Source: Levilactobacillus brevis ATCC 14869 = DSM 20054 (GTDB lineage Bacteria; Bacillota; Bacilli; Lactobacillales; Lactobacillaceae). From it: a stretch of DNA of 64,000 nt. The position numbers were made by a program, and so were the translations under genes. The stretch covers positions 157,722 to 221,721 of the forward strand of contig NZ_AZCP01000001.1 in NCBI RefSeq assembly GCF_001433855.1, written 5' to 3'. Shown one piece after another: positions 1-64,000 of this stretch. Within the stretch, counting starts at the first letter, position 1; each line of letters opens with the position of its first letter. The notes beneath the pieces were generated by a model. It was given only the letters and a program-made list of their open reading frames with translations, searched no databases and was not told the DNA's origin.

Positions 1-1
1 C

Positions 2-94
2 TTGGAAACGACGGATGGACAATCCTTTAAGTTAATTGACTGGAATGATACGAGTTTCTTAACGGCAACGGCCACGCCGACCGATACAATTTAA
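2..94 (+). CDS. 3' end of an upstream gene, possibly histidine phosphatase family
   Basis: An open frame enters from the left edge and ends at a TAA at 92-94, nine bases before the next gene. Only 30 codons are visible. The last residues, ...KLIDWNDTSFL followed by a Thr/Ala-rich tail, resemble the C-terminal strand of phosphoglycerate-mutase-like histidine phosphatases, which often end in a W/YNDTSHL-type sequence. That is a weak resemblance and the catalytic part is outside the window, so the family is a guess. The close spacing suggests it is co-transcribed with the TPR gene and recD2. Confidence 0.35.
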   Translation: METTDGQSFKLIDWNDTSFLTATATPTDTI

Positions 95-103
95 GGTGAG
101 AAA

Positions 104-784
104 ATGACAGAAAAAAAGAGTGATCGTACAGCAGCAAAAAAGCGTTCGGAACAGGCCGTACATGAGTTGGTAACGCGGATTGATACCCATCCGGGGGATG
201 CTGACGCCTACTATGAATTAGCCACTGTTCTAGTTGATTTGAAATCATTTGCCCAAGCAGAAGAATTGCTGATGAAGGCACTTGGGCTATTCCAAGCGCA
301 GCCGGCAGTTGTCGATAAACTACATTATGGCCTAGGCAACGTTTACTATGCTGCCGAAGATTATCCTAAGGCCATTCAACAGTTTGACAGTTTAGGCGCG
401 CAGTGGAAGGGGGCCGGTTATTTGATGTTGGCTCAGAGCTATATGGCCAATGGTGACCACAAACGAGCCCTAGCGTTTGCGTTGACGGCTCTTGCCAGTC
501 AACCCGACGATGTTGCCCCACTGCAAGTGGTTGCCGAAAATCTGTTAGCATTGGGGAATATGGCCCAGGCGGCTCAGTATTATGACCAACTCTTGGCGAT
601 TGATCCTAAAAATGGACGGGCAACCTTTGATCGTGGGCTGGTGGCGATGGTGCAAGGAACACCTTACGCCGATTACTTTGAACGCGCCCAGGCGTTAGAT
701 CCCCAATACTTCGAGCAAGGCCAACAACGATTGGCTGATATTGAAAAATTCATGCAACAAAAACCTGATTCAGATCAGCAGTAA
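104..784 (+). CDS. Tetratricopeptide repeat protein
   Basis: A 226-residue soluble protein with a Lys/Arg-rich first 15 residues, followed by four or five degenerate TPR helix pairs between about residues 30 and 175 (for example YYELATVLVDLKSFAQAEELL and AAQYYDQLLAIDPKNGRATF). TPRs are protein-protein interaction scaffolds; no catalytic domain is visible. The ATG at 104 follows AAGGTGAG at a good distance. The gene ends 14 bases before recD2, and a TPR gene directly upstream of recD2 is a recurring arrangement in lactobacilli, so the two are probably one transcript. The partner protein cannot be inferred from sequence. Confidence 0.85.
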   Translation: MTEKKSDRTAAKKRSEQAVHELVTRIDTHPGDADAYYELATVLVDLKSFAQAEELLMKALGLFQAQPAVVDKLHYGLGNVYYAAEDYPKAIQQFDSLGAQWKGAGYLMLAQSYMANGDHKRALAFALTALASQPDDVAPLQVVAENLLALGNMAQAAQYYDQLLAIDPKNGRATFDRGLVAMVQGTPYADYFERAQALDPQYFEQGQQRLADIEKFMQQKPDSDQQ

Positions 785-798
785 AGGAGACGACACAG

Positions 799-3324
799 AT
801 GGCAACCGAATCGCTAGACTTATTTGCAACCGATAACGCTGGGCAACCAGACTTTGTGGTCGGCACTGTCAGTGCGGTCTTTTTTGCCAGTAATGATAGT
901 TTTTATAAGGTGATGCTGGTTAAGGTTTCTGAAACGAGTCTGGATTGGCACGAAGATGAGATTGTGGTGACGGGCAACTTTGCCGATGTTAAGGATGACG
1001 TGACGTACCGCTTTACGGGTAAACGTGTCGAACATCCCAAGTATGGCGTACAGTTTCAAGCCGATAACTATCAAAATGAAACACCGACCTCCCGTAGTGG
1101 GGTGATTGCTTATTTAAGTGGTGATGATTTCCCGGGATTGGGTAAGAAAACGGCAGAAAAAATTGTTGATGCGTTGGGCACCAACGCAATCGAAGAAATT
1201 CTAAATGACAGTGCAGTGTTAGCGCCATTGGGTTTGTCACCTAAAGTGACGGCTACATTGGTGAGCCAATTGCAGACCAATAATGGGATGGAGCAGATTA
1301 TCATTGGCTTGAATGGATATGGATTTGGTAGCTCGCTCGCTGCAGCCATTTATAATCGATATCAAGAAAAAACTTTGGACGTCATTCACGAGAATCCTTA
1401 TCAGTTAGCTGAGGATATTACGGGAGTCAGCTTCAAACGAGCCGACCAGATTGCCACGCAACTGGGTTATGCCGCGGATAAACCAGAGCGACTGCAGGCG
1501 GGACTCTTACAGACCTTGACAGATTTATCAGTTGCTAATGGGGATACCTACACAACGGCCAAACCACTGTTAAACCAAGCGCTGAGCTTGTTGGAAAATT
1601 CGCGCAATGTGCGATTAGAGCCAACTAAGCTGGCCGATCAACTCTTAGAATTGGCTAAACAGCAAAAAGTGGTGGGCGATGACCAACGGATTTACTTGAA
1701 AGCCCTATACGATGCTGAGTGGCAAGTGGCTGAACATTTGCAACGGTTGTTACAAGCGGATACCCAGCAAGCGACGTTCAGTGAAGAGGCGATTGCCAAA
1801 CAACTGCGGATTGTTGAAAAGCAGGCCGATATTGTCTATGATGATTCGCAAACGGCGGCTTTAACGGCAGCCTTGCAAGCAAAAATAATGCTCCTAACCG
1901 GTGGCCCTGGTACCGGAAAAACGACGATTATTCGTGGACTGGTGAACTTATATGCCCGGCTGCATGAGGTCTCTTTGGATATTAATGAGTATAAAGATAA
2001 AACCTTTCCGATTCTGTTAGCGGCCCCCACTGGTCGAGCGGCTAAACGTATGAGTGAATCAACGGGATTGCCAGCGTCAACCATTCATCGGTTATTAGGG
2101 TTAACCGGTCGGGAAACAGATCTCGATGCGGCTACGACCAAAGATTTAGAAGGGGGACTGCTGATTATTGACGAAGTCTCCATGGTCGATGTCTATCTGA
2201 TGAAGACGCTGTTGCGAGCAGTTCCGGTGGGGATGCAGGTCATCTTGGTAGGTGATAAGGATCAGCTGCCATCAGTCGGGCCTGGTCAGGTATTCCATGA
2301 TTTACTGGCGAGTGATCAATTGGCAAAGATTCAACTGGATACGATCTATCGGCAGGGTGATGGGTCATCCATTATTCCGTTAGCACACGCTATCAAGGCG
2401 GGAAAGTTACCAGCCGATTTTACCCAGAACCACGCCGATCGCTCCTTTATCGCGTGCCATGCCAACCAAGTAGAAAGTGTCATTGATCAGATTGTCGCTA
2501 AGGCGCACGCTAAGGGATTCTCTGCCAGTGATATCCAAGTATTGGCGCCCATGTATCGGGGGTCAGCGGGGATTGATCGACTGAACGTGGTGTTACAGAA
2601 TATTTTAAATCCGAAAAAAACGGCCCGGCAAAAGGAAGTCACTTTTCGCAATCAACAGTTTCGGATTGGAGATAAAGTCTTACACCTGGTCAACAGCCCA
2701 GAGAATAATGTTTTTAATGGTGATATTGGGACGATCACGGGGATTGATTTGGCGAGCGATAAAAATAGTAAAGTTAAAAGTGATCAATTAACAATTGCCT
2801 TTGAACAAACCGAGGTAACCTATGCACGTAATGATTGGATTCGGCTGACGCTAGCCTATTGTATGTCGATCCATAAGGCCCAAGGCTCAGAATTCAAACT
2901 GGTCATTTTGCCAATGGTGAGCCAGTATAATCGGATGCTCCAACGGAATCTATTGTATACGGCCGTAACGCGAGCTGCCGATATGTTAATTCTACTGGGA
3001 GAACCGCAGGCGTTTGAAACCTGTGTGACGAATTTATCCGTTAACCGGCATACAACCCTGACAACGCGGATTCAGACGGTCTTAGATCCAGATAAAATGG
3101 CAGCAGTATCGTCAAAGTCGGCTGATGACGCACAACCACAACCGGTGGCGGTAGCTGAACCGGCAGCAGTGGCCGATGCTTCGGTCCCAACGACCGATCA
3201 TGACGTGGCGACTGCCACAGCTCAGGACTATCAATTGACACCGGCGCTAGTTCAGGCGCGACAGATTGATCCAATGATTGGCATGCAAGGCATTACCCCG
3301 CAACAATTTATGCCATCGTTATAA
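799..3324 (+). CDS. recD2: RecD2-type 5'-3' DNA helicase
   Basis: An 841-residue SF1B helicase of the stand-alone RecD2 (YrrC) type found in bacteria without RecBC; it unwinds DNA 5' to 3' in repair and replication-fork maintenance. The N-terminal OB-like region and helix-hairpin-helix (about residues 107-125, GDDFPGLGKKTAEKI) precede the motor. Walker A is GGPGTGKTT (about 367-375) and Walker B is LLIIDEVSMVD (about 452-462). The C-terminal UvrD-like motifs are SIHKAQGSEF (about 690) and YTAVTRA (about 720). After about residue 755 comes a low-complexity Ala/Val/Pro/Asp tail of some 60 residues that ends in a conserved-looking DPMIGMQGITP segment. The ATG at 799 follows AAAGGAGACGA. Confidence 0.95.
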   Translation: MATESLDLFATDNAGQPDFVVGTVSAVFFASNDSFYKVMLVKVSETSLDWHEDEIVVTGNFADVKDDVTYRFTGKRVEHPKYGVQFQADNYQNETPTSRSGVIAYLSGDDFPGLGKKTAEKIVDALGTNAIEEILNDSAVLAPLGLSPKVTATLVSQLQTNNGMEQIIIGLNGYGFGSSLAAAIYNRYQEKTLDVIHENPYQLAEDITGVSFKRADQIATQLGYAADKPERLQAGLLQTLTDLSVANGDTYTTAKPLLNQALSLLENSRNVRLEPTKLADQLLELAKQQKVVGDDQRIYLKALYDAEWQVAEHLQRLLQADTQQATFSEEAIAKQLRIVEKQADIVYDDSQTAALTAALQAKIMLLTGGPGTGKTTIIRGLVNLYARLHEVSLDINEYKDKTFPILLAAPTGRAAKRMSESTGLPASTIHRLLGLTGRETDLDAATTKDLEGGLLIIDEVSMVDVYLMKTLLRAVPVGMQVILVGDKDQLPSVGPGQVFHDLLASDQLAKIQLDTIYRQGDGSSIIPLAHAIKAGKLPADFTQNHADRSFIACHANQVESVIDQIVAKAHAKGFSASDIQVLAPMYRGSAGIDRLNVVLQNILNPKKTARQKEVTFRNQQFRIGDKVLHLVNSPENNVFNGDIGTITGIDLASDKNSKVKSDQLTIAFEQTEVTYARNDWIRLTLAYCMSIHKAQGSEFKLVILPMVSQYNRMLQRNLLYTAVTRAADMLILLGEPQAFETCVTNLSVNRHTTLTTRIQTVLDPDKMAAVSSKSADDAQPQPVAVAEPAAVADASVPTTDHDVATATAQDYQLTPALVQARQIDPMIGMQGITPQQFMPSL

Positions 3325-3419
3325 AATAGCGGTTGCAGGCGTTGCGTTTCTGAAAAAAGATTGCGATAATATAGAGAGACTAAAATTACGATTTGTGGAG
3401 ATCCCACAGGGAGGCTGTC

Positions 3420-4406
3420 ATGGCAGAACACGTTGAAGCTGGTAAAATGAAGGTATTTGCCTTAAACTCAAACCGGCCACTTGCTGAAAAGATTGCAAAA
3501 GCAGCGGGTGTGACGCTTGGAAAGTCCACCATTAAGCATTTTAGTGATGGTGAAATTCAAATAAGTATTGACGAAAGTATTCGGGGCGATGAATTATTTT
3601 TAATTCAGTCGGTTTCTGATCCAGTCAATACGAATTTGATGGAACTGTTGATCATGGTTGATGCGGCCCGACGCGCTAGTGCCGAAAAGATCAACGTGGT
3701 GGTGCCCTACTATGGCTACTCACGAGCTGACCGAAAAGCCCGTTCTCGTGAGCCAATTACGGCCAAGTTAATTGCCTCCATGATGCAGATGGATGGGGTT
3801 GACCGGGTCATTACGCTGGACTTACATGCGGCGCAATTACAAGGGTTCTTTGATATTCCCGTCGATCATTTACAAAGTGACCGGCTACTGACGAGTTATT
3901 TTGACCAGAATCCACGATTAGCAGATGAAGATATTGTGGTTGTCGCACCAGATCACGCGGGCGTGAGTCGTGCGCGGCGCTTAGCCGAATTATTGGGCGC
4001 CCCAATTGCTATTATCGACAATCGGTCAGAAACAGAAAATGCGGCTCATCCGGATGCGGTGATTGGAAATGTGACTGGAAAGCACGCGATCTTAGTGGAT
4101 GACATCATTGATACGGCAATTCGGATTACGGTGTCAGCGGAAGCGTTGAAACGGGCAGGTGCGGCTGATGTTTTTGCTTGCGCGACGCACGCGGTTCTAT
4201 CCGGCGATGCGACCCAACGAATTGATGATTCAGTGTTGGAAAAGGTCGTAATTACCGATTCGATTCAGTTGCCGGAGGACAAACAGAGCGATAAGTTTGA
4301 AATCTTATCTGTTGGTGAACTATTCGGTAAGGCGATTGATTTGATTTATCATGAGCAACCGGTGGATTCTTTATTCCACGGTTCATTGAAACGTCAAAAG
4401 CAATAA
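3420..4406 (+). CDS. prs2: Divergent ribose-phosphate pyrophosphokinase paralogue (Prs2), catalytic residues substituted
   Basis: A 328-residue protein homologous along its whole length to class I PRPP synthetase, which makes PRPP from ribose-5-phosphate and ATP. The fold-defining motifs are present: FSDGEI (41-46), [12 protein letters not shown] (106-117) and [17 protein letters not shown] (134-150). Several catalytic sites differ. The flexible catalytic loop, normally DKRRP, reads D200-N-R-S-E, so the equivalents of B. subtilis Lys197 and Arg199 are Asn and Ser. The ribose-phosphate loop DDxIDTAGT reads DDIIDTAIR (227-235). The ATP-contact Arg-Gln pair reads Arg-Ala (102-103). It may be an inactive or regulatory paralogue, with the main prs elsewhere. 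The start at 3420 is chosen because AGGGAGG lies seven bases upstream; an in-frame ATG at 3393 has no site. Confidence 0.85.
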
Positions 4407-4418
4407 GTGTTGACCGTT

Positions 4419-4449
4419 ACCGCTACTAGCTGGTGGCGGTTTTTATTTT
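4419..4449 (+). terminator. Rho-independent terminator after prs2
   Basis: An 8-bp stem (4419-4426 with 4433-4440, one G-T pair) closes a 6-base loop and is followed by TTTTATTTT. Confidence 0.85.
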
Positions 4450-4472
4450 GATGAAGAAAGTAGGTGGCGTAA

Positions 4473-5165
4473 ATGCGACGTTACCAACAAGCCCAATTAT
4501 TTCAACTACGCGAGATTGCTATGGGATTGACCTTTATTGGTGGTTTTATCGATGCGTATACGTTTGGTCAACGGGGTGGGGTTCTAGCGGCTGGTCAAAC
4601 GGGTAACTTGATTTTTCTCAGTGTTGACATTGCCCAGCATAACTTGCCGGGTGTGCTCACAAAGTTATTGACGGTAGTATTCTTTATCCTCGGGGTTGTG
4701 ACCGTGGGATTACTTAATTATCGATTGCGGCCGACCTCTCACTACTGGCGCTTACCCACGTTATTGGCAGAGTTTGTAGTTTGCCTGGTCGTTGGTGGGT
4801 TGCCAGAGACGGTTCCTAATTTGATTGTGACGCCGCCACTGGCGTTTGTGATGGCAATGCAGACGACGGCCTTTGGTCACATTGAAGGGCATGGGTACAA
4901 TAATGTTTTTTCAACCGGTAATTTAAAAAAAGCAACATCGGCGTTGACGGATTATTTTATCTATCGACAGCCCGGAACACTGACAACCGGGATCATTTAC
5001 GGCGGTTTAGTTGTCAGCTTTGCAGGCGGAGCGATTATTTCAGCGTTATTGCAAGGGTGGCTTTTAGGTCGAACGATTTGGTGTGCAGCCGGCCTCTTGC
5101 TGATCGTTGGTGGTTATTATATGTGGTTATTGTTTAAGCGCCAAGATGATGCGTTCGATCAATGA
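4473..5165 (+). CDS. DUF1275 (YoaK) family membrane protein
   Basis: A 230-residue polytopic inner-membrane protein with six predicted hydrophobic segments. The N-terminal FIGGFIDAYTF...GGVLAAGQTGNLI (about residues 23-48) is the hallmark of the DUF1275/YoaK family. A second family motif is AMQTTAFGHIEGHGYNNVFSTGNLKKA (about 128-154). The molecular function of this family is not established; transport is often assumed. The ATG at 4473 has a weak GTAGGTGG site upstream. It stands alone between two terminators. Confidence 0.85.
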   Translation: MRRYQQAQLFQLREIAMGLTFIGGFIDAYTFGQRGGVLAAGQTGNLIFLSVDIAQHNLPGVLTKLLTVVFFILGVVTVGLLNYRLRPTSHYWRLPTLLAEFVVCLVVGGLPETVPNLIVTPPLAFVMAMQTTAFGHIEGHGYNNVFSTGNLKKATSALTDYFIYRQPGTLTTGIIYGGLVVSFAGGAIISALLQGWLLGRTIWCAAGLLLIVGGYYMWLLFKRQDDAFDQ

Positions 5166-5168
5166 GCA

Positions 5169-5220
5169 AGTTAAAAAGGGAACTGAACCTGTGGTGAACA
5201 GGCCAGTTCCCTTTTTAACT
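5169..5220. terminator. Bidirectional terminator between yoaK and the ABC permease
   Basis: A perfect 17-bp inverted repeat (5169-5185 and 5204-5220) with A-rich and T-rich ends, so it can serve the converging genes on both sides. Confidence 0.9.
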
Positions 5221-5226
5221 GACAGA

Positions 5227-5916
5227 TTAGAGTAGTTTCAAATGTGCTTTAGGACGATCAAAGTCCAACCACCGTTCTAATTGATTCTGTCCGGTGGTAA
5301 TGACCACGCAACATAGCCAATATAAAATGGCAATGGTGATGTAAATAGTCATATAATCTTGATTAGCGCCAGCTACAATTTTAGCTTGCATAAATATGTC
5401 TGTCACGGTAATCATGGCAGCGAGCGACGTTCCCTTAAACATATCCAGCAAAATATTACCAAGTGCGGGAATACTGATACGAAAAGCCTGCGGAATAATG
5501 ATAAAACGCATAACTTTCCGATAGGGTAGCCCAATCGAATAAGCCGCCTCATATTGCCCGTGATCGATTCCTAAGAAGGCGGAACGAAAGACTTCGGAGA
5601 CGAAGGCTGCAGCCCCTAAAGTGAAGGAAATAATCGCCGCTGGAACGGCCGTTAAGCCAAAGCCAAAGTAGACAATAAACAAGACAACTAACATCGGCAC
5701 GCCACGCATAAAGGAAATATAGGCGCGGGCTAATCCATGGAGCACCCGTACGTGACTCAATTGAGCCAGAGTGAGTAACATGCCCCAAATTGTGGCTAGT
5801 CCGAAAGCCATGACGGTTAGAAAGATGGTCATGGGTAACCCACTCAAAATTTGTGGAATTGATGACCACGCTAACGGCGCATTAAAGAATCCTGGGATTG
5901 ACAAATATTTCAGCAT
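5227..5916 (-). CDS. Amino-acid ABC transporter permease (HisM/GlnP type)
   Basis: A 229-residue membrane subunit of a polar-amino-acid uptake ABC transporter. It has about five hydrophobic segments and the permease EAA loop, EAAYSIGLPYRKVMRFIIIPQ (about residues 133-153), which contacts the ATPase. The N-terminal LSGLPMTIFLTVMAFGLATIWG is typical of the His/Glu/Gln permease family. Its ATG (5914-5916) lies 18 bases after the binding-protein gene, with AGGTGA upstream, so the two form one operon. No ATPase gene is present; the next gene on this strand side is separated by a strong terminator, so the ATPase must be supplied from another locus. Confidence 0.92.
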   Translation of the reverse strand: MLKYLSIPGFFNAPLAWSSIPQILSGLPMTIFLTVMAFGLATIWGMLLTLAQLSHVRVLHGLARAYISFMRGVPMLVVLFIVYFGFGLTAVPAAIISFTLGAAAFVSEVFRSAFLGIDHGQYEAAYSIGLPYRKVMRFIIIPQAFRISIPALGNILLDMFKGTSLAAMITVTDIFMQAKIVAGANQDYMTIYITIAILYWLCCVVITTGQNQLERWLDFDRPKAHLKLL

Positions 5917-5934
5917 CGCTGGTCACCTAGTTTT

Positions 5935-6813
5935 CTATTGGCCCGTATATTTAGACTTAATGGTAAAGTTCTTAGAGATATGGACAGTTGGTTTTTGCGT
6001 TACATCAGCGCCGTAATATTTTTCGGAAATCTTTTTGATTGTGCCATCTTTCAATAATTTCTGAATTTCACGATCAATTTCTTTTTTCAGTTTGGTATTA
6101 CTCTTCTTCATCAAAATACCAACACCTTGGCCATCATCACTGGTGGTAAAGTACATGTTCTTAGCAATGTGTAGGCCATTATTCGGTACCGCTTTGAGAG
6201 CAAGCTTTTGGAGGTAGTAGTCATTCATGATCAAATCGGTCTTGCCATTTTTGACATCTTTTAAGTAGACGTCGTTAGAGACATTATCATAGTTGACCAG
6301 TTTGGCACCTAGCTGTTGCGCCAAGCGTTGATAACCAGTCCCCGCTTCGCCGGCAGCTTTTTTTCCCTTGATATCTGCCCAAGAGTGAATCCCGGAATCG
6401 TCTTTATCCCGGACCACCAAACTATTAAATGAGTGCTTGTACACGGTCGACAAAGCATATTGCTTTTTTCGAGCTGGCGACAAGCCAAAATCATTGGCGG
6501 CCAGATCAGCTTTGCCGGAGTTGACAGCCGTCAGTTGTCCGTCAACACTTAGTTCCTTGAACTGTACCTTCTTGTGCAAGCCCTTAGCAACCGCCCGGAC
6601 GACTTCCACGTCAAAGCCAGTTAACTTACTATTATTTGACGTATGGAACGATGTGGGATATAACGTTCCCGACGTTGCGACAATTAAGGTCTTCTTATTA
6701 GCCACCTTAGTATTCGTTGACGTCTTTGAGGAGGTCCCGCAACCAACGAGAGCACCACTCAAAATAACACTTAACCCTAAACCTAAAACCAACCATTTTT
6801 TCGTCTTATTCAT
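5935..6813 (-). CDS. Amino-acid ABC transporter substrate-binding lipoprotein
   Basis: A 292-residue family 3 periplasmic-type binding protein, anchored to the outer face of the membrane as a lipoprotein. The signal peptide ends in a lipobox, ALVGC, with Cys25 as the lipidation site. The mature part shows the SBP_bac_3 signatures TGFDVEVVRAVAKGL, DLAANDFGLSPARKKQYALS and the ligand-loop GEAGTGYQRLAQQLGA. The ligand is probably a polar amino acid or cystine-like compound, but specificity is not readable. The gene leads a two-gene operon with the permease and has its own well-formed promoter at 6854-6882. Confidence 0.92.
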   Translation of the reverse strand: MNKTKKWLVLGLGLSVILSGALVGCGTSSKTSTNTKVANKKTLIVATSGTLYPTSFHTSNNSKLTGFDVEVVRAVAKGLHKKVQFKELSVDGQLTAVNSGKADLAANDFGLSPARKKQYALSTVYKHSFNSLVVRDKDDSGIHSWADIKGKKAAGEAGTGYQRLAQQLGAKLVNYDNVSNDVYLKDVKNGKTDLIMNDYYLQKLALKAVPNNGLHIAKNMYFTTSDDGQGVGILMKKSNTKLKKEIDREIQKLLKDGTIKKISEKYYGADVTQKPTVHISKNFTIKSKYTGQ

Positions 6814-6853
6814 CCTTTTTCAGTCCTTTCAATTTATGACCTAAGACTTTTTC

Positions 6854-6882
6854 AGTATACCGATTTGAAACCGCTTTTACAA
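6854..6882 (-). promoter_or_regulatory. Sigma-A promoter of the amino-acid ABC operon with an overlapping cre-like site
   Basis: Read on the minus strand, TTGTAA (6877-6882) and TATACT (6854-6859) are separated by 17 bases. A cre-like sequence (TGAAACCGCTTTTA, 6866-6879, one mismatch to the short TGNNANCGNNNNCA consensus) lies in and just upstream of the spacer, where CcpA would block polymerase. Confidence 0.65.
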
Positions 6883-6890
6883 CCGAATGG

Positions 6891-6899
6891 TGGTAAAAT
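6891..6899 (+). promoter_or_regulatory. Extended -10 element for the amidase gene
   Basis: TGG-TAAAAT forms an extended -10 about 50 bases before the amidase start; no good -35 is seen 17 bases upstream. It is divergent from the ABC operon promoter. Confidence 0.4.
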
Positions 6900-6950
6900 A
6901 AAGCTGGTAACTTACTAAAGATTAGAACAAAATCAATGGAGGCGGTTTGG

Positions 6951-8438
6951 ATGGTCGTAACAGATTGGATTGGGACCCCAGCGTTAACTTGGGCCCGACG
7001 GATTAGAGCGGGAGAGGTTAGTCGCCAGGAGCTCATTGAAACGGCGTTAGCGGAGATTGATCGGCAAAATCCACAGCTAAATGCGGTCATCACAACTCGC
7101 CGCGAGAAGGCTTTAGCGGAAGCGGCAGCGCAGAAAGACACGGGCCAGCCCTTTCTCGGTGTCCCATTACTTTTGAAAGGGCTGGGCCAGCAACTGCAGG
7201 GCGAACCAAGCACTAGTGGATCAACACTATTAACAACCAATGTTGCCAGCCAAACAAGTTTTTTTGTGCGGGCCTTACAACACGCCGGATTTATTATCAT
7301 TGGTCAAACCAATTTTCCTGAGTTTGGGTTCAAGAATATCACGGATGCGAAGCTCTACGGGCCGGCGCACAACCCCTGGAATTTAGACTATCAGCCCGGC
7401 GGTTCGTCTGGCGGCGCGGGCGCTGCGGTTGCGGCCGGATTGGTTCCCATTGCGGCCGGTAGCGACGGCGGTGGCTCTATTCGGATTCCATCATCGTGGT
7501 CGGGAACGATTGGGTTGAAGCCTACGCGCGGGCGGGTTCCCGTTGGGCCTAGCGATTGGCGATCATGGCAAGGTGCCGCCATTGATTTTGCGTTAACCCG
7601 GTCAATTGCAGATACAGCGGCGCTATTAGACAGCTTACAAACCCTGCAACCAGCTGCGGTCTTTCAAACCCCATTAGAACGATCCGGGTTCTTCGCCCAG
7701 CTCGATCAACCCGTGCACCCGGGGGTCATTGGCTTTACGACCGAATCACCAGTGGGGACGCCTGTCAGTCCCGAAGCGGTTCAAGCGGTTCAAGATGCGG
7801 TGACTTTCTTACGTGAGCAAGGGTTTGCCGTCGAGGAAATCCATAATCCGATTGATGGCGTGGCTTTAATGGAAAGTTACTACACCATGAATGCCGGTGA
7901 GACAGCAGCCTTCATGACGGAATTAGCGGCTAGTCTGGGTCGGACGCTAACAGCAGATGATATGGAATTACTGACGTGGGCGCTTTATCAAACGGGGAAA
8001 CAAACCTCTGCCGCAGATTATAGTTTAGCTCTAAGCAAGTGGGATCAAGCGGCATGGCAAATGGCCCAGTTACATGCGACTTATCCGATTATTTTGACGC
8101 CAACAACGGCTTGGCCGGCTCCCAAAGTGGGCGATCCATTGGTATCAGCCAGTGACGCGGCCAAGATGGCAGAGATTACGACGATGCGACCAGCGGCACA
8201 AAAACAATTAATTTATGACCAATGGTTACCAGCCCTGACGCGGTCGCCATTTACGCAGCAGGCTAATCTGACGGGAGAACCAGCCATTAGTTTGCCAACA
8301 GCGGTTACCGCGGCCGGATTGCCATTAGGCATTCAATTTAATGCGGCTAAGGGGCAGGAATTAATATTGCTGAGGCTTGGTGCTTTATTTGAACGCGCGG
8401 GAAAGTTAAAATGGTTACATGCGACAAAATTAGATTGA
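6951..8438 (+). CDS. Amidase signature family hydrolase
   Basis: A 495-residue Ser-cisSer-Lys amidase; such enzymes hydrolyse a carboxamide or similar C-N bond. The catalytic lysine lies in VPLLLKG, the glycine/serine signature is GGSSGGAGAAVAAG, and the nucleophile region is GSDGGGSIRIPSS. Length and motif spacing are normal for the family. The closest general class is GatA-like or 6-aminohexanoate/acetamidase-like, but there are no gatB or gatC neighbours, so a role in Glu-tRNA amidation is unlikely; the substrate is unknown. The start at 6951 is preferred over an in-frame ATG at 6936 because GGAGGC sits seven bases before it. The stop overlaps the ribosome-binding site of the next gene, suggesting coupling to the peptide-binding protein. 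Confidence 0.9.
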   Translation: MVVTDWIGTPALTWARRIRAGEVSRQELIETALAEIDRQNPQLNAVITTRREKALAEAAAQKDTGQPFLGVPLLLKGLGQQLQGEPSTSGSTLLTTNVASQTSFFVRALQHAGFIIIGQTNFPEFGFKNITDAKLYGPAHNPWNLDYQPGGSSGGAGAAVAAGLVPIAAGSDGGGSIRIPSSWSGTIGLKPTRGRVPVGPSDWRSWQGAAIDFALTRSIADTAALLDSLQTLQPAAVFQTPLERSGFFAQLDQPVHPGVIGFTTESPVGTPVSPEAVQAVQDAVTFLREQGFAVEEIHNPIDGVALMESYYTMNAGETAAFMTELAASLGRTLTADDMELLTWALYQTGKQTSAADYSLALSKWDQAAWQMAQLHATYPIILTPTTAWPAPKVGDPLVSASDAAKMAEITTMRPAAQKQLIYDQWLPALTRSPFTQQANLTGEPAISLPTAVTAAGLPLGIQFNAAKGQELILLRLGALFERAGKLKWLHATKLD

Positions 8439-8450
8439 GGAGCGAACGTT

Positions 8451-10100
8451 TTGAAAGGAAAGCATTTAGGCATTTTAGTTGGAGCAGCAGTTGTGATTGC
8501 GGGAGGATTAGCGGCTTGTGGAACCACATCCAAGTCAACGAACCAATCGGGACAACTAGCAGCTAAACAGGTCGTTAACTTATCGACCAAGTCTGAGGTC
8601 ACGACTTTAGACGTTTCCAAAGCGGCGGATTCGGTCAGTTTAACGCAGCTGTATCATACCCAAGAAGGCCTATACCGGTTGGGGAAAAAGGAAAAGTTGA
8701 TTAATGCGATGGCGACCAAGACCACCGTTTCTAAAGATGGTAAGCGATACGTCTTTAAATTACGTGGCAATAATCATTGGAACGATGGTAAACCAGTAAC
8801 GGCTAAGGACTTTGTCTATTCATGGCGACGGACGGTGAATCCTAAGACAGCCTCTGAATATGCTTACCTGATGGCCGGAATTAAGAACTACAGTCAAGTT
8901 CAAAGTGGTAAGCTGGCACCTAGCCAGTTAGGGGTTAAAGCCCAAGGAACGAAGACGTTAGTGGTAACGTTAAGTAAGCCAGTTGCGTATTTTAAGTTGT
9001 TATTAGCGTTTCCGACTTTCTTCCCACAGGAACAAAGTGTGGTTGAAAAATACGGGAGCAGCTATGGTCATTCCAGCGCGCAGACGGCTTATGATGGGCC
9101 ATTTGTGATGAAAAACTGGCAAGGGACCAACCAAAGTTGGAAGTTGGTTAAAAATACGAAATTCTGGGATAAATCAGCCATTACGTTAAAACAGCTGAAT
9201 TTTCAAGTTGTAGCGGATGCCTCAACCGGACTTAATTTGTTCCAGAAGAAAGAATTGGATGCGACAACGTTAGACGGGACCCAAGTCGCTAATCTAAAGA
9301 ATAACAGTGAGCTAAAAACTTTTGTTGGCGGGACGACCTATTATATGCAGATGAACCAAAAAAAGGTCAAAGCTTTGAAAAACTTAAAGGTTCGCCGGGC
9401 GTTGTCTCTAGCAATCGACAAGCAACAGTTGGCCAAGAGTGTCTTACGAGATGGTTCTAAGGCACCGCTAGGATTTGTTTCTCAAAATCTGACACAAAAT
9501 CCCAAGACAAAAAAGGATTTTGCCACGGACGCCTACGTCAAGAGTGGCGTGACCTATGACTTACCACAGGCTAAGCAATTGATGAAGGCTGGATTAAAGG
9601 AAACGGGCACTAAGAAGTTGACGGTTACCTTAATGGCAGATGACACATCGGTAACCAAGACAGTGGCTCAGTATATTCAGGCGGAGCTACAGAAGTTACC
9701 TAATGTGAAGGTAACGATTAATAGCTTACCTTACAAGACGCGATTAAGTCGGTCTAATTCAGGAAACTTTGACTTGGTCTTGTCGAGTTGGGGAGCCGAC
9801 TTCGCTGATCCAATTAATTTCTTGTCATTAATGAGTACGGGTAATACGAACAACAATGGTGGTTTTTCGGATGCCCAATACGATCGTGATGTAAAGAAGT
9901 CCGAAAACCAAGATGCTAACAATCCGACAGCTCGTTATCAGGATTTAGTCAATGCGGAAAAGCGGCTGATGACAAAGCAGGGGGTTATTCCGTTGTATCA
10001 ACCGGCGACAGCCGAGATGTGGAACGCAAAAGTTTCTGGCTACGTTTGGAATCCAGCCGGGATGAGTCGTGGTTATCAATGGATGAAAGTTGAAAAGTAA
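8451..10100 (+). CDS. Oligopeptide-binding lipoprotein (OppA family)
   Basis: A 549-residue extracellular solute-binding protein (SBP_bac_5), which would deliver peptides to an Opp/Dpp transporter. The signal peptide ends at GLAACG, giving Cys23 as the lipidated residue. Family markers include the N-terminal TLDVSKAADSVS, the DG-KPVTAKDFVYSWRRTVNPKTASEYAYLM segment and KVRRALSLAIDKQQL. Translation starts at TTG 8451 with GAGGAG (8437-8442) that overlaps the amidase stop. No permease or ATPase genes accompany it, so it must use components encoded elsewhere, a common situation in lactobacilli with several oppA copies. Confidence 0.93.
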   Translation: MKGKHLGILVGAAVVIAGGLAACGTTSKSTNQSGQLAAKQVVNLSTKSEVTTLDVSKAADSVSLTQLYHTQEGLYRLGKKEKLINAMATKTTVSKDGKRYVFKLRGNNHWNDGKPVTAKDFVYSWRRTVNPKTASEYAYLMAGIKNYSQVQSGKLAPSQLGVKAQGTKTLVVTLSKPVAYFKLLLAFPTFFPQEQSVVEKYGSSYGHSSAQTAYDGPFVMKNWQGTNQSWKLVKNTKFWDKSAITLKQLNFQVVADASTGLNLFQKKELDATTLDGTQVANLKNNSELKTFVGGTTYYMQMNQKKVKALKNLKVRRALSLAIDKQQLAKSVLRDGSKAPLGFVSQNLTQNPKTKKDFATDAYVKSGVTYDLPQAKQLMKAGLKETGTKKLTVTLMADDTSVTKTVAQYIQAELQKLPNVKVTINSLPYKTRLSRSNSGNFDLVLSSWGADFADPINFLSLMSTGNTNNNGGFSDAQYDRDVKKSENQDANNPTARYQDLVNAEKRLMTKQGVIPLYQPATAEMWNAKVSGYVWNPAGMSRGYQWMKVEK

Positions 10101-10116
10101 CTCATAGTTTTCTGAA

Positions 10117-10146
10117 AGCGACCAGCGTTAGCGGGTCGCTTTTTTT
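10117..10146 (+). terminator. Terminator after the oligopeptide-binding gene
   Basis: AGCGACC (10117-10123) pairs with GGTCGCT (10134-10140), followed by a run of T. Confidence 0.9.
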
Positions 10147-10192
10147 GACCACTCAAGTGAATGATGAAAAAGCTAAGGTGAAAGATTCGGAA

Positions 10193-10221
10193 TTGAAATT
10201 AATTATGAAACATGTTATACC
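10193..10221 (+). promoter_or_regulatory. Sigma-A promoter of murQ
   Basis: TTGAAA (10193-10198) and TATACC (10216-10221) with a 17-base spacer, ahead of a cre site and the murQ start. Confidence 0.65.
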
Positions 10222-10234
10222 TAAGTTAGCAATC

Positions 10235-10249
10235 ATGAAAGCGAATACA
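10235..10249 (+). promoter_or_regulatory. Predicted CcpA cre site upstream of murQ
   Basis: ATGAAAGCGAATACA matches the degenerate cre consensus WTGNAANCGNWNNCW at every position. It lies 14 bases downstream of the -10 box, a roadblock position, which predicts repression of MurNAc use when a preferred sugar is present. Confidence 0.65.
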
Positions 10250-10284
10250 TAATTGCGGAACTTATGGAGCAGGAGGCTGACACG

Positions 10285-11193
10285 ATGCAGTTTGATGAGT
10301 TATTAACAGAACAACGGAATCACCGTTCAACCCACATTGACCGGGAATCCACGCTAGAGATGGTGGCAACGATCAACCGGGAAGATCATCGAGTCGCACG
10401 GGCTGTACAAAAGGAGCTTCCCCGAATTGCTGCCGCAATTGACGCAGCTTACCCGAAATTTGATCAAGGCGGTCGCCTGATTTATGTGGGAGCAGGGACA
10501 TCGGGACGGTTGGGGGTTATGGATGCGACTGAAATTCAACCAACCTATGGTTTAACTGCTGAACAAACATTTGGACTAATCGCGGGTGGCGAACCGGCGT
10601 TAACTCATACGGTTAAGGCGGCTGAGGATTCCATTGAATTGGCACAGGCAGATTTGGCTGCCGTTCAATTGACGGCCCAAGATATTGTTGTGGCGAGTGC
10701 TGCATCTGGGCAGACACCCTATACCGTGGCGGCACTGCAATATGCGCAGGAAAAAGGGGCCCTAGGCATTGGCTTTTCGTGTGTTGAAGATAGTCCGTTG
10801 GCCCGATTAGCAGATTATCCAATTACGCCAGTCGTGGGGCCGGAGGTGATTACCGGGGCAACGTTATTGAAAGCAGGAACCGCTGAAAAGATGGTTCTCA
10901 ACATGCTATCAACAGGGATCATGGTGAAGTCGGGTAAGGTTTATCAGAACCTCATGATTAATGTGGTACCGACCAATGGTAAGACCTTTGAACGGGCTAA
11001 AAAAATTATTGCTGAAGCCACGTAAACGTCACTGTTGGCCGCAGAACGTGCTTTGGAACGCGCAAATAATCACGTGCCGTTAGCGATCGTATTGATCGAA
11101 ACCAAGGGCACGATTGCTGAGGCAAAGGCTTTGTTAGCAGCAACTAATGGGCATGTTTCACAGGCTGTAAAATTAAATGACAAGCAGCACTAA
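10285..11193 (+). pseudogene. murQ: N-acetylmuramic acid 6-phosphate etherase, interrupted by an in-frame stop
   Basis: MurQ cleaves the lactyl ether of MurNAc-6-phosphate to give GlcNAc-6-phosphate and lactate, in cell-wall sugar recycling. The SIS fold and signature GRLIYVGAGTSGRLGVMDATE are intact, including the Glu of DATE that aligns with the catalytic acid. VVGPEVITGATLLKAGTAEK is also intact. At codon 247 (11023-11025) the frame meets TAA, yet the same frame then runs open for 55 more codons to a second TAA at 11191-11193. The total of 302 codons is the usual MurQ length, and the extra part (LLAAERALERANNHV...) looks like the family's C-terminal helical region. A single nonsense change is the simplest reading. 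AGGAGG lies nine bases before the ATG at 10285. The 246-residue product may be unstable or dead. Confidence 0.85.
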
Positions 11194-11206
11194 ACCGGTG
11201 AGAAAC

Positions 11207-11235
11207 TTGACTGGTCCACACCAATTCTTTATACT
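11207..11235 (+). promoter_or_regulatory. Sigma-A promoter of the aldo/keto reductase gene
   Basis: TTGACT (11207-11212), 17-base spacer, TATACT (11230-11235); close to consensus. Confidence 0.8.
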
Positions 11236-11270
11236 TTAACTTAGGTATAAGTGGAAAGGAATGTGACAGC

Positions 11271-12260
11271 ATGTATCTTGCAGACGAACATCGTTACGAA
11301 AAAATGCCCATCAGACGCGCCGGGAATACGGGTTTCCAATTACCAGCTATTTCTTTTGGGATGTGGCACAGTTTTGGTGAAAATGCGAATTATGGTGATA
11401 CTCGAGACATTATTCTAAAAGCTTTTGACGCCGGTATTTTTAGTTTTGATTTGGCCGCCAATTATGGGCCTGGTTCTTACGAAGCCGAACGACTCTTTGG
11501 CGAAGTCTTGGAACGTGAATTGAAGCCTTACCGTGATGAATTGGTCATCAGTAGTAAGGCCGGCTTTCATATGTGGCCAGGTCCTTATGGACAAATGAGC
11601 TCGCGTAAGGCGTTGATGGCGTCGTTGGACCGTTCCTTACAAACGATGGGCTTGGACTATGTGGACATTTTCTATAGTCACCGATTCGATCCAGAAACCT
11701 CTCCTGAAGAGACTGCTGTGGCTTTGGATGACATCGTTCGCCAAGGCAAAGCGTTGTATGTGGGAATTTCCAACTATACAGCACCGCAAGCAGAAGCTAT
11801 GATTAAGATCTTCAAGGACTTACGGACGCCATTTGTGATTGATCAGGTGTCATACAACATGTTGAATCAAACGGCCAATGATGATGGCCTGTTTGACCTG
11901 TTGAAGCAAAATAATGCTGGTGCAATTGCCTATGGACCACTTTCGGAAGGTTTGCTGACGGATAAATACTTGAACGGTATTCCGGCTGACGTTGATATTC
12001 ATTGGTCAAACCAATTTGTTTTGGATAACGGTCGTGATAAGATGTTGCAAAAGCTACAAGCTTTAAATAAAATTGCGCAGAGTCGGGGGCAAAAGTTGTC
12101 GCATATGGCACTCGCTTGGCTTTTGCACAATCCAGTGATTACGAGTGTGATTACTGGGGCCTCCAAGCCAGAGCATTTGATTGAAAATGTGAAAGCTGTT
12201 CAAAACCTGGCATTTGATGAAGAACAACTACAAGCGATTGATAAGATTTTAAAAGCATAA
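11271..12260 (+). CDS. Aldo/keto reductase, YghZ-like
   Basis: A 329-residue TIM-barrel NADPH-dependent oxidoreductase of the subfamily that includes E. coli YghZ (L-glyceraldehyde-3-phosphate reductase) and potassium-channel beta subunits. The tetrad is visible: Asp and Tyr in FDLAANYGPG, Lys in VISSKAG and His in FYSHRFDP. Cofactor-site motifs YGPLSEGLLTDKYL and SVITGASKPEHLIENVKA are present near the C-terminus. It reduces aldehydes, plausibly methylglyoxal or glyceraldehyde-type compounds; the true substrate is not decided by sequence. The ATG at 11271 follows GGAAAGGA, and the gene is monocistronic between a strong promoter and a terminator. Confidence 0.92.
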   Translation: MYLADEHRYEKMPIRRAGNTGFQLPAISFGMWHSFGENANYGDTRDIILKAFDAGIFSFDLAANYGPGSYEAERLFGEVLERELKPYRDELVISSKAGFHMWPGPYGQMSSRKALMASLDRSLQTMGLDYVDIFYSHRFDPETSPEETAVALDDIVRQGKALYVGISNYTAPQAEAMIKIFKDLRTPFVIDQVSYNMLNQTANDDGLFDLLKQNNAGAIAYGPLSEGLLTDKYLNGIPADVDIHWSNQFVLDNGRDKMLQKLQALNKIAQSRGQKLSHMALAWLLHNPVITSVITGASKPEHLIENVKAVQNLAFDEEQLQAIDKILKA

Positions 12261-12270
12261 TGTTATAGGG

Positions 12271-12304
12271 AGTGGACCTAAAGCTAATTGGGTCCGCTTT
12301 TTTA
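12271..12304 (+). terminator. Terminator after the aldo/keto reductase gene
   Basis: AGTGGACC pairs with GGTCCGCT around a short loop, then a run of T. Confidence 0.85.
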
Positions 12305-12376
12305 GTTGGGTGACGAATCGTGTTTAGTGGATGGGGGAAACCACAAATTGACCGCAAATTTTTGGAGGTCATGCGG

Positions 12377-12382
12377 TATAAT
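12377..12382 (+). promoter_or_regulatory. -10 box for the LacI-family regulator gene
   Basis: A perfect TATAAT lies 36 bases before the start; the -35 at the right distance (GCAAAT) is weak, as expected for a regulated or low-level promoter. Confidence 0.45.
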
Positions 12383-12417
12383 GTGAGTAAGGATGAATTT
12401 TGATGGCGGAGGTTGCT

Positions 12418-13425
12418 ATGACACGGAAAGTAACGATTCGAGATCTTGCGGAAGCGGCTGGCGTTTCGGTAACAACGGTTTCACAGATTTTAAATGGTAA
12501 GGGTGAGCGATTTAGCATAGAAACACGCCAACGGGTTCATCAATTACAAGAGGATCTGGGATACGTGCCAGATTTTAATGCGCGGAACTTAATTATGAAG
12601 TCAGCACAGACAATTGGCGTACTCGTCCCTAATTTGGGGAATCCCTTTTTTAGTATGTTTATTCGGGGGGTTCAACAAACCAGTCGAGAACGGCATTTCA
12701 TCCCACTGATCTTTGGTGCGAATCATGATGAGCAACTTGAAAGCTATTATTTGCAGGAATTGATTAAACGAGCAGTGGATGGGTTAATTATTGCAAGTGC
12801 TTCGATTACCGGAGAAGCCATTGATAATATTTTGAAAAAGAATGGGATTCCGTATCTGTTAATCGATCAAAATGGCGGTCCTAGTGTTGATCGTATTCGG
12901 GTTGATGATGAACAAGGCGGCCAGCTAGCGGCGCGGCACCTATTGACCCTGGGTCTTCAGCGAATTGTTGTGGTGATGCCAGAGCACCCGACCCAAAATT
13001 TGCGGATTCGCTTAACGGGTTTCAAGGCACAATTGGTCGATCAGCAAATACCCTTGGCCGATAGTGCGGTCATCACATCGCCAATGACAAAGCTGGGGGG
13101 ATATCAAGCGACCGCCGCCGTGTTGGCGCAACACCCCACGGCAGTCTTTGCGATTAATGACGAGACGGCGCTAGGGTTAATGCGGGGGCTTCATGAACAG
13201 GGAGTACGGGTTCCAGATGATATTTCAGTATTGGGGTATGATGATATTGATTTAGATGAGTATGTCGTCCCTAAACTGACAACCATCCATCAGCCGGTAG
13301 TGACTATGGGACAGCAGGCAACAGAGCTATTGATCAATCGGGTTCAGAACCAACGGCAACCGGCCCAGATGGTGGATTTGCCTGTCGTCTTAAAGCAACG
13401 GGAAAGTACGGGGCCCGTGAAATAA
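12418..13425 (+). CDS. rbsR: LacI-family transcriptional regulator, probable ribose repressor
   Basis: A 335-residue repressor. The helix-turn-helix with the LacI signature VTIRDLAEAAGVSVTTVSQIL occupies residues 5-25, followed by the hinge region and a periplasmic-binding-like sensor domain (from about residue 60, TIGVLVPNLGNPFFSMFIRG). GYDDIDLDEYVVPKLTTIHQP is the usual C-terminal signature. The adjacent downstream gene encodes ribokinase, and a perfect 14-bp palindrome in the 134-base gap is a likely operator, so ribose or a ribose derivative is the likely signal. The start at 12418 is chosen because GCGGAGG ends five bases upstream; an ATG at 12403 and another at 12400 lack a site. Confidence 0.88.
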   Translation: MTRKVTIRDLAEAAGVSVTTVSQILNGKGERFSIETRQRVHQLQEDLGYVPDFNARNLIMKSAQTIGVLVPNLGNPFFSMFIRGVQQTSRERHFIPLIFGANHDEQLESYYLQELIKRAVDGLIIASASITGEAIDNILKKNGIPYLLIDQNGGPSVDRIRVDDEQGGQLAARHLLTLGLQRIVVVMPEHPTQNLRIRLTGFKAQLVDQQIPLADSAVITSPMTKLGGYQATAAVLAQHPTAVFAINDETALGLMRGLHEQGVRVPDDISVLGYDDIDLDEYVVPKLTTIHQPVVTMGQQATELLINRVQNQRQPAQMVDLPVVLKQRESTGPVK

Positions 13426-13512
13426 ATTTTATTTAGTTCTTGTAAGCCTTTTCGAAACATGATACGCTATGAGTAATCGAAAAAAACGAATTGCTCGGTG
13501 TGTCAGCAATAC

Positions 13513-13526
13513 GTAAAACGTTTTAC
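13513..13526 (+). promoter_or_regulatory. Palindromic LacI-type operator upstream of rbsK
   Basis: GTAAAACGTTTTAC is a perfect 14-bp palindrome with the central CG typical of LacI-family operators. It lies 34 bases before the ribokinase start, so the preceding RbsR-like repressor is the obvious candidate ligand. Confidence 0.75.
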
Positions 13527-13559
13527 AAACGAATACCACTTAAGGAGTGACAGTTAATT

Positions 13560-14480
13560 ATGGCAAATAAAGTAACGGTTCTGGGAAGTTTGAATGTTGA
13601 TACGACGCTACGGATCGCGCGGATGCCGCAACCAGGGGAAACATTATCGACTGAAAACAAGAGTAGTGCTGCTGGCGGTAAGGGTGCCAACCAAGCGGTA
13701 GCTGCTGCACGGGCCGGGGCCGAAACAAGCTTTATTGGTAAGGTGGGGAATGATGATGCTGGTCGTTTCATGGTAGAGTCATTAGATAATGACCACATTG
13801 ATACACACGCAATCATTACCGATCCAGTTGTAGGAACCGGGTCTGCCTTCATTCTCTTGGATGAAGCTGGTCAGAACAGTATCTTGGTTTATGGTGGTTC
13901 TAACCAACAGATTAAGGCCGAAGAAGTCATTGCTCGCGAAGATGAAATTGCTAATGCTGATTTCTTAATTACCCAGTTTGAAACGCCACAAGCAGCGACC
14001 TTGGCAGCATTTAAAGTGGCTAAGCAACACGGGGTAACAACTATTTTGAACCCGGCACCAGCTGCTGAAATTGATCCAAAGATTCTAAAAGTGACGGATT
14101 TGGTCATCCCTAACGAAACGGAAAGCGCGGAGTTAACTGGAATCGAGGTAACAGACGAAGCCTCAATGGATGCCAATGCGAAGAAGTTCCGAGAAATGGG
14201 TGTTAAGAACCTGATTATCACAGTTGGGAGTAAAGGCGCTTACTACGCAACTGAACAGGAATCCGGATTTGTGCCGGCCTTTAAGGTTAAAGCTGTGGAT
14301 ACGACCGCAGCTGGAGATACCTTCATTGGTGCTTTGAGTTCACAATTGAAGCCAGATCTTAGTAATGTTGCAACGGCGTTGGTCTTCGCGCAACGGGCAA
14401 GTTCCTTAACGGTGCAAGGTTTGGGTGCTATGCCATCTATCCCAACGGTTGAACAAATTGAGGCCGCTAGCAAGAAGTAG
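13560..14480 (+). CDS. rbsK: Ribokinase
   Basis: A 306-residue PfkB-family sugar kinase that phosphorylates ribose to ribose-5-phosphate with ATP. The N-terminal VLGSLNVDTTLRIARMPQPGET, the glycine-rich GGKGANQAVAAARAGA (about residues 39-54) and the C-terminal TTAAGDTFIGAL (about 249-260, containing the catalytic Asp) identify it. AAGGAG lies 12 bases before the ATG. It follows its probable repressor gene but has no rbsD or rbsU in the same unit; ribose uptake must be encoded elsewhere. Transketolase follows, so the neighbourhood feeds the pentose-phosphate pathway. A strong terminator ends the unit. Confidence 0.95.
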   Translation: MANKVTVLGSLNVDTTLRIARMPQPGETLSTENKSSAAGGKGANQAVAAARAGAETSFIGKVGNDDAGRFMVESLDNDHIDTHAIITDPVVGTGSAFILLDEAGQNSILVYGGSNQQIKAEEVIAREDEIANADFLITQFETPQAATLAAFKVAKQHGVTTILNPAPAAEIDPKILKVTDLVIPNETESAELTGIEVTDEASMDANAKKFREMGVKNLIITVGSKGAYYATEQESGFVPAFKVKAVDTTAAGDTFIGALSSQLKPDLSNVATALVFAQRASSLTVQGLGAMPSIPTVEQIEAASKK

Positions 14481-14501
14481 GTATTTTCAATAAATTGGTC
14501 T

Positions 14502-14547
14502 AACCGATAATTTTTCTGATTTTTTCAGAAAAATTATCGGTTTTTTT
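14502..14547 (+). terminator. Terminator after rbsK
   Basis: A perfect 18-bp stem (14502-14519 with 14525-14542) with a short T loop and a T run. Confidence 0.95.
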
Positions 14548-14558
14548 GTGTTCATAAG

Positions 14559-14570
14559 GCAACCGGTTGC
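14559..14570. promoter_or_regulatory. GCAACCGGTTGC palindrome, LacI/CcpA-type operator candidate
   Basis: A perfect 12-bp palindrome with central CG about 90 bases before the transketolase promoter. On the minus strand, its 15-base context fits the cre consensus except for the last base, so CcpA or another LacI-family protein may bind here. Confidence 0.45.
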
Positions 14571-14650
14571 AACATCTTAAAACCGGTATATTTAATTTAA
14601 AGGATTGTATCAGATTACAATCACCGTATTACAGCGGTTTATAAAATGGG

Positions 14651-14679
14651 TTGCATTTATATCGTTAGATTGGTATAGT
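14651..14679 (+). promoter_or_regulatory. Sigma-A promoter of transketolase
   Basis: TTGCAT (14651-14656), 17-base spacer, TATAGT (14674-14679). Confidence 0.75.
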
Positions 14680-14793
14680 TGTGAAAGTCGATAGACAATG
14701 TCGAATTTACCGGTAGATTCAACACTTGAAAATTTCAGTAATTTAGAAAATAGCCGTGATTGGTCCGGCTAATTTAAGTGAGGTTATTTAAAC

Positions 14794-16818
14794 ATGTTGA
14801 ATGAAGAAGTTCTGAATAAACAAGCTAACTTTGATGAGGTGGATACACAGGCTGTGACGGCTGTCCGCATGCTGAGTATGGATATGATTTCACGAGCACG
14901 GTCGGGCCACCCGGGATTACCGTTGGGGGCGGCACCCATGGCTTATGTTTTGTTCTCTCGTCACTTACGAGTGGATCCATCGTTTCCCCAGTGGTTTAAT
15001 CGTGACCGCTTCGTTCTCTCGGCAGGTCATGGATCGGCAATGCTATACAGTCTGTTGCACCTTAGCGGCTTTGCATTAAGTCGCGATGATTTGATGAATT
15101 TCCGGCAGTTAGGAAGTAAAACTCCCGGTCATCCCGAGTACGGGGTAACTCCAGGGGTAGATGCAACGATAGGCCCCTTGGGACAAGGGATTGGGATGGC
15201 CGTCGGTATGGCAATGGCCGAACAACATTTACGAGCTAGCTACAATCGGCCAAATTTAAGTGTGGTGGATCATTATACGTATGCACTTTGTGGTGATGGG
15301 GACCTTATGGAAGGGGTCGCGGCTGAGGCAGCTAGCTTAGCTGGACAACTACAATTAAATAAATTAATTGTGCTGTATGACTCAAATGATGTGTCACTCG
15401 ACGGACCACTTAGCAACGCTTGTCATGATAACGTGGCCGAACGATTTGAAAGTTATGGCTGGAATTACTTACGAGTAGCAGATGGTGATGATTTGGCGGC
15501 CATCGATCAGGCTATTCGGACGGCTAAAAACAATCAGAGTGGGCCAACATTGATTGAAGTGAAAACACAAATTGGTGCAGGGAGTCCAAATGCCGGAACC
15601 AATAAGGTTCATGGCGCACCATTAAATTCTGAGGATTTAGCGGCAACGCGGGCGCATTATCACTGGGAGTGTGATCCATTTACTGTGCCGGCAACCGTTC
15701 ATGAACGGTTTATGACGACGATTAAGGCACGCGGGTGGGCCAGCCATCAAGAGTGGTCAAGTGTGATTACCCGTTATTCTACGTATGAGCCCCAATTGGC
15801 CGCGCAGTTTGCACAGGGGATTAGTCAAACGTTACCGGCTGATTTAAAAGCAACCTTACCTACTTATTATAAGAAAGATGATTTAGCTTCACGTGCTAGT
15901 GGTCATGAAGTCTTACAACGGTTAAGTGCCGCCTATCCCAATCTATGGGGCGGTTCCGCCGATCTCTTCAGCTCAAATAAAACGAATGTTGCGGCCACTG
16001 ATCGGTTTAGCAAAGATAATCCAACTGGGAAAAACTTGTGGTTTGGCGTTCGCGAATTTGCTGAAGCAGCGGCAATGAACGGCATTGCCTTACATGGCGG
16101 AACTCGAATCTACGGTTCAACATTCTTTATTTTTTCCGATTATATGAAGCCAGCAATTCGGTTGGCAGCGTTGCAACACTTACCAGTTATTTACGTCTTA
16201 ACCCATGATTCCTTGGCAGTGGGGGAAGATGGACCGACGCATGAACCAGTCGAACAGTTGGCAGGATTACGGGCAATTCCGGGGTTGACCGTGTATCGAC
16301 CGGCTGACGGTAACGAAACAGCAGCAGCCTGGTTGGAAGCTCTGAAAGCAACCGATCATCCGACAGCTATTGTATTGTCACGACAGGGGTTACCAACGCT
16401 ACCTAAGCCAGCATCTCGGGTGCATACTGGGGTCAAGCGTGGTGGCTATGTGGTGGCTGATGCACAGCGAGTCGCTGAAGGAATTCTAATTGCCACCGGG
16501 TCAGAGGTTCAGCTGGCGCTAGCCGCACAAAAGAAATTGGCTGAATTAGGCCGGGATGTTCGGGTCGTTTCCCTGCCAAGCTTTGAGCGGTTCAACGCCC
16601 AACCAGCAGCCTATCAGGAACAAGTTCTGCCTCATCAGTTACGACGGCGCGTGGCGATTGAGATGGCTAGCAGTCTGGGGTGGGGACAATATATTGGTCT
16701 TGATGGCGCGCTGGTCACGCAAGATCAATTTGGCGCTAGTGGTCAGGGAGCCGCGGTTATGGCCATGGCCGGATTTACACCAGAGGCGGTTGTTGATGCG
16801 TACTTGAAGCTTAACTAG
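14794..16818 (+). CDS. tkt: Transketolase
   Basis: A 674-residue thiamine-diphosphate enzyme that moves two-carbon ketol units between sugar phosphates in the pentose-phosphate pathway. The N-terminal half has the substrate and TPP-binding motifs [16 protein letters not shown] and [13 protein letters not shown]...[10 protein letters not shown]. The pyrimidine domain carries [18 protein letters not shown] and [16 protein letters not shown]. The order and length match the family. AGTGAGG lies 12 bases before the ATG. Its own promoter and terminator make it a single-gene unit, possibly under LacI-type control through an upstream palindrome. Confidence 0.95.
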
Positions 16819-16831
16819 ATGAAAAAGATAA

Positions 16832-16859
16832 AACGACTCGCTGCGGCGGGTCGTTTTTT
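16832..16859 (+). terminator. Terminator after tkt
   Basis: AACGACTCGC pairs with GCGGGTCGTT around a TGCG loop; a T run follows. Confidence 0.9.
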
Positions 16860-16899
16860 GAAAAGTCTGATCCGAGAGCTAGTCAGCGAGTCGTTTTAT

Positions 16900-16908
16900 T
16901 GGTATATT
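16900..16908 (+). promoter_or_regulatory. Extended -10 promoter of the NlpC/P60 peptidase gene
   Basis: TGG-TATATT, 29 bases before the start codon; the -35 region is not close to consensus. Confidence 0.55.
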
Positions 16909-16937
16909 GGGGGTAAAGACACTGGAGGCGGTTTTTC

Positions 16938-17828
16938 ATGGAAATTCGGCGAATTAAGGTGGCAACAGCGTTGGTTTGGGCAACCCCAACGACCAGTAAT
17001 CGAGCAGATCAAGCGTATTTGAAAACTGGTGACCTAACAACTTGGGTGAAAGCTTTGAAGCCAGTAGATCAGATCCGATTAGCCGATCAGAATGTCATTG
17101 TGACTGAAGTATTATTTAACGATCGGGTGGTGTTGGACCGAATTGAAGGAAATTGGGCCCATGTCTTTGTCAAACGACAGGCAAATCGGCAAGAGCGCCG
17201 CGGCTATCCAGGGTGGGTACCTCTGAGCCAATTGACGACACAAGATGAGGAGTTGGCTTATCCGACGACGACAGTTCGCTTGGTTCAGCTGACGACACCG
17301 CTATTAGATGACGATCGGCAACCAGTGATGGATCTGCCTATGGGGACGATCTTAACAACGGTAGCGCAAGATGCAGACTGGATTCAGGTGGTCACCCCAT
17401 TGGGGAAAGGCTGGATCACGGCTCAGGCAGCACAACTGGGTATTAGTGGAGATGACGGTCAACGGCTATTGACTTTAGCACAACATTTTTTGGATACTCT
17501 TTATTTATGGGGAGGAATAACCCCAGCTGGGGTTGATTGTTCCGGATTGGTTTATGCACTACATCGTGCCTTAGGCTATGCCATTCCACGTGATGCGCAG
17601 GATCAGTTTGCTAATGGTTATCCGATTGCCCCAGAGGAACTGGTGGCTGGGGATTTGGTTTTCTTTGCTCAGGATCATGGCACTGGGACGATTCATCATG
17701 TTGGTCTGTATGCTGGAAATGGACAGATGATTCATGCACCCAAGCCGGGAAAAACGGTTCAACTGGCGCCCTTAACGACAGCTGAGCTAGCGCCAGAGTA
17801 CGCAGGTGCTCGGCGGTTTTGGCAATAA
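16938..17828 (+). CDS. Cytosolic NlpC/P60 peptidase with SH3-like domains (YkfC type)
   Basis: A 296-residue cysteine peptidase. Two SH3b-like beta domains occupy about residues 5-165, followed by a C-terminal NlpC/P60 domain: LWGG (190-193), catalytic Cys201 in GVDCSGLVY, His254 in IHHVGLYAGNG and His266 in IHAPKPG. There is no signal peptide or hydrophobic N-terminus. This domain order and the lack of export match YkfC, which cuts the gamma-D-Glu bond in muropeptides taken up from the wall. Together with the nearby murQ and peptide-binding proteins this suggests wall recycling, though the substrate is inferred. GGAGG sits nine bases before the ATG. Confidence 0.88.
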   Translation: MEIRRIKVATALVWATPTTSNRADQAYLKTGDLTTWVKALKPVDQIRLADQNVIVTEVLFNDRVVLDRIEGNWAHVFVKRQANRQERRGYPGWVPLSQLTTQDEELAYPTTTVRLVQLTTPLLDDDRQPVMDLPMGTILTTVAQDADWIQVVTPLGKGWITAQAAQLGISGDDGQRLLTLAQHFLDTLYLWGGITPAGVDCSGLVYALHRALGYAIPRDAQDQFANGYPIAPEELVAGDLVFFAQDHGTGTIHHVGLYAGNGQMIHAPKPGKTVQLAPLTTAELAPEYAGARRFWQ

Positions 17829-17887
17829 TCTCAACTCTGAAGAATTCTCTAAGGTCACCAGCAAGCCGGTTTTGCTATTGGCAAACA

Positions 17888-17896
17888 TGCTATACT
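17888..17896 (+). promoter_or_regulatory. Extended -10 promoter of the DUF1002 gene
   Basis: TGC-TATACT, about 45 bases before the start codon; no good -35. Confidence 0.55.
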
Positions 17897-17940
17897 GAAT
17901 TTTGGGAGAGTAGATGAAAGCCAAAAAGAGAGGGATCACG

Positions 17941-18963
17941 ATGAAATTTACGCGACTTATTTTAGGTCTATCTACCGTTTTATTGACGGTTGGCTTAGGT
18001 GGTCAAACGCTTAGCCATGCGGATACCACGGATAATACAACAACCAGTTCAAGTACCTCAGCGAATAGTGGTAGTACCGTCCAAACTAAGGCCTTATCTA
18101 AGGCTTATGTCGTTTATGGTGCGGGTTTAGCGAGTGAAGATAAAGATACAGTGGCCTCGGCCTTAGGTGTGAAGTCCAATTACACAGCCTTAACTGCAAC
18201 CGGTAGCGACTATGCGACTTATTTGAACGCGGCCGGGACAACGGACGCCAGCATGATTAGTTCGGTCGCTTTAGCGCCGGCCGATCCGGGAACCGGGGTT
18301 AAGGTCAATATTGCCAAGTATAATGGTAGTAATAATATTACCGAAGTGACGTCACAACAGTATGCGATGGTGGCGACAATGGCCGGGGTTAAGGACGTGA
18401 TTATCACAGTAACGGCTGATAAGTCGGTTTCTGGAGAATCAGCCTTAACTGGGGTTTATAAGGCATTAGCTGCCGATGGGTTGACGCTGAACTCGCAAAA
18501 TACACAAGCAGCAAATGGCGTGTTGGATGCGACGCAACCAGCGATTGATTCAAATAGTAGCGATAAAAAGTATCCAGGAAAATTGATGTCAGCAGTTGGC
18601 TCAGTTTCTTCCGATTTGGCCAAGCAACGTCAAAATGGGAATGAGCTAGCGACTAAGGCGGATATTGAAGAAATGCTACAAAAGGCTTTAGCTAAACAAG
18701 GCATTGCTAATCAAACGTCGTCAACTCAGATTACCAATATTGCGATTGCTTTAAGTCAGGTACAAAAGGCACCAGTTTCGACTAGTAAGACGTATATCAA
18801 GAATGTGACGAACGTTGCTGATAGTTTAGCTAACAGCATTGGTGATAAGATGGCCAGTGTAAAAGATTTTGCTAACAGCGCGGACGCCAAACAAGCTGAG
18901 AACTTTATTGTGCAGATTTGGCATAATGTGGTTAACTTCTTTAAGGGCTTAATTGGTGGTTAG
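17941..18963 (+). CDS. Secreted DUF1002 family protein
   Basis: A 340-residue exported protein. The signal peptide covers about residues 1-29 and probably ends at SHA-DTT; a Ser/Thr-rich linker follows. The body (about 50-330) is DUF1002: VVYGAGLASEDKD, SSVALAPADPGTGVKVNI, ITEVTSQQYAMVATMAGVKD and SVSGESALTGVYKA are its conserved blocks. The function of this family is unknown; it is common in Gram-positive secretomes. The start at 17941 is chosen because AGAGAGGG ends six bases before it and the signal peptide begins there; an in-frame ATG at 17914 would add nine basic residues. Confidence 0.88.
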   Translation: MKFTRLILGLSTVLLTVGLGGQTLSHADTTDNTTTSSSTSANSGSTVQTKALSKAYVVYGAGLASEDKDTVASALGVKSNYTALTATGSDYATYLNAAGTTDASMISSVALAPADPGTGVKVNIAKYNGSNNITEVTSQQYAMVATMAGVKDVIITVTADKSVSGESALTGVYKALAADGLTLNSQNTQAANGVLDATQPAIDSNSSDKKYPGKLMSAVGSVSSDLAKQRQNGNELATKADIEEMLQKALAKQGIANQTSSTQITNIAIALSQVQKAPVSTSKTYIKNVTNVADSLANSIGDKMASVKDFANSADAKQAENFIVQIWHNVVNFFKGLIGG

Positions 18964-18983
18964 TACAATAAGAAAACAAAATG

Positions 18984-19005
18984 GACGCGATGAGCGTCTT
19001 TTTTT
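18984..19005 (+). terminator. Terminator after the DUF1002 gene
   Basis: GACGC and GCGTC around a GATGA loop, followed by eight T. Confidence 0.8.
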
Positions 19006-19423
19006 GTGCTGCTTTTAAAATTTCACAAGTTAAAGGACATGGGGGCTAACTTGGTAGATACAAAAAGCGTTTCCAATAGTAATTTGTATTTTACAATAAC
19101 TTGCTGGAAACCGATCTATAAGCGTTAGAGATAAATTAGCGGAAACTACTTGAATAGCAAAAAAGAACGTACGTTTTCTTATTAAAACGGTGATTAACCG
19201 GTATCATAGGCTTCCTAGCGTAACACATGGTGGCTAGTGGCTAGGATGGGAACCTCAGTTCTGAGTTTGAAAACGGTTAATAATTCCTTAATAATTCACA
19301 AGAAACTGGGAAAACGTGTGGTACTATTAATTTGTGATTTGTATTTACTGTAAACGACTGGGTGACACTTACATTGTAAGCTCAGGTATCACTTTGGCTG
19401 AAAAATATTAAAAGGACGTGTTG
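19006..19423 (+). other. Long structured region upstream of the LysM hydrolase
   Basis: About 420 non-coding bases. Visible structures are: an outer pair CCTAGC...GCTAGG (about 19213-19246), followed at once by a CTCAG-TT-CTGAG hairpin (19254-19265); and an imperfect hairpin GTGACAC/CTTAC...GTAAG/GTATCAC at 19361-19392 in the leader. TTTCCA and TGGAAA also flank a TTGTA-TTT-TACAA hairpin near 19070-19112. No known riboswitch consensus was matched. Confidence 0.45.
19267..19295 (+). promoter_or_regulatory. Possible promoter of the LysM hydrolase gene
   Basis: TTGAAA (19267-19272), 17-base spacer, AATAAT (19290-19295), leaving a leader of about 120 bases. Confidence 0.4.
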
Positions 19424-21022
19424 ATGAAGATGAGTACAGGACAACGGAAAACAAAAGCAGTTGTTGGGGTCGTTGGTGCCATCGGTGCTTTCGCGGCTGG
19501 TGCCACAATTACGGCTAACGCGGATAGTATTCAAGTCAAGCAAGGAGATACGGTCTGGGATCTTTCACAGAAGTATCATACAACGGTCGCCAATCTTGAA
19601 CAGAAAAATGGGATTGATGCTCAAACGGATCTGATTTTTGTCGGTCAACGACTACAGGTCAAGTCAGCATCGGCTAAACAAACATATACGGTTAAATCTG
19701 GGGATACATTATGGGATTTAGCACAAACTTATCACCTGACGGTTGCCCAGTTACAACAAGCCAATCATTTAACGGGTGATGGGCTGAGTGTGGGACAACA
19801 GTTAGTCATCCCACAAGCAACAGCGAGTCAATCACAAACCACCGATGCACCAGGTACGACTTCGGCCCCAGCCGCAACGCATCAATCGACGCAAAAGGCT
19901 AATGCTGTTCAAGCTCAGATTGTGGCAGCACAACAGGCAGCAGCTAGCAAACAAAAACAACAGGTAAAGACGGGAACGGCTGCGACAACTTCATCGAGTC
20001 AATCAACAGTTTCCAAGCCAACGACGACAGATCGATCCGCGGCAACAACGACTGCCAAGTCAAAGAGTCAACAAGCATCTGCAACTTCCCGCCAGCGGCA
20101 CACACCGAGTCAGAATCAGGGAACGCCAGCGGCAAGCAGTGCTAGTTCGGTGACGCCGGCAACCACGAAGCAAGTAGCAGATGAAACGAGTACATCAACG
20201 GCTGCAACGACTTCGACGGCTACCAGTAGTGCGAGTCAGACAACGCAGACGAGTCAAGCCAATTCGGCTAACAGCGCAACAACTAATAACCAATCAGTGA
20301 CAAAGCAAAGCCGGGCAGCTTCGGTAGCGCCAGCTAATGAGAGTAACCAGTCAACTACTCGTTCGTCTAGTGTTTCGGCTGCTAGTCAGTCCACAGCAAG
20401 CCAGGCAGTAACCAGTTCAACTAGTCAGTCGAACACCGCTAACGTTTCGGTGGCGAAGACCACCAAGCGGCTAAAGACGATGACACGTTCAGCAGCCACA
20501 AAGTCGGCAAGCAATACGAGTCAAACGACTGATACAACCAGTCAAACTAGTTCATCGGCTAATAGTGTCAGTTCATCATCGACAGCTAGTGCTTCGGCTA
20601 GTTCATCGACAGTAACGTCGACTAGCAGCAGTGCCCAAAAGACTAGTACAAGTGGGCTAACGTCAGGTTCTGTGACGGGACTGGCTTTGAAGTTAGCCTC
20701 CGCTAACATCCCTTATGTGTGGGGTGGTTCATCATTAAGCGGGATGGATTGTTCAGGATTGGTCGCCTATGTCTATAAGAATGCCATGGGAATCAGTTTA
20801 CCTCATAGTACAGTAGCCCAAGAATCCTACGTAACGACGCATTCGGTTGGTTCCGCAAAACCAGGAGATATTTTATTCTGGGGCGCTAAAGGATCGACGT
20901 ATCACGATGCTATTTATTTAGGAAATAATCAGTTTGTTGCGGCACCAGCACCTGGACAAAATGTTGAAGTTCAACAAATCAGTAAGTACTTTATGCCGTC
21001 TTTTGCTGGAACACTTAAGTAA
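19424..21022 (+). CDS. Secreted LysM-LysM-NlpC/P60 cell-wall hydrolase
   Basis: A 532-residue exported peptidoglycan endopeptidase. A signal peptide (about 1-34, ending ANA-DS) is followed by two LysM peptidoglycan-binding repeats (36-79 and 87-130). A Ser/Thr/Gln/Ala-rich linker of about 280 residues follows, then the NlpC/P60 domain (415-532). The catalytic Cys443 is in GMDCSGLV and His494 in TYHDAIYLG. The third polar residue, a His in the paralogue at 16938, is replaced in FVAAPAPG (Ala506). Such enzymes cut D-Glu-diamino-acid bonds at the septum and help separate daughter cells. The ATG at 19424 follows AAAGGA by seven bases; an upstream GTG at 19418 is too close to the site. Confidence 0.93.
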   Translation: MKMSTGQRKTKAVVGVVGAIGAFAAGATITANADSIQVKQGDTVWDLSQKYHTTVANLEQKNGIDAQTDLIFVGQRLQVKSASAKQTYTVKSGDTLWDLAQTYHLTVAQLQQANHLTGDGLSVGQQLVIPQATASQSQTTDAPGTTSAPAATHQSTQKANAVQAQIVAAQQAAASKQKQQVKTGTAATTSSSQSTVSKPTTTDRSAATTTAKSKSQQASATSRQRHTPSQNQGTPAASSASSVTPATTKQVADETSTSTAATTSTATSSASQTTQTSQANSANSATTNNQSVTKQSRAASVAPANESNQSTTRSSSVSAASQSTASQAVTSSTSQSNTANVSVAKTTKRLKTMTRSAATKSASNTSQTTDTTSQTSSSANSVSSSSTASASASSSTVTSTSSSAQKTSTSGLTSGSVTGLALKLASANIPYVWGGSSLSGMDCSGLVAYVYKNAMGISLPHSTVAQESYVTTHSVGSAKPGDILFWGAKGSTYHDAIYLGNNQFVAAPAPGQNVEVQQISKYFMPSFAGTLK

Positions 21023-21040
21023 TGAATGAATCCGAATGAT

Positions 21041-21082
21041 AACCTGACTTTTGCCGGTTTTAAGATTGGCAAAGGTCGGGTT
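21041..21082 (+). terminator. Terminator-like hairpin after the LysM hydrolase gene
   Basis: A 15-bp stem (21041-21055 with 21068-21082, two G-T pairs) followed by a modest T tail. Confidence 0.75.
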
Positions 21083-21356
21083 ATTTTGGTGGAGCATGAC
21101 CGATAAGCTAATCGGTTGCTTAACGGGAAAGCAATCGTTTTCATGAAAGTAATCAATGGAACACAAATTGAAAAGTGGTTAAAAAAGTTTTTCAAAAGGG
21201 GTTGCATCCAGGATTCTTTGGTGATAATGTAATTGCATTGATTAACGGTTTTCTTAAGAACCTTAATTTTCAGCGAAGAGAGATTAAGGCAGTCCGGTAG
21301 TGGATTAGCCGGGCAAATCAGCATGTTATGCAATTATTTAAGAGGAGTTGTTAAAG
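21083..21356 (+). other. Non-coding region before the small coiled-coil gene
   Basis: After the LysM-gene terminator this gap contains one good promoter (21202-21230) and a leader of roughly 120 bases with no recognised structure. I see no other gene in it. Confidence 0.5.
21202..21230 (+). promoter_or_regulatory. Sigma-A promoter of the small coiled-coil gene
   Basis: TTGCAT (21202-21207), 17-base spacer, TAATGT (21225-21230). Confidence 0.6.
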
Positions 21357-21563
21357 ATGAGTAATCGGATGGAGATTCTGGAAGAGTATCGGCAGGCTAA
21401 TTCACAGTTGGCGACCTTAAAACGGAAGGAATCTGAATGTGTTCATTCTAGTTCTGAAACGGTACAAATTGAGCCGCGCTATGGACAAGAAATGAATGAT
21501 CTATCTACGAAATGTGCTCAGCTGGACATGATTCTCGAAGCCATGGAAGCTTCAGAAGATTAA
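21357..21563 (+). CDS. Small coiled-coil protein, unknown function
   Basis: A 68-residue, highly charged protein without a signal peptide or membrane segment. Two amphipathic helices can be drawn (about 5-26 and 46-66) with heptad-like hydrophobics, separated by a VHSSSETVQIEPRYG hinge; it contains two Cys. I do not recognise the family. It is supported as a real gene by GAGGAG nine bases before the ATG, its own promoter and a strong terminator directly after it. Confidence 0.6.
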   Translation: MSNRMEILEEYRQANSQLATLKRKESECVHSSSETVQIEPRYGQEMNDLSTKCAQLDMILEAMEASED

Positions 21564-21577
21564 TAATGCTAATATTG

Positions 21578-21615
21578 AAAAGAGGCGTCATCACAATTGT
21601 GATGACGCCTCTTTT
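21578..21615. terminator. Bidirectional terminator, 38-bp perfect palindrome
   Basis: Both 19-base halves are exact reverse complements, with AAAA and TTTT ends; it separates the converging small gene and lipid kinase. Confidence 0.95.
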
Positions 21616-21624
21616 GCTATGATC

Positions 21625-22584
21625 TTAGAGTGTAATGTCGAACCAAAAAGGATACTGTGTGACACCGACATAAACATCGAAGAAGCGACCACCCATTTCT
21701 TCGCCGTCTAACTGGCCGTATTCGATGGCTGGAACTGTCAGGTGGACCTTTGATGCCTGATAGTAGTGAACGGCCTTAGACGTCAAATGACGCTTAAATA
21801 CAAGCCGTAGGGCCAACCAAACCAATTTAAAGAAATTCGGTTTCTCAATAACGACCAAATGGAGCTGATGATCGTCAATCGTGGCACCAGGCGCAATGCC
21901 AACACCGCCACCAAAGTAAGGGTGGTTTGTCGTGGTTACTAGAAAAGCATGAGGAAACATGTCGCGCTGGTTACCTACATGGACCGTTAGGGTGAAACCA
22001 GTTTGGTTATAGTACACACTGAGCGCGGATGCCAAGTAGGACAGGGAACCCAAGTGATGCTTGTTTAACCAAACTTTTGCTTTAGATTGATTAGCCTGAG
22101 AAATAATAGCGGCATCAAACCCAATACCTAAATTATTAGTAAAGACGCCCCGTTCTTGTTTAATCGTTTCGTTGTAAGTACCGATATCGTAATTGGTGAC
22201 GTGGGTACAATGAATGATTTGGTTAAGGGCTTGGTGCCAATCCAAAGATAGACCAGAACCGCGCGCAAAATCGTTGCCAGAGCCGATAGGTAGATAAGCT
22301 ACTGGAATGGGATGGGTTCGCTTGATAGTGGTTAGACCATTGATAGCCTCATGAAGGGTGCCATCGCCGCCAACGGCTAAGACAACCCAATCCTGATGGG
22401 GGCTGTCAGGCAGTTGTTTTGCAAATTGTTCACTTAATAATAGGGTATGGCGGGGATACTCCGAAACGACTAATTGGTAGGAGACTGAAGCGGCATCAAG
22501 CCGTTCCTTGATCTGCGGCCAAAGCGTGCCGGCGTGACCACTTCCCGCATGTTCATTTAAAATGATATAGAACTGGACACTCAC
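21625..22584 (-). CDS. Diacylglycerol/lipid kinase family protein (YegS/DagK)
   Basis: A 319-residue soluble lipid kinase of the DagK/YegS/BmrU family, which phosphorylates diacylglycerol (or a related lipid) at the membrane and returns it to phospholipid and lipoteichoic-acid synthesis. Key blocks are the N-terminal NEHAGSGHAG, the nucleotide-binding VGGDGTLHEAINGL (about residues 77-90), the PIGSGNDFARG motif, and GIAPGATIDD plus DGEEMGG in the C-terminal half. The start is a GTG (22582-22584) preceded by GAGAGGAG on the minus strand. B. subtilis DgkB and YerQ are the nearest known role models; which lipid is used here is not decided. Confidence 0.88.
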   Translation of the reverse strand: MSVQFYIILNEHAGSGHAGTLWPQIKERLDAASVSYQLVVSEYPRHTLLLSEQFAKQLPDSPHQDWVVLAVGGDGTLHEAINGLTTIKRTHPIPVAYLPIGSGNDFARGSGLSLDWHQALNQIIHCTHVTNYDIGTYNETIKQERGVFTNNLGIGFDAAIISQANQSKAKVWLNKHHLGSLSYLASALSVYYNQTGFTLTVHVGNQRDMFPHAFLVTTTNHPYFGGGVGIAPGATIDDHQLHLVVIEKPNFFKLVWLALRLVFKRHLTSKAVHYYQASKVHLTVPAIEYGQLDGEEMGGRFFDVYVGVTQYPFWFDITL

Positions 22585-22688
22585 CGAACTGCTCCTCTCA
22601 AATTTTATTCCATCTTATTATAAACGAAAACCAGCATGGTGCCTAGTAGTTCTCCAATAACTTTGTCGGGGCATAGGAATTAAGACAA

Positions 22689-22721
22689 TAAAAAAGCCGA
22701 GACCAGTAATCTCAGCTTTTT
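22689..22721 (-). terminator. Terminator after rnjA
   Basis: On the minus strand AAAAAGCTGAGA and TCTCGGCTTTTTT form a stem just after the rnjA stop. Confidence 0.85.
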
Positions 22722-22723
22722 AG

Positions 22724-24403
22724 CTATTTAGTCATAATGAACATCGGCAAAATCATCGGATGACGTTCTGTTTTTTCAAACAGGAAGTTTTGTAAGTCAT
22801 CAATCACCGCGTTCCGAATTGAAGCTTCCGTTGCTTTGGGGTTACGCATGGCCCGGCGAATCGTTTGAAAGACGCGACGACGTCCTTCATTAAGGAGTTC
22901 ACCAGATTCACGCATGTAAACAAATCCACGAGACAACAAATCAGGACCAGCTTTGATCTCTTGATTCTTCAAATCGATGGTTGCAACGACCACGACTAAG
23001 CCTTCTTCTGAAAGTAGTTGGCGATCACGCAAAACCACGTTACCAATGTCACCAATGCCAGAGCCGTCGATGTAAACATCCCCAGCGGTAAAGTGACCCG
23101 CTACCCGTGCAGAATCCTTAGTTAGGGCTAAAACATCCCCATTTTGAAGGATAAAGCTGTGGTCTAAGGGAACGCCACATTGTTCGGCTAACTCTGTGTG
23201 GATTTTTAACATTCGGTACTCACCGTGAATTGGCATGAAGAATTTAGGCTGCATCAAGCGTAGCATGAGCTTTTGTTCTTCTTGACCACCATGGCCAGAC
23301 GTATGAATGTTATTGACCTTACCGTGGATAACGTTAGCACCAGCTTCTTCCAGTTCGTTAATCACCCGATTGACCGAAATGGTGTTACCAGGGATTGGGT
23401 TACTGGAGAAGACCACCGTATCACCAGGTTGAATAGCAATCTGGCGGTGGGTTCCATTGGCGATTCGTGACAATGCAGCCATCGGTTCACCCTGAGAGCC
23501 GGTACAAAGAATCATTACCTTGTTAGCAGGTAGGGAACGAATAGCATTTGCGTCAACTAGGGCGTCATCGGGAATATTTAGATAGCCTAATTCGCGACCG
23601 TTAACAATGGCTGCTTCCATCGAACGACCAAAGACCGCAATTTTACGGCCATGAGCCAATGCTGTTTCACAGGCAGTTTCAATCCGAGAGATATTAGATG
23701 CGAAAGTGGCGAAAATAACGCGACCTTCGACTTGGTCAAAAATCTTGCGAATCGATTTACCAACCCATTTTTCCGACTTGGTCCAGATCGGGCGTTCAGC
23801 ATTGGTACTGTCAGACATGAGACAGAGAATGCCTTCAGCTCCGAGCTTGGCCATCTTTTGCAGATCAGGCGGCTGATTGGTAACGGGTGTTAAGTCGAAC
23901 TTATAGTCACCCGTTTCCACAATAACCCCGACCGGTGTATGCACAGCGACCCCTAATGTGTCTGGAATCGAGTGGGTTGTCCGGAAGAAAGAAACGCTCA
24001 TCTTGCGGAACTTAAGCACTGTATCATCATCAATTGCGTGTAGTTCAGTTGATTTAAGTAATCCGTGTTCTTCAAGTTTGTTCTTGATTAACGCAAGGGC
24101 TAATGGTCCCGCATATACGGGGACATTGAGTGCCTTGAGTAAATAAGGAATACCGCCAATATGGTCTTCATGACCGTGGGTGATCACAAGCGCTTTGATT
24201 TTAGCCTGGTTCTCAACGAGATACTGGTAATCGGGAATGACATAATCGATCCCCAATAGTTCGTCTTCTGGAAATTTAATCCCGGCATCAATTAAGATGA
24301 TTTCATCTTGGAATTGAATACCATAGGTGTTTTTTCCAATTTCACCAAGTCCACCCACGCCAAAGATAGCAGTTTCGTTATTTTTGACGTTTAACTTGTT
24401 CAT
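22724..24403 (-). CDS. rnjA: Ribonuclease J1
   Basis: A 559-residue metallo-beta-lactamase/beta-CASP nuclease with 5'-3' exo- and endonuclease activity in mRNA decay and rRNA maturation. The zinc motif HGHEDHIGG (His76, His78, Asp80, His81) is complete, as are [20 protein letters not shown] and the C-terminal [10 protein letters not shown] and PIHGEYRM. The ATG overlaps the stop of rpoY in an ATGA, so the two are translationally coupled, the same arrangement as ykzG-rnjA in B. subtilis. A second paralogue with a degenerate active site lies at 46721-48553. Confidence 0.95.
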
Positions 24404-24624
24404 TCACTGAACTCCGTTAATTTGTAATTCGGATTCTGTTGTTCGTAAGCCAAGGTTTCTCCTTCGATGGCTTCAATGAATTCGATATTGTGTTCCGTGT
24501 GTGCTTCAACTAGAGCCCGCGCTTCAACTTCCGTTGGGGCTTCTAGATAAAGCGAGTGCGTATCCTCGCGCTTAGGATTGCGCTTTTGGTCATTTTGATA
24601 ATATACTTTATAAATCACAGACAA
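24400..24624 (-). CDS. rpoY: DNA-directed RNA polymerase epsilon subunit
   Basis: A 74-residue small accessory subunit of Firmicute RNA polymerase (YkzG, formerly DUF1447). It begins [26 protein letters not shown] and has [29 protein letters not shown], both diagnostic. It sits on the core enzyme near the downstream DNA, and a role in stability or phage protection has been proposed. It overlaps rnjA by four bases, linking transcription and decay in one operon. The promoter probably lies around 24730-24755 on the minus strand (an extended -10, TGC-TAAAAT). Confidence 0.92.
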
Positions 24625-24780
24625 AACTCCTTTAATTAAACGATTTAATCCGTCACGACCTAGGGCCTAACAACGAATCATGGATGTTCTTTCCGAACTG
24701 CGGGTTGCTTACACAACAATTAGCACAATTTTAGCATAGTTTCCGCTGATTGTATAGAATTACCCCTAGACCGTAAAACA

Positions 24781-24789
24781 TGCTATCAT
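24781..24789 (+). promoter_or_regulatory. Extended -10 promoter of the membrane-anchored unknown
   Basis: TGC-TATCAT about 33 bases before the start; divergent from the rpoY-rnjA operon. Confidence 0.45.
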
Positions 24790-24821
24790 AAAAGAAAGAC
24801 GAAACGAATGGAGGAAATGCC

Positions 24822-25319
24822 ATGACTTCATTAATAGTAGAAGTAATTATTGGCATTGTCATTGCCGGAGTCATTTACGAAGTTATTCACCGAATGGTAG
24901 TGCAACGAGCAACAAGGATGGTGCGACGATCCGCACAAGATGAAACGGATGTCGCTGTCAAAGCGGCCTTGCAACGTTTAGTTAATGAACAGGTGTTGAG
25001 TGAAGCAGAATGTCAAATTCAATCAGCCGTGACGGTCGCAGATGTTTGGGGCCGGGGGGTTATGGCGTTTGAATACACATTATCCGTAGGCATGGCGGCT
25101 GAACACCGGTTGTCCGAGCTTGAGCGGGCATTTAACGCAGCTCTAGCCAGTTTTAGTGCGGATCATCAGGTTAAAACAGTTAGCACTGGTTCAGCGTTTG
25201 TTGTCAGTGATATTTGGGTATATGAAAATCAACTGCATTTAGATGTCGCTTACCTGGTCAATGAATCAACCGTAGAATATTTAAAAGATCTGAAAAAGTT
25301 AGACGATGTCGTTGAATAA
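24822..25319 (+). CDS. Membrane-anchored protein of unknown function
   Basis: A 165-residue protein with one N-terminal transmembrane helix (about residues 4-22, rich in Ile/Val), then a basic stretch (RMVVQRATRMVRR) consistent with a cytoplasmic C-terminal domain. The rest is a mixed alpha/beta region with no motif I recognise. AATGGAGGAAATGCC provides a clear ribosome-binding site. It is a single-gene unit divergent from rpoY-rnjA and ending in a bidirectional terminator shared with def. Confidence 0.7.
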   Translation: MTSLIVEVIIGIVIAGVIYEVIHRMVVQRATRMVRRSAQDETDVAVKAALQRLVNEQVLSEAECQIQSAVTVADVWGRGVMAFEYTLSVGMAAEHRLSELERAFNAALASFSADHQVKTVSTGSAFVVSDIWVYENQLHLDVAYLVNESTVEYLKDLKKLDDVVE

Positions 25320-25321
25320 AT

Positions 25322-25352
25322 AAAAAGGATACCAAAATTTGGTATCCTTTTT
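25322..25352. terminator. Bidirectional terminator between the unknown gene and def
   Basis: A 15-bp perfect stem with a one-base centre (31-base palindrome), AAAAA at one end and TTTTT at the other. Confidence 0.9.
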
Positions 25353-25371
25353 ATTTATCTTCTTATTGTAA

Positions 25372-25932
25372 CTACTCAATCATAATCATGTCATCATCAC
25401 GACTGAATGGTTGGTCTTTATTAATGTGATCGTAAAATAGTGTGCCGTGTAGGTGATCAATCTCGTGTTGACAAACAATGGCTGGATAGTTTTTTAAACG
25501 AACTTGGTGTTTTTCACCATTTACATCGTAATAACGTAAGGTAATCCGATCGTGTCGAGGGACAAATCCGGGTACATCTTTATCGACTGACAGGCAACCT
25601 TCACCCTCAGTCAAGGCACCAGCTTGGACTGATTCGGAAATGATTACTGGGTTAATAATGACATCCGTAAAGGGCGACTTACCATCTTCTTCAACAGGAG
25701 GAACTAAGACGGAAGCCATCTTTTTGGAAACGCCAACCTGAGGCGCGGCTAAGCCTACACCAGCACGTAGACCATATTTTTTACATTGTTCAGGGTCTTG
25801 TGAAACGACCAAATATTCCATTAAATCCTTAGCCAGTTGTTGATCCTCTTCTGAGAGTGGAAACGTTACATCCGCTGCCTCTTGGCGTAAAACTGGATCG
25901 CCATCACGGACAATATCTTTCATAAGAAACAA
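25372..25932 (-). CDS. def: Peptide deformylase
   Basis: A 186-residue metalloenzyme that removes the N-formyl group from nascent proteins. The three conserved motifs are [16 protein letters not shown] (metal-binding Cys) and HEIDHLHG (two metal-binding His and the catalytic Glu). The insertion around [12 protein letters not shown] and the length mark the type 2 enzyme of Gram-positives. The TTG at 25930-25932 is preferred over the ATG nine bases further in because GGAGG lies eight bases before it and relatives begin M-x-x-MKDI. Confidence 0.95.
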
Positions 25933-26102
25933 AGCGATTACCTCCGAAATTAAATCATAATTACCACCTATTGTAACATAGGTATTGTGAAAAATGAAAT
26001 GAAAAGAAAACGGTTGCGGTTTTCAAAAAAAGACGAAAACGGGCGAACACAATAGCCACAATGATTCCCAACAAATCCGTTTATTCACAAGCATGAAAGG
26101 GC

Positions 26103-26131
26103 TTGCAAGGTCTGTGAAAAAATGGTACTTT
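26103..26131 (+). promoter_or_regulatory. Promoter of the pdh operon
   Basis: TTGCAA (26103-26108), 17-base spacer, TACTTT (26126-26131), about 80 bases before pdhA. Confidence 0.5.
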
Positions 26132-26209
26132 ATAAGCGTAGTCAGGAAACGCAACGTTAACTCACTTTTAGTTAACAATTTCATATCAAGTGAAAGGAAA
26201 GTGTTACTT

Positions 26210-27325
26210 ATGGCTAATGGAAGCAAACAGATTGTAGACTTTGCCAAAATCAAAGCTACGATGGCTGACCCATACAAGCACCCGGTTCAAGTCATCGATC
26301 GCGAAGGCAAGGTTGTTGATCCAGACACGTTGGCAAAATATTCAGATGACCAACTTGTTGACTTCATGAAGAAAATGGTTTGGGAGCGTACGTTACACGA
26401 ACAAACAATGAACTTCTCCCGTCAGGGTCGCCTCGGTTTCTATGCTCCAACTGCCGGTGAGGAAGCTAGTAAAATGGGTAGTGTTACTGCCTTTAAGGAA
26501 CAAGACTACCTATTACCAGCTTACCGTGATTTACCACAAATGATTCAACACGGGACTACCGTTGCAAAAGGTTTCTTATGGTCAAAAGGGCATGTTGAAG
26601 GTAATCAACATGAAAACCCTAATATGATGTTCCCACAAATCATTATCGGTGCGCAATATGTTGAAACTGCCGGTGTTGCTTTGGGAATTAAGAAGAACGG
26701 CGATGAAGATCGCGTCGCCTTTGCTTACACTGGTGATGGCGGGACATCACAAGGTGACTGGTATGAAGGGGTTAACTTCACCAGTGCTTATCAAGCACCC
26801 GCTGTCTTCTTTGTTCAAAACAATGGCTGGGCAATTTCCGTCCCACGGAAGAAGCAAACGGCTGCGGAAACGTTAGCTCAAAAGGCGGTTGCCATGGGTG
26901 TTCCTTCTGTCCAAGTTGATGGGATGGATATTGTGGCGGTTCATGAAGTTTCTAAAGCCGCTCGTGAATTTGCCGCAGCTGGTAATGGTCCAGTAGTCAT
27001 CGAAACATTAACTTACCGGTATGGCGCTCACTCCTCTGCTGGGGATGATCCTTCGCGTTACCGGACTAAGGAAGAAGAAAAGCCTTGGTTCGATGCCGAT
27101 CCATTGGTTCGTTTGCGGAAGGTCTTAACTGACAAGGGTGTTTGGTCACAAGATCAAGAAGACAAATTAGTCGACGGATACAAAGACGAATTCAAGCAAG
27201 CAATGAAGGAAGCTGAAGCAGCCCCTGCACAAAAGGTTTCTGATTTCTTGAAGTGGACTTACAATGTGCCTACTCCAGCTGTTAAGAAACAGATTGCAGA
27301 ATTTGAAGCAAAGGAGTCGAAGTAA
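26210..27325 (+). CDS. pdhA: Pyruvate dehydrogenase E1 component, alpha subunit
   Basis: A 371-residue thiamine-diphosphate-binding subunit that decarboxylates pyruvate as half of the E1 heterotetramer. The TPP-binding motif GDGGTSQGDWYEGVNFTSAYQAPAVFFVQNN is clear (GDG to NN spacing is normal), and the phosphorylation-loop-like YGAHSSAGDDPSRYR is present. The start at 26210 is chosen because GAAAGGAAAG precedes it; the open frame extends 39 codons further without a site. It leads pdhABCD and lies two bases from pdhB. The complex supplies acetyl-CoA. Confidence 0.96.
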   Translation: MANGSKQIVDFAKIKATMADPYKHPVQVIDREGKVVDPDTLAKYSDDQLVDFMKKMVWERTLHEQTMNFSRQGRLGFYAPTAGEEASKMGSVTAFKEQDYLLPAYRDLPQMIQHGTTVAKGFLWSKGHVEGNQHENPNMMFPQIIIGAQYVETAGVALGIKKNGDEDRVAFAYTGDGGTSQGDWYEGVNFTSAYQAPAVFFVQNNGWAISVPRKKQTAAETLAQKAVAMGVPSVQVDGMDIVAVHEVSKAAREFAAAGNGPVVIETLTYRYGAHSSAGDDPSRYRTKEEEKPWFDADPLVRLRKVLTDKGVWSQDQEDKLVDGYKDEFKQAMKEAEAAPAQKVSDFLKWTYNVPTPAVKKQIAEFEAKESK

Positions 27326-27327
27326 TC

Positions 27328-28305
27328 ATGGCTAAAATGACGTATATCAAAGCGATCACTTCCGGTCTGGATCAAGTGTTGACTGATGATCCTAAGACGT
27401 TAATCTTCGGTGAAGACGTTGGTAAAAACGGTGGTGTGTTCCGGACAACGGTTGATTTACAAGACAAGCATGGTGAAGATCGGGTCTTCGATACACCTTT
27501 AGCTGAATCAGGTATTTTAGGCTTAGCTATTGGTTTATCATTAACCGGTTGGCGACCAATTCCTGAAATCCAATTCATGGGCTTTACGTTTGAAGCCATG
27601 GATGGGATCGTAGGCCAATTAGCTCGTGATCACTATCGTTTCGGCGGCCAAAAGAACTTCCCTGTTACGATCCGGACACCATTTGGTGGTGGGACTCATA
27701 CCGCTGAAATGCACGCTGATAACTTGGAAAACTACTTTGTTAGCACCCCAGGGTTACGAGTGGTAACACCTTCCAATCCTTATGATGCTAAAGGTCTCGT
27801 GATTTCTGCGGTTGAAAGCGATGATCCAGTCTTATTCATGGAAAACTTGAAGTTGTACCGTTCCATGAAGGATGAAGTGCCTGATGACAAGTATACGGTT
27901 CCGTTAGACTCTGCTAAGGTTGTTCGTGAAGGTTCCGACATTACGCTGGTTGCCTACAGTGCTGAAGTCAACGAAGCTTTGACGGCTGCCGATGCCTTGG
28001 CTAAGGACAATATCTCTGCTGAAGTCATTGACTTACGTTCCTTGTCACCAATTGATACGGATACGATCTTTGCTTCTATTGATAAGACCCACAAGGTGGT
28101 TGTTATTCAAGAAGCACAACGAATGGCTGGTGTTGGTGCGGTTGTTGCCTCCGATATTGCCGAAGAAAAGATCATGTCATTGGATGCACCAATTGGTCGG
28201 GTTGCAGCACCAGATAGCGTTTACCCATTTGCCCAAGCTGAAAATGATTGGATTCCAAATGCCGATGATATTGAAGCCAAGGCACGTGAAATTTATAACT
28301 ATTAA
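27328..28305 (+). CDS. pdhB: Pyruvate dehydrogenase E1 component, beta subunit
   Basis: A 325-residue partner of PdhA that completes the TPP site and contacts the E2 core. Transketolase-type pyrimidine domain motifs are visible: GEDVGKNGGVFRTT, DTPLAESGILGLAIGLS and GGGTHTAEMHADNLENYF. The C-terminal domain has VIDLRSLSPIDTDTI. The ATG starts two bases after the pdhA stop, with AAAGGAGT inside the end of pdhA, so the two are coupled. Confidence 0.96.
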   Translation: MAKMTYIKAITSGLDQVLTDDPKTLIFGEDVGKNGGVFRTTVDLQDKHGEDRVFDTPLAESGILGLAIGLSLTGWRPIPEIQFMGFTFEAMDGIVGQLARDHYRFGGQKNFPVTIRTPFGGGTHTAEMHADNLENYFVSTPGLRVVTPSNPYDAKGLVISAVESDDPVLFMENLKLYRSMKDEVPDDKYTVPLDSAKVVREGSDITLVAYSAEVNEALTAADALAKDNISAEVIDLRSLSPIDTDTIFASIDKTHKVVVIQEAQRMAGVGAVVASDIAEEKIMSLDAPIGRVAAPDSVYPFAQAENDWIPNADDIEAKAREIYNY

Positions 28306-28380
28306 AAATCTTAAACTAATTGATAAAAATTAACGATGTGGGAGACATCCTACATTAGATTAAAGAAAGGAAGTTTTCCC

Positions 28381-29700
28381 ATGGCTTATACGTTCAAACT
28401 CCCAGAGCTTGGTGAAGGAATGGCCGAAGGTGAAATTTCTTCATGGCTTGTAAAAGAAGGAGACGCGGTTAAGGAAGACGACACATTAGTCGAAATCCAA
28501 AACGATAAGTCGGTCTCGGAATTACCATCACCCGTTTCAGGTACGATTTCAAAAATTGTTGCCCAAGAGGGGGACACTGTTGAAATTGGTGATCCACTGA
28601 TTGTGATTGATGATGGATCAGATACCCCAGCTGATTTAAGCAAGGGTGGCGAAGAAGATGATGCAGCACCTGCTGAAGAAGCAGCACCGGCACCTGCCGA
28701 AGCGCCAGCAGCACCTGCTGAACCAGCAGCGGCTCCAACTGGAGTTCCTGCTGCTTCTGATCCCAATAAATTGGTTATGGCGATGCCATCGGTTCGTCAG
28801 TATGCACGTGACAAAGGCGTTGATATTACTCAAGTTGCGCCAACTGGGAATCATGGGCAAGTATTGAAAGCTGACATTGACAACTTTAATGGTGCGGCTG
28901 CACCAGCGGCCACGGCTTCAGCAACTACTGACGCTGCACCGGCTGGTAAGGCAGCTGCAGGTCAAGCAATCAAACCTTGGAACGCCGATAACCCTGATTT
29001 GGAAACTCGTGAACCAATGTCACCAATGCGGAAGATCATTGCCAAGAGCATGCGGACTTCTAAAGACATTGCGCCACACGTAACGTCCTTTGACGAAGTC
29101 GAAGTTTCAGCTTTAATGGCTAACCGTAAGAAGTACAAGCAAGCCGCTGCAGATCGCGACATTCACCTGACTTTCTTACCTTACATTGTTAAGGCTTTGG
29201 TTGCTGTTATGAAGAAGTTCCCTGAACTAAATGCTTCTATTGATGACACTACCCAAGAGATTGTCTACAAGCACTACTACAACATTGGAATTGCTACCAA
29301 TACTGATGATGGCTTGTATGTGCCAAACATCAAAGCAGCAGATTCTAAGGGTATGTTTGAAATTGCCAAGGAAATCACTGAAAATACGCAAGCCGCTTAC
29401 GATAACAAGTTAAGCCCTGCTTCCATGGCCGGTGGTTCCATCACGATTTCTAACGTTGGTTCTATTGGTGGTGGCTGGTTCACACCAGTTATCAACCAAC
29501 CTGAAGTTGCTATTTTAGGGGTTGGCCGGATTGAAAAGGCTCCTTATGTTAATGAAGATGGCGACATTGCTGTTGGCCGGATGTTGAAGCTTTCCTTGAG
29601 TTACGACCACCGTTTGATTGATGGTGCCTTAGCTCAGAATGCTTTGAATGAATTAAAGGCCTTGCTGCATGATCCAGAAATGTTGTTAATGGAAGGGTAG
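28381..29700 (+). CDS. pdhC: Dihydrolipoamide acetyltransferase (PDH E2)
   Basis: A 439-residue core subunit of the pyruvate dehydrogenase complex. It has a single lipoyl domain (about 1-78), with the lipoylated Lys in [10 protein letters not shown]. An Ala/Pro/Glu-rich swinging linker follows, then a peripheral-subunit-binding domain (about 135-172, [16 protein letters not shown]...[11 protein letters not shown]). A second Ala-rich linker leads to the catalytic domain ending [13 protein letters not shown] with the active-site His. The start at 28381 is chosen because AAAGGAAG precedes it; an in-frame ATG 45 bases upstream lacks the family sequence. Confidence 0.96.
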
Positions 29701-29707
29701 GAATAAT

Positions 29708-31135
29708 ATGGCAGATGTTGAAAAAAAGGACACCGTCATCATCGGTGCCGGACCCGGCGGTTACGTTGCCGCCATTCGGGCTTCTGAATTGGGGCAAAAA
29801 GTAACCTTAATTGAAAAGTCCGATACCCTTGGTGGTGTCTGCTTGAACGTTGGTTGTGTACCGTCTAAAGCCTTGATTCAGGCCGGTCACCGGTTGGAAC
29901 AGGCTAAGGATGGGTCCACTTATGGAATTTCTACAGACTCAGCCACAATTGATTTTAAGAAGACCCAAGAATGGAAGCAAAAGAAGGTCGTTGATCGTAT
30001 GACCAGCGGCGTTAAGATGCTGATGAAGAAGCACCATGTTGACGTGGTCAGTGGTGAAGCTGTTTTCCTCAGTGACACACAGTTACGGGTAATGCCGACA
30101 GGCGAAAAGCAATTCATGTCAACTGACACGGGTCAGACTTTCGAGTTCAATAATATTATTATTGCATCTGGGTCACACCCAATTCAAATTCCTGGCTTTA
30201 AGTTTGATGGTCGGGTTGTGGATTCAACTGGTGGCCTGAATCTACCAGAGATTCCTAAGGAATTTGTTGTCATTGGTGGTGGCTACGTCGGTACGGAATT
30301 AGCCGGAGCCTATGCAAGTTTAGGTGCTCATGTTACCATTCTTGAAGGAAGTCCATCGATTCTGCCTAACTTTGAAAAGGACATGGTTTCTGTTGTTCTA
30401 AAGAAGTTGAAGAAAAAAGGTGTGGACGTTATTACTAACGCAATGGCCAAGAGTTCTAGCCAAGATGATCAAAGCGTTAGTGTTACCTATGCGGTTGATG
30501 GCAAGGAATCGACAATTAAAGCCGATTACTGCATGGTTACTGTTGGTCGGCGGCCAAATACCGATGACTTAGGGCTTGAATACACCAAGGTTGAGTTAAA
30601 CGATCATGGTCAAATCAAGGTCGATAACCAAGGCCGGACAGCTTCCGAACACATCTGGGCTGTTGGTGATGTGGTTCCTGGTGCTGCATTGGCTCATAAA
30701 GCCTTTGCTGAAGCCAAGACGGCAGCTGGTGCGATTGCTGGTAAGAAGACGGCTAACGACTGGTTAAGTGTTCCAGCAGTTTGCTTCTCTGATCCAGAAA
30801 TTGCGACCGTTGGTTACAGTGAATCAGCTGCAAAGGATAAAGGAATCAAAGTGAAGACGGCTAAGTTCCCATTTGCTGGGAATGCCCGGGCTGTATCTTT
30901 GGATTCTCCAGATGGTTTTGTTCGTTTCATCTATACAGATGATGACAACCAAAACATCGTAGGTGCTGAAGCGGTTGGTCCTGAAGCCAGCACGATGGCT
31001 GGTGAATTATCAGTGATCGTTAATGATGGCTTGAATGTTGAGGATGTGGCGTTGACTATTCACCCACACCCAACGTTAAATGAACCAATTCAAGAAACGG
31101 CTGATATTGCTTTGGGCTTCCCAACGCATATCTAA
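29708..31135 (+). CDS. pdhD: Dihydrolipoamide dehydrogenase (PDH E3)
   Basis: A 475-residue FAD/NAD flavoprotein that reoxidises the lipoyl group of E2. The FAD-binding GAGPGGYVAAIRASELG, the redox-active disulfide GGVCLNVGCVPSKAL, the NAD-binding VIGGGYVGTELAGAYASLG and the C-terminal catalytic dyad HPHPTLNEPIQE are all complete. It is the last gene of pdhABCD, starting seven bases after pdhC, and is followed by a GNRA-loop terminator. Confidence 0.97.
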   Translation: MADVEKKDTVIIGAGPGGYVAAIRASELGQKVTLIEKSDTLGGVCLNVGCVPSKALIQAGHRLEQAKDGSTYGISTDSATIDFKKTQEWKQKKVVDRMTSGVKMLMKKHHVDVVSGEAVFLSDTQLRVMPTGEKQFMSTDTGQTFEFNNIIIASGSHPIQIPGFKFDGRVVDSTGGLNLPEIPKEFVVIGGGYVGTELAGAYASLGAHVTILEGSPSILPNFEKDMVSVVLKKLKKKGVDVITNAMAKSSSQDDQSVSVTYAVDGKESTIKADYCMVTVGRRPNTDDLGLEYTKVELNDHGQIKVDNQGRTASEHIWAVGDVVPGAALAHKAFAEAKTAAGAIAGKKTANDWLSVPAVCFSDPEIATVGYSESAAKDKGIKVKTAKFPFAGNARAVSLDSPDGFVRFIYTDDDNQNIVGAEAVGPEASTMAGELSVIVNDGLNVEDVALTIHPHPTLNEPIQETADIALGFPTHI

Positions 31136-31164
31136 AGTTTTGTGAAATAAGCAGTCTATGTATT

Positions 31165-31198
31165 GAGAGATTAGGGCGAAAGCTCTGATCTCTTTTTT
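31165..31198 (+). terminator. Terminator of the pdh operon
   Basis: A 12-bp stem (31166-31177 with 31182-31193, with G-T pairs), a GAAA tetraloop and a T run. Confidence 0.9.
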
Positions 31199-31269
31199 GT
31201 ATAATACTGGAATCGATCAGCCAATAGTGTGAAATACCTCGCATTTGTGAAAAAAGCCGACTAACAAAC

Positions 31270-31297
31270 TTGCTATCCAGTGGGGCTCATTTATAAT
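31270..31297 (+). promoter_or_regulatory. Promoter of the LDH-like gene
   Basis: TTGCTA (31270-31275), 16-base spacer, TATAAT (31292-31297). Confidence 0.65.
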
Positions 31298-31340
31298 GTA
31301 GCTATGTGGTTATTTACGGAATACACCGAGGAGGGGTGTT

Positions 31341-32249
31341 ATGAAACCAACGTTAATTATTCAGGGGACCATTACCCAGGCCAGTCAATTATTACAACAA
31401 TTATTAATTGCGGATCTACCTTTAGACTGTGTGGTGATGCCTGATAGAACAGAGGATACACCGCGTTACCAGTCGTTAGTGGTCGCCAGTGCATTATGTT
31501 CACACTTTGACTTGCGTGTTGGAACAACCGCTGATTATGGGCAAGCCACCTGGTTGGTCATTTTAGATCGAACGACGGATAATTCGGCTGTGGCGACTGA
31601 AATAGCGGAACTGCGGGTCTTTATGAATCGGATTGTTCAAAATGGGTTCAAAGGACAGCTTATTTTTGGTGGCGCGCATGACGAACAACTAAGCTACTTT
31701 GCTTGGAAGTTTTCTGGACTTCAAGCAAATCAAATTTGGGGATTAGGAACCTACCCGTTGGCTCAATTATTAACGGCTAGGTTGGCAGATCGTTTAGGCG
31801 TTGGTTCAGCTGCCGTACAGGCGACGGTGATTGGAACGGCAGACTTGCCCATTGTCGTTTGGAGTCGAACATATATTGGTCCAGTCCCCATCCTAATGTA
31901 CTTGGCCAATGCCGATACGAAAATTAGTGCTGATGATTTGGATAAGATGGCAAATTGGCTGCAACGGGAGGCCAAGGGAGATCAAATTAGTTTGCGCTTA
32001 ATGGCACTTATTGAGCTGTTAGAGGCCGCTTTAAATGATCAACCATTAATTGCTCCAGCAACGACAATTCACACGGAAACTCCGGATTTTGCGGCCGCAA
32101 CACCGGTGCTAGTGACGGCTATTGGCGTTAAGCATTTGACGAATCTAATTTTGTCGGAAGATGAACAACAAGACTATAGCGAACAAGTCACAACTTTGCG
32201 AGCTAATATTGATGCGATTGAAAATCAGCAAACGGAGGGACGGGGTTAG
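31341..32249 (+). CDS. Lactate/malate-dehydrogenase-like protein lacking catalytic residues
   Basis: A 302-residue protein whose middle aligns with L-LDH/L-2-hydroxyacid dehydrogenases. ELRVFMNRIVQNGFKGQLIF...LSYFAWKFSGLQANQIWGLGT (90-137) matches the LDH helix, the NPVD strand and the YATWKxSG region. LADRLGVGSAAVQATVIG (148-165) matches the EKIGVDARSVHAYIMG region. But the family's catalytic positions are lost: GEHGDSE (catalytic His) reads GTADLPI (165-171), the DSAR block with catalytic Asp and Arg reads LAQL (140-143), and the NPVD Asn reads Ala. The N-terminal glycine motif GxGxxG is also broken. It is probably a pseudoenzyme. GAGGAGGGG precedes the ATG. It leads a unit with the UPF0223 and inositol-phosphatase genes. 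Confidence 0.75.
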   Translation: MKPTLIIQGTITQASQLLQQLLIADLPLDCVVMPDRTEDTPRYQSLVVASALCSHFDLRVGTTADYGQATWLVILDRTTDNSAVATEIAELRVFMNRIVQNGFKGQLIFGGAHDEQLSYFAWKFSGLQANQIWGLGTYPLAQLLTARLADRLGVGSAAVQATVIGTADLPIVVWSRTYIGPVPILMYLANADTKISADDLDKMANWLQREAKGDQISLRLMALIELLEAALNDQPLIAPATTIHTETPDFAAATPVLVTAIGVKHLTNLILSEDEQQDYSEQVTTLRANIDAIENQQTEGRG

Positions 32250-32250
32250 A

Positions 32251-32532
32251 TTGGCAGATAGTTATGAGTACCCATTGATGGCAGAGTGGTCAACAACGGA
32301 TATTATTGCCGTTACAACACTATATCAGTGTGTAGAAGCAGCATATGAACAACCACAAGGAGTTGACCGGCACGCCTTATTACAGGCTTATCAGGATTTT
32401 CAACAAGTGGTTCCACAAAAGTTTGAAGAAAAGCAACTTGATCAGGCGTTTCAGACGGTCTCCGGATATAGTATTTATCGGACCGTTAAACAAGCCCGGG
32501 CAACGGACGGTATGGTTAAAATGAAGGGATGA
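32251..32532 (+). CDS. UPF0223 family protein
   Basis: A 93-residue protein of the UPF0223 (YktA) family, recognised by YEYPLMAEWSTTDII, VEAAYEQPQGVDRHALLQAYQDF, EEKQLDQAFQTVSGYSIYRTVKQA. The family has a solved helical fold but no known function. The TTG at 32251 is chosen because GGAGGG lies 11 bases before it and the length then matches relatives; the frame is open further upstream inside the preceding gene. It begins one base after the LDH-like stop and overlaps the ribosome-binding region of the next gene. Confidence 0.85.
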   Translation: MADSYEYPLMAEWSTTDIIAVTTLYQCVEAAYEQPQGVDRHALLQAYQDFQQVVPQKFEEKQLDQAFQTVSGYSIYRTVKQARATDGMVKMKG

Positions 32533-32540
32533 GCATCAGC

Positions 32541-33332
32541 ATGGAACAGGAGTGGCAACAACTAAATGAACAGGTTGTGTCGTTGCTAAAAACTGCACGC
32601 CAGCAAGTCTTAAAAAAAATGCAAGAACCGCTGACGGTGGCAGCAAAGTCGAATCGTAAGGATTTAGTTACGAATATTGATAAGAGCAATGAACAATTTT
32701 TAATTGCCGGTATTCGCCGAATTGATCCTACCGCGCGTGTTTTAGGTGAAGAAGGCTTTGGTGACGCTTTGACGGACTTAAAGGGCCGCGTGTGGATTGT
32801 TGATCCAATCGATGGCACGATGAACTTCGTCAAACAACACGATCATTTCGCAATGATGATTGGCATATATCAAGACGGTGTCGGCCAGTTGGGATACATT
32901 TATGATGTGATGAATGATATCTTATACGCCGGTGGACCACAGTTAGGTGGCGTGTGGGCTAACGAACGTCAATTGACGGCGCCGACTGATTTGGCATTGT
33001 CTGAAGGCCTGATTGGTGCCAGTGGACCGCTGGTTATTCACGACATCGCACATATGCAAGCGATTGTTCATGCTAGTGCTGGAATGCGGGTGTACGGTAG
33101 CGCTGGTATTGAAATGATCCATATTCTAGAGGGAAAGTCATTGGGTTATATTTCACATTTGAAGCCATGGGATATTGCGGCTGGAAAAATCTTGTTGGAA
33201 ACGTTGGGCGTTCAGGTCTCAACTATTGACGGGCGACCACTCGATATGCTATCATCTAACCTTGTACTAGTAGCGACGAAAAAAGCGCAACGTGATATTC
33301 TCCAAATTGAAGAAGATGACGTCTCACTGTGA
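32541..33332 (+). CDS. Inositol monophosphatase family protein
   Basis: A 263-residue Mg-dependent phosphatase of the IMPase/SuhB superfamily. Metal-binding motifs are GEEGFGD (first Glu), VDPIDGTMNFVKQ and KPWDIAAGKILLETLG. In lactobacilli such enzymes may act on inositol phosphates, 3'-phosphoadenosine phosphates or other small phosphomonoesters; the substrate is not set by sequence. AAGGGA lies 11 bases before the ATG at 32541; the ATG at 32529 overlaps that site and the previous stop. The stop codon is inside the terminator stem. Confidence 0.9.
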   Translation: MEQEWQQLNEQVVSLLKTARQQVLKKMQEPLTVAAKSNRKDLVTNIDKSNEQFLIAGIRRIDPTARVLGEEGFGDALTDLKGRVWIVDPIDGTMNFVKQHDHFAMMIGIYQDGVGQLGYIYDVMNDILYAGGPQLGGVWANERQLTAPTDLALSEGLIGASGPLVIHDIAHMQAIVHASAGMRVYGSAGIEMIHILEGKSLGYISHLKPWDIAAGKILLETLGVQVSTIDGRPLDMLSSNLVLVATKKAQRDILQIEEDDVSL

Positions 33333-33351
33333 CCCCTGTCACAGTTTTTTT
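33327..33351 (+). terminator. Terminator overlapping the inositol-phosphatase stop codon
   Basis: CTGTGAC (33327-33333) pairs with GTCACAG (33338-33344), followed by seven T; the TGA stop at 33330-33332 lies in the left arm. Confidence 0.9.
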
Positions 33352-33469
33352 ATGCGGCTGGCCGGTACGGATGGACTTTACCAGCTATTGACGCTACAAT
33401 AAGCGTACTTACCGAGGTAAGCGCGCCGTGATCCATCTAATTTACCAAGCATGAAAGGAAGAAATACAC

Positions 33470-35314
33470 TTGAAAATCAGAGATGATATCCGCAACATTG
33501 CCATCATTGCCCACGTTGACCACGGGAAAACAACCTTGGTTAACGAAATGCTTAAACAATCCGACACGTTAGATGAACACGCGTCAATCGAAGACCGTGC
33601 CATGGATACGAACGCCATCGAAAAGGAACGGGGCATTACGATCCTGTCCAAGAACACGGCCGTTCGTTATGGTGATAAGCAAATCAACATTCTGGATACC
33701 CCAGGACACGCCGACTTTGGTGGTGAAGTTGAACGGATCATGCGCATGGTTGACGGCGTTTTGTTGGTTGTCGATGCCTATGAAGGGACGATGCCACAAA
33801 CTCGGTTTGTTCTGAAGAAGGCGCTGGATCAACACTTAACCCCTATCGTGGTTATTAACAAAGTTGACCGTGAAGGTGCCCGTCCTAGTGAAGTGGTTGA
33901 TGAAGTTTTGGACCTATTCATCGAATTAGGTGCTGACGAAGATCAATTGGACTTCCCAGTGGTTTATGCTTCTGCCATGAACGGAACCTCCAGCTATGAA
34001 CCAGAATTGGATACACAAGAACACACCATGAAGCCAGTGTTTGACACCATTGTTAAGCACATTCCAGCACCAATTGACAACACGGATGAACCTTTACAAT
34101 TCCAAGTTGCTATGCTGGATTACAATGACTTTGTGGGCCGGATTGGGATTGGCCGGATTTTCCGGGGCAAGATCAAAGTCGGTGATAGCGTTACAGTTAT
34201 GAAACTTGACGGTAGCAAGCAAAACTTCCGGGTTACCAAGCTCTTTGGTTTCTTCGGGTTAAAGCGTTTGGAAATCAACGAAGCCCAAGCGGGTGATTTG
34301 ATTGCCGTTTCTGGGATGGACGAAATCAACGTTGGGGAAACGGTTGTTGCCCCAGATACGTTGGAGCCACTTCCTGTTTTACGGATTGATGAACCAACGT
34401 TGCAAATGACTTTCCGGACCAACGACTCACCATTTGCTGGTCGCGAAGGTAAGTTCGTGACGTCTCGTCAAATCGAAGAACGCTTGAAGCGTGAACTGCA
34501 CACCGATGTTTCCTTACGAGTGGATGATACCGATAACCCAGGTGCTTGGATTGTTTCCGGCCGTGGGGAATTGCATTTATCTATCTTAATTGAAACAATG
34601 CGTCGTGAAGGTTACGAACTACAAGCTTCTCGTCCAGAAGTTATCTACAGAACGATTGATAACGTTCGTTGCGAACCATTTGAATCCGTTCAAATTGATA
34701 CGCCTGATGAATACACGGGTTCTATCATTGATACCTTGTCACAACGTAAGGGTGAAATGAAGAACATGGAAGCTGTTGGTAACGGTCAAACTCGTTTGAC
34801 GTTCTTGGCACCTTCTCGTGGGTTGATCGGTTATTCAACTGAATTCCTATCATTGACACGTGGTTACGGAATCATGAACCATACCTTCTCTAAGTACCTA
34901 CCAGTTATTAAGAACTGGAACCCAGGTCGTCACAATGGGACCTTGGTTTCAATTAACTCTGGTAAGGTGACGACTTATGCCATCATGGCTGTTCAAGATC
35001 GGGGAATTATTTTCACCGATGCCGGGACAGAAGTGTATGAAGGGATGATCATTGGGCAAAACAGCCGGGATAATGATATTTCCGTGAACATTACGCGTGG
35101 CCGGAACCAAACTAACGTCCGGGCCGCTGGTTCTGAAGATATTGCCAAGGTTAAGAGCCCACTGAAGATGTCTCTGGAAGAATCATTGGAATTCATCAAC
35201 GAAGACGAATACTGTGAAATTACACCAGAACATGTTCGTCTGCGGAAGCAAATCTTAAATACGGGTGAACGGGAAAAGGCTGCTAAGAAGCGCCGGACTG
35301 CCGCTCGTAAGTAA
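33470..35314 (+). CDS. typA: Ribosome-associated GTPase TypA/BipA
   Basis: A 614-residue translational GTPase related to EF-G that acts in ribosome assembly and stress adaptation. G1 is HVDHGKTT (about residues 17-24), the switch region ERGITI, G3 [11 protein letters not shown] and G4 NKVD; the TypA-specific C-terminal half includes [12 protein letters not shown] and [14 protein letters not shown]. Translation starts at TTG 33470 with AAAGGAAG upstream. It is a single-gene unit closed by a strong terminator. Confidence 0.97.
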
Positions 35315-35336
35315 TTTAAAATTTAATTGAATCTTT

Positions 35337-35381
35337 ACCGGTGAGAGTCGTGGGTCTACCACGGCTGTTGCCGGTTTTTTT
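35337..35381 (+). terminator. Terminator after typA
   Basis: A two-part stem (ACCGG/CCGGT outside, AGTCGTGG/CCACGGCT inside) followed by a T run. Confidence 0.9.
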
Positions 35382-35404
35382 GTGGTAAAAACCGGCAACA
35401 GCTA

Positions 35405-35413
35405 TGCTATAAT
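35405..35413 (+). promoter_or_regulatory. Extended -10 promoter of ftsW
   Basis: TGC-TATAAT, a perfect extended -10, 46 bases before the chosen ftsW start; the -35 (GTAAAA) is poor, as extended -10 promoters allow. Confidence 0.7.
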
Positions 35414-35458
35414 GAAAACATTCGATTGCCGCGTGGCGGTAGAGTAGACTTGGAGCGA

Positions 35459-36622
35459 ATGAATCGTATGCGAAAGTTAAAATATTTAGATTATTGGCTA
35501 TTAGTGCCTTACATGATTTTAAGCATTTTTGGGATTGTCATGGTTTATTCGGCGAGTGCCGATATTGGAACTCAAAATGGTGGTAGTCCGGGCAGTTATC
35601 TGGTAAAGCAGGCTATTTATGTGGTATTGGGCTTAATGATCCTGACGGTAATGGTTTTGATGAATTTACAGAAACTGCGGGATAAAACGGTCTTAAAATA
35701 CGCCGGGTATGTGGCGCTAGGATCTTTGTTCTTATTATTAGTAATGGGACAGACGATTAATGGGGCAGCAGGATGGTTTCATGTTGGCCCGGTTAGTATT
35801 CAACCAGCCGAGTTCGTTAAATTTTATTTGATCATTTGGTTGGCTAATGTGATTGCCCAACGACAGGACCGAATCCAGCTAGAGGGTTGGTGGGTAACGA
35901 TGCGTCAACCCCTCATCATTTGTTGTGGCATTGTTGGATTGATCTTGTTGCAGCCCGACTTGGGTGGTGCAACGATTAACGGCGCCATTATTTTTGTCAT
36001 GATTTTGGCGAGTGGCTTTAATTCACGGTTAGCTAAAACGATATTTGTTGGTGCCTTTTTCATCATCGTTGGTGTTTTCTTTCCCATTCTGATCAAAATA
36101 TCTGAACTGGGTTTTGCTAAGAACGTTTATCAACTACAACGGATTGTGGCTTTTGTGAACCCATTTGAGCATTCGCAATCGGTAGGGCAACAGCTGGTTA
36201 ATTCATATTATGCGTTGAGCAATGGTGGAATTTTTGGTGTTGGTTGGGGAAATAGTATCCAAAAAACGGGCTATTTACCGGAACCCAATACTGATTTTAT
36301 TATGGCTATCTTAGCGGAAGAACTGGGGCTGATTACAGCTCTGGCAGTGATTATGCTGTTGTTTGTCATTATCCTGCGAACCACGTTGGTTGGGGTTCGA
36401 AGTAATTCAACGTATCAAGCGCTAATTTGTTATGGCGCCGCGACTTACCTAACAGTGCAGACCTTGTTTAATCTCGGTGGTGTGTTAGGAATGTTGCCCA
36501 TTACGGGAGTAACTTTTCCCTTTATCAGTTATGGGGGCTCCAGTACGTGGACATTGGCATTGGTACTAGGTTTGGTGATGAACATTAGTGCACGGCAGAA
36601 GCGGTATCGAGCAACTCATTAA
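35459..36622 (+). CDS. ftsW: Cell-division glycosyltransferase FtsW (SEDS family)
   Basis: A 387-residue polytopic membrane protein with about ten transmembrane segments that polymerises lipid II at the septum with a partner PBP. SEDS motifs are present: VMVYSASADIG, INGAAGWFHVGPVSIQPAEFVK, the NSYYALSNGGIFGVGWGNSIQK loop, LPEPNTDFIMAILAEELG and FPFISYGGSS. It is called FtsW rather than RodA because of the neighbours typA and ylbG-rsmD-coaD, as in Bacillus. The start is uncertain: GGAG lies 3 bases before the ATG at 35459 and 12 before an in-frame ATG at 35468; the TTG at 35426 has no site. Confidence 0.93.
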   Translation: MNRMRKLKYLDYWLLVPYMILSIFGIVMVYSASADIGTQNGGSPGSYLVKQAIYVVLGLMILTVMVLMNLQKLRDKTVLKYAGYVALGSLFLLLVMGQTINGAAGWFHVGPVSIQPAEFVKFYLIIWLANVIAQRQDRIQLEGWWVTMRQPLIICCGIVGLILLQPDLGGATINGAIIFVMILASGFNSRLAKTIFVGAFFIIVGVFFPILIKISELGFAKNVYQLQRIVAFVNPFEHSQSVGQQLVNSYYALSNGGIFGVGWGNSIQKTGYLPEPNTDFIMAILAEELGLITALAVIMLLFVIILRTTLVGVRSNSTYQALICYGAATYLTVQTLFNLGGVLGMLPITGVTFPFISYGGSSTWTLALVLGLVMNISARQKRYRATH

Positions 36623-36643
36623 TTTTCGAGGAGGGTTTTAGCG

Positions 36644-36931
36644 ATGGCTTTTACGATTCAACCACGACAAAGTTTGATCGTGTATACGTATAGCTTAAAA
36701 CAAACGCGACAGTTAAAGCGTTATGGTACAGTGATGTATGTCTCTAAAAAGATGCGTTATGTAGTTTTATATGTGAACCGAGAGGATGTAACGAAACTCA
36801 CGAATCAATTGACCCATTTACGGTTTGTGAAGCGGGTGGTTGCTTCTTCACGGCCAACGATTAACGAGACGTTCAATGGCGTCGCCGCCGAAATGGTCAC
36901 AACAACGGAAACCGAGGATGATGATGAATGA
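36644..36931 (+). CDS. ylbG: YlbG family protein (UPF0298)
   Basis: A 95-residue protein of the YlbG/UPF0298 family (FTIQPRQSLIVYTYSLKQTRQLKRYGTVMYVSKKMRYVVLYV), with an acidic C-terminal tail. Function is unknown, but it is almost always next to rsmD and coaD. CGAGGAGGG precedes the ATG, and its end overlaps rsmD by four bases. Confidence 0.9.
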   Translation: MAFTIQPRQSLIVYTYSLKQTRQLKRYGTVMYVSKKMRYVVLYVNREDVTKLTNQLTHLRFVKRVVASSRPTINETFNGVAAEMVTTTETEDDDE

Positions 36932-37491
36932 GAATTGTAGCTGGAGATTTTGGTGGGCGCCGGTTAAAGGCGGTCCCTGGAATGGCCACACGTCCAACAA
37001 CTGATAAGGTTAAGGAAGCACTCTTTAATATAATTGGTCCTTATTTTGATGGTGGGCGTAGTTTGGATCTTTTTGCGGGATCCGGTGGACTCAGTATTGA
37101 AGCCGTTTCACGGGGAATTTCCCAGGCGGTCTTAATTGACCGACAGTATGCGGCAATTCAAACGATTAAAGATAACGTGGCAGTCACTAAGGCACCCGAG
37201 AAGTTTGAAATTTTGAAACGAGACGCCAATAAAGCGTTAATTGAATTGGGTCGTCGTGGAGATCAGTTTGACTTGGTGTTCTTTGACCCCCCTTACGCAC
37301 AACAAAAAATTCTAGCGCAAATGGCACAGTTACGTGAGTTGAAAGTGCTAGCGCCAGCAGCTCGGATTGTTTGTGAGACTGATCAACAAGCTGCATTGCC
37401 AGATGATGTACCAGGCTTTGAATTTGTTGAGCGGCGAGATTACGGTATTACGGAGTTGACAATCTATCGGTTGGGAAGTGATGATCAGTGA
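36928..37491 (+). CDS. rsmD: 16S rRNA (guanine966-N2)-methyltransferase
   Basis: A 187-residue S-adenosylmethionine-dependent methyltransferase that modifies G966 in the 30S P-site region. It begins MRIVAGDFGGRRLKAVPG with the RPTTDKVKEALFNII block; SAM-binding LDLFAGSGGLSIEAVSRG and the catalytic FFDPPYAQ motif follow. ATGA and GTGA overlaps join it to ylbG and coaD in one coupled operon. Confidence 0.94.
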   Translation: MRIVAGDFGGRRLKAVPGMATRPTTDKVKEALFNIIGPYFDGGRSLDLFAGSGGLSIEAVSRGISQAVLIDRQYAAIQTIKDNVAVTKAPEKFEILKRDANKALIELGRRGDQFDLVFFDPPYAQQKILAQMAQLRELKVLAPAARIVCETDQQAALPDDVPGFEFVERRDYGITELTIYRLGSDDQ

Positions 37492-37973
37492 CAATTGCGG
37501 TATTTCCCGGAAGCTTCGATCCCTTAACCAATGGCCATGTCGACCTGATTACGCGGGCTAGCCGAATGTTTGACCAGTTAATTGTGACGGTTGGGAAAAA
37601 CACCTCAAAGCAGGGCCTGTTTACCACGTCTGAACGGGTGGCCTTTATTGAGGCCGCGATTGCTGATCTTCCAAATGTGACAGTTCAAGTCGAGCAAGGA
37701 CTAACGGTTGATTTCATGAAGTCAGTACAGGCTACCGTTTTAGTACGGGGTATCCGGAATAGTACTGATTTTGAATATGAACAGGGTATCGCTAATCTGA
37801 ACCGTCACTTGGCACCACAGGTGGATACGGCTTGCTTAATGGCTGATCCCCAGTATCAATATGTTTCTTCTAGCTTGTTAAAAGAAGTTGCTCGATTCGG
37901 TGGCGACCTTAAGCAATTGGTTCCATCAATGGTTGCCAAAGCGATGGTTGCCCGGTTAGAAGGTGACCATTAG
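37488..37973 (+). CDS. coaD: Phosphopantetheine adenylyltransferase
   Basis: A 161-residue enzyme that transfers AMP to 4'-phosphopantetheine in CoA biosynthesis. The nucleotidyltransferase motif GSFDPLTNGHVDLI near the N-terminus, LVRGIRNSTDFEYE and the C-terminal YVSSSLLKEVARFGGD are diagnostic. It starts with GTG in a four-base overlap with rsmD and is followed immediately by the YlbL-type protease gene. Confidence 0.95.
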   Translation: MTIAVFPGSFDPLTNGHVDLITRASRMFDQLIVTVGKNTSKQGLFTTSERVAFIEAAIADLPNVTVQVEQGLTVDFMKSVQATVLVRGIRNSTDFEYEQGIANLNRHLAPQVDTACLMADPQYQYVSSSLLKEVARFGGDLKQLVPSMVAKAMVARLEGDH

Positions 37974-39023
37974 GTGTGGAATTTAACGCGACGGCAGTGG
38001 CGGCAGATTCTAGTAACGGTGATATTAGCACTTGCAGTGTTGCTATTTTTTCTGTGGCCATTGCCCAAGTATATTGAGGGTCCCGGTGAGGCAGACAATT
38101 TGAAATCATTTGTCACAGTTGCCCAACATCCCGATAAGCATAAGGGAAAATATATGATTACCTCAGTTGCGTTGGCGCAAGCTCGTCCAGTTTCCTACCT
38201 CTATGCCAAATTTAATCCTTATTACAGCATTGAGAGTGTAGCGTCAGTGACGGGTGGCGAGAGTAATGCGACCTATGATAAAGTTCAGAACTTTTATATG
38301 AAAAGCGCCATCAATGAGTCGATTTATACCGCATATCGGGCGGCCCATAAAACGGTGAAGCGTCATTATTTGGGAATTTACGTTTTGAGTGTTGATCGTC
38401 AGTCACCCTTTGCCCAAGCGTTAAAGGTGGGCGATACGGTGACGGAGGTAAATGGTCATCATTTCAACTCTATGACGGGGTATCAACGATATATTCAGCG
38501 ACAAAAAGTGGGACAACGGACGACCATTACGTATCAGCACAATGGTAAAACACACCACGTAACTGCCAAATTGATGCGGTTGCCAACGAAAAAAGCGGGT
38601 ATTGGGATTACTTTAACGGATAACGTCAAAGTTAGTGCTCGGCCTAAAGTGCAGGTGAATCCCGGCAACATCGGTGGTCCGTCAGGTGGTTTAATGTTTA
38701 GCTTACAGATTTATACGCAAGTGACGGGGCAGGACTTACGTCACGGGCGAAAGATTGCAGGAACCGGAACGGTTGATGGTGACGGCAACGTTGGCGAGAT
38801 TGGTGGTATAGATAAGAAAATTATCGCTGCTAAGCGCGCAGGGGCGACGGTCTTCTTTGCTCCCTACGTGAAACCGACAAAATTGTTACTGAAGTATGAA
38901 GAACAACACCAAACGAATTATCAATTGGCTAAGGCAACAGCGAAAAAGTATGCGCCGAATATGAAAGTTGTGCCAGTAAAATCGTTTGACGATGCAGTTC
39001 ATTACTTAAGGACACACCGTTAA
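37974..39023 (+). CDS. SepM/YlbL family PDZ-Lon membrane protease
   Basis: A 349-residue protease anchored by one N-terminal transmembrane helix (about 9-29) with an extracellular body. A PDZ domain (about 135-200, VLSVDRQSPFAQALKVGDTVTEVNGH) is followed by a Lon-type domain. The catalytic Ser is in GGPSGGLMF and the Lys in IIAAKRAGATVFFAP. Streptococcal SepM trims the competence peptide, and B. subtilis YlbL acts in recovery from DNA damage; the target here is unknown. The GTG start abuts the coaD stop with GAAGGTG before it. The comE operon follows, a suggestive neighbour. Confidence 0.9.
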   Translation: MWNLTRRQWRQILVTVILALAVLLFFLWPLPKYIEGPGEADNLKSFVTVAQHPDKHKGKYMITSVALAQARPVSYLYAKFNPYYSIESVASVTGGESNATYDKVQNFYMKSAINESIYTAYRAAHKTVKRHYLGIYVLSVDRQSPFAQALKVGDTVTEVNGHHFNSMTGYQRYIQRQKVGQRTTITYQHNGKTHHVTAKLMRLPTKKAGIGITLTDNVKVSARPKVQVNPGNIGGPSGGLMFSLQIYTQVTGQDLRHGRKIAGTGTVDGDGNVGEIGGIDKKIIAAKRAGATVFFAPYVKPTKLLLKYEEQHQTNYQLAKATAKKYAPNMKVVPVKSFDDAVHYLRTHR

Positions 39024-39033
39024 ATAACTTAGA

Positions 39034-39067
39034 AGCTTGGTTGGGATTGCCGACCAGGCTTTTTTTA
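39034..39067 (+). terminator. Terminator after the SepM-like gene
   Basis: AGCTTGGTTGG and CCGACCAGGCT pair (with G-T pairs) before a T run, separating this unit from comEA. Confidence 0.8.
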
Positions 39068-39123
39068 ATGTCTTTGAATATTTGGGAAAGTTATTTCGGA
39101 GTTAACCCAAAGGAGGCGTGAAT

Positions 39124-39819
39124 GTGGAAAAAATCAAAATGTGGTGGTCACTACTTAGTGAGCGACAGCGATGGTACGGGCTGCTGGTAATCGTTGGGAT
39201 ATTAGGAATGGGTGGATGGTGGCTAACCCGACCAGTAGCTAACCCAGCGTTTCCAGCAAGTGTCCCTAGTGCAACGCAAGCGTCGGCAACAAGTCAGGCT
39301 GGTCAAGTGGCAGCCAGCCCGACAGCCAGTAGTAGTCAGGTAGCCAGTAGTCACGATGAGCGAGTATTTGTGGACGTTCAAGGCGCAGTTAAACATCCGG
39401 GGTTATACCAGTTTTCATCAACCATGCGGATAGCTGATGCCTTAAAGGCGGCGGGTGGACTAGTGGCGCGAGCTGATCGACAACGGATTAATTTAGCAAT
39501 GCGCCTGACGGATCAACAACAGGTTTACATCCCACTGAAAGGGGAAAAGATGCCCGAAACAGCCGGAAGCGCACCAAGCGGGTCAACCGCTACTACAGCA
39601 AGCAGTCAGGCGACAGGGACACCAGTTGCGGTAGTCAATTTGAATACCGCAACCGTAACCGAACTCCAACAGTTGACCGGAATCGGTGAAAAAAAGGCGC
39701 AGAAGATTGTAGATTATCGCACGGATCATGGCCATTTCCAATCGGTTAAGGATCTCGCGCAAGTACCAGGTTTTGGCGAAAAAACGGTGGCTAATTTACA
39801 AGATCAGCTCACCACTTAG
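39124..39819 (+). CDS. comEA: Competence protein ComEA, DNA receptor
   Basis: A 231-residue membrane-anchored DNA-binding protein that captures double-stranded DNA for transformation. One transmembrane helix (about 15-35) is followed by a Ser/Ala/Thr-rich linker and a SLBB domain (VFVDVQGAVKHPGLYQF...AGGLVARADRQRINLAMRL). Next are a second linker and the C-terminal helix-hairpin-helix pair (LNTATVTELQQLTGIGEKKAQKIVDYR...VPGFGEKTVANL). GTG at 39124 is chosen because AAGGAGG lies seven bases before it; the GTG at 39118 is only one base from that site. Confidence 0.93.
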   Translation: MEKIKMWWSLLSERQRWYGLLVIVGILGMGGWWLTRPVANPAFPASVPSATQASATSQAGQVAASPTASSSQVASSHDERVFVDVQGAVKHPGLYQFSSTMRIADALKAAGGLVARADRQRINLAMRLTDQQQVYIPLKGEKMPETAGSAPSGSTATTASSQATGTPVAVVNLNTATVTELQQLTGIGEKKAQKIVDYRTDHGHFQSVKDLAQVPGFGEKTVANLQDQLTT

Positions 39820-39826
39820 CCGGTGG

Positions 39827-39835
39827 TGGTATACT
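39827..39835 (+). promoter_or_regulatory. Extended -10 promoter before comEB
   Basis: TGG-TATACT, 33 bases before the comEB start, suggesting comEB-comEC can be transcribed apart from comEA. Confidence 0.5.
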
Positions 39836-39867
39836 GATAAAATAACTTAATTAAAGGAGCAATCAAC

Positions 39868-40347
39868 GTGAAACGAGAACGAATTCCCTGGGATCAATAC
39901 TTTATGTTACAGGCGTTGGTGATGTCGACACGAAGCACGTGTAACCGTCTGTCAGTTGGTGCAACAATTGTTCGTGATAAGCGAATCATTGCTGCCGGCT
40001 ATAATGGCTCAGTATCGGGCGATGATCACTGCTTAGATGAAGGATGTTACCTAGTCGATGGGCACTGTGTTCGAACCATTCACGCTGAAATGAATGCCGT
40101 TTTGCAGTGTGCCAAGTTTGGTGAAGCAACTGATGGTGCGGAAATTTATGTCACGGATTTTCCATGTTTGCAATGCACAAAGATGTTATTACAAGCGGGG
40201 ATTACTAAAATTACGTATATGCGTAATTATCATAATGATCCTTACGCTCAGAAGTTAATCGCTCTAAAGAACATCACTTTGAATCAAGTGACTGTCGATC
40301 CGGCGTTGTTAACGCACCTCTCGTTTGACCAACCTGAAACCCATTAG
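39868..40347 (+). CDS. comEB: ComEB, dCMP deaminase family protein
   Basis: A 159-residue zinc-dependent deoxycytidylate deaminase-like protein. The zinc motif TIHAEMNAVLQ with YVTDFPCLQCTKMLLQAGI is complete (His, catalytic Glu and two Cys), as are the SVGATIVRDKRIIAAGYNGS and additional Cys/His residues of the dCMP deaminase class. It supplies dUMP for thymidylate synthesis; in B. subtilis the comEB gene lies in the comE operon but its protein is not required for transformation. The start is GTG after AAAGGAG. Confidence 0.93.
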   Translation: MKRERIPWDQYFMLQALVMSTRSTCNRLSVGATIVRDKRIIAAGYNGSVSGDDHCLDEGCYLVDGHCVRTIHAEMNAVLQCAKFGEATDGAEIYVTDFPCLQCTKMLLQAGITKITYMRNYHNDPYAQKLIALKNITLNQVTVDPALLTHLSFDQPETH

Positions 40348-42614
40348 TGGGTCAAAAATACGCGTTCTTTATGGTATTACCGTTGGTAGCGGTAAGCGTG
40401 ATAGTTGGTGGCCACTTTTGGGGTGGCCTAGGTCTTTTAGGCCTAACACTGGGGCGTATTCTTGCCTTACGGAATTGGAAAGTAGCCCTGATGACGGTGG
40501 TTGTCGTGGGGAGCTTTAGTGGTTATCTGTTAGGTCGCGAGCAGCAAATTAATCGGCGACAATTACCAATCGATGCTAATCAATCGGTTAATTTGGCACT
40601 TCGGTTCCAGCCCGACGCAGTCGTTTTACGGGGCGCCGCCTACTATATGGTCGCCCAAAACGTTCAAACCGGTGAGTGGGTGAGTGTTCGGGGCTATGCC
40701 AAATCGGCAGTTGAGCTGCATGCGTTGCAGCGACTGCAGCAACCGCAGATCTGGCAGGTGGCCGGACAACAGCAAGGAATCCTACCGGCGACAAATGTTA
40801 ATCAGTTTGATGCGGCAGCTTATTGGCGGCATCGCGGAATTGTTAAGTCACTTAAAATAACGACAGTCACCCAAAAAACACCGGCAGTGAGTCACTGGTA
40901 TCAGTGGTTTAACGATTGGTGGCATGCTCGGCGAGCACAGCTTATTCAGTATTGCGATCAGTTGCCCGGTGCACTACGGATTTATGCATTGGGATTATTT
41001 CCGGGGAGTCGGGCGGTAGAGACGGCTAACGAACTTCAAGGGATGCAGCAGTTGGGGTTATTGCACTTGTTTGCAATTTCCGGATTACACGTTGCCCTAT
41101 TATTAACAGCATTGGAATGGGTATGTGTGCATCTGAAAATACCTCGAGAACATTGGGAGTGGTTCATGTTACTCAGCTTACCCGGTTATTTTATATTGGC
41201 TGGGAGCAATAGTGGCGTTTTACGGGCTTGTTTGATGCGTGGTAGCCAACTGGCTAGTAAAAAACTGGGAAGCCAGGTAGACACGTTAACGGCCTGGTCA
41301 TGGGCATTATTTGTGGGTTTACTGATCAATCCGGGATTAGTATTTGAATTGGGAAGTCAGCTGAGTTATGGCTTGTCGCTGGGACTGATTTTTTTAACAC
41401 AAGAGACACATTGGTGGCGGCAGATCGGGTTAACCTTACTCGGGCTACCTAGTCTGCTTAATGGTGTCTATCAATGGCATGGTTTAACGTTACTGGCCAA
41501 CTGGTTGATTGTCCCGCTGTTTCCGGTTGTTATTTTGCCGATAACCATCGTTGGAACGCTTAGCCTTCTTTGGTTACCAGGGCTTAGTTACGCGTGTGCC
41601 TTTTTATTAGGACAGTTGGACCATGGTTTACGGCTTGTTGGTAGTTGGCCAGGGAATATTTTGTTTGGTAAGCCGTGGTGGGGATTTTGCTGGTTATGGT
41701 GGGGCAGTGCGTGGTGGCTGTTCTCAAAGCCAGTTGCTCAGCGTCGGCGCTGGTTACTTGGCTTATTGGCTAGCTATGGTCTAGCGTTTGGTGTCATTCA
41801 TTTACCACTCCACGGAGAGGTCACTTACTTTGATGTGGGACAAGGCGACAGTATTTTAATTCGCGAGCCGTTTAATCGTCGGGTGACCTTAATTGATACG
41901 GGTGGGCATTTGTCCTTTGCGCAGCCTAAATGGGTGCCCAAAACAGTTCCCACGTATGCCGCCACCCAGACCAATATTAACTATCTGAAGAGTCGCGGAA
42001 TCAGTCATATTGATGACCTTTATTTATCCCACCATGATGCCGATCATATTGGCGATTTACCAGCAATTTTACAAGCCTTTCGAGTGGAGCGGATCTTAGT
42101 CCCAGCTGGGATGGAAACCGAGGCGGGCTGGCAACATCTATTACGGGGCGTGCGTCAATCACCGCCTGTGGTGCCCATCACGGTTGGGCTGCAACCACGC
42201 CTACAGGTTCGGCATCCATTTACGGCAGCCCCCGCAGAAAACGGGCAATCAACAGTCCTTCAGGGATCCTTTGGTGGCTTGAATTTCTTGTTTATGGGGG
42301 ATCTGGATCAGGCTGGAGAACGGGCGATGCTGTCGGCGGATGCGCACTTACGGACGGACGTGTTAAAATTAGGACATCACGGCAGTAAGACGGCAACCGC
42401 ACCGGATTTTGTGGCCCAGATTCAGCCACGGTTAGCGATTATTTCGGCTGGTCGTCAAAGTCGGTATGGTCATCCCCATGAAGAGACCTTGACGACCCTA
42501 CGGCAGGCACAAATTCCAGCTATCAGCACCCAAACAAGCGGTATGATTCGCTATGTTTACGCCGGTGACCATGGATACTGGCAAACTAAACTAAAAGGAG
42601 TGGTCAAACAGTGA
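40347..42614 (+). CDS. comEC: ComEC, DNA-uptake channel
   Basis: A 755-residue polytopic protein that conducts single-stranded DNA across the membrane during transformation. N-terminal transmembrane helices precede an OB-like domain and the Competence domain (LHLFAISGLHVALLLTALEW, then SNSGVLRACLMRG). The C-terminal metallo-beta-lactamase-like domain has YFDVGQGDSILI, LSHHDADHIGDLPAI and LKLGHHGSKTA, so its metal-binding motifs look complete. It starts with a GTG that shares one base with the comEB stop. The full-length frame argues that uptake genes are under selection. Confidence 0.95.
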   Translation: MGQKYAFFMVLPLVAVSVIVGGHFWGGLGLLGLTLGRILALRNWKVALMTVVVVGSFSGYLLGREQQINRRQLPIDANQSVNLALRFQPDAVVLRGAAYYMVAQNVQTGEWVSVRGYAKSAVELHALQRLQQPQIWQVAGQQQGILPATNVNQFDAAAYWRHRGIVKSLKITTVTQKTPAVSHWYQWFNDWWHARRAQLIQYCDQLPGALRIYALGLFPGSRAVETANELQGMQQLGLLHLFAISGLHVALLLTALEWVCVHLKIPREHWEWFMLLSLPGYFILAGSNSGVLRACLMRGSQLASKKLGSQVDTLTAWSWALFVGLLINPGLVFELGSQLSYGLSLGLIFLTQETHWWRQIGLTLLGLPSLLNGVYQWHGLTLLANWLIVPLFPVVILPITIVGTLSLLWLPGLSYACAFLLGQLDHGLRLVGSWPGNILFGKPWWGFCWLWWGSAWWLFSKPVAQRRRWLLGLLASYGLAFGVIHLPLHGEVTYFDVGQGDSILIREPFNRRVTLIDTGGHLSFAQPKWVPKTVPTYAATQTNINYLKSRGISHIDDLYLSHHDADHIGDLPAILQAFRVERILVPAGMETEAGWQHLLRGVRQSPPVVPITVGLQPRLQVRHPFTAAPAENGQSTVLQGSFGGLNFLFMGDLDQAGERAMLSADAHLRTDVLKLGHHGSKTATAPDFVAQIQPRLAIISAGRQSRYGHPHEETLTTLRQAQIPAISTQTSGMIRYVYAGDHGYWQTKLKGVVKQ

Positions 42615-43639
42615 CCATTAATGAACTTTTAAAGACTTTGGCAACGGGACAGACCTTATCTAATGTTTATGTCATTTTAGGACAAGCGGATTATTTTCAA
42701 CGACGACTCAAGCGGGGCTTTAAACAACAAGTCCCAGCGGAAGAACAAACGATGAATTTTGCCAGCTATGATATGGATACGGTACCCCTGGCGGTGGCTT
42801 TGGATGATGCCATGGCAGCGCCATTTTTCGGTGAACGTCGGGTAGTGTGTATTGATAATCCCCAGTTTTTGACTGGGGAAACGAAAAAACAAAAGGTGGA
42901 GCATGATATAGATAGTCTCCAAAAATACTTAGAATCACCGATGCCGAGTACCGTGCTGGTGTTCTTTGCGCCGTATGACAAGTTGGATGCCCGCAAGAAA
43001 GTTACCAAACAATTAAAAAAAGTGGCAACTATGGTTGAAATTAACCAATTTAGCGAACGTGATGTGCGACAGTTTGTGACGGATCAATTAAAGCAGGATG
43101 GGTATACGATGGAACCAGCGGCTTTAAATGACTTGATTCAACGAACAGATGCTGATTTGACACTAATTATGAGTGAATTGCCCAAGTTGGAGTTGTATAC
43201 ATTACCTGAAAAGACTATTACCCAAGCGGCAATCTCTGGGTTAGTTACTCAAACATTGACCCAAAATGTTTTTGATTTGGTTAATCGTGTGTTGGCAAAG
43301 AATACGGCAGGGGCGGTAACCTTGTACCGGGAGTTATTGCAGGCAAAAGAAGAACCGTTAAAGATTAATGCTATTTTGCAAGGACAATTTCGATTGTTGA
43401 TTCAAACCAAAGTCTTGGCCAAGCAGGGATATAGCCAAGGCAAACTAGCCAGTATCCTTAAAGTACATCCGTACCGAATTAAATTAGCGCTGCAAACGCA
43501 TCGCCGATTCCAATTGACAGACTTGAATCGAGCTTATTTGGGCTTGTTTCGGGTGGAGAAGCAAATGAAATCGACCACTATGGATCCTGAATTGTTGTTT
43601 TCATTATTTATGACCCAGTTTGCCGGGACGGCAGCATAA
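42611..43639 (+). CDS. holA: DNA polymerase III delta subunit
   Basis: A 342-residue clamp-loader subunit that opens the sliding clamp. Typical blocks are NVYVILGQADYFQRRLKRGF, the AAPFFGERRVVCIDNPQFL region and KINAILQGQFRLLIQTKVLAKQGYS. The N-terminal AAA-like fold lacks a functional Walker A, as usual for delta. The GTG overlaps the comEC stop by four bases, the usual comEC-holA coupling in Firmicutes. Confidence 0.93.
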   Translation: MTINELLKTLATGQTLSNVYVILGQADYFQRRLKRGFKQQVPAEEQTMNFASYDMDTVPLAVALDDAMAAPFFGERRVVCIDNPQFLTGETKKQKVEHDIDSLQKYLESPMPSTVLVFFAPYDKLDARKKVTKQLKKVATMVEINQFSERDVRQFVTDQLKQDGYTMEPAALNDLIQRTDADLTLIMSELPKLELYTLPEKTITQAAISGLVTQTLTQNVFDLVNRVLAKNTAGAVTLYRELLQAKEEPLKINAILQGQFRLLIQTKVLAKQGYSQGKLASILKVHPYRIKLALQTHRRFQLTDLNRAYLGLFRVEKQMKSTTMDPELLFSLFMTQFAGTAA

Positions 43640-43725
43640 ATCAATTTGGCATGTGAGCTTTTTGACGGATTGCGCGAAAAGGCGGCCTAATTACCTTAGA
43701 TAGGGTTAAGTGTTTTTATACCGTT

Positions 43726-43762
43726 AAGGGATATTTTTGATGTGTAATCAAGAGTATCCCTT
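43726..43762 (+). terminator. Hairpin after holA, probable terminator
   Basis: AAGGGATA (43726-43733) pairs with TATCCCTT (43755-43762), with an inner TTGAT/ATCAA stem; the T tail is weak. Confidence 0.6.
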
Positions 43763-43817
43763 TCGTTTTGCGTAAAATCAGTTAAATTTTTTTGAAAGTA
43801 TAGTTAGTTATGGAAAA

Positions 43818-43862
43818 GGATGGCCCCACGATTAAACTTTTTGTCTAATCATGGGGCCATCC
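43818..43862 (-). terminator. Terminator of the TetR-family gene
   Basis: A 17-bp stem with one mismatch (43818-43834 with 43846-43862); on the minus strand it is followed by TTTT. It may also back up termination of holA. Confidence 0.75.
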
Positions 43863-43917
43863 AGATTGATACGAGATCCCAGCGAGATAGCAAGGCTTGC
43901 AGTTAGCTAGTGCAGAC

Positions 43918-44448
43918 TTAAAGTAAAGCCAAGTGTGATTGTAAAACTTCGTGGTTGATTTGATTGAGTTGCTCATAAGTCAGCAGGTCTGGGTTTTTAA
44001 ACCAATAGACATAGGTGTCCATCAAGCCAGCACAGATGTGGCGAATGATAATGACTTGTCGCGGGGTAGGTGGAGGCGTTAGAGCGGCACACATGGTGTT
44101 AAAGAGCATGGTTTTTAGTTTATCAATCAATACGAGGTGAGTGGTGTTTAAGCATAGCAAACGCAGACCGACATAGTTGGCCATTAAGATGTGGTCAAAG
44201 GTGTGAAGCAGAATTGTAGGGTTATGAAAACTGCCAGTAAGTGCTTGTCGAACTTGCTGTGAGAGTTCCAACTCATAGTCTTCAAAGATTTGGGTGATGT
44301 TGTCATAGTGAATATAGAAGGTTCGTCGATCGATATGGGCGGCACGACAGAGTTCAGTAACGGTGATAGTCGTCATGGTCTTAGTATCCAATAACTGAAA
44401 AAGGGCGACTCTCAAAGCTTGTTTGGTTTTAAGTACACGACGGTCCAA
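43918..44448 (-). CDS. TetR-family transcriptional regulator
   Basis: A 176-residue regulator with a TetR helix-turn-helix at about residues 9-56 (KTKQALRVALFQLLDTKTMTTITVTELCRAAHIDRRTFYIHYDN), the subgroup that includes DhaS-like regulators. The C-terminal half is a helical ligand domain with no recognisable ligand signature. Translation starts at TTG (44446-44448) with GAGG eight bases upstream. It is divergent from a membrane-protein gene, and the shared intergenic region carries a 13-base direct repeat, so control of that gene and of itself is likely. Confidence 0.85.
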   Translation of the reverse strand: MDRRVLKTKQALRVALFQLLDTKTMTTITVTELCRAAHIDRRTFYIHYDNITQIFEDYELELSQQVRQALTGSFHNPTILLHTFDHILMANYVGLRLLCLNTTHLVLIDKLKTMLFNTMCAALTPPPTPRQVIIIRHICAGLMDTYVYWFKNPDLLTYEQLNQINHEVLQSHLALL

Positions 44449-44467
44449 ATTTTAAGCCTCATTTCCA

Positions 44468-44534
44468 ATAATAATGCACACATTTTCCGTAAACGTTGCT
44501 AAATTAATCCTAAACTATCCTATAATGATGCACA
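44468..44534 (+). promoter_or_regulatory. Promoter and direct-repeat operator candidate of the membrane-protein gene
   Basis: ATAATAATGCACA (44468-44480) and ATAATGATGCACA (44522-44534) agree at 12 of 13 positions and flank a promoter with TTGCTA (44496-44501) and a perfect TATAAT (44521-44526), spacer 19. The second repeat overlaps the -10 box. These are candidate sites for the divergent TetR-family protein. Confidence 0.5.
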
Positions 44535-44641
44535 AGCTGAATCCTCTCAACCATAAGTAATGGTAGTTGCAACAGGTTTAAAGGTATTTTTCAAAAGACT
44601 GAATTCGGCGGTATTTTGTGAGATTCATTGGAGGAAGTATT

Positions 44642-45421
44642 ATGTTAACACATTTATCTAGCAGTTATCCGGGTGACTACACTGCCGCTCAATTTATGCA
44701 CGCTTTTAGTTTTGCCAACCCGCATATCGGTTTTAATTTGACGATTGCAGGGTTAACGTTCTTGTTCGGCTATTTAGAATATATGTATAGTTTTGCACTC
44801 GTGATTAAAGAACACTCCGCACCATATCCATTATGGATGCACACATACTATTTCGCTCACGATTCTATGGGAGCGCTGGTCTTTGCTATTGCCGCGATGC
44901 AACATCAGAATTTTTGGTTATTCTGGGGCGCCTCTGGTGCATTAATAGTTTGGAATTTCTTTGAACTATTCAATTTGTATAAAGCCATTACAGTGGAACG
45001 GCAAGCGATTTGGGGACCGGTATCCGTGTGGCAAGCCCTTGGTCAGGTAATAATTCAGATCTTATTGATGGTGACGGTTGTTAACTTGTTCAGAATATTT
45101 ATGCATGACCCATTGATGTTTAAGTGGTTTATCTTCACTAATGTCGTCATGGCGGTGGCACCCGGTTACTACTGGAAACAGCGTGGTACTCGTGTGGGTG
45201 CCTCGCGGGGGTTAGCAATTGTTATTCTATTAGGGACAATTAATAGCTTCATTCCGAATAACATGTGGGCATTGGCAAGCCCAGTGTTTAGTTTCAAAAA
45301 TAATCCTTGGTTTTATTTAGTGGGTATTATGGCAATTGCTTTTGCTGTTCGGGGATTACTAATTTATAACCGATTAGCATCAAAGCCTAAACAACTTGGC
45401 AAGCACCACAGTGTTTGGTAA
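44642..45421 (+). CDS. Polytopic membrane protein of unknown function
   Basis: A 259-residue integral membrane protein with about seven hydrophobic helices. Conserved-looking polar residues sit inside the hydrophobic part: PLWMHTYYFAHDS (about 64-76) and WNFFELFNLYKAITVERQAIWG (about 104-125), including His, Asp and Glu that could form an active or ion-binding site. I do not recognise the family. It is preceded by GGAGGA eight bases before the ATG at 44642; an in-frame ATG at 44618 lacks a site. Divergent from a TetR regulator, so a drug- or lipid-responsive function is possible but unproven. Confidence 0.75.
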   Translation: MLTHLSSSYPGDYTAAQFMHAFSFANPHIGFNLTIAGLTFLFGYLEYMYSFALVIKEHSAPYPLWMHTYYFAHDSMGALVFAIAAMQHQNFWLFWGASGALIVWNFFELFNLYKAITVERQAIWGPVSVWQALGQVIIQILLMVTVVNLFRIFMHDPLMFKWFIFTNVVMAVAPGYYWKQRGTRVGASRGLAIVILLGTINSFIPNNMWALASPVFSFKNNPWFYLVGIMAIAFAVRGLLIYNRLASKPKQLGKHHSVW

Positions 45422-45470
45422 GCCAAAGGTTGTTAATGTAAAGCAGTACGCTATCATATGAAATTTAGAG

Positions 45471-45517
45471 CCAAAGTGAGCGGTGAGAATCTTCGGATTT
45501 TTACCGCTCATTTTTGG
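45471..45517. terminator. Terminator after the membrane-protein gene
   Basis: TGAGCGGT/ACCGCTCA stem with an inner AGAATC-TTCG-GATT(T) hairpin, flanked by CCAAA and TTTGG; a TTCG tetraloop and T run. Confidence 0.85.
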
Positions 45518-45717
45518 TTGTAGCGGCCGCAAACATTGGAGGGCGCACGATAGCTGGTTGGGTCATCTAGCCTGATCCTAGCACCTGTATCAGAAGTGTT
45601 AATATAAACAAATAGGGTTCCCAGGGATGTTTAAATCCTTGGAAACCCTATTTGTACAAAGACTAGCACGCGGCTAATCTTCTGATTTTTCATCATCTAA
45701 TCGTTTTGATTAATTGA
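45518..45717. other. Non-coding gap between the membrane-protein gene and rpsT
   Basis: The whole gap from 45422 is 296 bases. Apart from the two hairpins annotated separately I see no gene, promoter or repeat here. Confidence 0.5.
45608..45655 (-). terminator. Inverted repeat downstream of rpsT, probable terminator
   Basis: A 21-bp imperfect stem (45608-45628 with 45635-45655, one mismatch and one G-T pair). It lies 63 bases after the rpsT stop on that strand. Confidence 0.6.
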
Positions 45718-45972
45718 TTACTTAGCCAAACGTGCAGCCATCCGTGACTTGTCACGGGAAGCCTTGTTACGCTTGATTAAGCCCTTTGAAGCAGCCTTGT
45801 CAACTGCGGCACTAGCCTTACGGTATAATTCTTCCGCATTGTCGGCGCCAGCGGTCTTAGCTTGTTCGAAACGCTTAACGGCAGTCCGCATCGTACTCAA
45901 TTGAGCAGAGTTACGTTCGTTAGCCTTCACGTTCGTCTTCGCACGTTCGATTGCTGATTTGATAATTGGCAT
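45718..45972 (-). CDS. rpsT: 30S ribosomal protein S20
   Basis: An 84-residue basic, helical primary 16S rRNA-binding protein. [32 protein letters not shown] and [24 protein letters not shown] identify it. GGAGGTGA precedes the ATG on the minus strand, and a near-perfect promoter lies at 46033-46061. Confidence 0.97.
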
Positions 45973-46032
45973 GAAAATTTCACCTCCGAATGAGATATCC
46001 TGGTACCGGAAATCTTAATTTCAACGTAAGTT

Positions 46033-46061
46033 ATTATACAGAAGCCGCCGACCGAATGCAA
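46033..46061 (-). promoter_or_regulatory. Sigma-A promoter of rpsT
   Basis: On the minus strand TTGCAT (46056-46061), 17-base spacer, TATAAT (46033-46038). Confidence 0.85.
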
Positions 46062-46120
46062 TAGCTGAGAACGATTAAATGTAAAGTAATTTTACTTGAT
46101 AGGTTGTAATGGGAAAAAGC

Positions 46121-46149
46121 TTGCTATTTAATGCGAATTCTCGTATGAT
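46121..46149 (+). promoter_or_regulatory. Sigma-A promoter of rpsO
   Basis: TTGCTA (46121-46126), 17-base spacer, TATGAT (46144-46149). Confidence 0.8.
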
Positions 46150-46158
46150 AAGTAACTG

Positions 46159-46249
46159 TGCTAAGCACAAACCTCTTACTTAGTTCGTCAGGCGGCCACC
46201 GCCGGCTTACTCAGTTCGGGGCACTTATTTGAAAGGTGGTACTTTTACC
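46159..46249 (+). promoter_or_regulatory. Structured rpsO leader, candidate S15 autoregulatory element
   Basis: The leader has a GTGC-TAA-GCAC hairpin (46159-46169) and a GGCGG-CCA-CCGCC hairpin (46191-46203). Two copies of CTTACTYAGTTCG (46175-46187 and 46206-46218) flank the second hairpin. S15 regulates its own mRNA through leader structures in several bacteria, so this is a plausible operator; I cannot match it to a specific described class. Confidence 0.5.
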
Positions 46250-46519
46250 ATGGCTATTAGTCAAGCAAAGAAGAACGAAATCATCAAGCAATACGCTCGT
46301 CACGAAGGTGACACGGGCTCAACTGAGGTCCAAGTGGCTGTTTTGACCGCTGATATCAACGAAATCAACGTTCATATGCAAGAACACCGTAAAGACTTCC
46401 ACTCACAACGTGGGTTGATGAAGAAGATCGGTCACCGTCGTAACTTATTAGCTTACTTACGGAAGACTGACGTTCAACGTTACCGTGAATTGATCAAGAG
46501 CTTAGGCTTGCGTCGTTAA
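46250..46519 (+). CDS. rpsO: 30S ribosomal protein S15
   Basis: An 89-residue primary 16S rRNA-binding protein. [32 protein letters not shown] and [29 protein letters not shown] are diagnostic. The ATG at 46250 follows GAAAGGTGG; the open frame extends seven codons upstream without family sequence. Single-gene unit with a strong promoter, structured leader and terminator. Confidence 0.97.
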
Positions 46520-46531
46520 TTCGTCGCGCCG

Positions 46532-46563
46532 AGTCCCTTTCCATTTTGGAGAGGGGCTTTTTT
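46532..46563 (+). terminator. Terminator after rpsO
   Basis: AGTCCCTTTCC pairs with GGAGAGGGGCT around a short loop, followed by a T run. Confidence 0.9.
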
Positions 46564-46720
46564 CTTTGCCCTCGCAACCAGATAGTTCTCTAAAATTGTA
46601 AAGTATGGTAGACTGAAAGAAGTTTAATCATGGACGAATGTGGGCAAGTCTGCCCAGCAGAAAACACTGGCAATCAGCTAGGATTGAATTGAAACGATAA
46701 AAGATACTTGAGGTGAACTT

Positions 46721-48553
46721 ATGAGTGCAAAGATTAAAATTATCCCGTTTGGCGGTGTTCGCGAAAATGGGAAAAACATGTATGCCGTCGATGTTAACGG
46801 CGGAATTTACATTCTTGATTGTGGGTTGAAGTACCCGGAAAATGAATTGTTGGGAATTGATGTTGTCATTCCAGACTGGACGTATTTACGGGAGAATAAG
46901 GACCGCATTGTGGCGGTTTTCCTAACGCATGGTCATGCGGATGCGATTGGGGCACTACCTTATTTTCTGAGTGAATTTAATGTGCCTGTCTTTGGATCAG
47001 AAATGACCATTGCCTTGGCTAAGATTAACGTTGCCGATGAACCGAAAATTAAAAAGTTTGATGATTTCCATGTCATTGATGAAAAAACAGAAATTGATTT
47101 TGGCGATGTAGTGGTCTCATTCTTCTCAACCACGCATTCAATTCCTGAATCTTTGGGAATTGATTTGAAGACAGATGAAGGACAAATCATCTATACGGGT
47201 GATTTCAAGTTCGATCAAACGGCCAAGCCGGGATACCAAACTGACTATGCACGCTTAGGCGCAATTGGTCAGGCAGGAGTCTTAGCGCTATTGAGCGATT
47301 CGGCTAACGCTGAGAATCCGGCGATGAATGCCTCTGAACAGAGCTTAGCAGAGTCGATTGAAGAAACATTTCACTACCGAGATGGCCGTGTGATTGTGGC
47401 TTGTGTGGCGTCAAACATTCTGCGAATCCAACAGGTCTTTGACGCGGCCGCTAAGACGGGGCGCAAGGTTTGTTTAACCGGTAAAGATTTAGAAAAAATT
47501 GTGAATACGGCTATGGAACTTGGCAAGTTAACGTTTGATGCCGACTTATTGGTGACTACGGATCAATTGGATGCTTTGGCACCCAACGAGATTGTTGTCC
47601 TACAAACCGGGAAGATGGGCGAGCCAATCAAAGCCATTCAACGGATGGCTAATAAGCAGGAAAAGGACCTTAACATTCAAGCGGGCGATTTGGTGTATAT
47701 CACGACAACGCCATCACACGCGATGGATACGACGGTTGCCCAGACGCGAGATATGGTCTATCGAGCGGGTGGCGAAGTAAAAGCCATTTCTGATGAATTG
47801 AATTCGTCAGGTCATGCTTATAAACGAGATTTACAGTTGATGTTAAACTTGATGAAGCCCAAGTTCTTAATTCCAATTCAAGGTGAATATCGGCTACTCA
47901 ATGCCCATGCTGAAGCGGCAATGGAGTTAGGCATTCCAGCCGATCACATCTTTATCTTATCTAAGGGTGATGTTTTAACTTATGCTCAGGGTGACATGGG
48001 CTTAGGCGAGGGTATTGATGTGAGTGATACCATGATTGACGGAATTGGCGTTGGTGACATTGGGAATATTGTATTACGTGATCGTAAGGTTTTAGCAGAC
48101 GATGGGATCTTTATTGCGGTGGTGACAATCGATCGTAAGAAGAAACAAATTGTGGCTGATCCTAAGATTACATCACGTGGGTTTGTCTATGTTAAGGCCA
48201 ATAAGGACTTGATGCAGGAAAGCTCACAAATTATTCGTAAGGCAGTTCAGAATAATTTGGATAACAAAGAGTTTGACTGGGGACACTTGAAGCAAGATGT
48301 TCGGGAACACCTTAGTCATTACCTGTTTGAACAAACTCACCGCCGGCCCGTTATTTTACCGGTCATTATGGAAGTCAACCAACATCACCGACGGACGACT
48401 AAGGAAAAACCAAGTGCTGGTGCAACAAATGAAAAACCGGTTACTAAGTCAGCGCCTAAAGCTAAAGCTGAACAAGCAGCTAAGCCGGCACATAAGCCAC
48501 GTCGTAACCGTAAGCGGCGGCCAACGAAAAGAACGACAACAGATAACGCATAA
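46721..48553 (+). CDS. rnjB: Ribonuclease J2
   Basis: A 610-residue paralogue of RNase J1 that, in B. subtilis, forms a complex with J1 and has much weaker exonuclease activity. The central zinc motif reads H70-G-H72-A-D74-A75 instead of HxHxDH, losing one metal-binding His, and LSDSANAENP replaces [10 protein letters not shown]; both are typical of J2. The beta-CASP and C-terminal parts are retained (SSGHAYKRDLQLML, IPIQGEYRLLNAH). A Lys/Arg/Pro-rich tail of about 55 residues (from about 556) extends beyond J1 and probably binds RNA or ribosomes. TGAGGTGAA precedes the ATG. Confidence 0.93.
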   Translation: MSAKIKIIPFGGVRENGKNMYAVDVNGGIYILDCGLKYPENELLGIDVVIPDWTYLRENKDRIVAVFLTHGHADAIGALPYFLSEFNVPVFGSEMTIALAKINVADEPKIKKFDDFHVIDEKTEIDFGDVVVSFFSTTHSIPESLGIDLKTDEGQIIYTGDFKFDQTAKPGYQTDYARLGAIGQAGVLALLSDSANAENPAMNASEQSLAESIEETFHYRDGRVIVACVASNILRIQQVFDAAAKTGRKVCLTGKDLEKIVNTAMELGKLTFDADLLVTTDQLDALAPNEIVVLQTGKMGEPIKAIQRMANKQEKDLNIQAGDLVYITTTPSHAMDTTVAQTRDMVYRAGGEVKAISDELNSSGHAYKRDLQLMLNLMKPKFLIPIQGEYRLLNAHAEAAMELGIPADHIFILSKGDVLTYAQGDMGLGEGIDVSDTMIDGIGVGDIGNIVLRDRKVLADDGIFIAVVTIDRKKKQIVADPKITSRGFVYVKANKDLMQESSQIIRKAVQNNLDNKEFDWGHLKQDVREHLSHYLFEQTHRRPVILPVIMEVNQHHRRTTKEKPSAGATNEKPVTKSAPKAKAEQAAKPAHKPRRNRKRRPTKRTTTDNA

Positions 48554-48557
48554 AATT

Positions 48558-48597
48558 AAAACGGGTCGCCAGTCCAGTTAGGCTAGCGACCCGTTTT
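48558..48597 (+). terminator. Terminator after rnjB
   Basis: AAAACGGGTCGC pairs with GCGACCCGTTTT with a further inner pairing. Confidence 0.9.
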
Positions 48598-48625
48598 GCC
48601 ATCACTTTAAGGAGGCCTATTGGCT

Positions 48626-49555
48626 ATGACAGAGTTTTCCAGTCCGGCTGCACGCGAGGAGGCATTAAATGCCGCTCGCCAGGCTTTTGACAAGCAACAG
48701 TGGTCATGGGCCAGCAGCTTGTTTGAACGGTTATATATGGACGAGCAGACCCCACAGCTTAATCATGAAGTGGTTGCCAGTCTGTATCACGATCAGCAGT
48801 ATTTAAAGGCAGAACAACTTGCCGCTGAACAGGATGGTAGTTATTTAGACAACGAGGCTGATTTTCAACTGCGGTTAGATGTGGCCCTAGAAAACCAGCA
48901 GTTTATTTTTGCCCGTGAATTTTGTATGTTACCAGCTGCCAAGCCTTGGCGTCAAAGTGGACTGGCTCAAATTACGCAGGCCGAGACACGGTCGCAATCA
49001 CGCTTAGGAGAAAAGCAGCGGATTGTGGCCAAGCAGTTCTATCATTTGGGAGATGTGAGCTTCCTGGAACAACGCCAACGTTTAGAACAGGCACGTCAAT
49101 TACCATTAGATTTGTTTATGCAGGGAGTTCAGTACTTGCTAGTTGATCCATTCCTACATCCACTAATGCGAGCAACTTTACTGGAGGAGTTGTTGCGACT
49201 ACGAGTAACGGCTACCGTGAAGCTTCATTGGTTGGATGACCAAGTTCACACATTGAAGACCCAGGATTTAAGACCAGTTAATGCCAGTCATGCGGCTGCA
49301 GCCATTCAGACTTATCTCCAAGGACAATTGGGACAACAGGACCCGATCTTGGCTGCTAATTTGCAGCAAACAGTTACGTTACAGTTAATGATGCTCTATC
49401 CGTTCATCGATCGCGTAATCACCTACCCGCAAGCGTGGGTCCAATTGGCGGGAGACTTACCGGTACCTGGAACAGTTTCTGATGAGCAACTGGCACAGAT
49501 ACGTGACTGGCAAGCGCGTTTGAACAAGTATCTGAGTGCCCTTTTAAGTGAATAA
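48626..49555 (+). CDS. TPR-like helical repeat protein upstream of tuf
   Basis: A 309-residue soluble, helix-rich protein. The first 130 residues resemble TPR-type repeats (AARQAFDKQQWSWASSLFERLYMDEQTPQLNHEVVASLYHDQQYLKAEQLAAEQ). The rest is helical with many Gln and Leu and no motif I know. Homologues commonly sit beside tuf in lactobacilli. AAGGAGG lies ten bases before the ATG at 48626; a TTG at 48620 is also possible. It may be a scaffold; no function is known. Confidence 0.75.
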   Translation: MTEFSSPAAREEALNAARQAFDKQQWSWASSLFERLYMDEQTPQLNHEVVASLYHDQQYLKAEQLAAEQDGSYLDNEADFQLRLDVALENQQFIFAREFCMLPAAKPWRQSGLAQITQAETRSQSRLGEKQRIVAKQFYHLGDVSFLEQRQRLEQARQLPLDLFMQGVQYLLVDPFLHPLMRATLLEELLRLRVTATVKLHWLDDQVHTLKTQDLRPVNASHAAAAIQTYLQGQLGQQDPILAANLQQTVTLQLMMLYPFIDRVITYPQAWVQLAGDLPVPGTVSDEQLAQIRDWQARLNKYLSALLSE

Positions 49556-49598
49556 TCGGGTAAAATACCGAAAAACCTGAAAATGAGTGATTTTTTAG

Positions 49599-49627
49599 TT
49601 TACAAATAATTCTGCAGCATATATACT
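49599..49627 (+). promoter_or_regulatory. Sigma-A promoter of tuf
   Basis: TTTACA (49599-49604), 17-base spacer, TATACT (49622-49627), 136 bases before tuf. A second -10-like TATAAT lies at 49683-49688 with a weak -35, so tuf may have tandem promoters. Confidence 0.75.
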
Positions 49628-49763
49628 GGTCAAGGATTCTTTTTTGGGAGGGTTCCAGCTTTCCCTTTCCGAAAAGAAGTAGTATAATTTTACGCAAAGG
49701 GTGATTAATTTTCGTTTTCGAGAGTTAGTCATGCTTGCGATAAAATACAGGAGGGTTTCATTA

Positions 49764-50954
<1,191 letters not shown>

Positions 50955-50975
50955 TTTCGATTAGTTAGTACCGAG

Positions 50976-51011
50976 AGGGTTCGAAAAGTCTAACTTTTCG
51001 GCCCTTTTATT
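50976..51011 (+). terminator. Terminator after tuf
   Basis: A stem of AGGG-CGAAAAGT with ACTTTTCG-CCCT (one bulge), followed by TTTTATTTT. Confidence 0.85.
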
Positions 51012-51115
51012 TTACGTAAAATTAAGTGGCGAAAGGTTATTGATGATAGCGGTTTTCTGTGGAAATGAATTTTAGGATAAATCCGCGTCATTCATGGACT
51101 TTCAGCAAAAATCAT

Positions 51116-51144
51116 TTTACAATTGTCGATGGGTAAGGTACACT
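51116..51144 (+). promoter_or_regulatory. Sigma-A promoter of tig
   Basis: TTTACA (51116-51121), 17-base spacer, TACACT (51139-51144). Confidence 0.7.
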
Positions 51145-51207
51145 AAGAAAGTATGCAATTGATAGAATTGTAAATAGATTATTATCTTTCATTTCGGAGG
51201 GAAAATC

Positions 51208-52518
51208 ATGGCTGCAAAGTGGGAAAAAAAGGACAATAACCAAGGCGAATTAACCTTTGAAATTGCCCCAGATAAAATTAAGGAAGGCTTAGACAAAGCT
51301 TTCCAACGGACAAAGAAGAACTTAGCGGTACCTGGCTTCCGTAAGGGCCGTGTTCCTCGTCAAATCTTTAACCAAATGTACGGTGAAGAAGCACTCTACC
51401 AAGATGCTTTAAACATCGTGTTACCAGAAGCTTATGATGCTGCGATTAAAGAAGCTGGCATCGAACCCGTTGATCAGCCACAAGTTGATGTTGAATCAAT
51501 GGACAAGGATCAACCATGGGTATTGAAGGCCGTTGTAACGGTTAAGCCAGACGTTAAGTTGGGCGAATACAAGGGCTTGAGTGTTACTAAGCAAAACACG
51601 CGGGTTTACCAAAAAGACATCGATGCTGAAATCGAAAAGCAACGTCAACAACAGGCAGAATTAGTGCTTAAAGAAGACGAAGCTGCTGCTAAGGGCGATA
51701 CAGTTGTGATCGACTTTGACGGTTACGTTGATGGCAAGCAATTTGATGGCGGTAAGGCTGATAACTACTCATTGGAATTGGGCTCTAACTCCTTCATCCC
51801 TGGCTTTGAAGATCAATTAGTTGGTCACAAGGCGGGCGAAGATGTTGACGTTAAGGTTACATTCCCAGCTGATTACCAAGCTGAAGATTTGCGTGATAAA
51901 GAAGCAACCTTCAAGGTAACGATCCACGAAGTTAAGGAAAAGCAATTGCCTGAATTGGATGATGAATTCGCTAAGGATGTTGACGAAGATGTTGACAGCT
52001 TAGAAGAATTAGAAGCCAAGACCAAAGATCGTTTGAAGGAACAAAAAGTCACGGCTGCCCATGATGCAATCGAAGACGAAGCCATCAGCGAAGCTGTTGA
52101 CAATGCTGAAATTGCTGCAGTACCTGAAGCTATGCTCAAGGATGACATCGATCGGCAAATGGACCAATACCTGGCCAACATGCAACAACAAGGTATCGAA
52201 CCTAAGATGTACTTCCAATTAACTGGAACGACCGAAGACGATTTGCGTAAGCAATTCACTGATGGTGCTGAAAAGCGGGTTAAGACCAACTTGGTACTAG
52301 AAGCCGTTGTCGAAGCTGAAAAGATCGAACCTAGCGAAGACGAAGTTGCTGCTGAAGTTAAGGACTTAGCTAGCCAATATGGTATGGAAGAAAGTGCTGT
52401 ACGCAGTGCCTTGTCCGATGACATGTTGAAGCACGATATTGCTATTAAGAGCGCGGTTGACTTGATTGCTGACTCTGCTAAGCAAGACAAGAAGAAAGAT
52501 GCCGAAGACGACGAATAA
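51208..52518 (+). CDS. tig: Trigger factor
   Basis: A 436-residue ribosome-bound chaperone and prolyl isomerase. The ribosome-docking signature GFRKGRVPR is at about residues 44-52, the FKBP-type domain follows (about 160-245, [31 protein letters not shown]) and the C-terminal helical arms end in an acidic/Lys tail. TCGGAGGG precedes the ATG. It is followed by its own terminator and then clpX. Confidence 0.97.
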
Positions 52519-52536
52519 TCGCTGTTGTTAGACATG

Positions 52537-52569
52537 ACCGGGACGACAGGCACTGTTGTTCCGGTTTTT
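52537..52569 (+). terminator. Terminator after tig
   Basis: ACCGGGACGACAG pairs with CTGTTGTTCCGGT; a T run follows. Confidence 0.9.
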
Positions 52570-52642
52570 CTGTTATTTTGCGGGTTCTTGCGACCTTAAA
52601 TGGAATTGGCGAGGCGAATTAATTTTCTCCGGTCAATAACTG

Positions 52643-52651
52643 TGGTATAGT
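52643..52651 (+). promoter_or_regulatory. Extended -10 promoter of clpX
   Basis: TGG-TATAGT about 95 bases before clpX. No tandem GGTCAAA CtsR box is present. Confidence 0.5.
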
Positions 52652-52746
52652 ACACGATTGATAGGGGATCGGGTTTATTTGTCCGGTTTACTGACCTAAG
52701 CAATTTGTAATTATAGCAAGCGCTTGAAGAGAAAGGGTGAAGTTTA

Positions 52747-54003
52747 TTGTTTGAAAACACCGAAACAGAAGGACCAGTGACCTGCTCGTTTTGTGGCAAG
52801 ACACAGGATCAGGTGCAAAAGATCGTTGCTGGGCCAGGTGTTTACATCTGTAATGAATGTATTGACCTTTGCAAAGAGATTATTGATGAAGAATTCAATC
52901 AAACTGCTGCACAAGAAACGTTGGAAGTTCCAACGCCAGCCGATATTGTCAAGACGTTAAACCAATACGTGATTGGTCAAACAGAGGCTAAGCGGACCTT
53001 GTCAGTAGCCGTCTATAATCACTACAAACGGGTTAACGAAATGGCTCAGGAAACTGATGACGATGGTCCAGAATTGCAAAAGAGTAATATTGCCGTGATT
53101 GGACCCACTGGTTCAGGGAAGACGTATTTGGCGCAAAGTTTGGCCAAGATTCTTAACGTTCCTTTTGCTATCGCTGATGCGACGACCTTAACGGAAGCCG
53201 GTTACGTTGGTGAAGACGTTGAAAATATTTTGCTGAAGTTGTTGCAAAATGCCGATTACGATGTTGATCGGGCCGAAAAGGGCATCATCTACATCGATGA
53301 AATTGATAAGATTGCCAAGAAGGCTGAAAATGTCTCCATTACGCGAGATGTTTCTGGTGAAGGGGTCCAACAGGCCTTATTGAAGATCTTAGAAGGGACA
53401 ATTGCTAATGTGCCACCACAGGGTGGACGAAAGCATCCTCAACAAGAATTCATCCAAATTGACACGACCAACATCCTCTTTATCGTGGGTGGTGCGTTTG
53501 ATGGGATCGAAGGCATTGTTAAGCGTCGTTTAGGGGATCAGACCATTGGCTTTGGTGCTGATAGTCAGGAACAGCATGTCCTGTCTTCCGGTGATAGTCT
53601 GATGCAACATGTTATTCCTGAAGACCTATTAGAATTTGGGTTAATTCCTGAATTCATTGGCCGGTTGCCGATTTTGACGGCACTTGAAAAATTGGACGAA
53701 AATGATTTGGTCCGGATTTTGACGGAGCCTAAGAATGCACTGGTTAAGCAGTATGAAAAGCTTTTGGCCTTGGATAATGTCGACTTACAATTCCAACCAG
53801 CGGCTCTGCGTGAGATGGCAAAGCTAGCAATTGCTCGTAATACTGGGGCCCGGGGATTGCGGTCTATCATTGAAGATGTGATGCGTGACATCATGTTTGA
53901 CTTGCCAAGCCGTACTGATGTGGCTAAAGTCGTGATTACGCCAGAAACAGTGACGGAACACGCTGAACCAGAATTAGTTTTAAAGGATCAAAAGGCATCA
54001 TAG
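52747..54003 (+). CDS. clpX: ATP-dependent Clp protease, ATPase subunit ClpX
   Basis: A 418-residue AAA+ unfoldase that feeds tagged proteins into ClpP. The N-terminal zinc-binding domain has the four Cys of CSFCGKTQ...[10 protein letters not shown]. Walker A is [12 protein letters not shown] and Walker [12 protein letters not shown]; the pore loop AGYVGEDVE and the sensor-2 region [22 protein letters not shown] are complete. The ClpP-contact loop (IGFG) is present. It starts with TTG (52747) after AAAGGGTGA, and is followed by a terminator and engB. Confidence 0.97.
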
Positions 54004-54021
54004 AAATGCATTTACACGGAG

Positions 54022-54052
54022 AGTGACTAGCTGATAGGTTAGTCACTTTTTT
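54022..54052 (+). terminator. Terminator after clpX
   Basis: AGTGACTA pairs with TAGTCACT, followed by six T. Confidence 0.9.
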
Positions 54053-54139
54053 GATGCACGCAAAGTAGGGCCAGACGGGCTTTATTCGATGATCCCACAT
54101 AAAAAGCCAAGAGATTCATGCCAGTCAGCTCACGTTCTG

Positions 54140-54148
54140 TGTTAAAAT
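54140..54148 (+). promoter_or_regulatory. Extended -10 promoter of engB
   Basis: TGT-TAAAAT, 35 bases before the engB start. Confidence 0.45.
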
Positions 54149-54183
54149 GATGAAAGAGATTTTGGAGAGGATGGCATGAACTA

Positions 54184-54777
54184 ATGGAAGTCAATCATGT
54201 AGAATTAGTGATGAGCGCGGTTGATCCCGCTCAATACCCAACAACGGGGTATCCAGAAATTGCGTTGGTGGGGCGTTCGAATGTGGGAAAGTCCTCATTA
54301 ACTAATGTGTTAATTAACCGTAATTCGTATGCCCGGACGTCCAGTCAACCAGGGAAAACCCAGACGCTGAACTTTTATAACGTTGAGGACCAGCTTTACT
54401 TTGTGGATGTTCCCGGTTATGGTTATGCAAAGGTCTCCAAAACAGAACGAGAAAAGTGGGGGCAAATGATCGAAACCTACCTGACTCAACGCGATCAATT
54501 ACGCGGTGTGATTTCGTTAGTTGACGCCCGGCATGCGCCAACGGAGGATGACATTCAGATGTATCGCTGGTTGGCTTATTATGAGTTACCAACGCTGATT
54601 GTGGCGACGAAGAGTGACAAGATTGCTCGCGGAAAGTGGAATCAGGCAGTTAGCCAAATTAAGAAGTCACTGGAGTTGCCTAATACAGATAATATTGTAA
54701 TGTTTTCGGCGCCAAAGAAAATGGGTAAGGATGCCGTGTGGAACTGGATCGAAGCCCAAGCATTTGGAGGCGAATAA
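54184..54777 (+). CDS. engB: Ribosome biogenesis GTPase EngB (YsxC)
   Basis: A 197-residue GTPase required for 50S assembly. G1 is [12 protein letters not shown], the switch region is [13 protein letters not shown]3 is DVPGYGYAK and G4 is TKSD. GGAGAGGAT lies upstream of the ATG at 54184. The gene ends two bases before the MazG-like gene, and the latter's GGAGG lies inside it. Confidence 0.95.
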
Positions 54778-54779
54778 AC

Positions 54780-55079
54780 ATGGAATTTAATGAGTATCAA
54801 CAAGCCGCTAATCGAACCTTGTATGGCAACGAACAGGTCTTAACAAACTGTGCACTCGGCTTAGCCGGAGAAACCGGACAAGTGGTAGACTTGGTTAAGA
54901 AGTATACGTTTCACGGCAAAGATCTCGACCACGATGCCATCGTGAAAGAAATGGGCGATGTGTTGTGGTACCTGAGTCAAATTGCCCAGTGGGCTGATAT
55001 TGATTTTGACGAAGTGGCACAGGCTAATATTAAACGTCTGAATGCCCGTTATCCACATGGTTACCAACCAAATCGGTAA
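54780..55079 (+). CDS. MazG-like nucleotide pyrophosphohydrolase family protein
   Basis: A 99-residue all-alpha NTP-PPase of the MazG superfamily; relatives hydrolyse (d)NTPs to monophosphates. The family has two metal-binding motifs. The second, KEMGDVLWYL (Glu57, Asp60), is intact. The first normally reads ExxE but is E31-T-G-Q34 here, so one Mg ligand is Gln (codon CAA, one base from GAA). Activity may be reduced or altered. GGAGGCGAAT precedes the ATG. It is co-transcribed with engB. Confidence 0.85.
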   Translation: MEFNEYQQAANRTLYGNEQVLTNCALGLAGETGQVVDLVKKYTFHGKDLDHDAIVKEMGDVLWYLSQIAQWADIDFDEVAQANIKRLNARYPHGYQPNR

Positions 55080-55082
55080 CAA

Positions 55083-55111
55083 AAAAGGACGACCATTGTG
55101 GTCGTCCTTTT
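55083..55111. terminator. Bidirectional terminator after the MazG-like gene
   Basis: AAAAGGACGACCA-TTG-TGGTCGTCCTTTT, perfect 13-bp stem between converging genes. Confidence 0.95.
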
Positions 55112-55119
55112 CGATTGAT

Positions 55120-55308
55120 TTAATCGTTGGCGTGTTTCTGGTCATGTTTGAGTTGATCGTCTTTGATCAACGCTTTACCCTTCTTGTCACCCTTGTGATC
55201 GTCTTGACGCTTTAAGAACTTATCCCGCTTAACGTCAGTAGGGTCCATTTGGGCGAATTTGCCAAACATGGAATCAAGGTCATCTTGTCGTTTAACTTTT
55301 AATGCCAA
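55120..55308 (-). CDS. Small charged protein, SPJ_0845-like
   Basis: A 62-residue very hydrophilic protein, rich in Lys and Asp. The N-terminal VKRQDDLDSMFGKFAQMDP resembles a small conserved family of lactobacilli and streptococci (SPJ_0845-like) of unknown function; that assignment is from memory and moderate. The C-terminal half is low complexity (KGDKKGKALIKDDQLKHDQKH). It starts with TTG, nine bases after a perfect GGAGG on the minus strand. Confidence 0.7.
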   Translation of the reverse strand: MALKVKRQDDLDSMFGKFAQMDPTDVKRDKFLKRQDDHKGDKKGKALIKDDQLKHDQKHAND

Positions 55309-55396
55309 ATTGAGGCACCTCCTTGCTTTTCCGTTATCATAGCAGAATTTGACGCGTTTGTCATTTTTGACTCATGTTGGTCAAAAGGGATTTCAC

Positions 55397-55425
55397 TTGC
55401 ACCAAACAAACATTCGGCATATACT
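55397..55425 (+). promoter_or_regulatory. Sigma-A promoter of uvrC
   Basis: TTGCAC (55397-55402), 17-base spacer, TATACT (55420-55425). Confidence 0.75.
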
Positions 55426-55465
55426 TTATTAGCTTATTAACACGCTTGAACGGGAGGGATTATCC

Positions 55466-57283
55466 TTGGCATCAGAATACTTGGAGCATAAGCTTGCGTT
55501 ACTGCCGGGCCTTCCCGGCTGTTACCTTATGAAGAATATTAATAGTCAAATCATTTATGTTGGCAAGGCTAAGAACCTAAAAAATCGGGTGCGGTCGTAC
55601 TTTAAGAGTAGTCACACTGGGAAAACGGCACAGCTAGTCAGCGAGATTGTTGACTTTGAAACAATTATTACGTCTACAGATAAAGAAGCTTTCTTACTAG
55701 AAATTACGTTGATTCAAAAACATCAACCTTACTTTAACATTAAGTTGAAGCGGGGAACGGGATATCCTTACATTAAAATTACTAATGAACGGGATCCCCA
55801 ACTGCTTTTAGTGAGTGATATTCGGAAAGATGGCGCTTATTATTTTGGACCATATCCGAATGTTTACGCGGCAGAAGAAACAATGCACTTCTTGCAAAAG
55901 GTTTATCCGTTACGTCGGTGTCCTGGACATCAAGGCCGACCGTGTCTCTATTATCATATGGGGCAGTGTTTGGGTGCCTGTTTTAAAGAGGTGCCAGAAG
56001 CGGAGTATGACCAGCAGATTCGCAAAATTAAGTCGTTTTTAAATGGCAACGTGGGACATGCGAAAAAGGATCTAACGCAACGCATGGAAAAAGCAGCGGT
56101 GGATATGGCCTATGAACGTGCTGGTGATCTGCGTGACCAGATTCGCTACATTGAAGCGACAGTTGAAAAGCAAAAGATCATTTCTAATGACAGTACGCCA
56201 CGAGATATTTTTAATTTTTATCTGGACAAGGGCTGGTTATCCATTCAAGTATTCTTTATTCGCCAAGCCCGCCTAATGAAACGTGAAAAGCGACTCTTTC
56301 CTGTGGTCAATTCAGCGGAAGAAGAACTGGCCAGCTTTATTGTCCAATTTTATCAGCGCAAAAATACAGTCTTACCGCGTGAAATTTTAGTTCCGGCCAG
56401 TATCGACCATGACGTTATCGAAGAGCTGCTAAAGGTGCCCGTTAGAACGCCTCAGCGGGGGACTAAACGCGACTTGCTAGAGATGGCTGGGAAGAACGCC
56501 AAGCTGGTCTTAGAAGAGAAATTTCGGTTACTGGAGTTGGATGAAGGTAAGACAACCGGCGCGATGAAAGAAATTACAGATGCGTTGGGGATTGCGCCGG
56601 GGCACAAGATCGAGGCGTTTGACCACTCACATATCCAAGGAGCTGATTTGGTCTCGGCAATGGTGGTCTTTGTCGATGGTCAACCGAATAAAAAACTTTA
56701 CCGCAAGTATAAATTACAAACGGTCGATCATGCTGACGAAACGGCTAGCACTTTAGAGGTTATCCGACGGCGGTACGGGCGACTGCTTAAAGAACATGCG
56801 CCAATGCCTGATCTAATCTTGATGGATGGTGGTGACATCCAGATGAATGCCGTTAAAGAAGTCCTTGAAGACGAGTTTGATTTGCATATTCCAGTCGCTG
56901 GGATGGTGAAAAATGATCATCATAAGACGGCCGATCTCTTATTTGGGCCGGATGACCACCATGTCCATTTGGACCCTAAAAGTCAGGGCTTCTATCTGGT
57001 TCAGCGGATTCAAGACGAAGTCCATCGGTTTGCCATTAGCTTCCATCGGCAAGTGCACACCAAGCATTCCCTGAGTTCACGCTTAGATCGGATTCCGGGA
57101 GTTGGACCTAAAACTCGGAATAAATTATTGCGAAAATTTGGCTCGACTAAGAAGATTAGTGAGGCTAGTATGGCCGAAATCCGGGAGTTGGGTATCAGCG
57201 AAGCGGTGGCACGAACGATTCACGTTACCTTAGCCGCGGAAACGGCCGAGATTAAGAATCCTCGAACCCCAACGAATCTTTGA
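55466..57283 (+). CDS. uvrC: Excinuclease ABC subunit C
   Basis: A 605-residue nuclease that makes both incisions in nucleotide-excision repair. The N-terminal GIY-YIG domain (LPGCYLMKNINSQIIYVGKAKNLKNRVRSYF), the Cys-containing block CPGHQGRPCLYYHMGQCLGAC, the UVR motif, the RNase-H-like endonuclease (EAFDHSHIQGADLVSAMVVF, LILMDGG) and a C-terminal helix-hairpin-helix (IPGVGPKTRNKLLRKFGS) are present in order. It starts with TTG after GGGAGGG. The obg promoter overlaps its last codons. Confidence 0.97.
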   Translation: MASEYLEHKLALLPGLPGCYLMKNINSQIIYVGKAKNLKNRVRSYFKSSHTGKTAQLVSEIVDFETIITSTDKEAFLLEITLIQKHQPYFNIKLKRGTGYPYIKITNERDPQLLLVSDIRKDGAYYFGPYPNVYAAEETMHFLQKVYPLRRCPGHQGRPCLYYHMGQCLGACFKEVPEAEYDQQIRKIKSFLNGNVGHAKKDLTQRMEKAAVDMAYERAGDLRDQIRYIEATVEKQKIISNDSTPRDIFNFYLDKGWLSIQVFFIRQARLMKREKRLFPVVNSAEEELASFIVQFYQRKNTVLPREILVPASIDHDVIEELLKVPVRTPQRGTKRDLLEMAGKNAKLVLEEKFRLLELDEGKTTGAMKEITDALGIAPGHKIEAFDHSHIQGADLVSAMVVFVDGQPNKKLYRKYKLQTVDHADETASTLEVIRRRYGRLLKEHAPMPDLILMDGGDIQMNAVKEVLEDEFDLHIPVAGMVKNDHHKTADLLFGPDDHHVHLDPKSQGFYLVQRIQDEVHRFAISFHRQVHTKHSLSSRLDRIPGVGPKTRNKLLRKFGSTKKISEASMAEIRELGISEAVARTIHVTLAAETAEIKNPRTPTNL

Positions 57284-57308
57284 CGTGACGGCCGTTTGCC
57301 GGTATACT
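57280..57308 (+). promoter_or_regulatory. Sigma-A promoter of obg, overlapping the uvrC stop
   Basis: TTGACG (57280-57285), 17-base spacer, TATACT (57303-57308); the -35 contains the uvrC TGA. Confidence 0.8.
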
Positions 57309-57370
57309 GACTAGCAGGAGATTAACAGAGCAGACAGCACGGGCTGACTGAGAAAACGAGGAAATTAATT

Positions 57371-58666
57371 ATGTTTGTAGATCAAGTTAAAATTAATGTG
57401 AAAGCCGGTAACGGTGGTAACGGAATGGTTGCCTTTCGCCGGGAAAAATTTGTGCCCAATGGCGGGCCAGCCGGTGGTGATGGTGGCCGTGGTGGAAATG
57501 TCGTTTTCGTGGTCGACGAAGGCTTACGGACACTGATGGATTTTCGCTACCAGCGTAAATTCAAGGCGAAGAGCGGTGGCAACGGTGCGATCAAGTCAAT
57601 GACCGGTCGGGGGGCAGAGGACACAATTATCAAGGTGCCCCAAGGAACCACGATTATGGATGCGGAAACTGACCAAGTCATTGGTGATTTGGTGGCACCC
57701 GATGATTCCGTCATTGTGGCGCACGGTGGTCGTGGTGGACGGGGAAATATTCACTTTGCCTCGCCTAAGAATCCAGCACCTGAGATCGCGGAAAATGGCG
57801 AGCCAGGTGAGGAACGCGAGATTCGTTTGGAATTAAAAGTGCTTGCCGATGTCGGTTTGGTGGGTTTCCCATCCGTTGGGAAGTCAACTTTGCTGTCTAC
57901 AGTGACGAGTGCCAAGCCCAAGATTGCGGAATATCATTTTACAACCTTAGTACCGAACTTAGGTATGGTGCGGTTGCCAGACGGTCGTGATTTTGTGATG
58001 GCCGATTTACCTGGTCTAATTGAAGGAGCCGCTAATGGTGTAGGCTTGGGATTCCAATTCTTGCGCCACGTTGAACGCACCCGGGTCATTCTACATTTAA
58101 TTGATATGAGTGGTCTCGAGGGACGGACACCTTATGATGACTTTGAAAAGATTAATCAAGAGTTGCAGACCTATGATCCTGACATTTTGAAGCGACCACA
58201 AATTGTGGTGGCCAATAAGATGGATATGCCGGATTCTGCCGAAAACTTGGCTCAATTTAAAGAAGATTTGAAGCAGGATACGCTATTAGCGCAAACGCCA
58301 GAAATCTTTGCGGTTTCTGCCTTAACCCACGACGGATTGACGCCGCTATTGCAACGTACGGCGGATATGTTGGCAGAAACACCACAATTCCCAGTTAAGC
58401 AGCCAGAAGTGGCTACAACGGCGGAATATAACTTCCAGCCGGAAGCCGAATTCACCTTGAATCAGGATGCCGATGGCACATGGATCTTGGGTGGCGACAA
58501 GCTGGTTAAGTTATTTAAGATGACCGACGTTAACCATGAAGAAAGTCTCCTACGCTTTGCTCGCCAAATGCGGGGGATGGGTGTCGATGATAGCCTACGT
58601 GAACATGGGGCTAAGAACGGCGATTTGGTTAAAATCGACGACTTCACCTTTGAATATATGGCCTAA
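57371..58666 (+). CDS. obg: GTPase Obg (CgtA)
   Basis: A 431-residue essential GTPase in ribosome assembly and stress response. The glycine-rich Obg fold covers about 1-158 ([33 protein letters not shown]). The G domain (about 160-330) has G1 [12 protein letters not shown], switch [18 protein letters not shown] and NKMD. The C-terminal OCT domain (about 350-430) is [26 protein letters not shown]. The ATG follows GAGGAAATT. Confidence 0.97.
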
Positions 58667-58667
58667 C

Positions 58668-58705
58668 AAAAAAGACGTGACCGTTGCGTACGGGACGTCT
58701 TTTTT
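58668..58705. terminator. Bidirectional terminator between obg and the lipoprotein gene
   Basis: AAAAAAGACGT (58668-58678) pairs with ACGTCTTTTTT (58695-58705). Confidence 0.9.
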
Positions 58706-58712
58706 GTTTGGG

Positions 58713-59468
58713 CTAAACGGTTAGTGTTAACCAATCAGTGGGACTAACCACTTGTTTTTGGTTAGCGTAAGCGCCAGCAAAAGCCACTTTAATAGTTTTG
58801 AAGGTTGGCTTCGTTTTTTCGCTGGCTAGGCCAGTCGCAAAGGTGGCCAGTTGTCCCTTACCAGCAATCGTTTTACCCGCGCTGGCATCACTTAACTGGT
58901 TAGTCGCATTTAGTTGCTGGTTAGCTGATAAGCGAATCGCTTTAATGCCATCGGTTGTGACGGCCTGCTTTCCGTGGTTGTAAATGGTAAACTTAAGTTG
59001 AATCGTATAGTAGGGACTCTTCAACGCGCTGAGGTTTAGGGCTTGAGCTGCCATTCGCTTGGCGGCGGCAGTCTCGGCTGTGTTTTTAATCAGGCGTACA
59101 GTCGTAATTTTATAAGTTAATTGGCCGCTCTTTAAGGTTGTCTGAGGATGTTTTACTTTGGTTAGTTGTAGTCGTGTGCCGACCTTATCGTAAGTGAACT
59201 GTCCCGACTTCTTTAGGTTACCGGACTTTACGTAGCTGGCACGCTTCGTTTGAGAAGCTGCAGGTCGATAAGTTTGTGCTTCTGAGGAACTAGACGATGA
59301 TGTGGCCGAGACAGCGGCATCGGGATTGGCGGCGCTGTAATGGCGACTGGATTGGCTACTGCTGTTTTTAAAGCTAGTGGTGCTCTTTTGCGCGGATGAT
59401 TGGCAGCCAGCCAATCCGAGTACTAGAAGACTTAGACCGGCTAACACCAGGGTTTGATGTAATCTCAT
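58713..59468 (-). CDS. Secreted lipoprotein with a DUF4352-like domain
   Basis: A 251-residue lipoprotein. The signal peptide ends at LAGC, with the modified Cys at about residue 22. A Ser/Ala-rich linker (about 23-80) leads to a beta-rich domain (about 85-251), with TYKITTVRLIKNT, YYTIQLKFTIYNHGKQAV and KTIAGKGQLATFA. These resemble the immunoglobulin-like DUF4352/telokin-like domain found in Gram-positive lipoproteins; function unknown. The ATG at 59466-59468 is chosen because AAAGGAG precedes it; an upstream TTG at 59486 lies in the same site region. It follows the 91-residue gene directly. Confidence 0.8.
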   Translation of the reverse strand: MRLHQTLVLAGLSLLVLGLAGCQSSAQKSTTSFKNSSSQSSRHYSAANPDAAVSATSSSSSSEAQTYRPAASQTKRASYVKSGNLKKSGQFTYDKVGTRLQLTKVKHPQTTLKSGQLTYKITTVRLIKNTAETAAAKRMAAQALNLSALKSPYYTIQLKFTIYNHGKQAVTTDGIKAIRLSANQQLNATNQLSDASAGKTIAGKGQLATFATGLASEKTKPTFKTIKVAFAGAYANQKQVVSPTDWLTLTV

Positions 59469-59482
59469 GAAAAAAACTCCTT

Positions 59483-59758
59483 TCAACCTAATAAAATAAG
59501 ATGGGCAACTAAACGATAACCGTATAGTCGTTGTGCTGGGGTGCCGGCGATGAAGAGGGCGGCGTGCGGATCGACTTGCTGACAGCGCGCCCGAAACTGA
59601 TCGAGTGTTAGGGGACGGCCAGCACGCGTGATTAATAAAAGTTGATGCGGGCCTGTCTGTAGATCAGTAATGGCGAGACGCTGGTCGTGATGCTCCCAGT
59701 AAAGGGCCAGTCCGGGATGTAAATCAGCAGTGGAACGGTTAAAGTCAATGAGTTGCAT
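59483..59758 (-). CDS. Small protein of unknown function upstream of the lipoprotein
   Basis: A 91-residue protein without a signal peptide or membrane helix. Its sequence (GLALYWEHHDQRLAITDLQTGPHQLLLITRAGRPLTLDQFRARCQ) looks like a folded alpha/beta domain, but I do not recognise it. It is supported by GGGGGAGGAAGT before the ATG on the minus strand, and by its position 14 bases before the lipoprotein start. A TATACT -10 box lies at 59796-59801 (minus). Confidence 0.65.
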   Translation of the reverse strand: MQLIDFNRSTADLHPGLALYWEHHDQRLAITDLQTGPHQLLLITRAGRPLTLDQFRARCQQVDPHAALFIAGTPAQRLYGYRLVAHLILLG

Positions 59759-59861
59759 ACAACTTCCTCCCCCGAAGCCTGGTTTTTCTTCTTTAAGTAT
59801 ACCGAATTTTGGTGGGGAACCCTAGCAAAATTACTGATTTGGATAAACGGAGCGGGAAAAG

Positions 59862-59890
59862 TTGCGGTTTGGTCTAAAATCCCCTAAAAT
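59862..59890 (+). promoter_or_regulatory. Sigma-A promoter of rnz
   Basis: TTGCGG (59862-59867), 17-base spacer, TAAAAT (59885-59890). Confidence 0.65.
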
Positions 59891-59930
59891 AGTGAACGGA
59901 CTTTAAATATAGAATAGGAACGAAAAAAAT

Positions 59931-60884
59931 ATGGAAATTGAATTTTTAGGAACGGGCGCTGGTTCGCCAGGAAAGTTCCGTAATGTAACCAGTACGGCAT
60001 TACGGCTGTTAGACGAGCGGAATTCCGTTTGGTTGTTTGACGTGGGGGAAGCCACTCAGCATCAGATCTTACGGACAACGCTCAAGCCACGTAAAATTGA
60101 TAAAATTTTTATTACGCATTTACACGGTGACCATATTTTTGGGTTACCAGGATTGCTAAGCAGTCGTTCCTTTCAGGGCGGCGATGCCCCGCTAACCATT
60201 TATGGACCCAAAGGAATTCGAAATTTTGTTGAGGTGAGTCTGCGTGTTTCGGAAACAAAGTTGTCGTATAAGATTCGGTATCAGGAATTAACGACTGATG
60301 GCTTAGTTTTTGAAGACGGTAAATTTCGCGTGTATGCGCAACACTTGGACCACCGGATTGAATGTTTTGGTTATCGTATTGAGGAGAAGGATCATCCGGG
60401 TGAACTGCAAGTTGAGCAACTTCAAGCGGCTAAAATTCCTTCTGGGCCGGTATATGGGCAATTAAAGGCCGGTAAGACGGTGACTTTACCAGATGGCCGC
60501 GTGATTAATGGCGCTGATTTCTTAGGGCCGGCACAACCGGGTCGAATTGTGGCCATTTTAGGGGACACGCGACAAACGCCCAATGCAGAAAAATTGGCGA
60601 TCAATGCGGATGTTTTGGTCCATGAAAGTACGTTTGCCAAGGGTGAAAGTAAATTGGCCCGATCCTATTACCACTCAACGAATATTCAAGCGGCGGAGTT
60701 AGCAAAACGGATGCACGTTAAGCAACTGCTGTTGAACCATATTTCGGCTCGTTACACCGGAAAGATGGCGGCTGAGTTGCAGCATCAGGCGCGTGAAGTC
60801 TTTAAACAGACGCGGGTCGTCAAGGACTTTGATGAGATTGAGGTACCATTTGAGAAGCTAACGAAGGAGGGAACGCCATCATGA
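59931..60884 (+). CDS. rnz: Ribonuclease Z
   Basis: A 317-residue metallo-beta-lactamase endonuclease that cuts the 3' trailer of tRNA precursors lacking an encoded CCA. The zinc motif [19 protein letters not shown] is complete; the exosite insertion ([17 protein letters not shown]) and [15 protein letters not shown] and LNHISARY motifs follow. Start ATG at 59931 with AGGAACGAAAAA. It overlaps the LapA-like gene by four bases. Confidence 0.95.
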
Positions 60885-61270
60885 AAAATCAGTGGCGAAT
60901 CGTGATCACTATTTTATTGGTTATTGTGGTTGCCGTTTTTGCAATTCTTAACGTGGAGAGTGTCCCAGTTTCATTTGGATTCACAACGGTTCACTGGCCA
61001 CTGATTCTCATTTTGTTGGTGTCCATTCTGATCGGTGCGGTGCTAATGATCTTGTTCTCCACGATTACGGTTTTTCAGCATAATCGCGCATATAAGGACT
61101 TAGAACAAGCCAGTCAGGAGCAGTTAGCTGCTTTACAAAAGGAAAATGATCAGTTGACCAAACGGCTGCAAAACTCTAAGAGTAAGCAGATAACGGGGCA
61201 ACAAGAAAAGCAAGTGCAGGAACTTCAAGCACAGATTGCTGACTTGCAGAAACAATTAGCAACTAAATAG
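60881..61270 (+). CDS. LapA-like (DUF1049) membrane protein
   Basis: A 129-residue inner-membrane protein with two N-terminal transmembrane helices (about 5-25 and 40-62), separated by a short loop that contains the family's [12 protein letters not shown]-terminal coiled coil (about 72-126), rich in Gln/Leu/Lys, projects into the cytoplasm. The family (LapA, formerly YciS) assists lipopolysaccharide control in Gram-negatives; the Gram-positive role is unknown. It starts in an ATGA overlap with rnz. Confidence 0.88.
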
Positions 61271-61280
61271 GTTTATTGAG

Positions 61281-61307
61281 AAGAGTGGTGCCATTGACAC
61301 CGCTCTT
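61281..61307 (+). terminator. Hairpin between the LapA-like gene and recJ
   Basis: AAGAGTGGTG pairs with CACCGCTCTT; the following T content is weak, so it may attenuate rather than stop transcription. Confidence 0.6.
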
Positions 61308-61334
61308 TACCGTTTTAGAAAGGGTGGTTCGGAC

Positions 61335-63656
61335 GTGATTGCTGCACACTATCATTGGAATATTAAACACGTTGACCGGCCGTCAGCTGAAGCTCAGGCC
61401 TTGGCAACTGCGGCGGACATTTCGCCCATCGTGGCCCAAATTTTGTGGAATCGGGGATACCAGACGGCACCAGCTGCACATGATTTTTTAAATCCGGGGC
61501 CAGAGCAATTGCATGATCCTTCCTTATTGCATGATATGGATAAGGGAATTGAACGGATTGAGACTGCAATTGGTGAAGAACAACAGATTACAATTTATGG
61601 TGATTATGATGCGGATGGTGTTACCAGTACCGCGATTCTATTTGAAACGCTCAATGAGATGGGGGCTAAGGTTAATTACTATATTCCTAATCGATTCAGT
61701 GATGGTTATGGGCCGAACGTCGCGGCATTTGAAAAACTAATTGCGGCTGGCACACAGTTATTTGTGACGGTGGACAATGGGGTCGCCGGCAATGAGGCCA
61801 TTGCAGCGGCTAAAAAAGCTGGGGTTGATGTGGTGGTTACCGATCACCATGAGCTGCCCACAGAATTACCGGATGCTTACGCGATTATTCATCCCCGGTA
61901 TCCCGGAGCTGAGTATCCATTTGGTGGTTTGTCCGGAGCCGGGGTCGCCTTTAAGGTGGCACAGGCTTTACGAGAAGAAATTCCCCAAGACTTATTGGAT
62001 TTAGCGGCAATCGGAACGGTGGCGGACTTAGTGCCATTGGTGGACGAGAATCGCGTGCTGGTTTATTTTGGCTTGCAACTACTTAAACAAGATGAGCGAC
62101 CGGGCTTACTGGCCTTAATGCAAACGGCTGGAATTAAACCCGATGACTTGACGGAACAGTCTATCGGATTTGGGATCGCACCACGGCTGAATGCACTTGG
62201 GCGGTTAGATGATGCCAGTCCGGCGGTGGAGTTATTGACAACCGTCGATGAAGCTAAGGCAGAAGAACTGGCCAAGATGACGGAGCAGAAGAATCGGCAA
62301 CGCCAAGAGCTCGTCCAGTCGATTAGCACCGCGGCTTTACAACAAGCAGTGGATGCTGATCACCAGAACCGGGCCACGCTTGTCATTAGTGGTCATGATT
62401 GGCATGAGGGCGTATTGGGAATTGTAGCCAGCAAAGTGGTTGAGGCAACGGGAAAACCGACCTTGGTTCTGAACATTCAAGCAGGTCGTGCCAAAGGGTC
62501 TGGTCGAAGTGTGGAAGCCTTTAACTTATTTACGGCTTTAGATGGTCATAGAGACCTGATGACGGCCTTTGGTGGTCATCACATGGCCGTTGGCTTAACG
62601 GTCCCTGAAGACCAATTGACAGCCTTAGCCGATGCGTTAGATGATGAGGCTCAAACGCAAGCGCTCGCTCAAAGTGGCCCTAGCGAACTGCCGGTAGCCG
62701 CGACGTTACCGGTTGCGGCCGTTACGCCATCCTTATATCAGGAGTTGGCGCAGCTGGCACCGTTTGGGACGGATAATCTACAGCCGTTATTTGCTTTTGA
62801 ATCGGCGACGGTTACTCAAGTTAAGGTGATTGGTAAAGACCATAGTCATTTGAAATTTCAGTTACAAGAAGGACAACACCAATTGAATGCCATTCAATTT
62901 GGCGCGGCAAAGTACGTTGATGATCTTACCGCAGCACCAGATGATGCGGCTGTTTTGGGGACGATTGAGGATAATGTTTGGCAGGGTCGCCATTCATTGC
63001 AGGTAATGGTCAAAGACCTCAAAACGAGTGTGGCGCCCATTCAAGATCAACGAACAACGACGTTGCATGCCCAAATGTTTACGACAGTGGGTGTCTACGT
63101 TTTCTTTCACCGCAATATCTATCAACAATTGCGGTCACAACTGCCGGAGCAGGCCACGGCAATCCTAGTTGATGGGACGACGCAGGCACCAGTAACGGCT
63201 GAACAGCGGGTATTTATCGTTGATTGCCCGGATATGACAGTCGACTTAACGAACGTGCTACAGCAATTACGACCAACTCAGCTGACGGTTTATCTCTATA
63301 AGAAAGAAAGTCTTTCGCAATTAGGGATGCCAACTCGCGCCCAGTATGCTAAACTATTTAAGTTCGTTGCAACCCATCAACAAGTTGATGTGGGGCATCA
63401 ACTGGCCCAATTGGCGACCTTTTTACAAATACCGAAAACCCAGTTGGTATTCATGATTCAAGTGTTCTTCGAGTGTGGCTTTATCACAATCGCACATGGA
63501 ATGATGAACGGTGTGGCAAACCCGGCGCATAAAGAGTTAACGACGGCACCGAGTTACCAACTACGACAACAACAAATGCAAACGGAAGCAGAACTCTTGC
63601 AGTGTCCAACCGCGGCTTTGTTGCAACGTCTACATGCCCCATTTGAACAAAAATAA
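61335..63656 (+). CDS. recJ: Single-stranded-DNA exonuclease RecJ
   Basis: A 773-residue 5'-3' exonuclease for recombination and mismatch/base-excision repair. The DHH domain has [18 protein letters not shown] (motif I) and VVTDHHELP (motif III); [14 protein letters not shown] and [19 protein letters not shown] follow. The DHHA1 part carries [14 protein letters not shown]...[12 protein letters not shown], and an OB-fold then a Firmicute-type C-terminal extension complete it. The start is GTG (61335). It ends 17 bases before apt, the usual recJ-apt pair. Confidence 0.96.
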
Positions 63657-63673
63657 AGGAGCTACTCAATCTT

Positions 63674-64000
63674 ATGGCAACTGATTTTACGAAATACATT
63701 GCAAGTGTTCCAGACTATCCTGAAAAGGGGATTATGTTCCGTGACATTTCACCACTGATGGCAGATGGTCAAGCCTTCCATGCGGCAACTGATGAGATTG
63801 TCGCTTACGCTAAGGATAAGGGCGTTGAAATGGTGGTTGGTCCAGAAGCCCGCGGTTTTATTGTGGGCTGTCCAGTGGCTTATGAAATGGGAATTGGTTT
63901 TGCACCAGCTCGTAAGGAAGGTAAACTTCCACGGGAAACGGTGAAAGCCAGCTACGATCTAGAATACGGGCAATCAGCCCTATATTTGCACAAGGATGCG
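63674..64000 (+). CDS. apt: Adenine phosphoribosyltransferase (5' part)
   Basis: The first 109 codons of a purine-salvage enzyme that makes AMP from adenine and PRPP; the frame runs off the right edge. It begins [31 protein letters not shown], with [12 protein letters not shown] and [24 protein letters not shown], all diagnostic. The PRPP-binding loop lies beyond the window. AAAGGAG lies 12 bases before the ATG. Confidence 0.95.

Follow-up and report, generated by a model that had tools for sequence, protein, structure and literature searches.

The window, i.e., the whole 64,000-nucleotide stretch of DNA analyzed, contains an intact prs2 gene whose 328-residue product (P0001) is related to PRPP synthetase (PRPS). 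The frame opens with an ATG at 3420, ends with a stop codon at 4404-4406, and is preceded by the ribosome-binding site AGGGAGG; the sequence-only reading of this locus had likewise described an intact gene with a good ribosome-binding site. The gene, its neighbor, and its altered and retained parts are located as follows.

799..3324, plus strand: upstream neighbor of prs2, which we take from its translation to be a recD2-like gene; this gene is the neighbor in 63 of the 94 Lactobacillaceae Prs2 loci scored
3408..3414, plus strand: ribosome-binding site AGGGAGG ahead of prs2 (sequence)
3420..4406, plus strand: prs2, putative pseudo PRPP synthetase subunit, 328 amino acids (sequence, Pfam, and PDB match; present in 35 of 35 genus genomes)
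3540..3554, plus strand: codons for the ATP-hook residues F-S-D-G-E (F40, D42, and E44 in B. subtilis), conserved in 95 of 95 family Prs2 proteins (role from the available text of PMC9232217 and PMC12238573)
3726..3728, plus strand: codon for Ala replacing Gln102 (alignment)
3945..3962, plus strand: pyrophosphate loop APDHAG, with Gly176 replaced by Ala at 3957-3959 (alignment)
4017..4031, plus strand: catalytic flexible loop D-N-R-S-E in place of D-K-R-R-P (alignment)
4110..4124, plus strand: ribose-5-phosphate loop DTAIR in place of DTAGT (alignment)
4365..4367, plus strand: codon for Asp replacing allosteric-site Ser312 (alignment; role of the human equivalent from the available text of PMC10227994)
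4412..4441, plus strand: terminator-like hairpin with a T run 3' of prs2 (3 overlapping matches compared with a mean of 1.5 in shuffles of the region)

Pfam searches show that P0001 has the PRPS domain set (PF13793, PF14572, and PF00156) and no added domain, and its best PDB match is the B. subtilis PRPP synthetase 1dkr (E = 1.8e-110). We aligned the two proteins, numbering residues as in the B. subtilis literature, in which DKRRP is K197-R198-R199 (the 1dkr sequence numbering minus one). The alignment confirmed the substitutions that had been read from the sequence: the catalytic loop is DNRSE, with the equivalents of K197 and R199 missing (K197N, R199S); the ribose-5-phosphate loop is DTAIR and does not match DTxGT (G230I/T231R); and the ATP-contact Gln at position 102 is Ala (Q102A). 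Two further changes had been missed, namely G176A, which alters the pyrophosphate loop, and S312D, which alters the allosteric site. P0001 scores 474.1 with the NCBIfam equivalog model PRK02269 (ribose-phosphate diphosphokinase; cut-off 460), compared to 378.3 with PRK02458 (NF002686), which is under the cut-off of 506. Base composition of prs2 is close to that of its surroundings (GC 0.468 compared with 0.458 for the window; GC3 0.445, compared with 0.474 for recD2 and 0.492 for prs1). Horizontal gain of prs2 by this strain is unsupported, given these values and a Prs2 clade that tracks the family. Rfam gave no matches within the 64-kb window, and there is thus no sign of RNA regulation.

The same genome holds a second, canonical prs (prs1; DKRRP, DTAGT), for which the sequence-only reading had suggested a search, downstream of a glmU-like gene; a PF13793 search of the genome (2.47 Mb, 99.99% complete) found no third copy. 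Prs2 and Prs1 are 60.1% identical, and share 56.8% and 69.8% identity, respectively, with the B. subtilis enzyme. The two genes occupy distinct settings across the family, where a glmU-like gene lies directly upstream of 56 of the 72 Prs1 loci scored and a recD2-like gene directly upstream of 63 of the 94 Prs2 loci scored, some of the loci being incomplete because a contig ended or the flank was short. The names of neighboring genes here and below (glmU, recD2, nifS, mnmA, etc.) are ones that we presume from their translations. Separately, three canonical-type Prs1 proteins, L196 and L206 of family f4 and L163 of family f1 (genus g26), carry two extra residues in their catalytic loops (DKRRSVDKMNT, DKRRPVDKKNT).

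The two-copy arrangement is widespread. All 35 Levilactobacillus genomes searched contain two prs copies, and the 31 second copies compared, of 35 found, uniformly have N at 197, R at 231, A at 176, D at 312, and A at 102; S, D, or T occupies position 199, and none of the 31 has R there. A strain-level mutation is ruled out by this fixation of the loop changes across the genus, and alignment of the orthologs, also proposed by the sequence-only reading, found the catalytic pair missing from every one compared. At the level of the family (Lactobacillaceae), 61 of 75 genomes sampled have two copies and 14 have one. Copies were compared in 70 of these (all but G075, G092, G094, G096, and G098): 58 combine one canonical with one altered copy and 12 have the canonical copy only, while none has an altered copy only and none has two canonical copies. 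The altered copy occurs in 29 of 36 genera sampled. Prs2 is dispensable, since it is missing from the other seven genera and from one further genome (G039). The gene purF is present in 44 of the 75 family genomes and is missing from the window's own. We considered a link between Prs2 and de novo purine synthesis and found none, as purF is similarly frequent in single-copy and two-copy genomes (7/14 vs. 37/61).

Altered copies extend beyond the family. The order sample of 70 genomes includes 61 from outside the family, of which 33 have two copies, and all 24 second copies compared (of the 33) lack the K197-R199 pair. A scan of named genomes returned at least 80 loci, at least 17 of them altered; the altered loci listed include three each in Levilactobacillus, Secundilactobacillus, Lentilactobacillus, and Limosilactobacillus, as well as others in Pediococcus, Lacticaseibacillus, Listeria, and Bacillaceae (two: Neobacillus kokaensis and a Bacillus sp.). 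In these last two, L294 and L314, the loops are of the K197R type and the region around D174 has changed, a hint that pseudo-PRPS proteins arose in bacteria on further occasions. Among the 111 Bacilli genomes from outside the order, 14 are multi-copy, and 10 extra copies were compared in nine of these; nine of the 10 keep both K197 and R199, and L216b lacks R199. Eight divergent PRPS proteins from elsewhere in the Bacilli (families f12, f13, f36, f40, and f41), comprising seven second copies and L218, the sole copy of its genome, show the reverse of the P0001 pattern: K197 and R199 are each kept in 8/8, and the differences lie elsewhere (D42S in 8/8, D103E, D223E). A second PRPS copy is not necessarily degenerate, because these divergent copies keep the catalytic pair.

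Several individual loci depart from these patterns. In two f11 genomes (G320 and G340), the extra prs copies L216 and L217 were found; L216b has R199Q and D223V, L217 has D223V, and L216b and L217 are possibly young pseudo-copies outside Lactobacillales. Genome G211 of family f5 has a tandem prs pair (L180) behind a glmU-like gene, the second member having R199S and G176S. In the Listeriaceae (family f8), the altered Prs2 L192 of genome G193 lacks its start region and has a TGA inside the matched region. Nine loci of f1 genera g2, g7, g15, g16, and g36 (L158-L161 and L164-L168) encode fast-evolving Prs2 proteins with 43-52% identity to P0001, in which the hook residues are retained and, in some, the DHxG motif is also lost.

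Residue conservation across the family divides sharply by site. Eleven residues are unchanged in all 95 family Prs2 proteins, i.e., F40, D42, E44, R54, S86, R101, R109, H135, Q140, D148, and D224. By comparison, retention is 16/95 for K197, 4 for R199, 32 for N203, and 16 for Q102 (K197 and R199 are never both kept, which follows from the definition of the class), and falls to 1 for G176, 4 for G230, 3 for T231, and 2 for S312; D174 and D223 are retained in 88 and 93, respectively. With one row per genus, entropy in Prs2 relative to Prs1 is 5.7-fold higher in the catalytic loop and 9.9-fold higher in the pyrophosphate loop, compared to 1.4-fold in the hook. Among 67 family rows, 8 of 9 hook and allosteric columns show complete conservation, compared to 23 of 65 Prs1-invariant columns (hypergeometric p = 0.0007), and conservation is lower in the own-loop columns than in the others (p = 0.0001); both p values are descriptive, as we chose the columns using papers and an initial inspection of the alignment. 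The changes are concentrated, as judged from these alignments, in the three loops that a PRPS subunit uses for its own catalysis, and the hook that it lends to its neighbor is spared.

The hook is also unchanged in altered copies of other families (14 from f2, f3, f4, and f9, five from f8, and three from f7, excluding the truncated f8 copy L192). The 14 copies of f2, f3, f4, and f9 all have D174 replaced by Lys, H175 by Asn, G176 by Ser, and D227 by Asn; they retain Q102, T231 (14/14), and S312, and so have no basic residue at 231. The three f7 copies retain K197, D174, and T231 and have lost R199. The aligned routes of active-site change differ between families, because these copies lose and keep other residues than the family Prs2 proteins do.

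Within the genus, the dN/dS of prs2 has a median of 0.033 (103 of 465 pairs usable, many being saturated at synonymous sites). Three prs1 pairs give 0.023-0.041, and the same three genomes yield one usable prs2 pair at 0.024. Purifying selection on prs2 is therefore strong within the genus, and pseudogene decay is ruled out by these ratios; the sequence-only reading had already held the gene to be under selection. Between genera, Prs2 is about twofold more distant than Prs1 on average (0.46 vs. 0.24). Distances of the two proteins are correlated (Spearman 0.73, 29 genera), which is expected from shared vertical descent alone.

We used a mixture-model tree of 127 rows to place the altered copies, masking the columns of the RF, pyrophosphate, catalytic, and R5P loops and of the C-terminal allosteric region. 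Each genus contributed at most two Prs2 rows and one Prs1 row; L192 (truncated), L209-L215 and L218 (other class), and L180, L180b, L216, L216b, and L217 (extra or tandem copies, one partner) were left out. All 52 family Prs2 rows form one clade (support 98/94). A single duplication, rather than repeated loop loss, is most likely for the family copies, because they form one clade even with the active-site columns masked. The altered copies of f2, f3, f4, and f9 form their own clade (100/100), grouped with the Prs1 proteins of f2, f3, f4, f6, f7, and f9 (93/83), a grouping that would mean a separate origin; the f7 and f8 altered copies have no firm place. FastTree runs varied with sampling: all 93 altered copies formed one clade (0.948) in the first run, 89 remained together at a support of 0.153 with three f7 rows apart when more outgroups were added, and masking the active-site columns gave groups of 74, 14, 3, and 1, in a run that included long branches. 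In an AU test, one clade for all altered copies gave p = 0.482, the constrained tree being 0.02 log units better than the free tree, and these alignments accordingly do not reject the possibility that every altered copy in the order traces back to a single event.

Gene order bears on the same question. The window genome has the order nudix - x - nucleosidase - nifS - DUF1831-like - mnmA - mutase - TPR - recD2 - prs2, and the f3 genome with locus L235 has nudix - x - nucleosidase - two genes - prs2 - nifS - DUF1831-like - mnmA (homology by BLAST). The prs2 genes therefore lie at opposite ends of one neighborhood common to both genomes, which hints at one origin. The f7, f8, and f2 loci examined lack that nudix-nifS-mnmA neighborhood.

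These patterns can be set against what is described for PRPP synthetases. The ATP site is completed by an F and a D from the neighboring subunit (F35/D37 in E. coli; PMC9232217), with a 'FLAG' region of subunit A being the counterpart of this hook (PMC12238573), whereas the other subunit supplies the RF, PP, CF, and R5P loops (PMC9232217, PMC12238573). Three subunits build the allosteric site (PMC10227994, PMC6332680), where the human equivalent of Ser312 touches the beta-phosphate of allosteric ADP (PMC10227994). Human K194A and R196A variants, equivalent to K197 and R199, have no detectable activity, which the authors note agrees with B. subtilis mutants (PMC4363470); the statements here and below from these sources reflect the parts of their text that were available.

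We infer, with a probability of about 0.6, that Prs2 serves PRPP synthetase as a pseudoenzyme subunit, associating with Prs1 and modulating its activity. There is good support for Prs2 being unable to form PRPP at an active site of its own: K197 and R199 are lost and the pyrophosphate and ribose-5-phosphate loops remodeled, and we take the site to be dead because the human K194A and R196A enzymes are inactive. Prs2 retains the fold, the residues that contact the nucleotide, the ATP hook, and most of the three-subunit allosteric site. It would assemble with canonical Prs1 into mixed oligomers and complete Prs1 active sites, in one direction only, thereby altering the number of Prs1 active sites and the response of Prs1 to ADP and phosphate; the altered response of mixed oligomers is predicted because Ser312 is lost. 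A non-catalytic subunit of mixed oligomers would fit because Prs2's own loops are lost, the shared residues are kept, and Prs1 is present in every family genome compared. The same hook and nucleotide residues would, however, be kept by an ATP-binding Prs2 homo-oligomer, such that they leave mixing with Prs1 unproven. More tentatively, a single early duplication in Lactobacillales may have produced a regulatory pseudo-subunit, retained in the majority of Lactobacillaceae genera and in several further families of Lactobacillales, that forms mixed hexamers and lends its hook one way, with the gene ratio setting PRPP capacity and ADP sensitivity, as an independent counterpart of PRPSAP.

The homo-oligomer possibility is the most serious alternative, although we consider it unlikely. 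Prs2 would then form an oligomer of its own and bind ATP or ADP as a nucleotide-sensing regulator of some other target. With R101, H135, D224, and the hook in 95 of 95 proteins, the ATP site could be complete in such an oligomer, and prs2 has a recD2-like neighbor at 63 of 94 loci and lies apart from prs1. However, among 70 family genomes Prs2 never occurs without Prs1, it has no added domain, and its retention of residues of the three-chain PRPS allosteric site would be most easily explained by PRPS-type oligomers.

It is rather improbable that Prs2 is still a PRPP synthetase, i.e., a specialized isozyme with low or conditional activity. The 474.1 score with PRK02269 (cut-off 460) fits an enzyme, as does the retention of H135 and R101 (95/95), D223 (93/95), D174 (88/95), and K197 (16/95). 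These alignments leave room for some residual activity, because D223 and D224 are nearly always kept alongside D174 and, in 16 proteins, K197. Nonetheless, Ala at either loop position abolishes detectable activity of the human enzyme (PMC4363470), position 199 drifts between S, D, and T inside one genus, and the 14 f2, f3, f4, and f9 copies all have Lys for D174 and Asn for D227.

The sequence-only reading had offered a non-catalytic partner of the main Prs, like the mammalian PRPP synthetase-associated proteins (PAPs), or an enzyme with changed chemistry. The former provides what is probably the best explanation, while the latter is disfavored. An enzyme that catalyzes a new reaction or acts on a new substrate might use the basic residue at 231 to bind a different phosphate ligand, as 84 of 95 family proteins have R or K at this position and five of five f8 copies have R, compared to T in 101 of 101 canonical copies. 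Yet few parts of Prs2 vary as much as the catalytic loop, which has no new conserved catalytic residue: because its entropy rises from 0.48 bits in Prs1 to 2.72 bits in family Prs2, there is no sign of a new catalytic center. Moreover, position 197 is in most cases occupied by N, K, Q, or R, and T231 is kept in 14/14 copies of the f2, f3, f4, and f9 clade, hence no new site is shared; we regard changed chemistry as quite improbable. That Prs2 is a decaying duplicate without function, as its twofold greater between-genus distance (0.46 vs. 0.24) and absence from 7 of 36 genera could suggest, is very improbable in view of the dN/dS of 0.033, intact frame, presence in 29 of 36 genera, and unchanged hook.

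The supply of PRPP gates the synthesis of purines, pyrimidines, NAD, histidine, and tryptophan. If Prs2 is indeed a dead subunit that controls PRPP synthetase, such control also arose outside eukaryotes, and a bacterial PRPSAP-like subunit would be open to simple deletion and reconstitution tests. In lactic acid bacteria, many genes annotated as 'ribose-phosphate diphosphokinase', a label carried over into metabolic models, would then probably encode a non-enzyme. The NCBIfam model PRK02458 is a case in point: its name asserts this activity, yet the f4 second copy L189 scores 623.3 with this equivalog (cut-off 506) and lacks the same catalytic pair. We take family f4 to be what looks like Streptococcaceae.

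In a search of openly available papers, we found no report of a catalytically altered second Prs in Lactobacillales; supplements and subscription journals may contain one. In their available text, PMC11681623, PMC8704671, PMC7693651, and PMC3616900 do not describe a second Prs, although the last places prsA, copy unstated, within the Lactobacillaceae PurR regulon. The available main text of a PRPS survey has no words beginning Lactobac, Streptococc, or Listeria, and PRPS surveys, in the parts available, report such pseudoenzymes in eukaryotes only. Bacteria and archaea typically express one PRPS (PMC12238573).

Compared with class I PRPP synthetases (B. subtilis 1dkr, E. coli, and human PRPS1), Prs2 shares the domains, ATP hook, nucleotide residues, and most allosteric residues, whereas Lys197, Arg199, Asn203, Gly176, Gly230, Thr231, and Ser312 are lost or drifting across the family. 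In yeast, Prs1/Prs5 offers the case of a PRPS homolog whose catalytic loop is disturbed and that matters through association with another Prs (PMC9221600); there the loop is disturbed by an insertion, whereas in Prs2 it is disturbed by point changes. Animal PRPSAP1 and PRPSAP2 (PAP39/PAP41), along with other eukaryotic PRPS pseudoenzymes, offer a further parallel: like Prs2, they are duplicates of the enzyme that coexist with an active version and have lost the same catalytic-loop positions. Human PAPs are reported to be negative regulators (PMC4363470), yet their loss slows the growth of cultured cells (PMC12238573). PRPSAP2 lacks D171, K194, R196, N200, and T225 (PMC12238573); family Prs2 proteins have mostly lost the equivalents of K194, R196, and N200 and mostly kept those of D171 and T225. 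The long non-homologous catalytic-loop insertion that is the hallmark of PRPSAP is absent from Prs2; the P0001 loop has normal length, and insertions of a few residues occur in some genera only. Prs2 is also a bacterial duplicate, and its association with a partner is putative. P0001 matches PRPSAP2 (2ji4) at 2.4e-57 in PDB, far behind B. subtilis Prs at 1.8e-110, and the masked tree, which holds no eukaryotic rows, places family Prs2 among Lactobacillales Prs. Bacteria are described as having evolved new PRPS classes and eukaryotes PRPS pseudoenzymes (PMC13252144, in the text available), a contrast on which Prs2 bears directly: on our best reading of the sequence comparisons, it is a bacterial PRPS pseudoenzyme resembling PRPSAP and convergent with the eukaryotic PRPSAP proteins.
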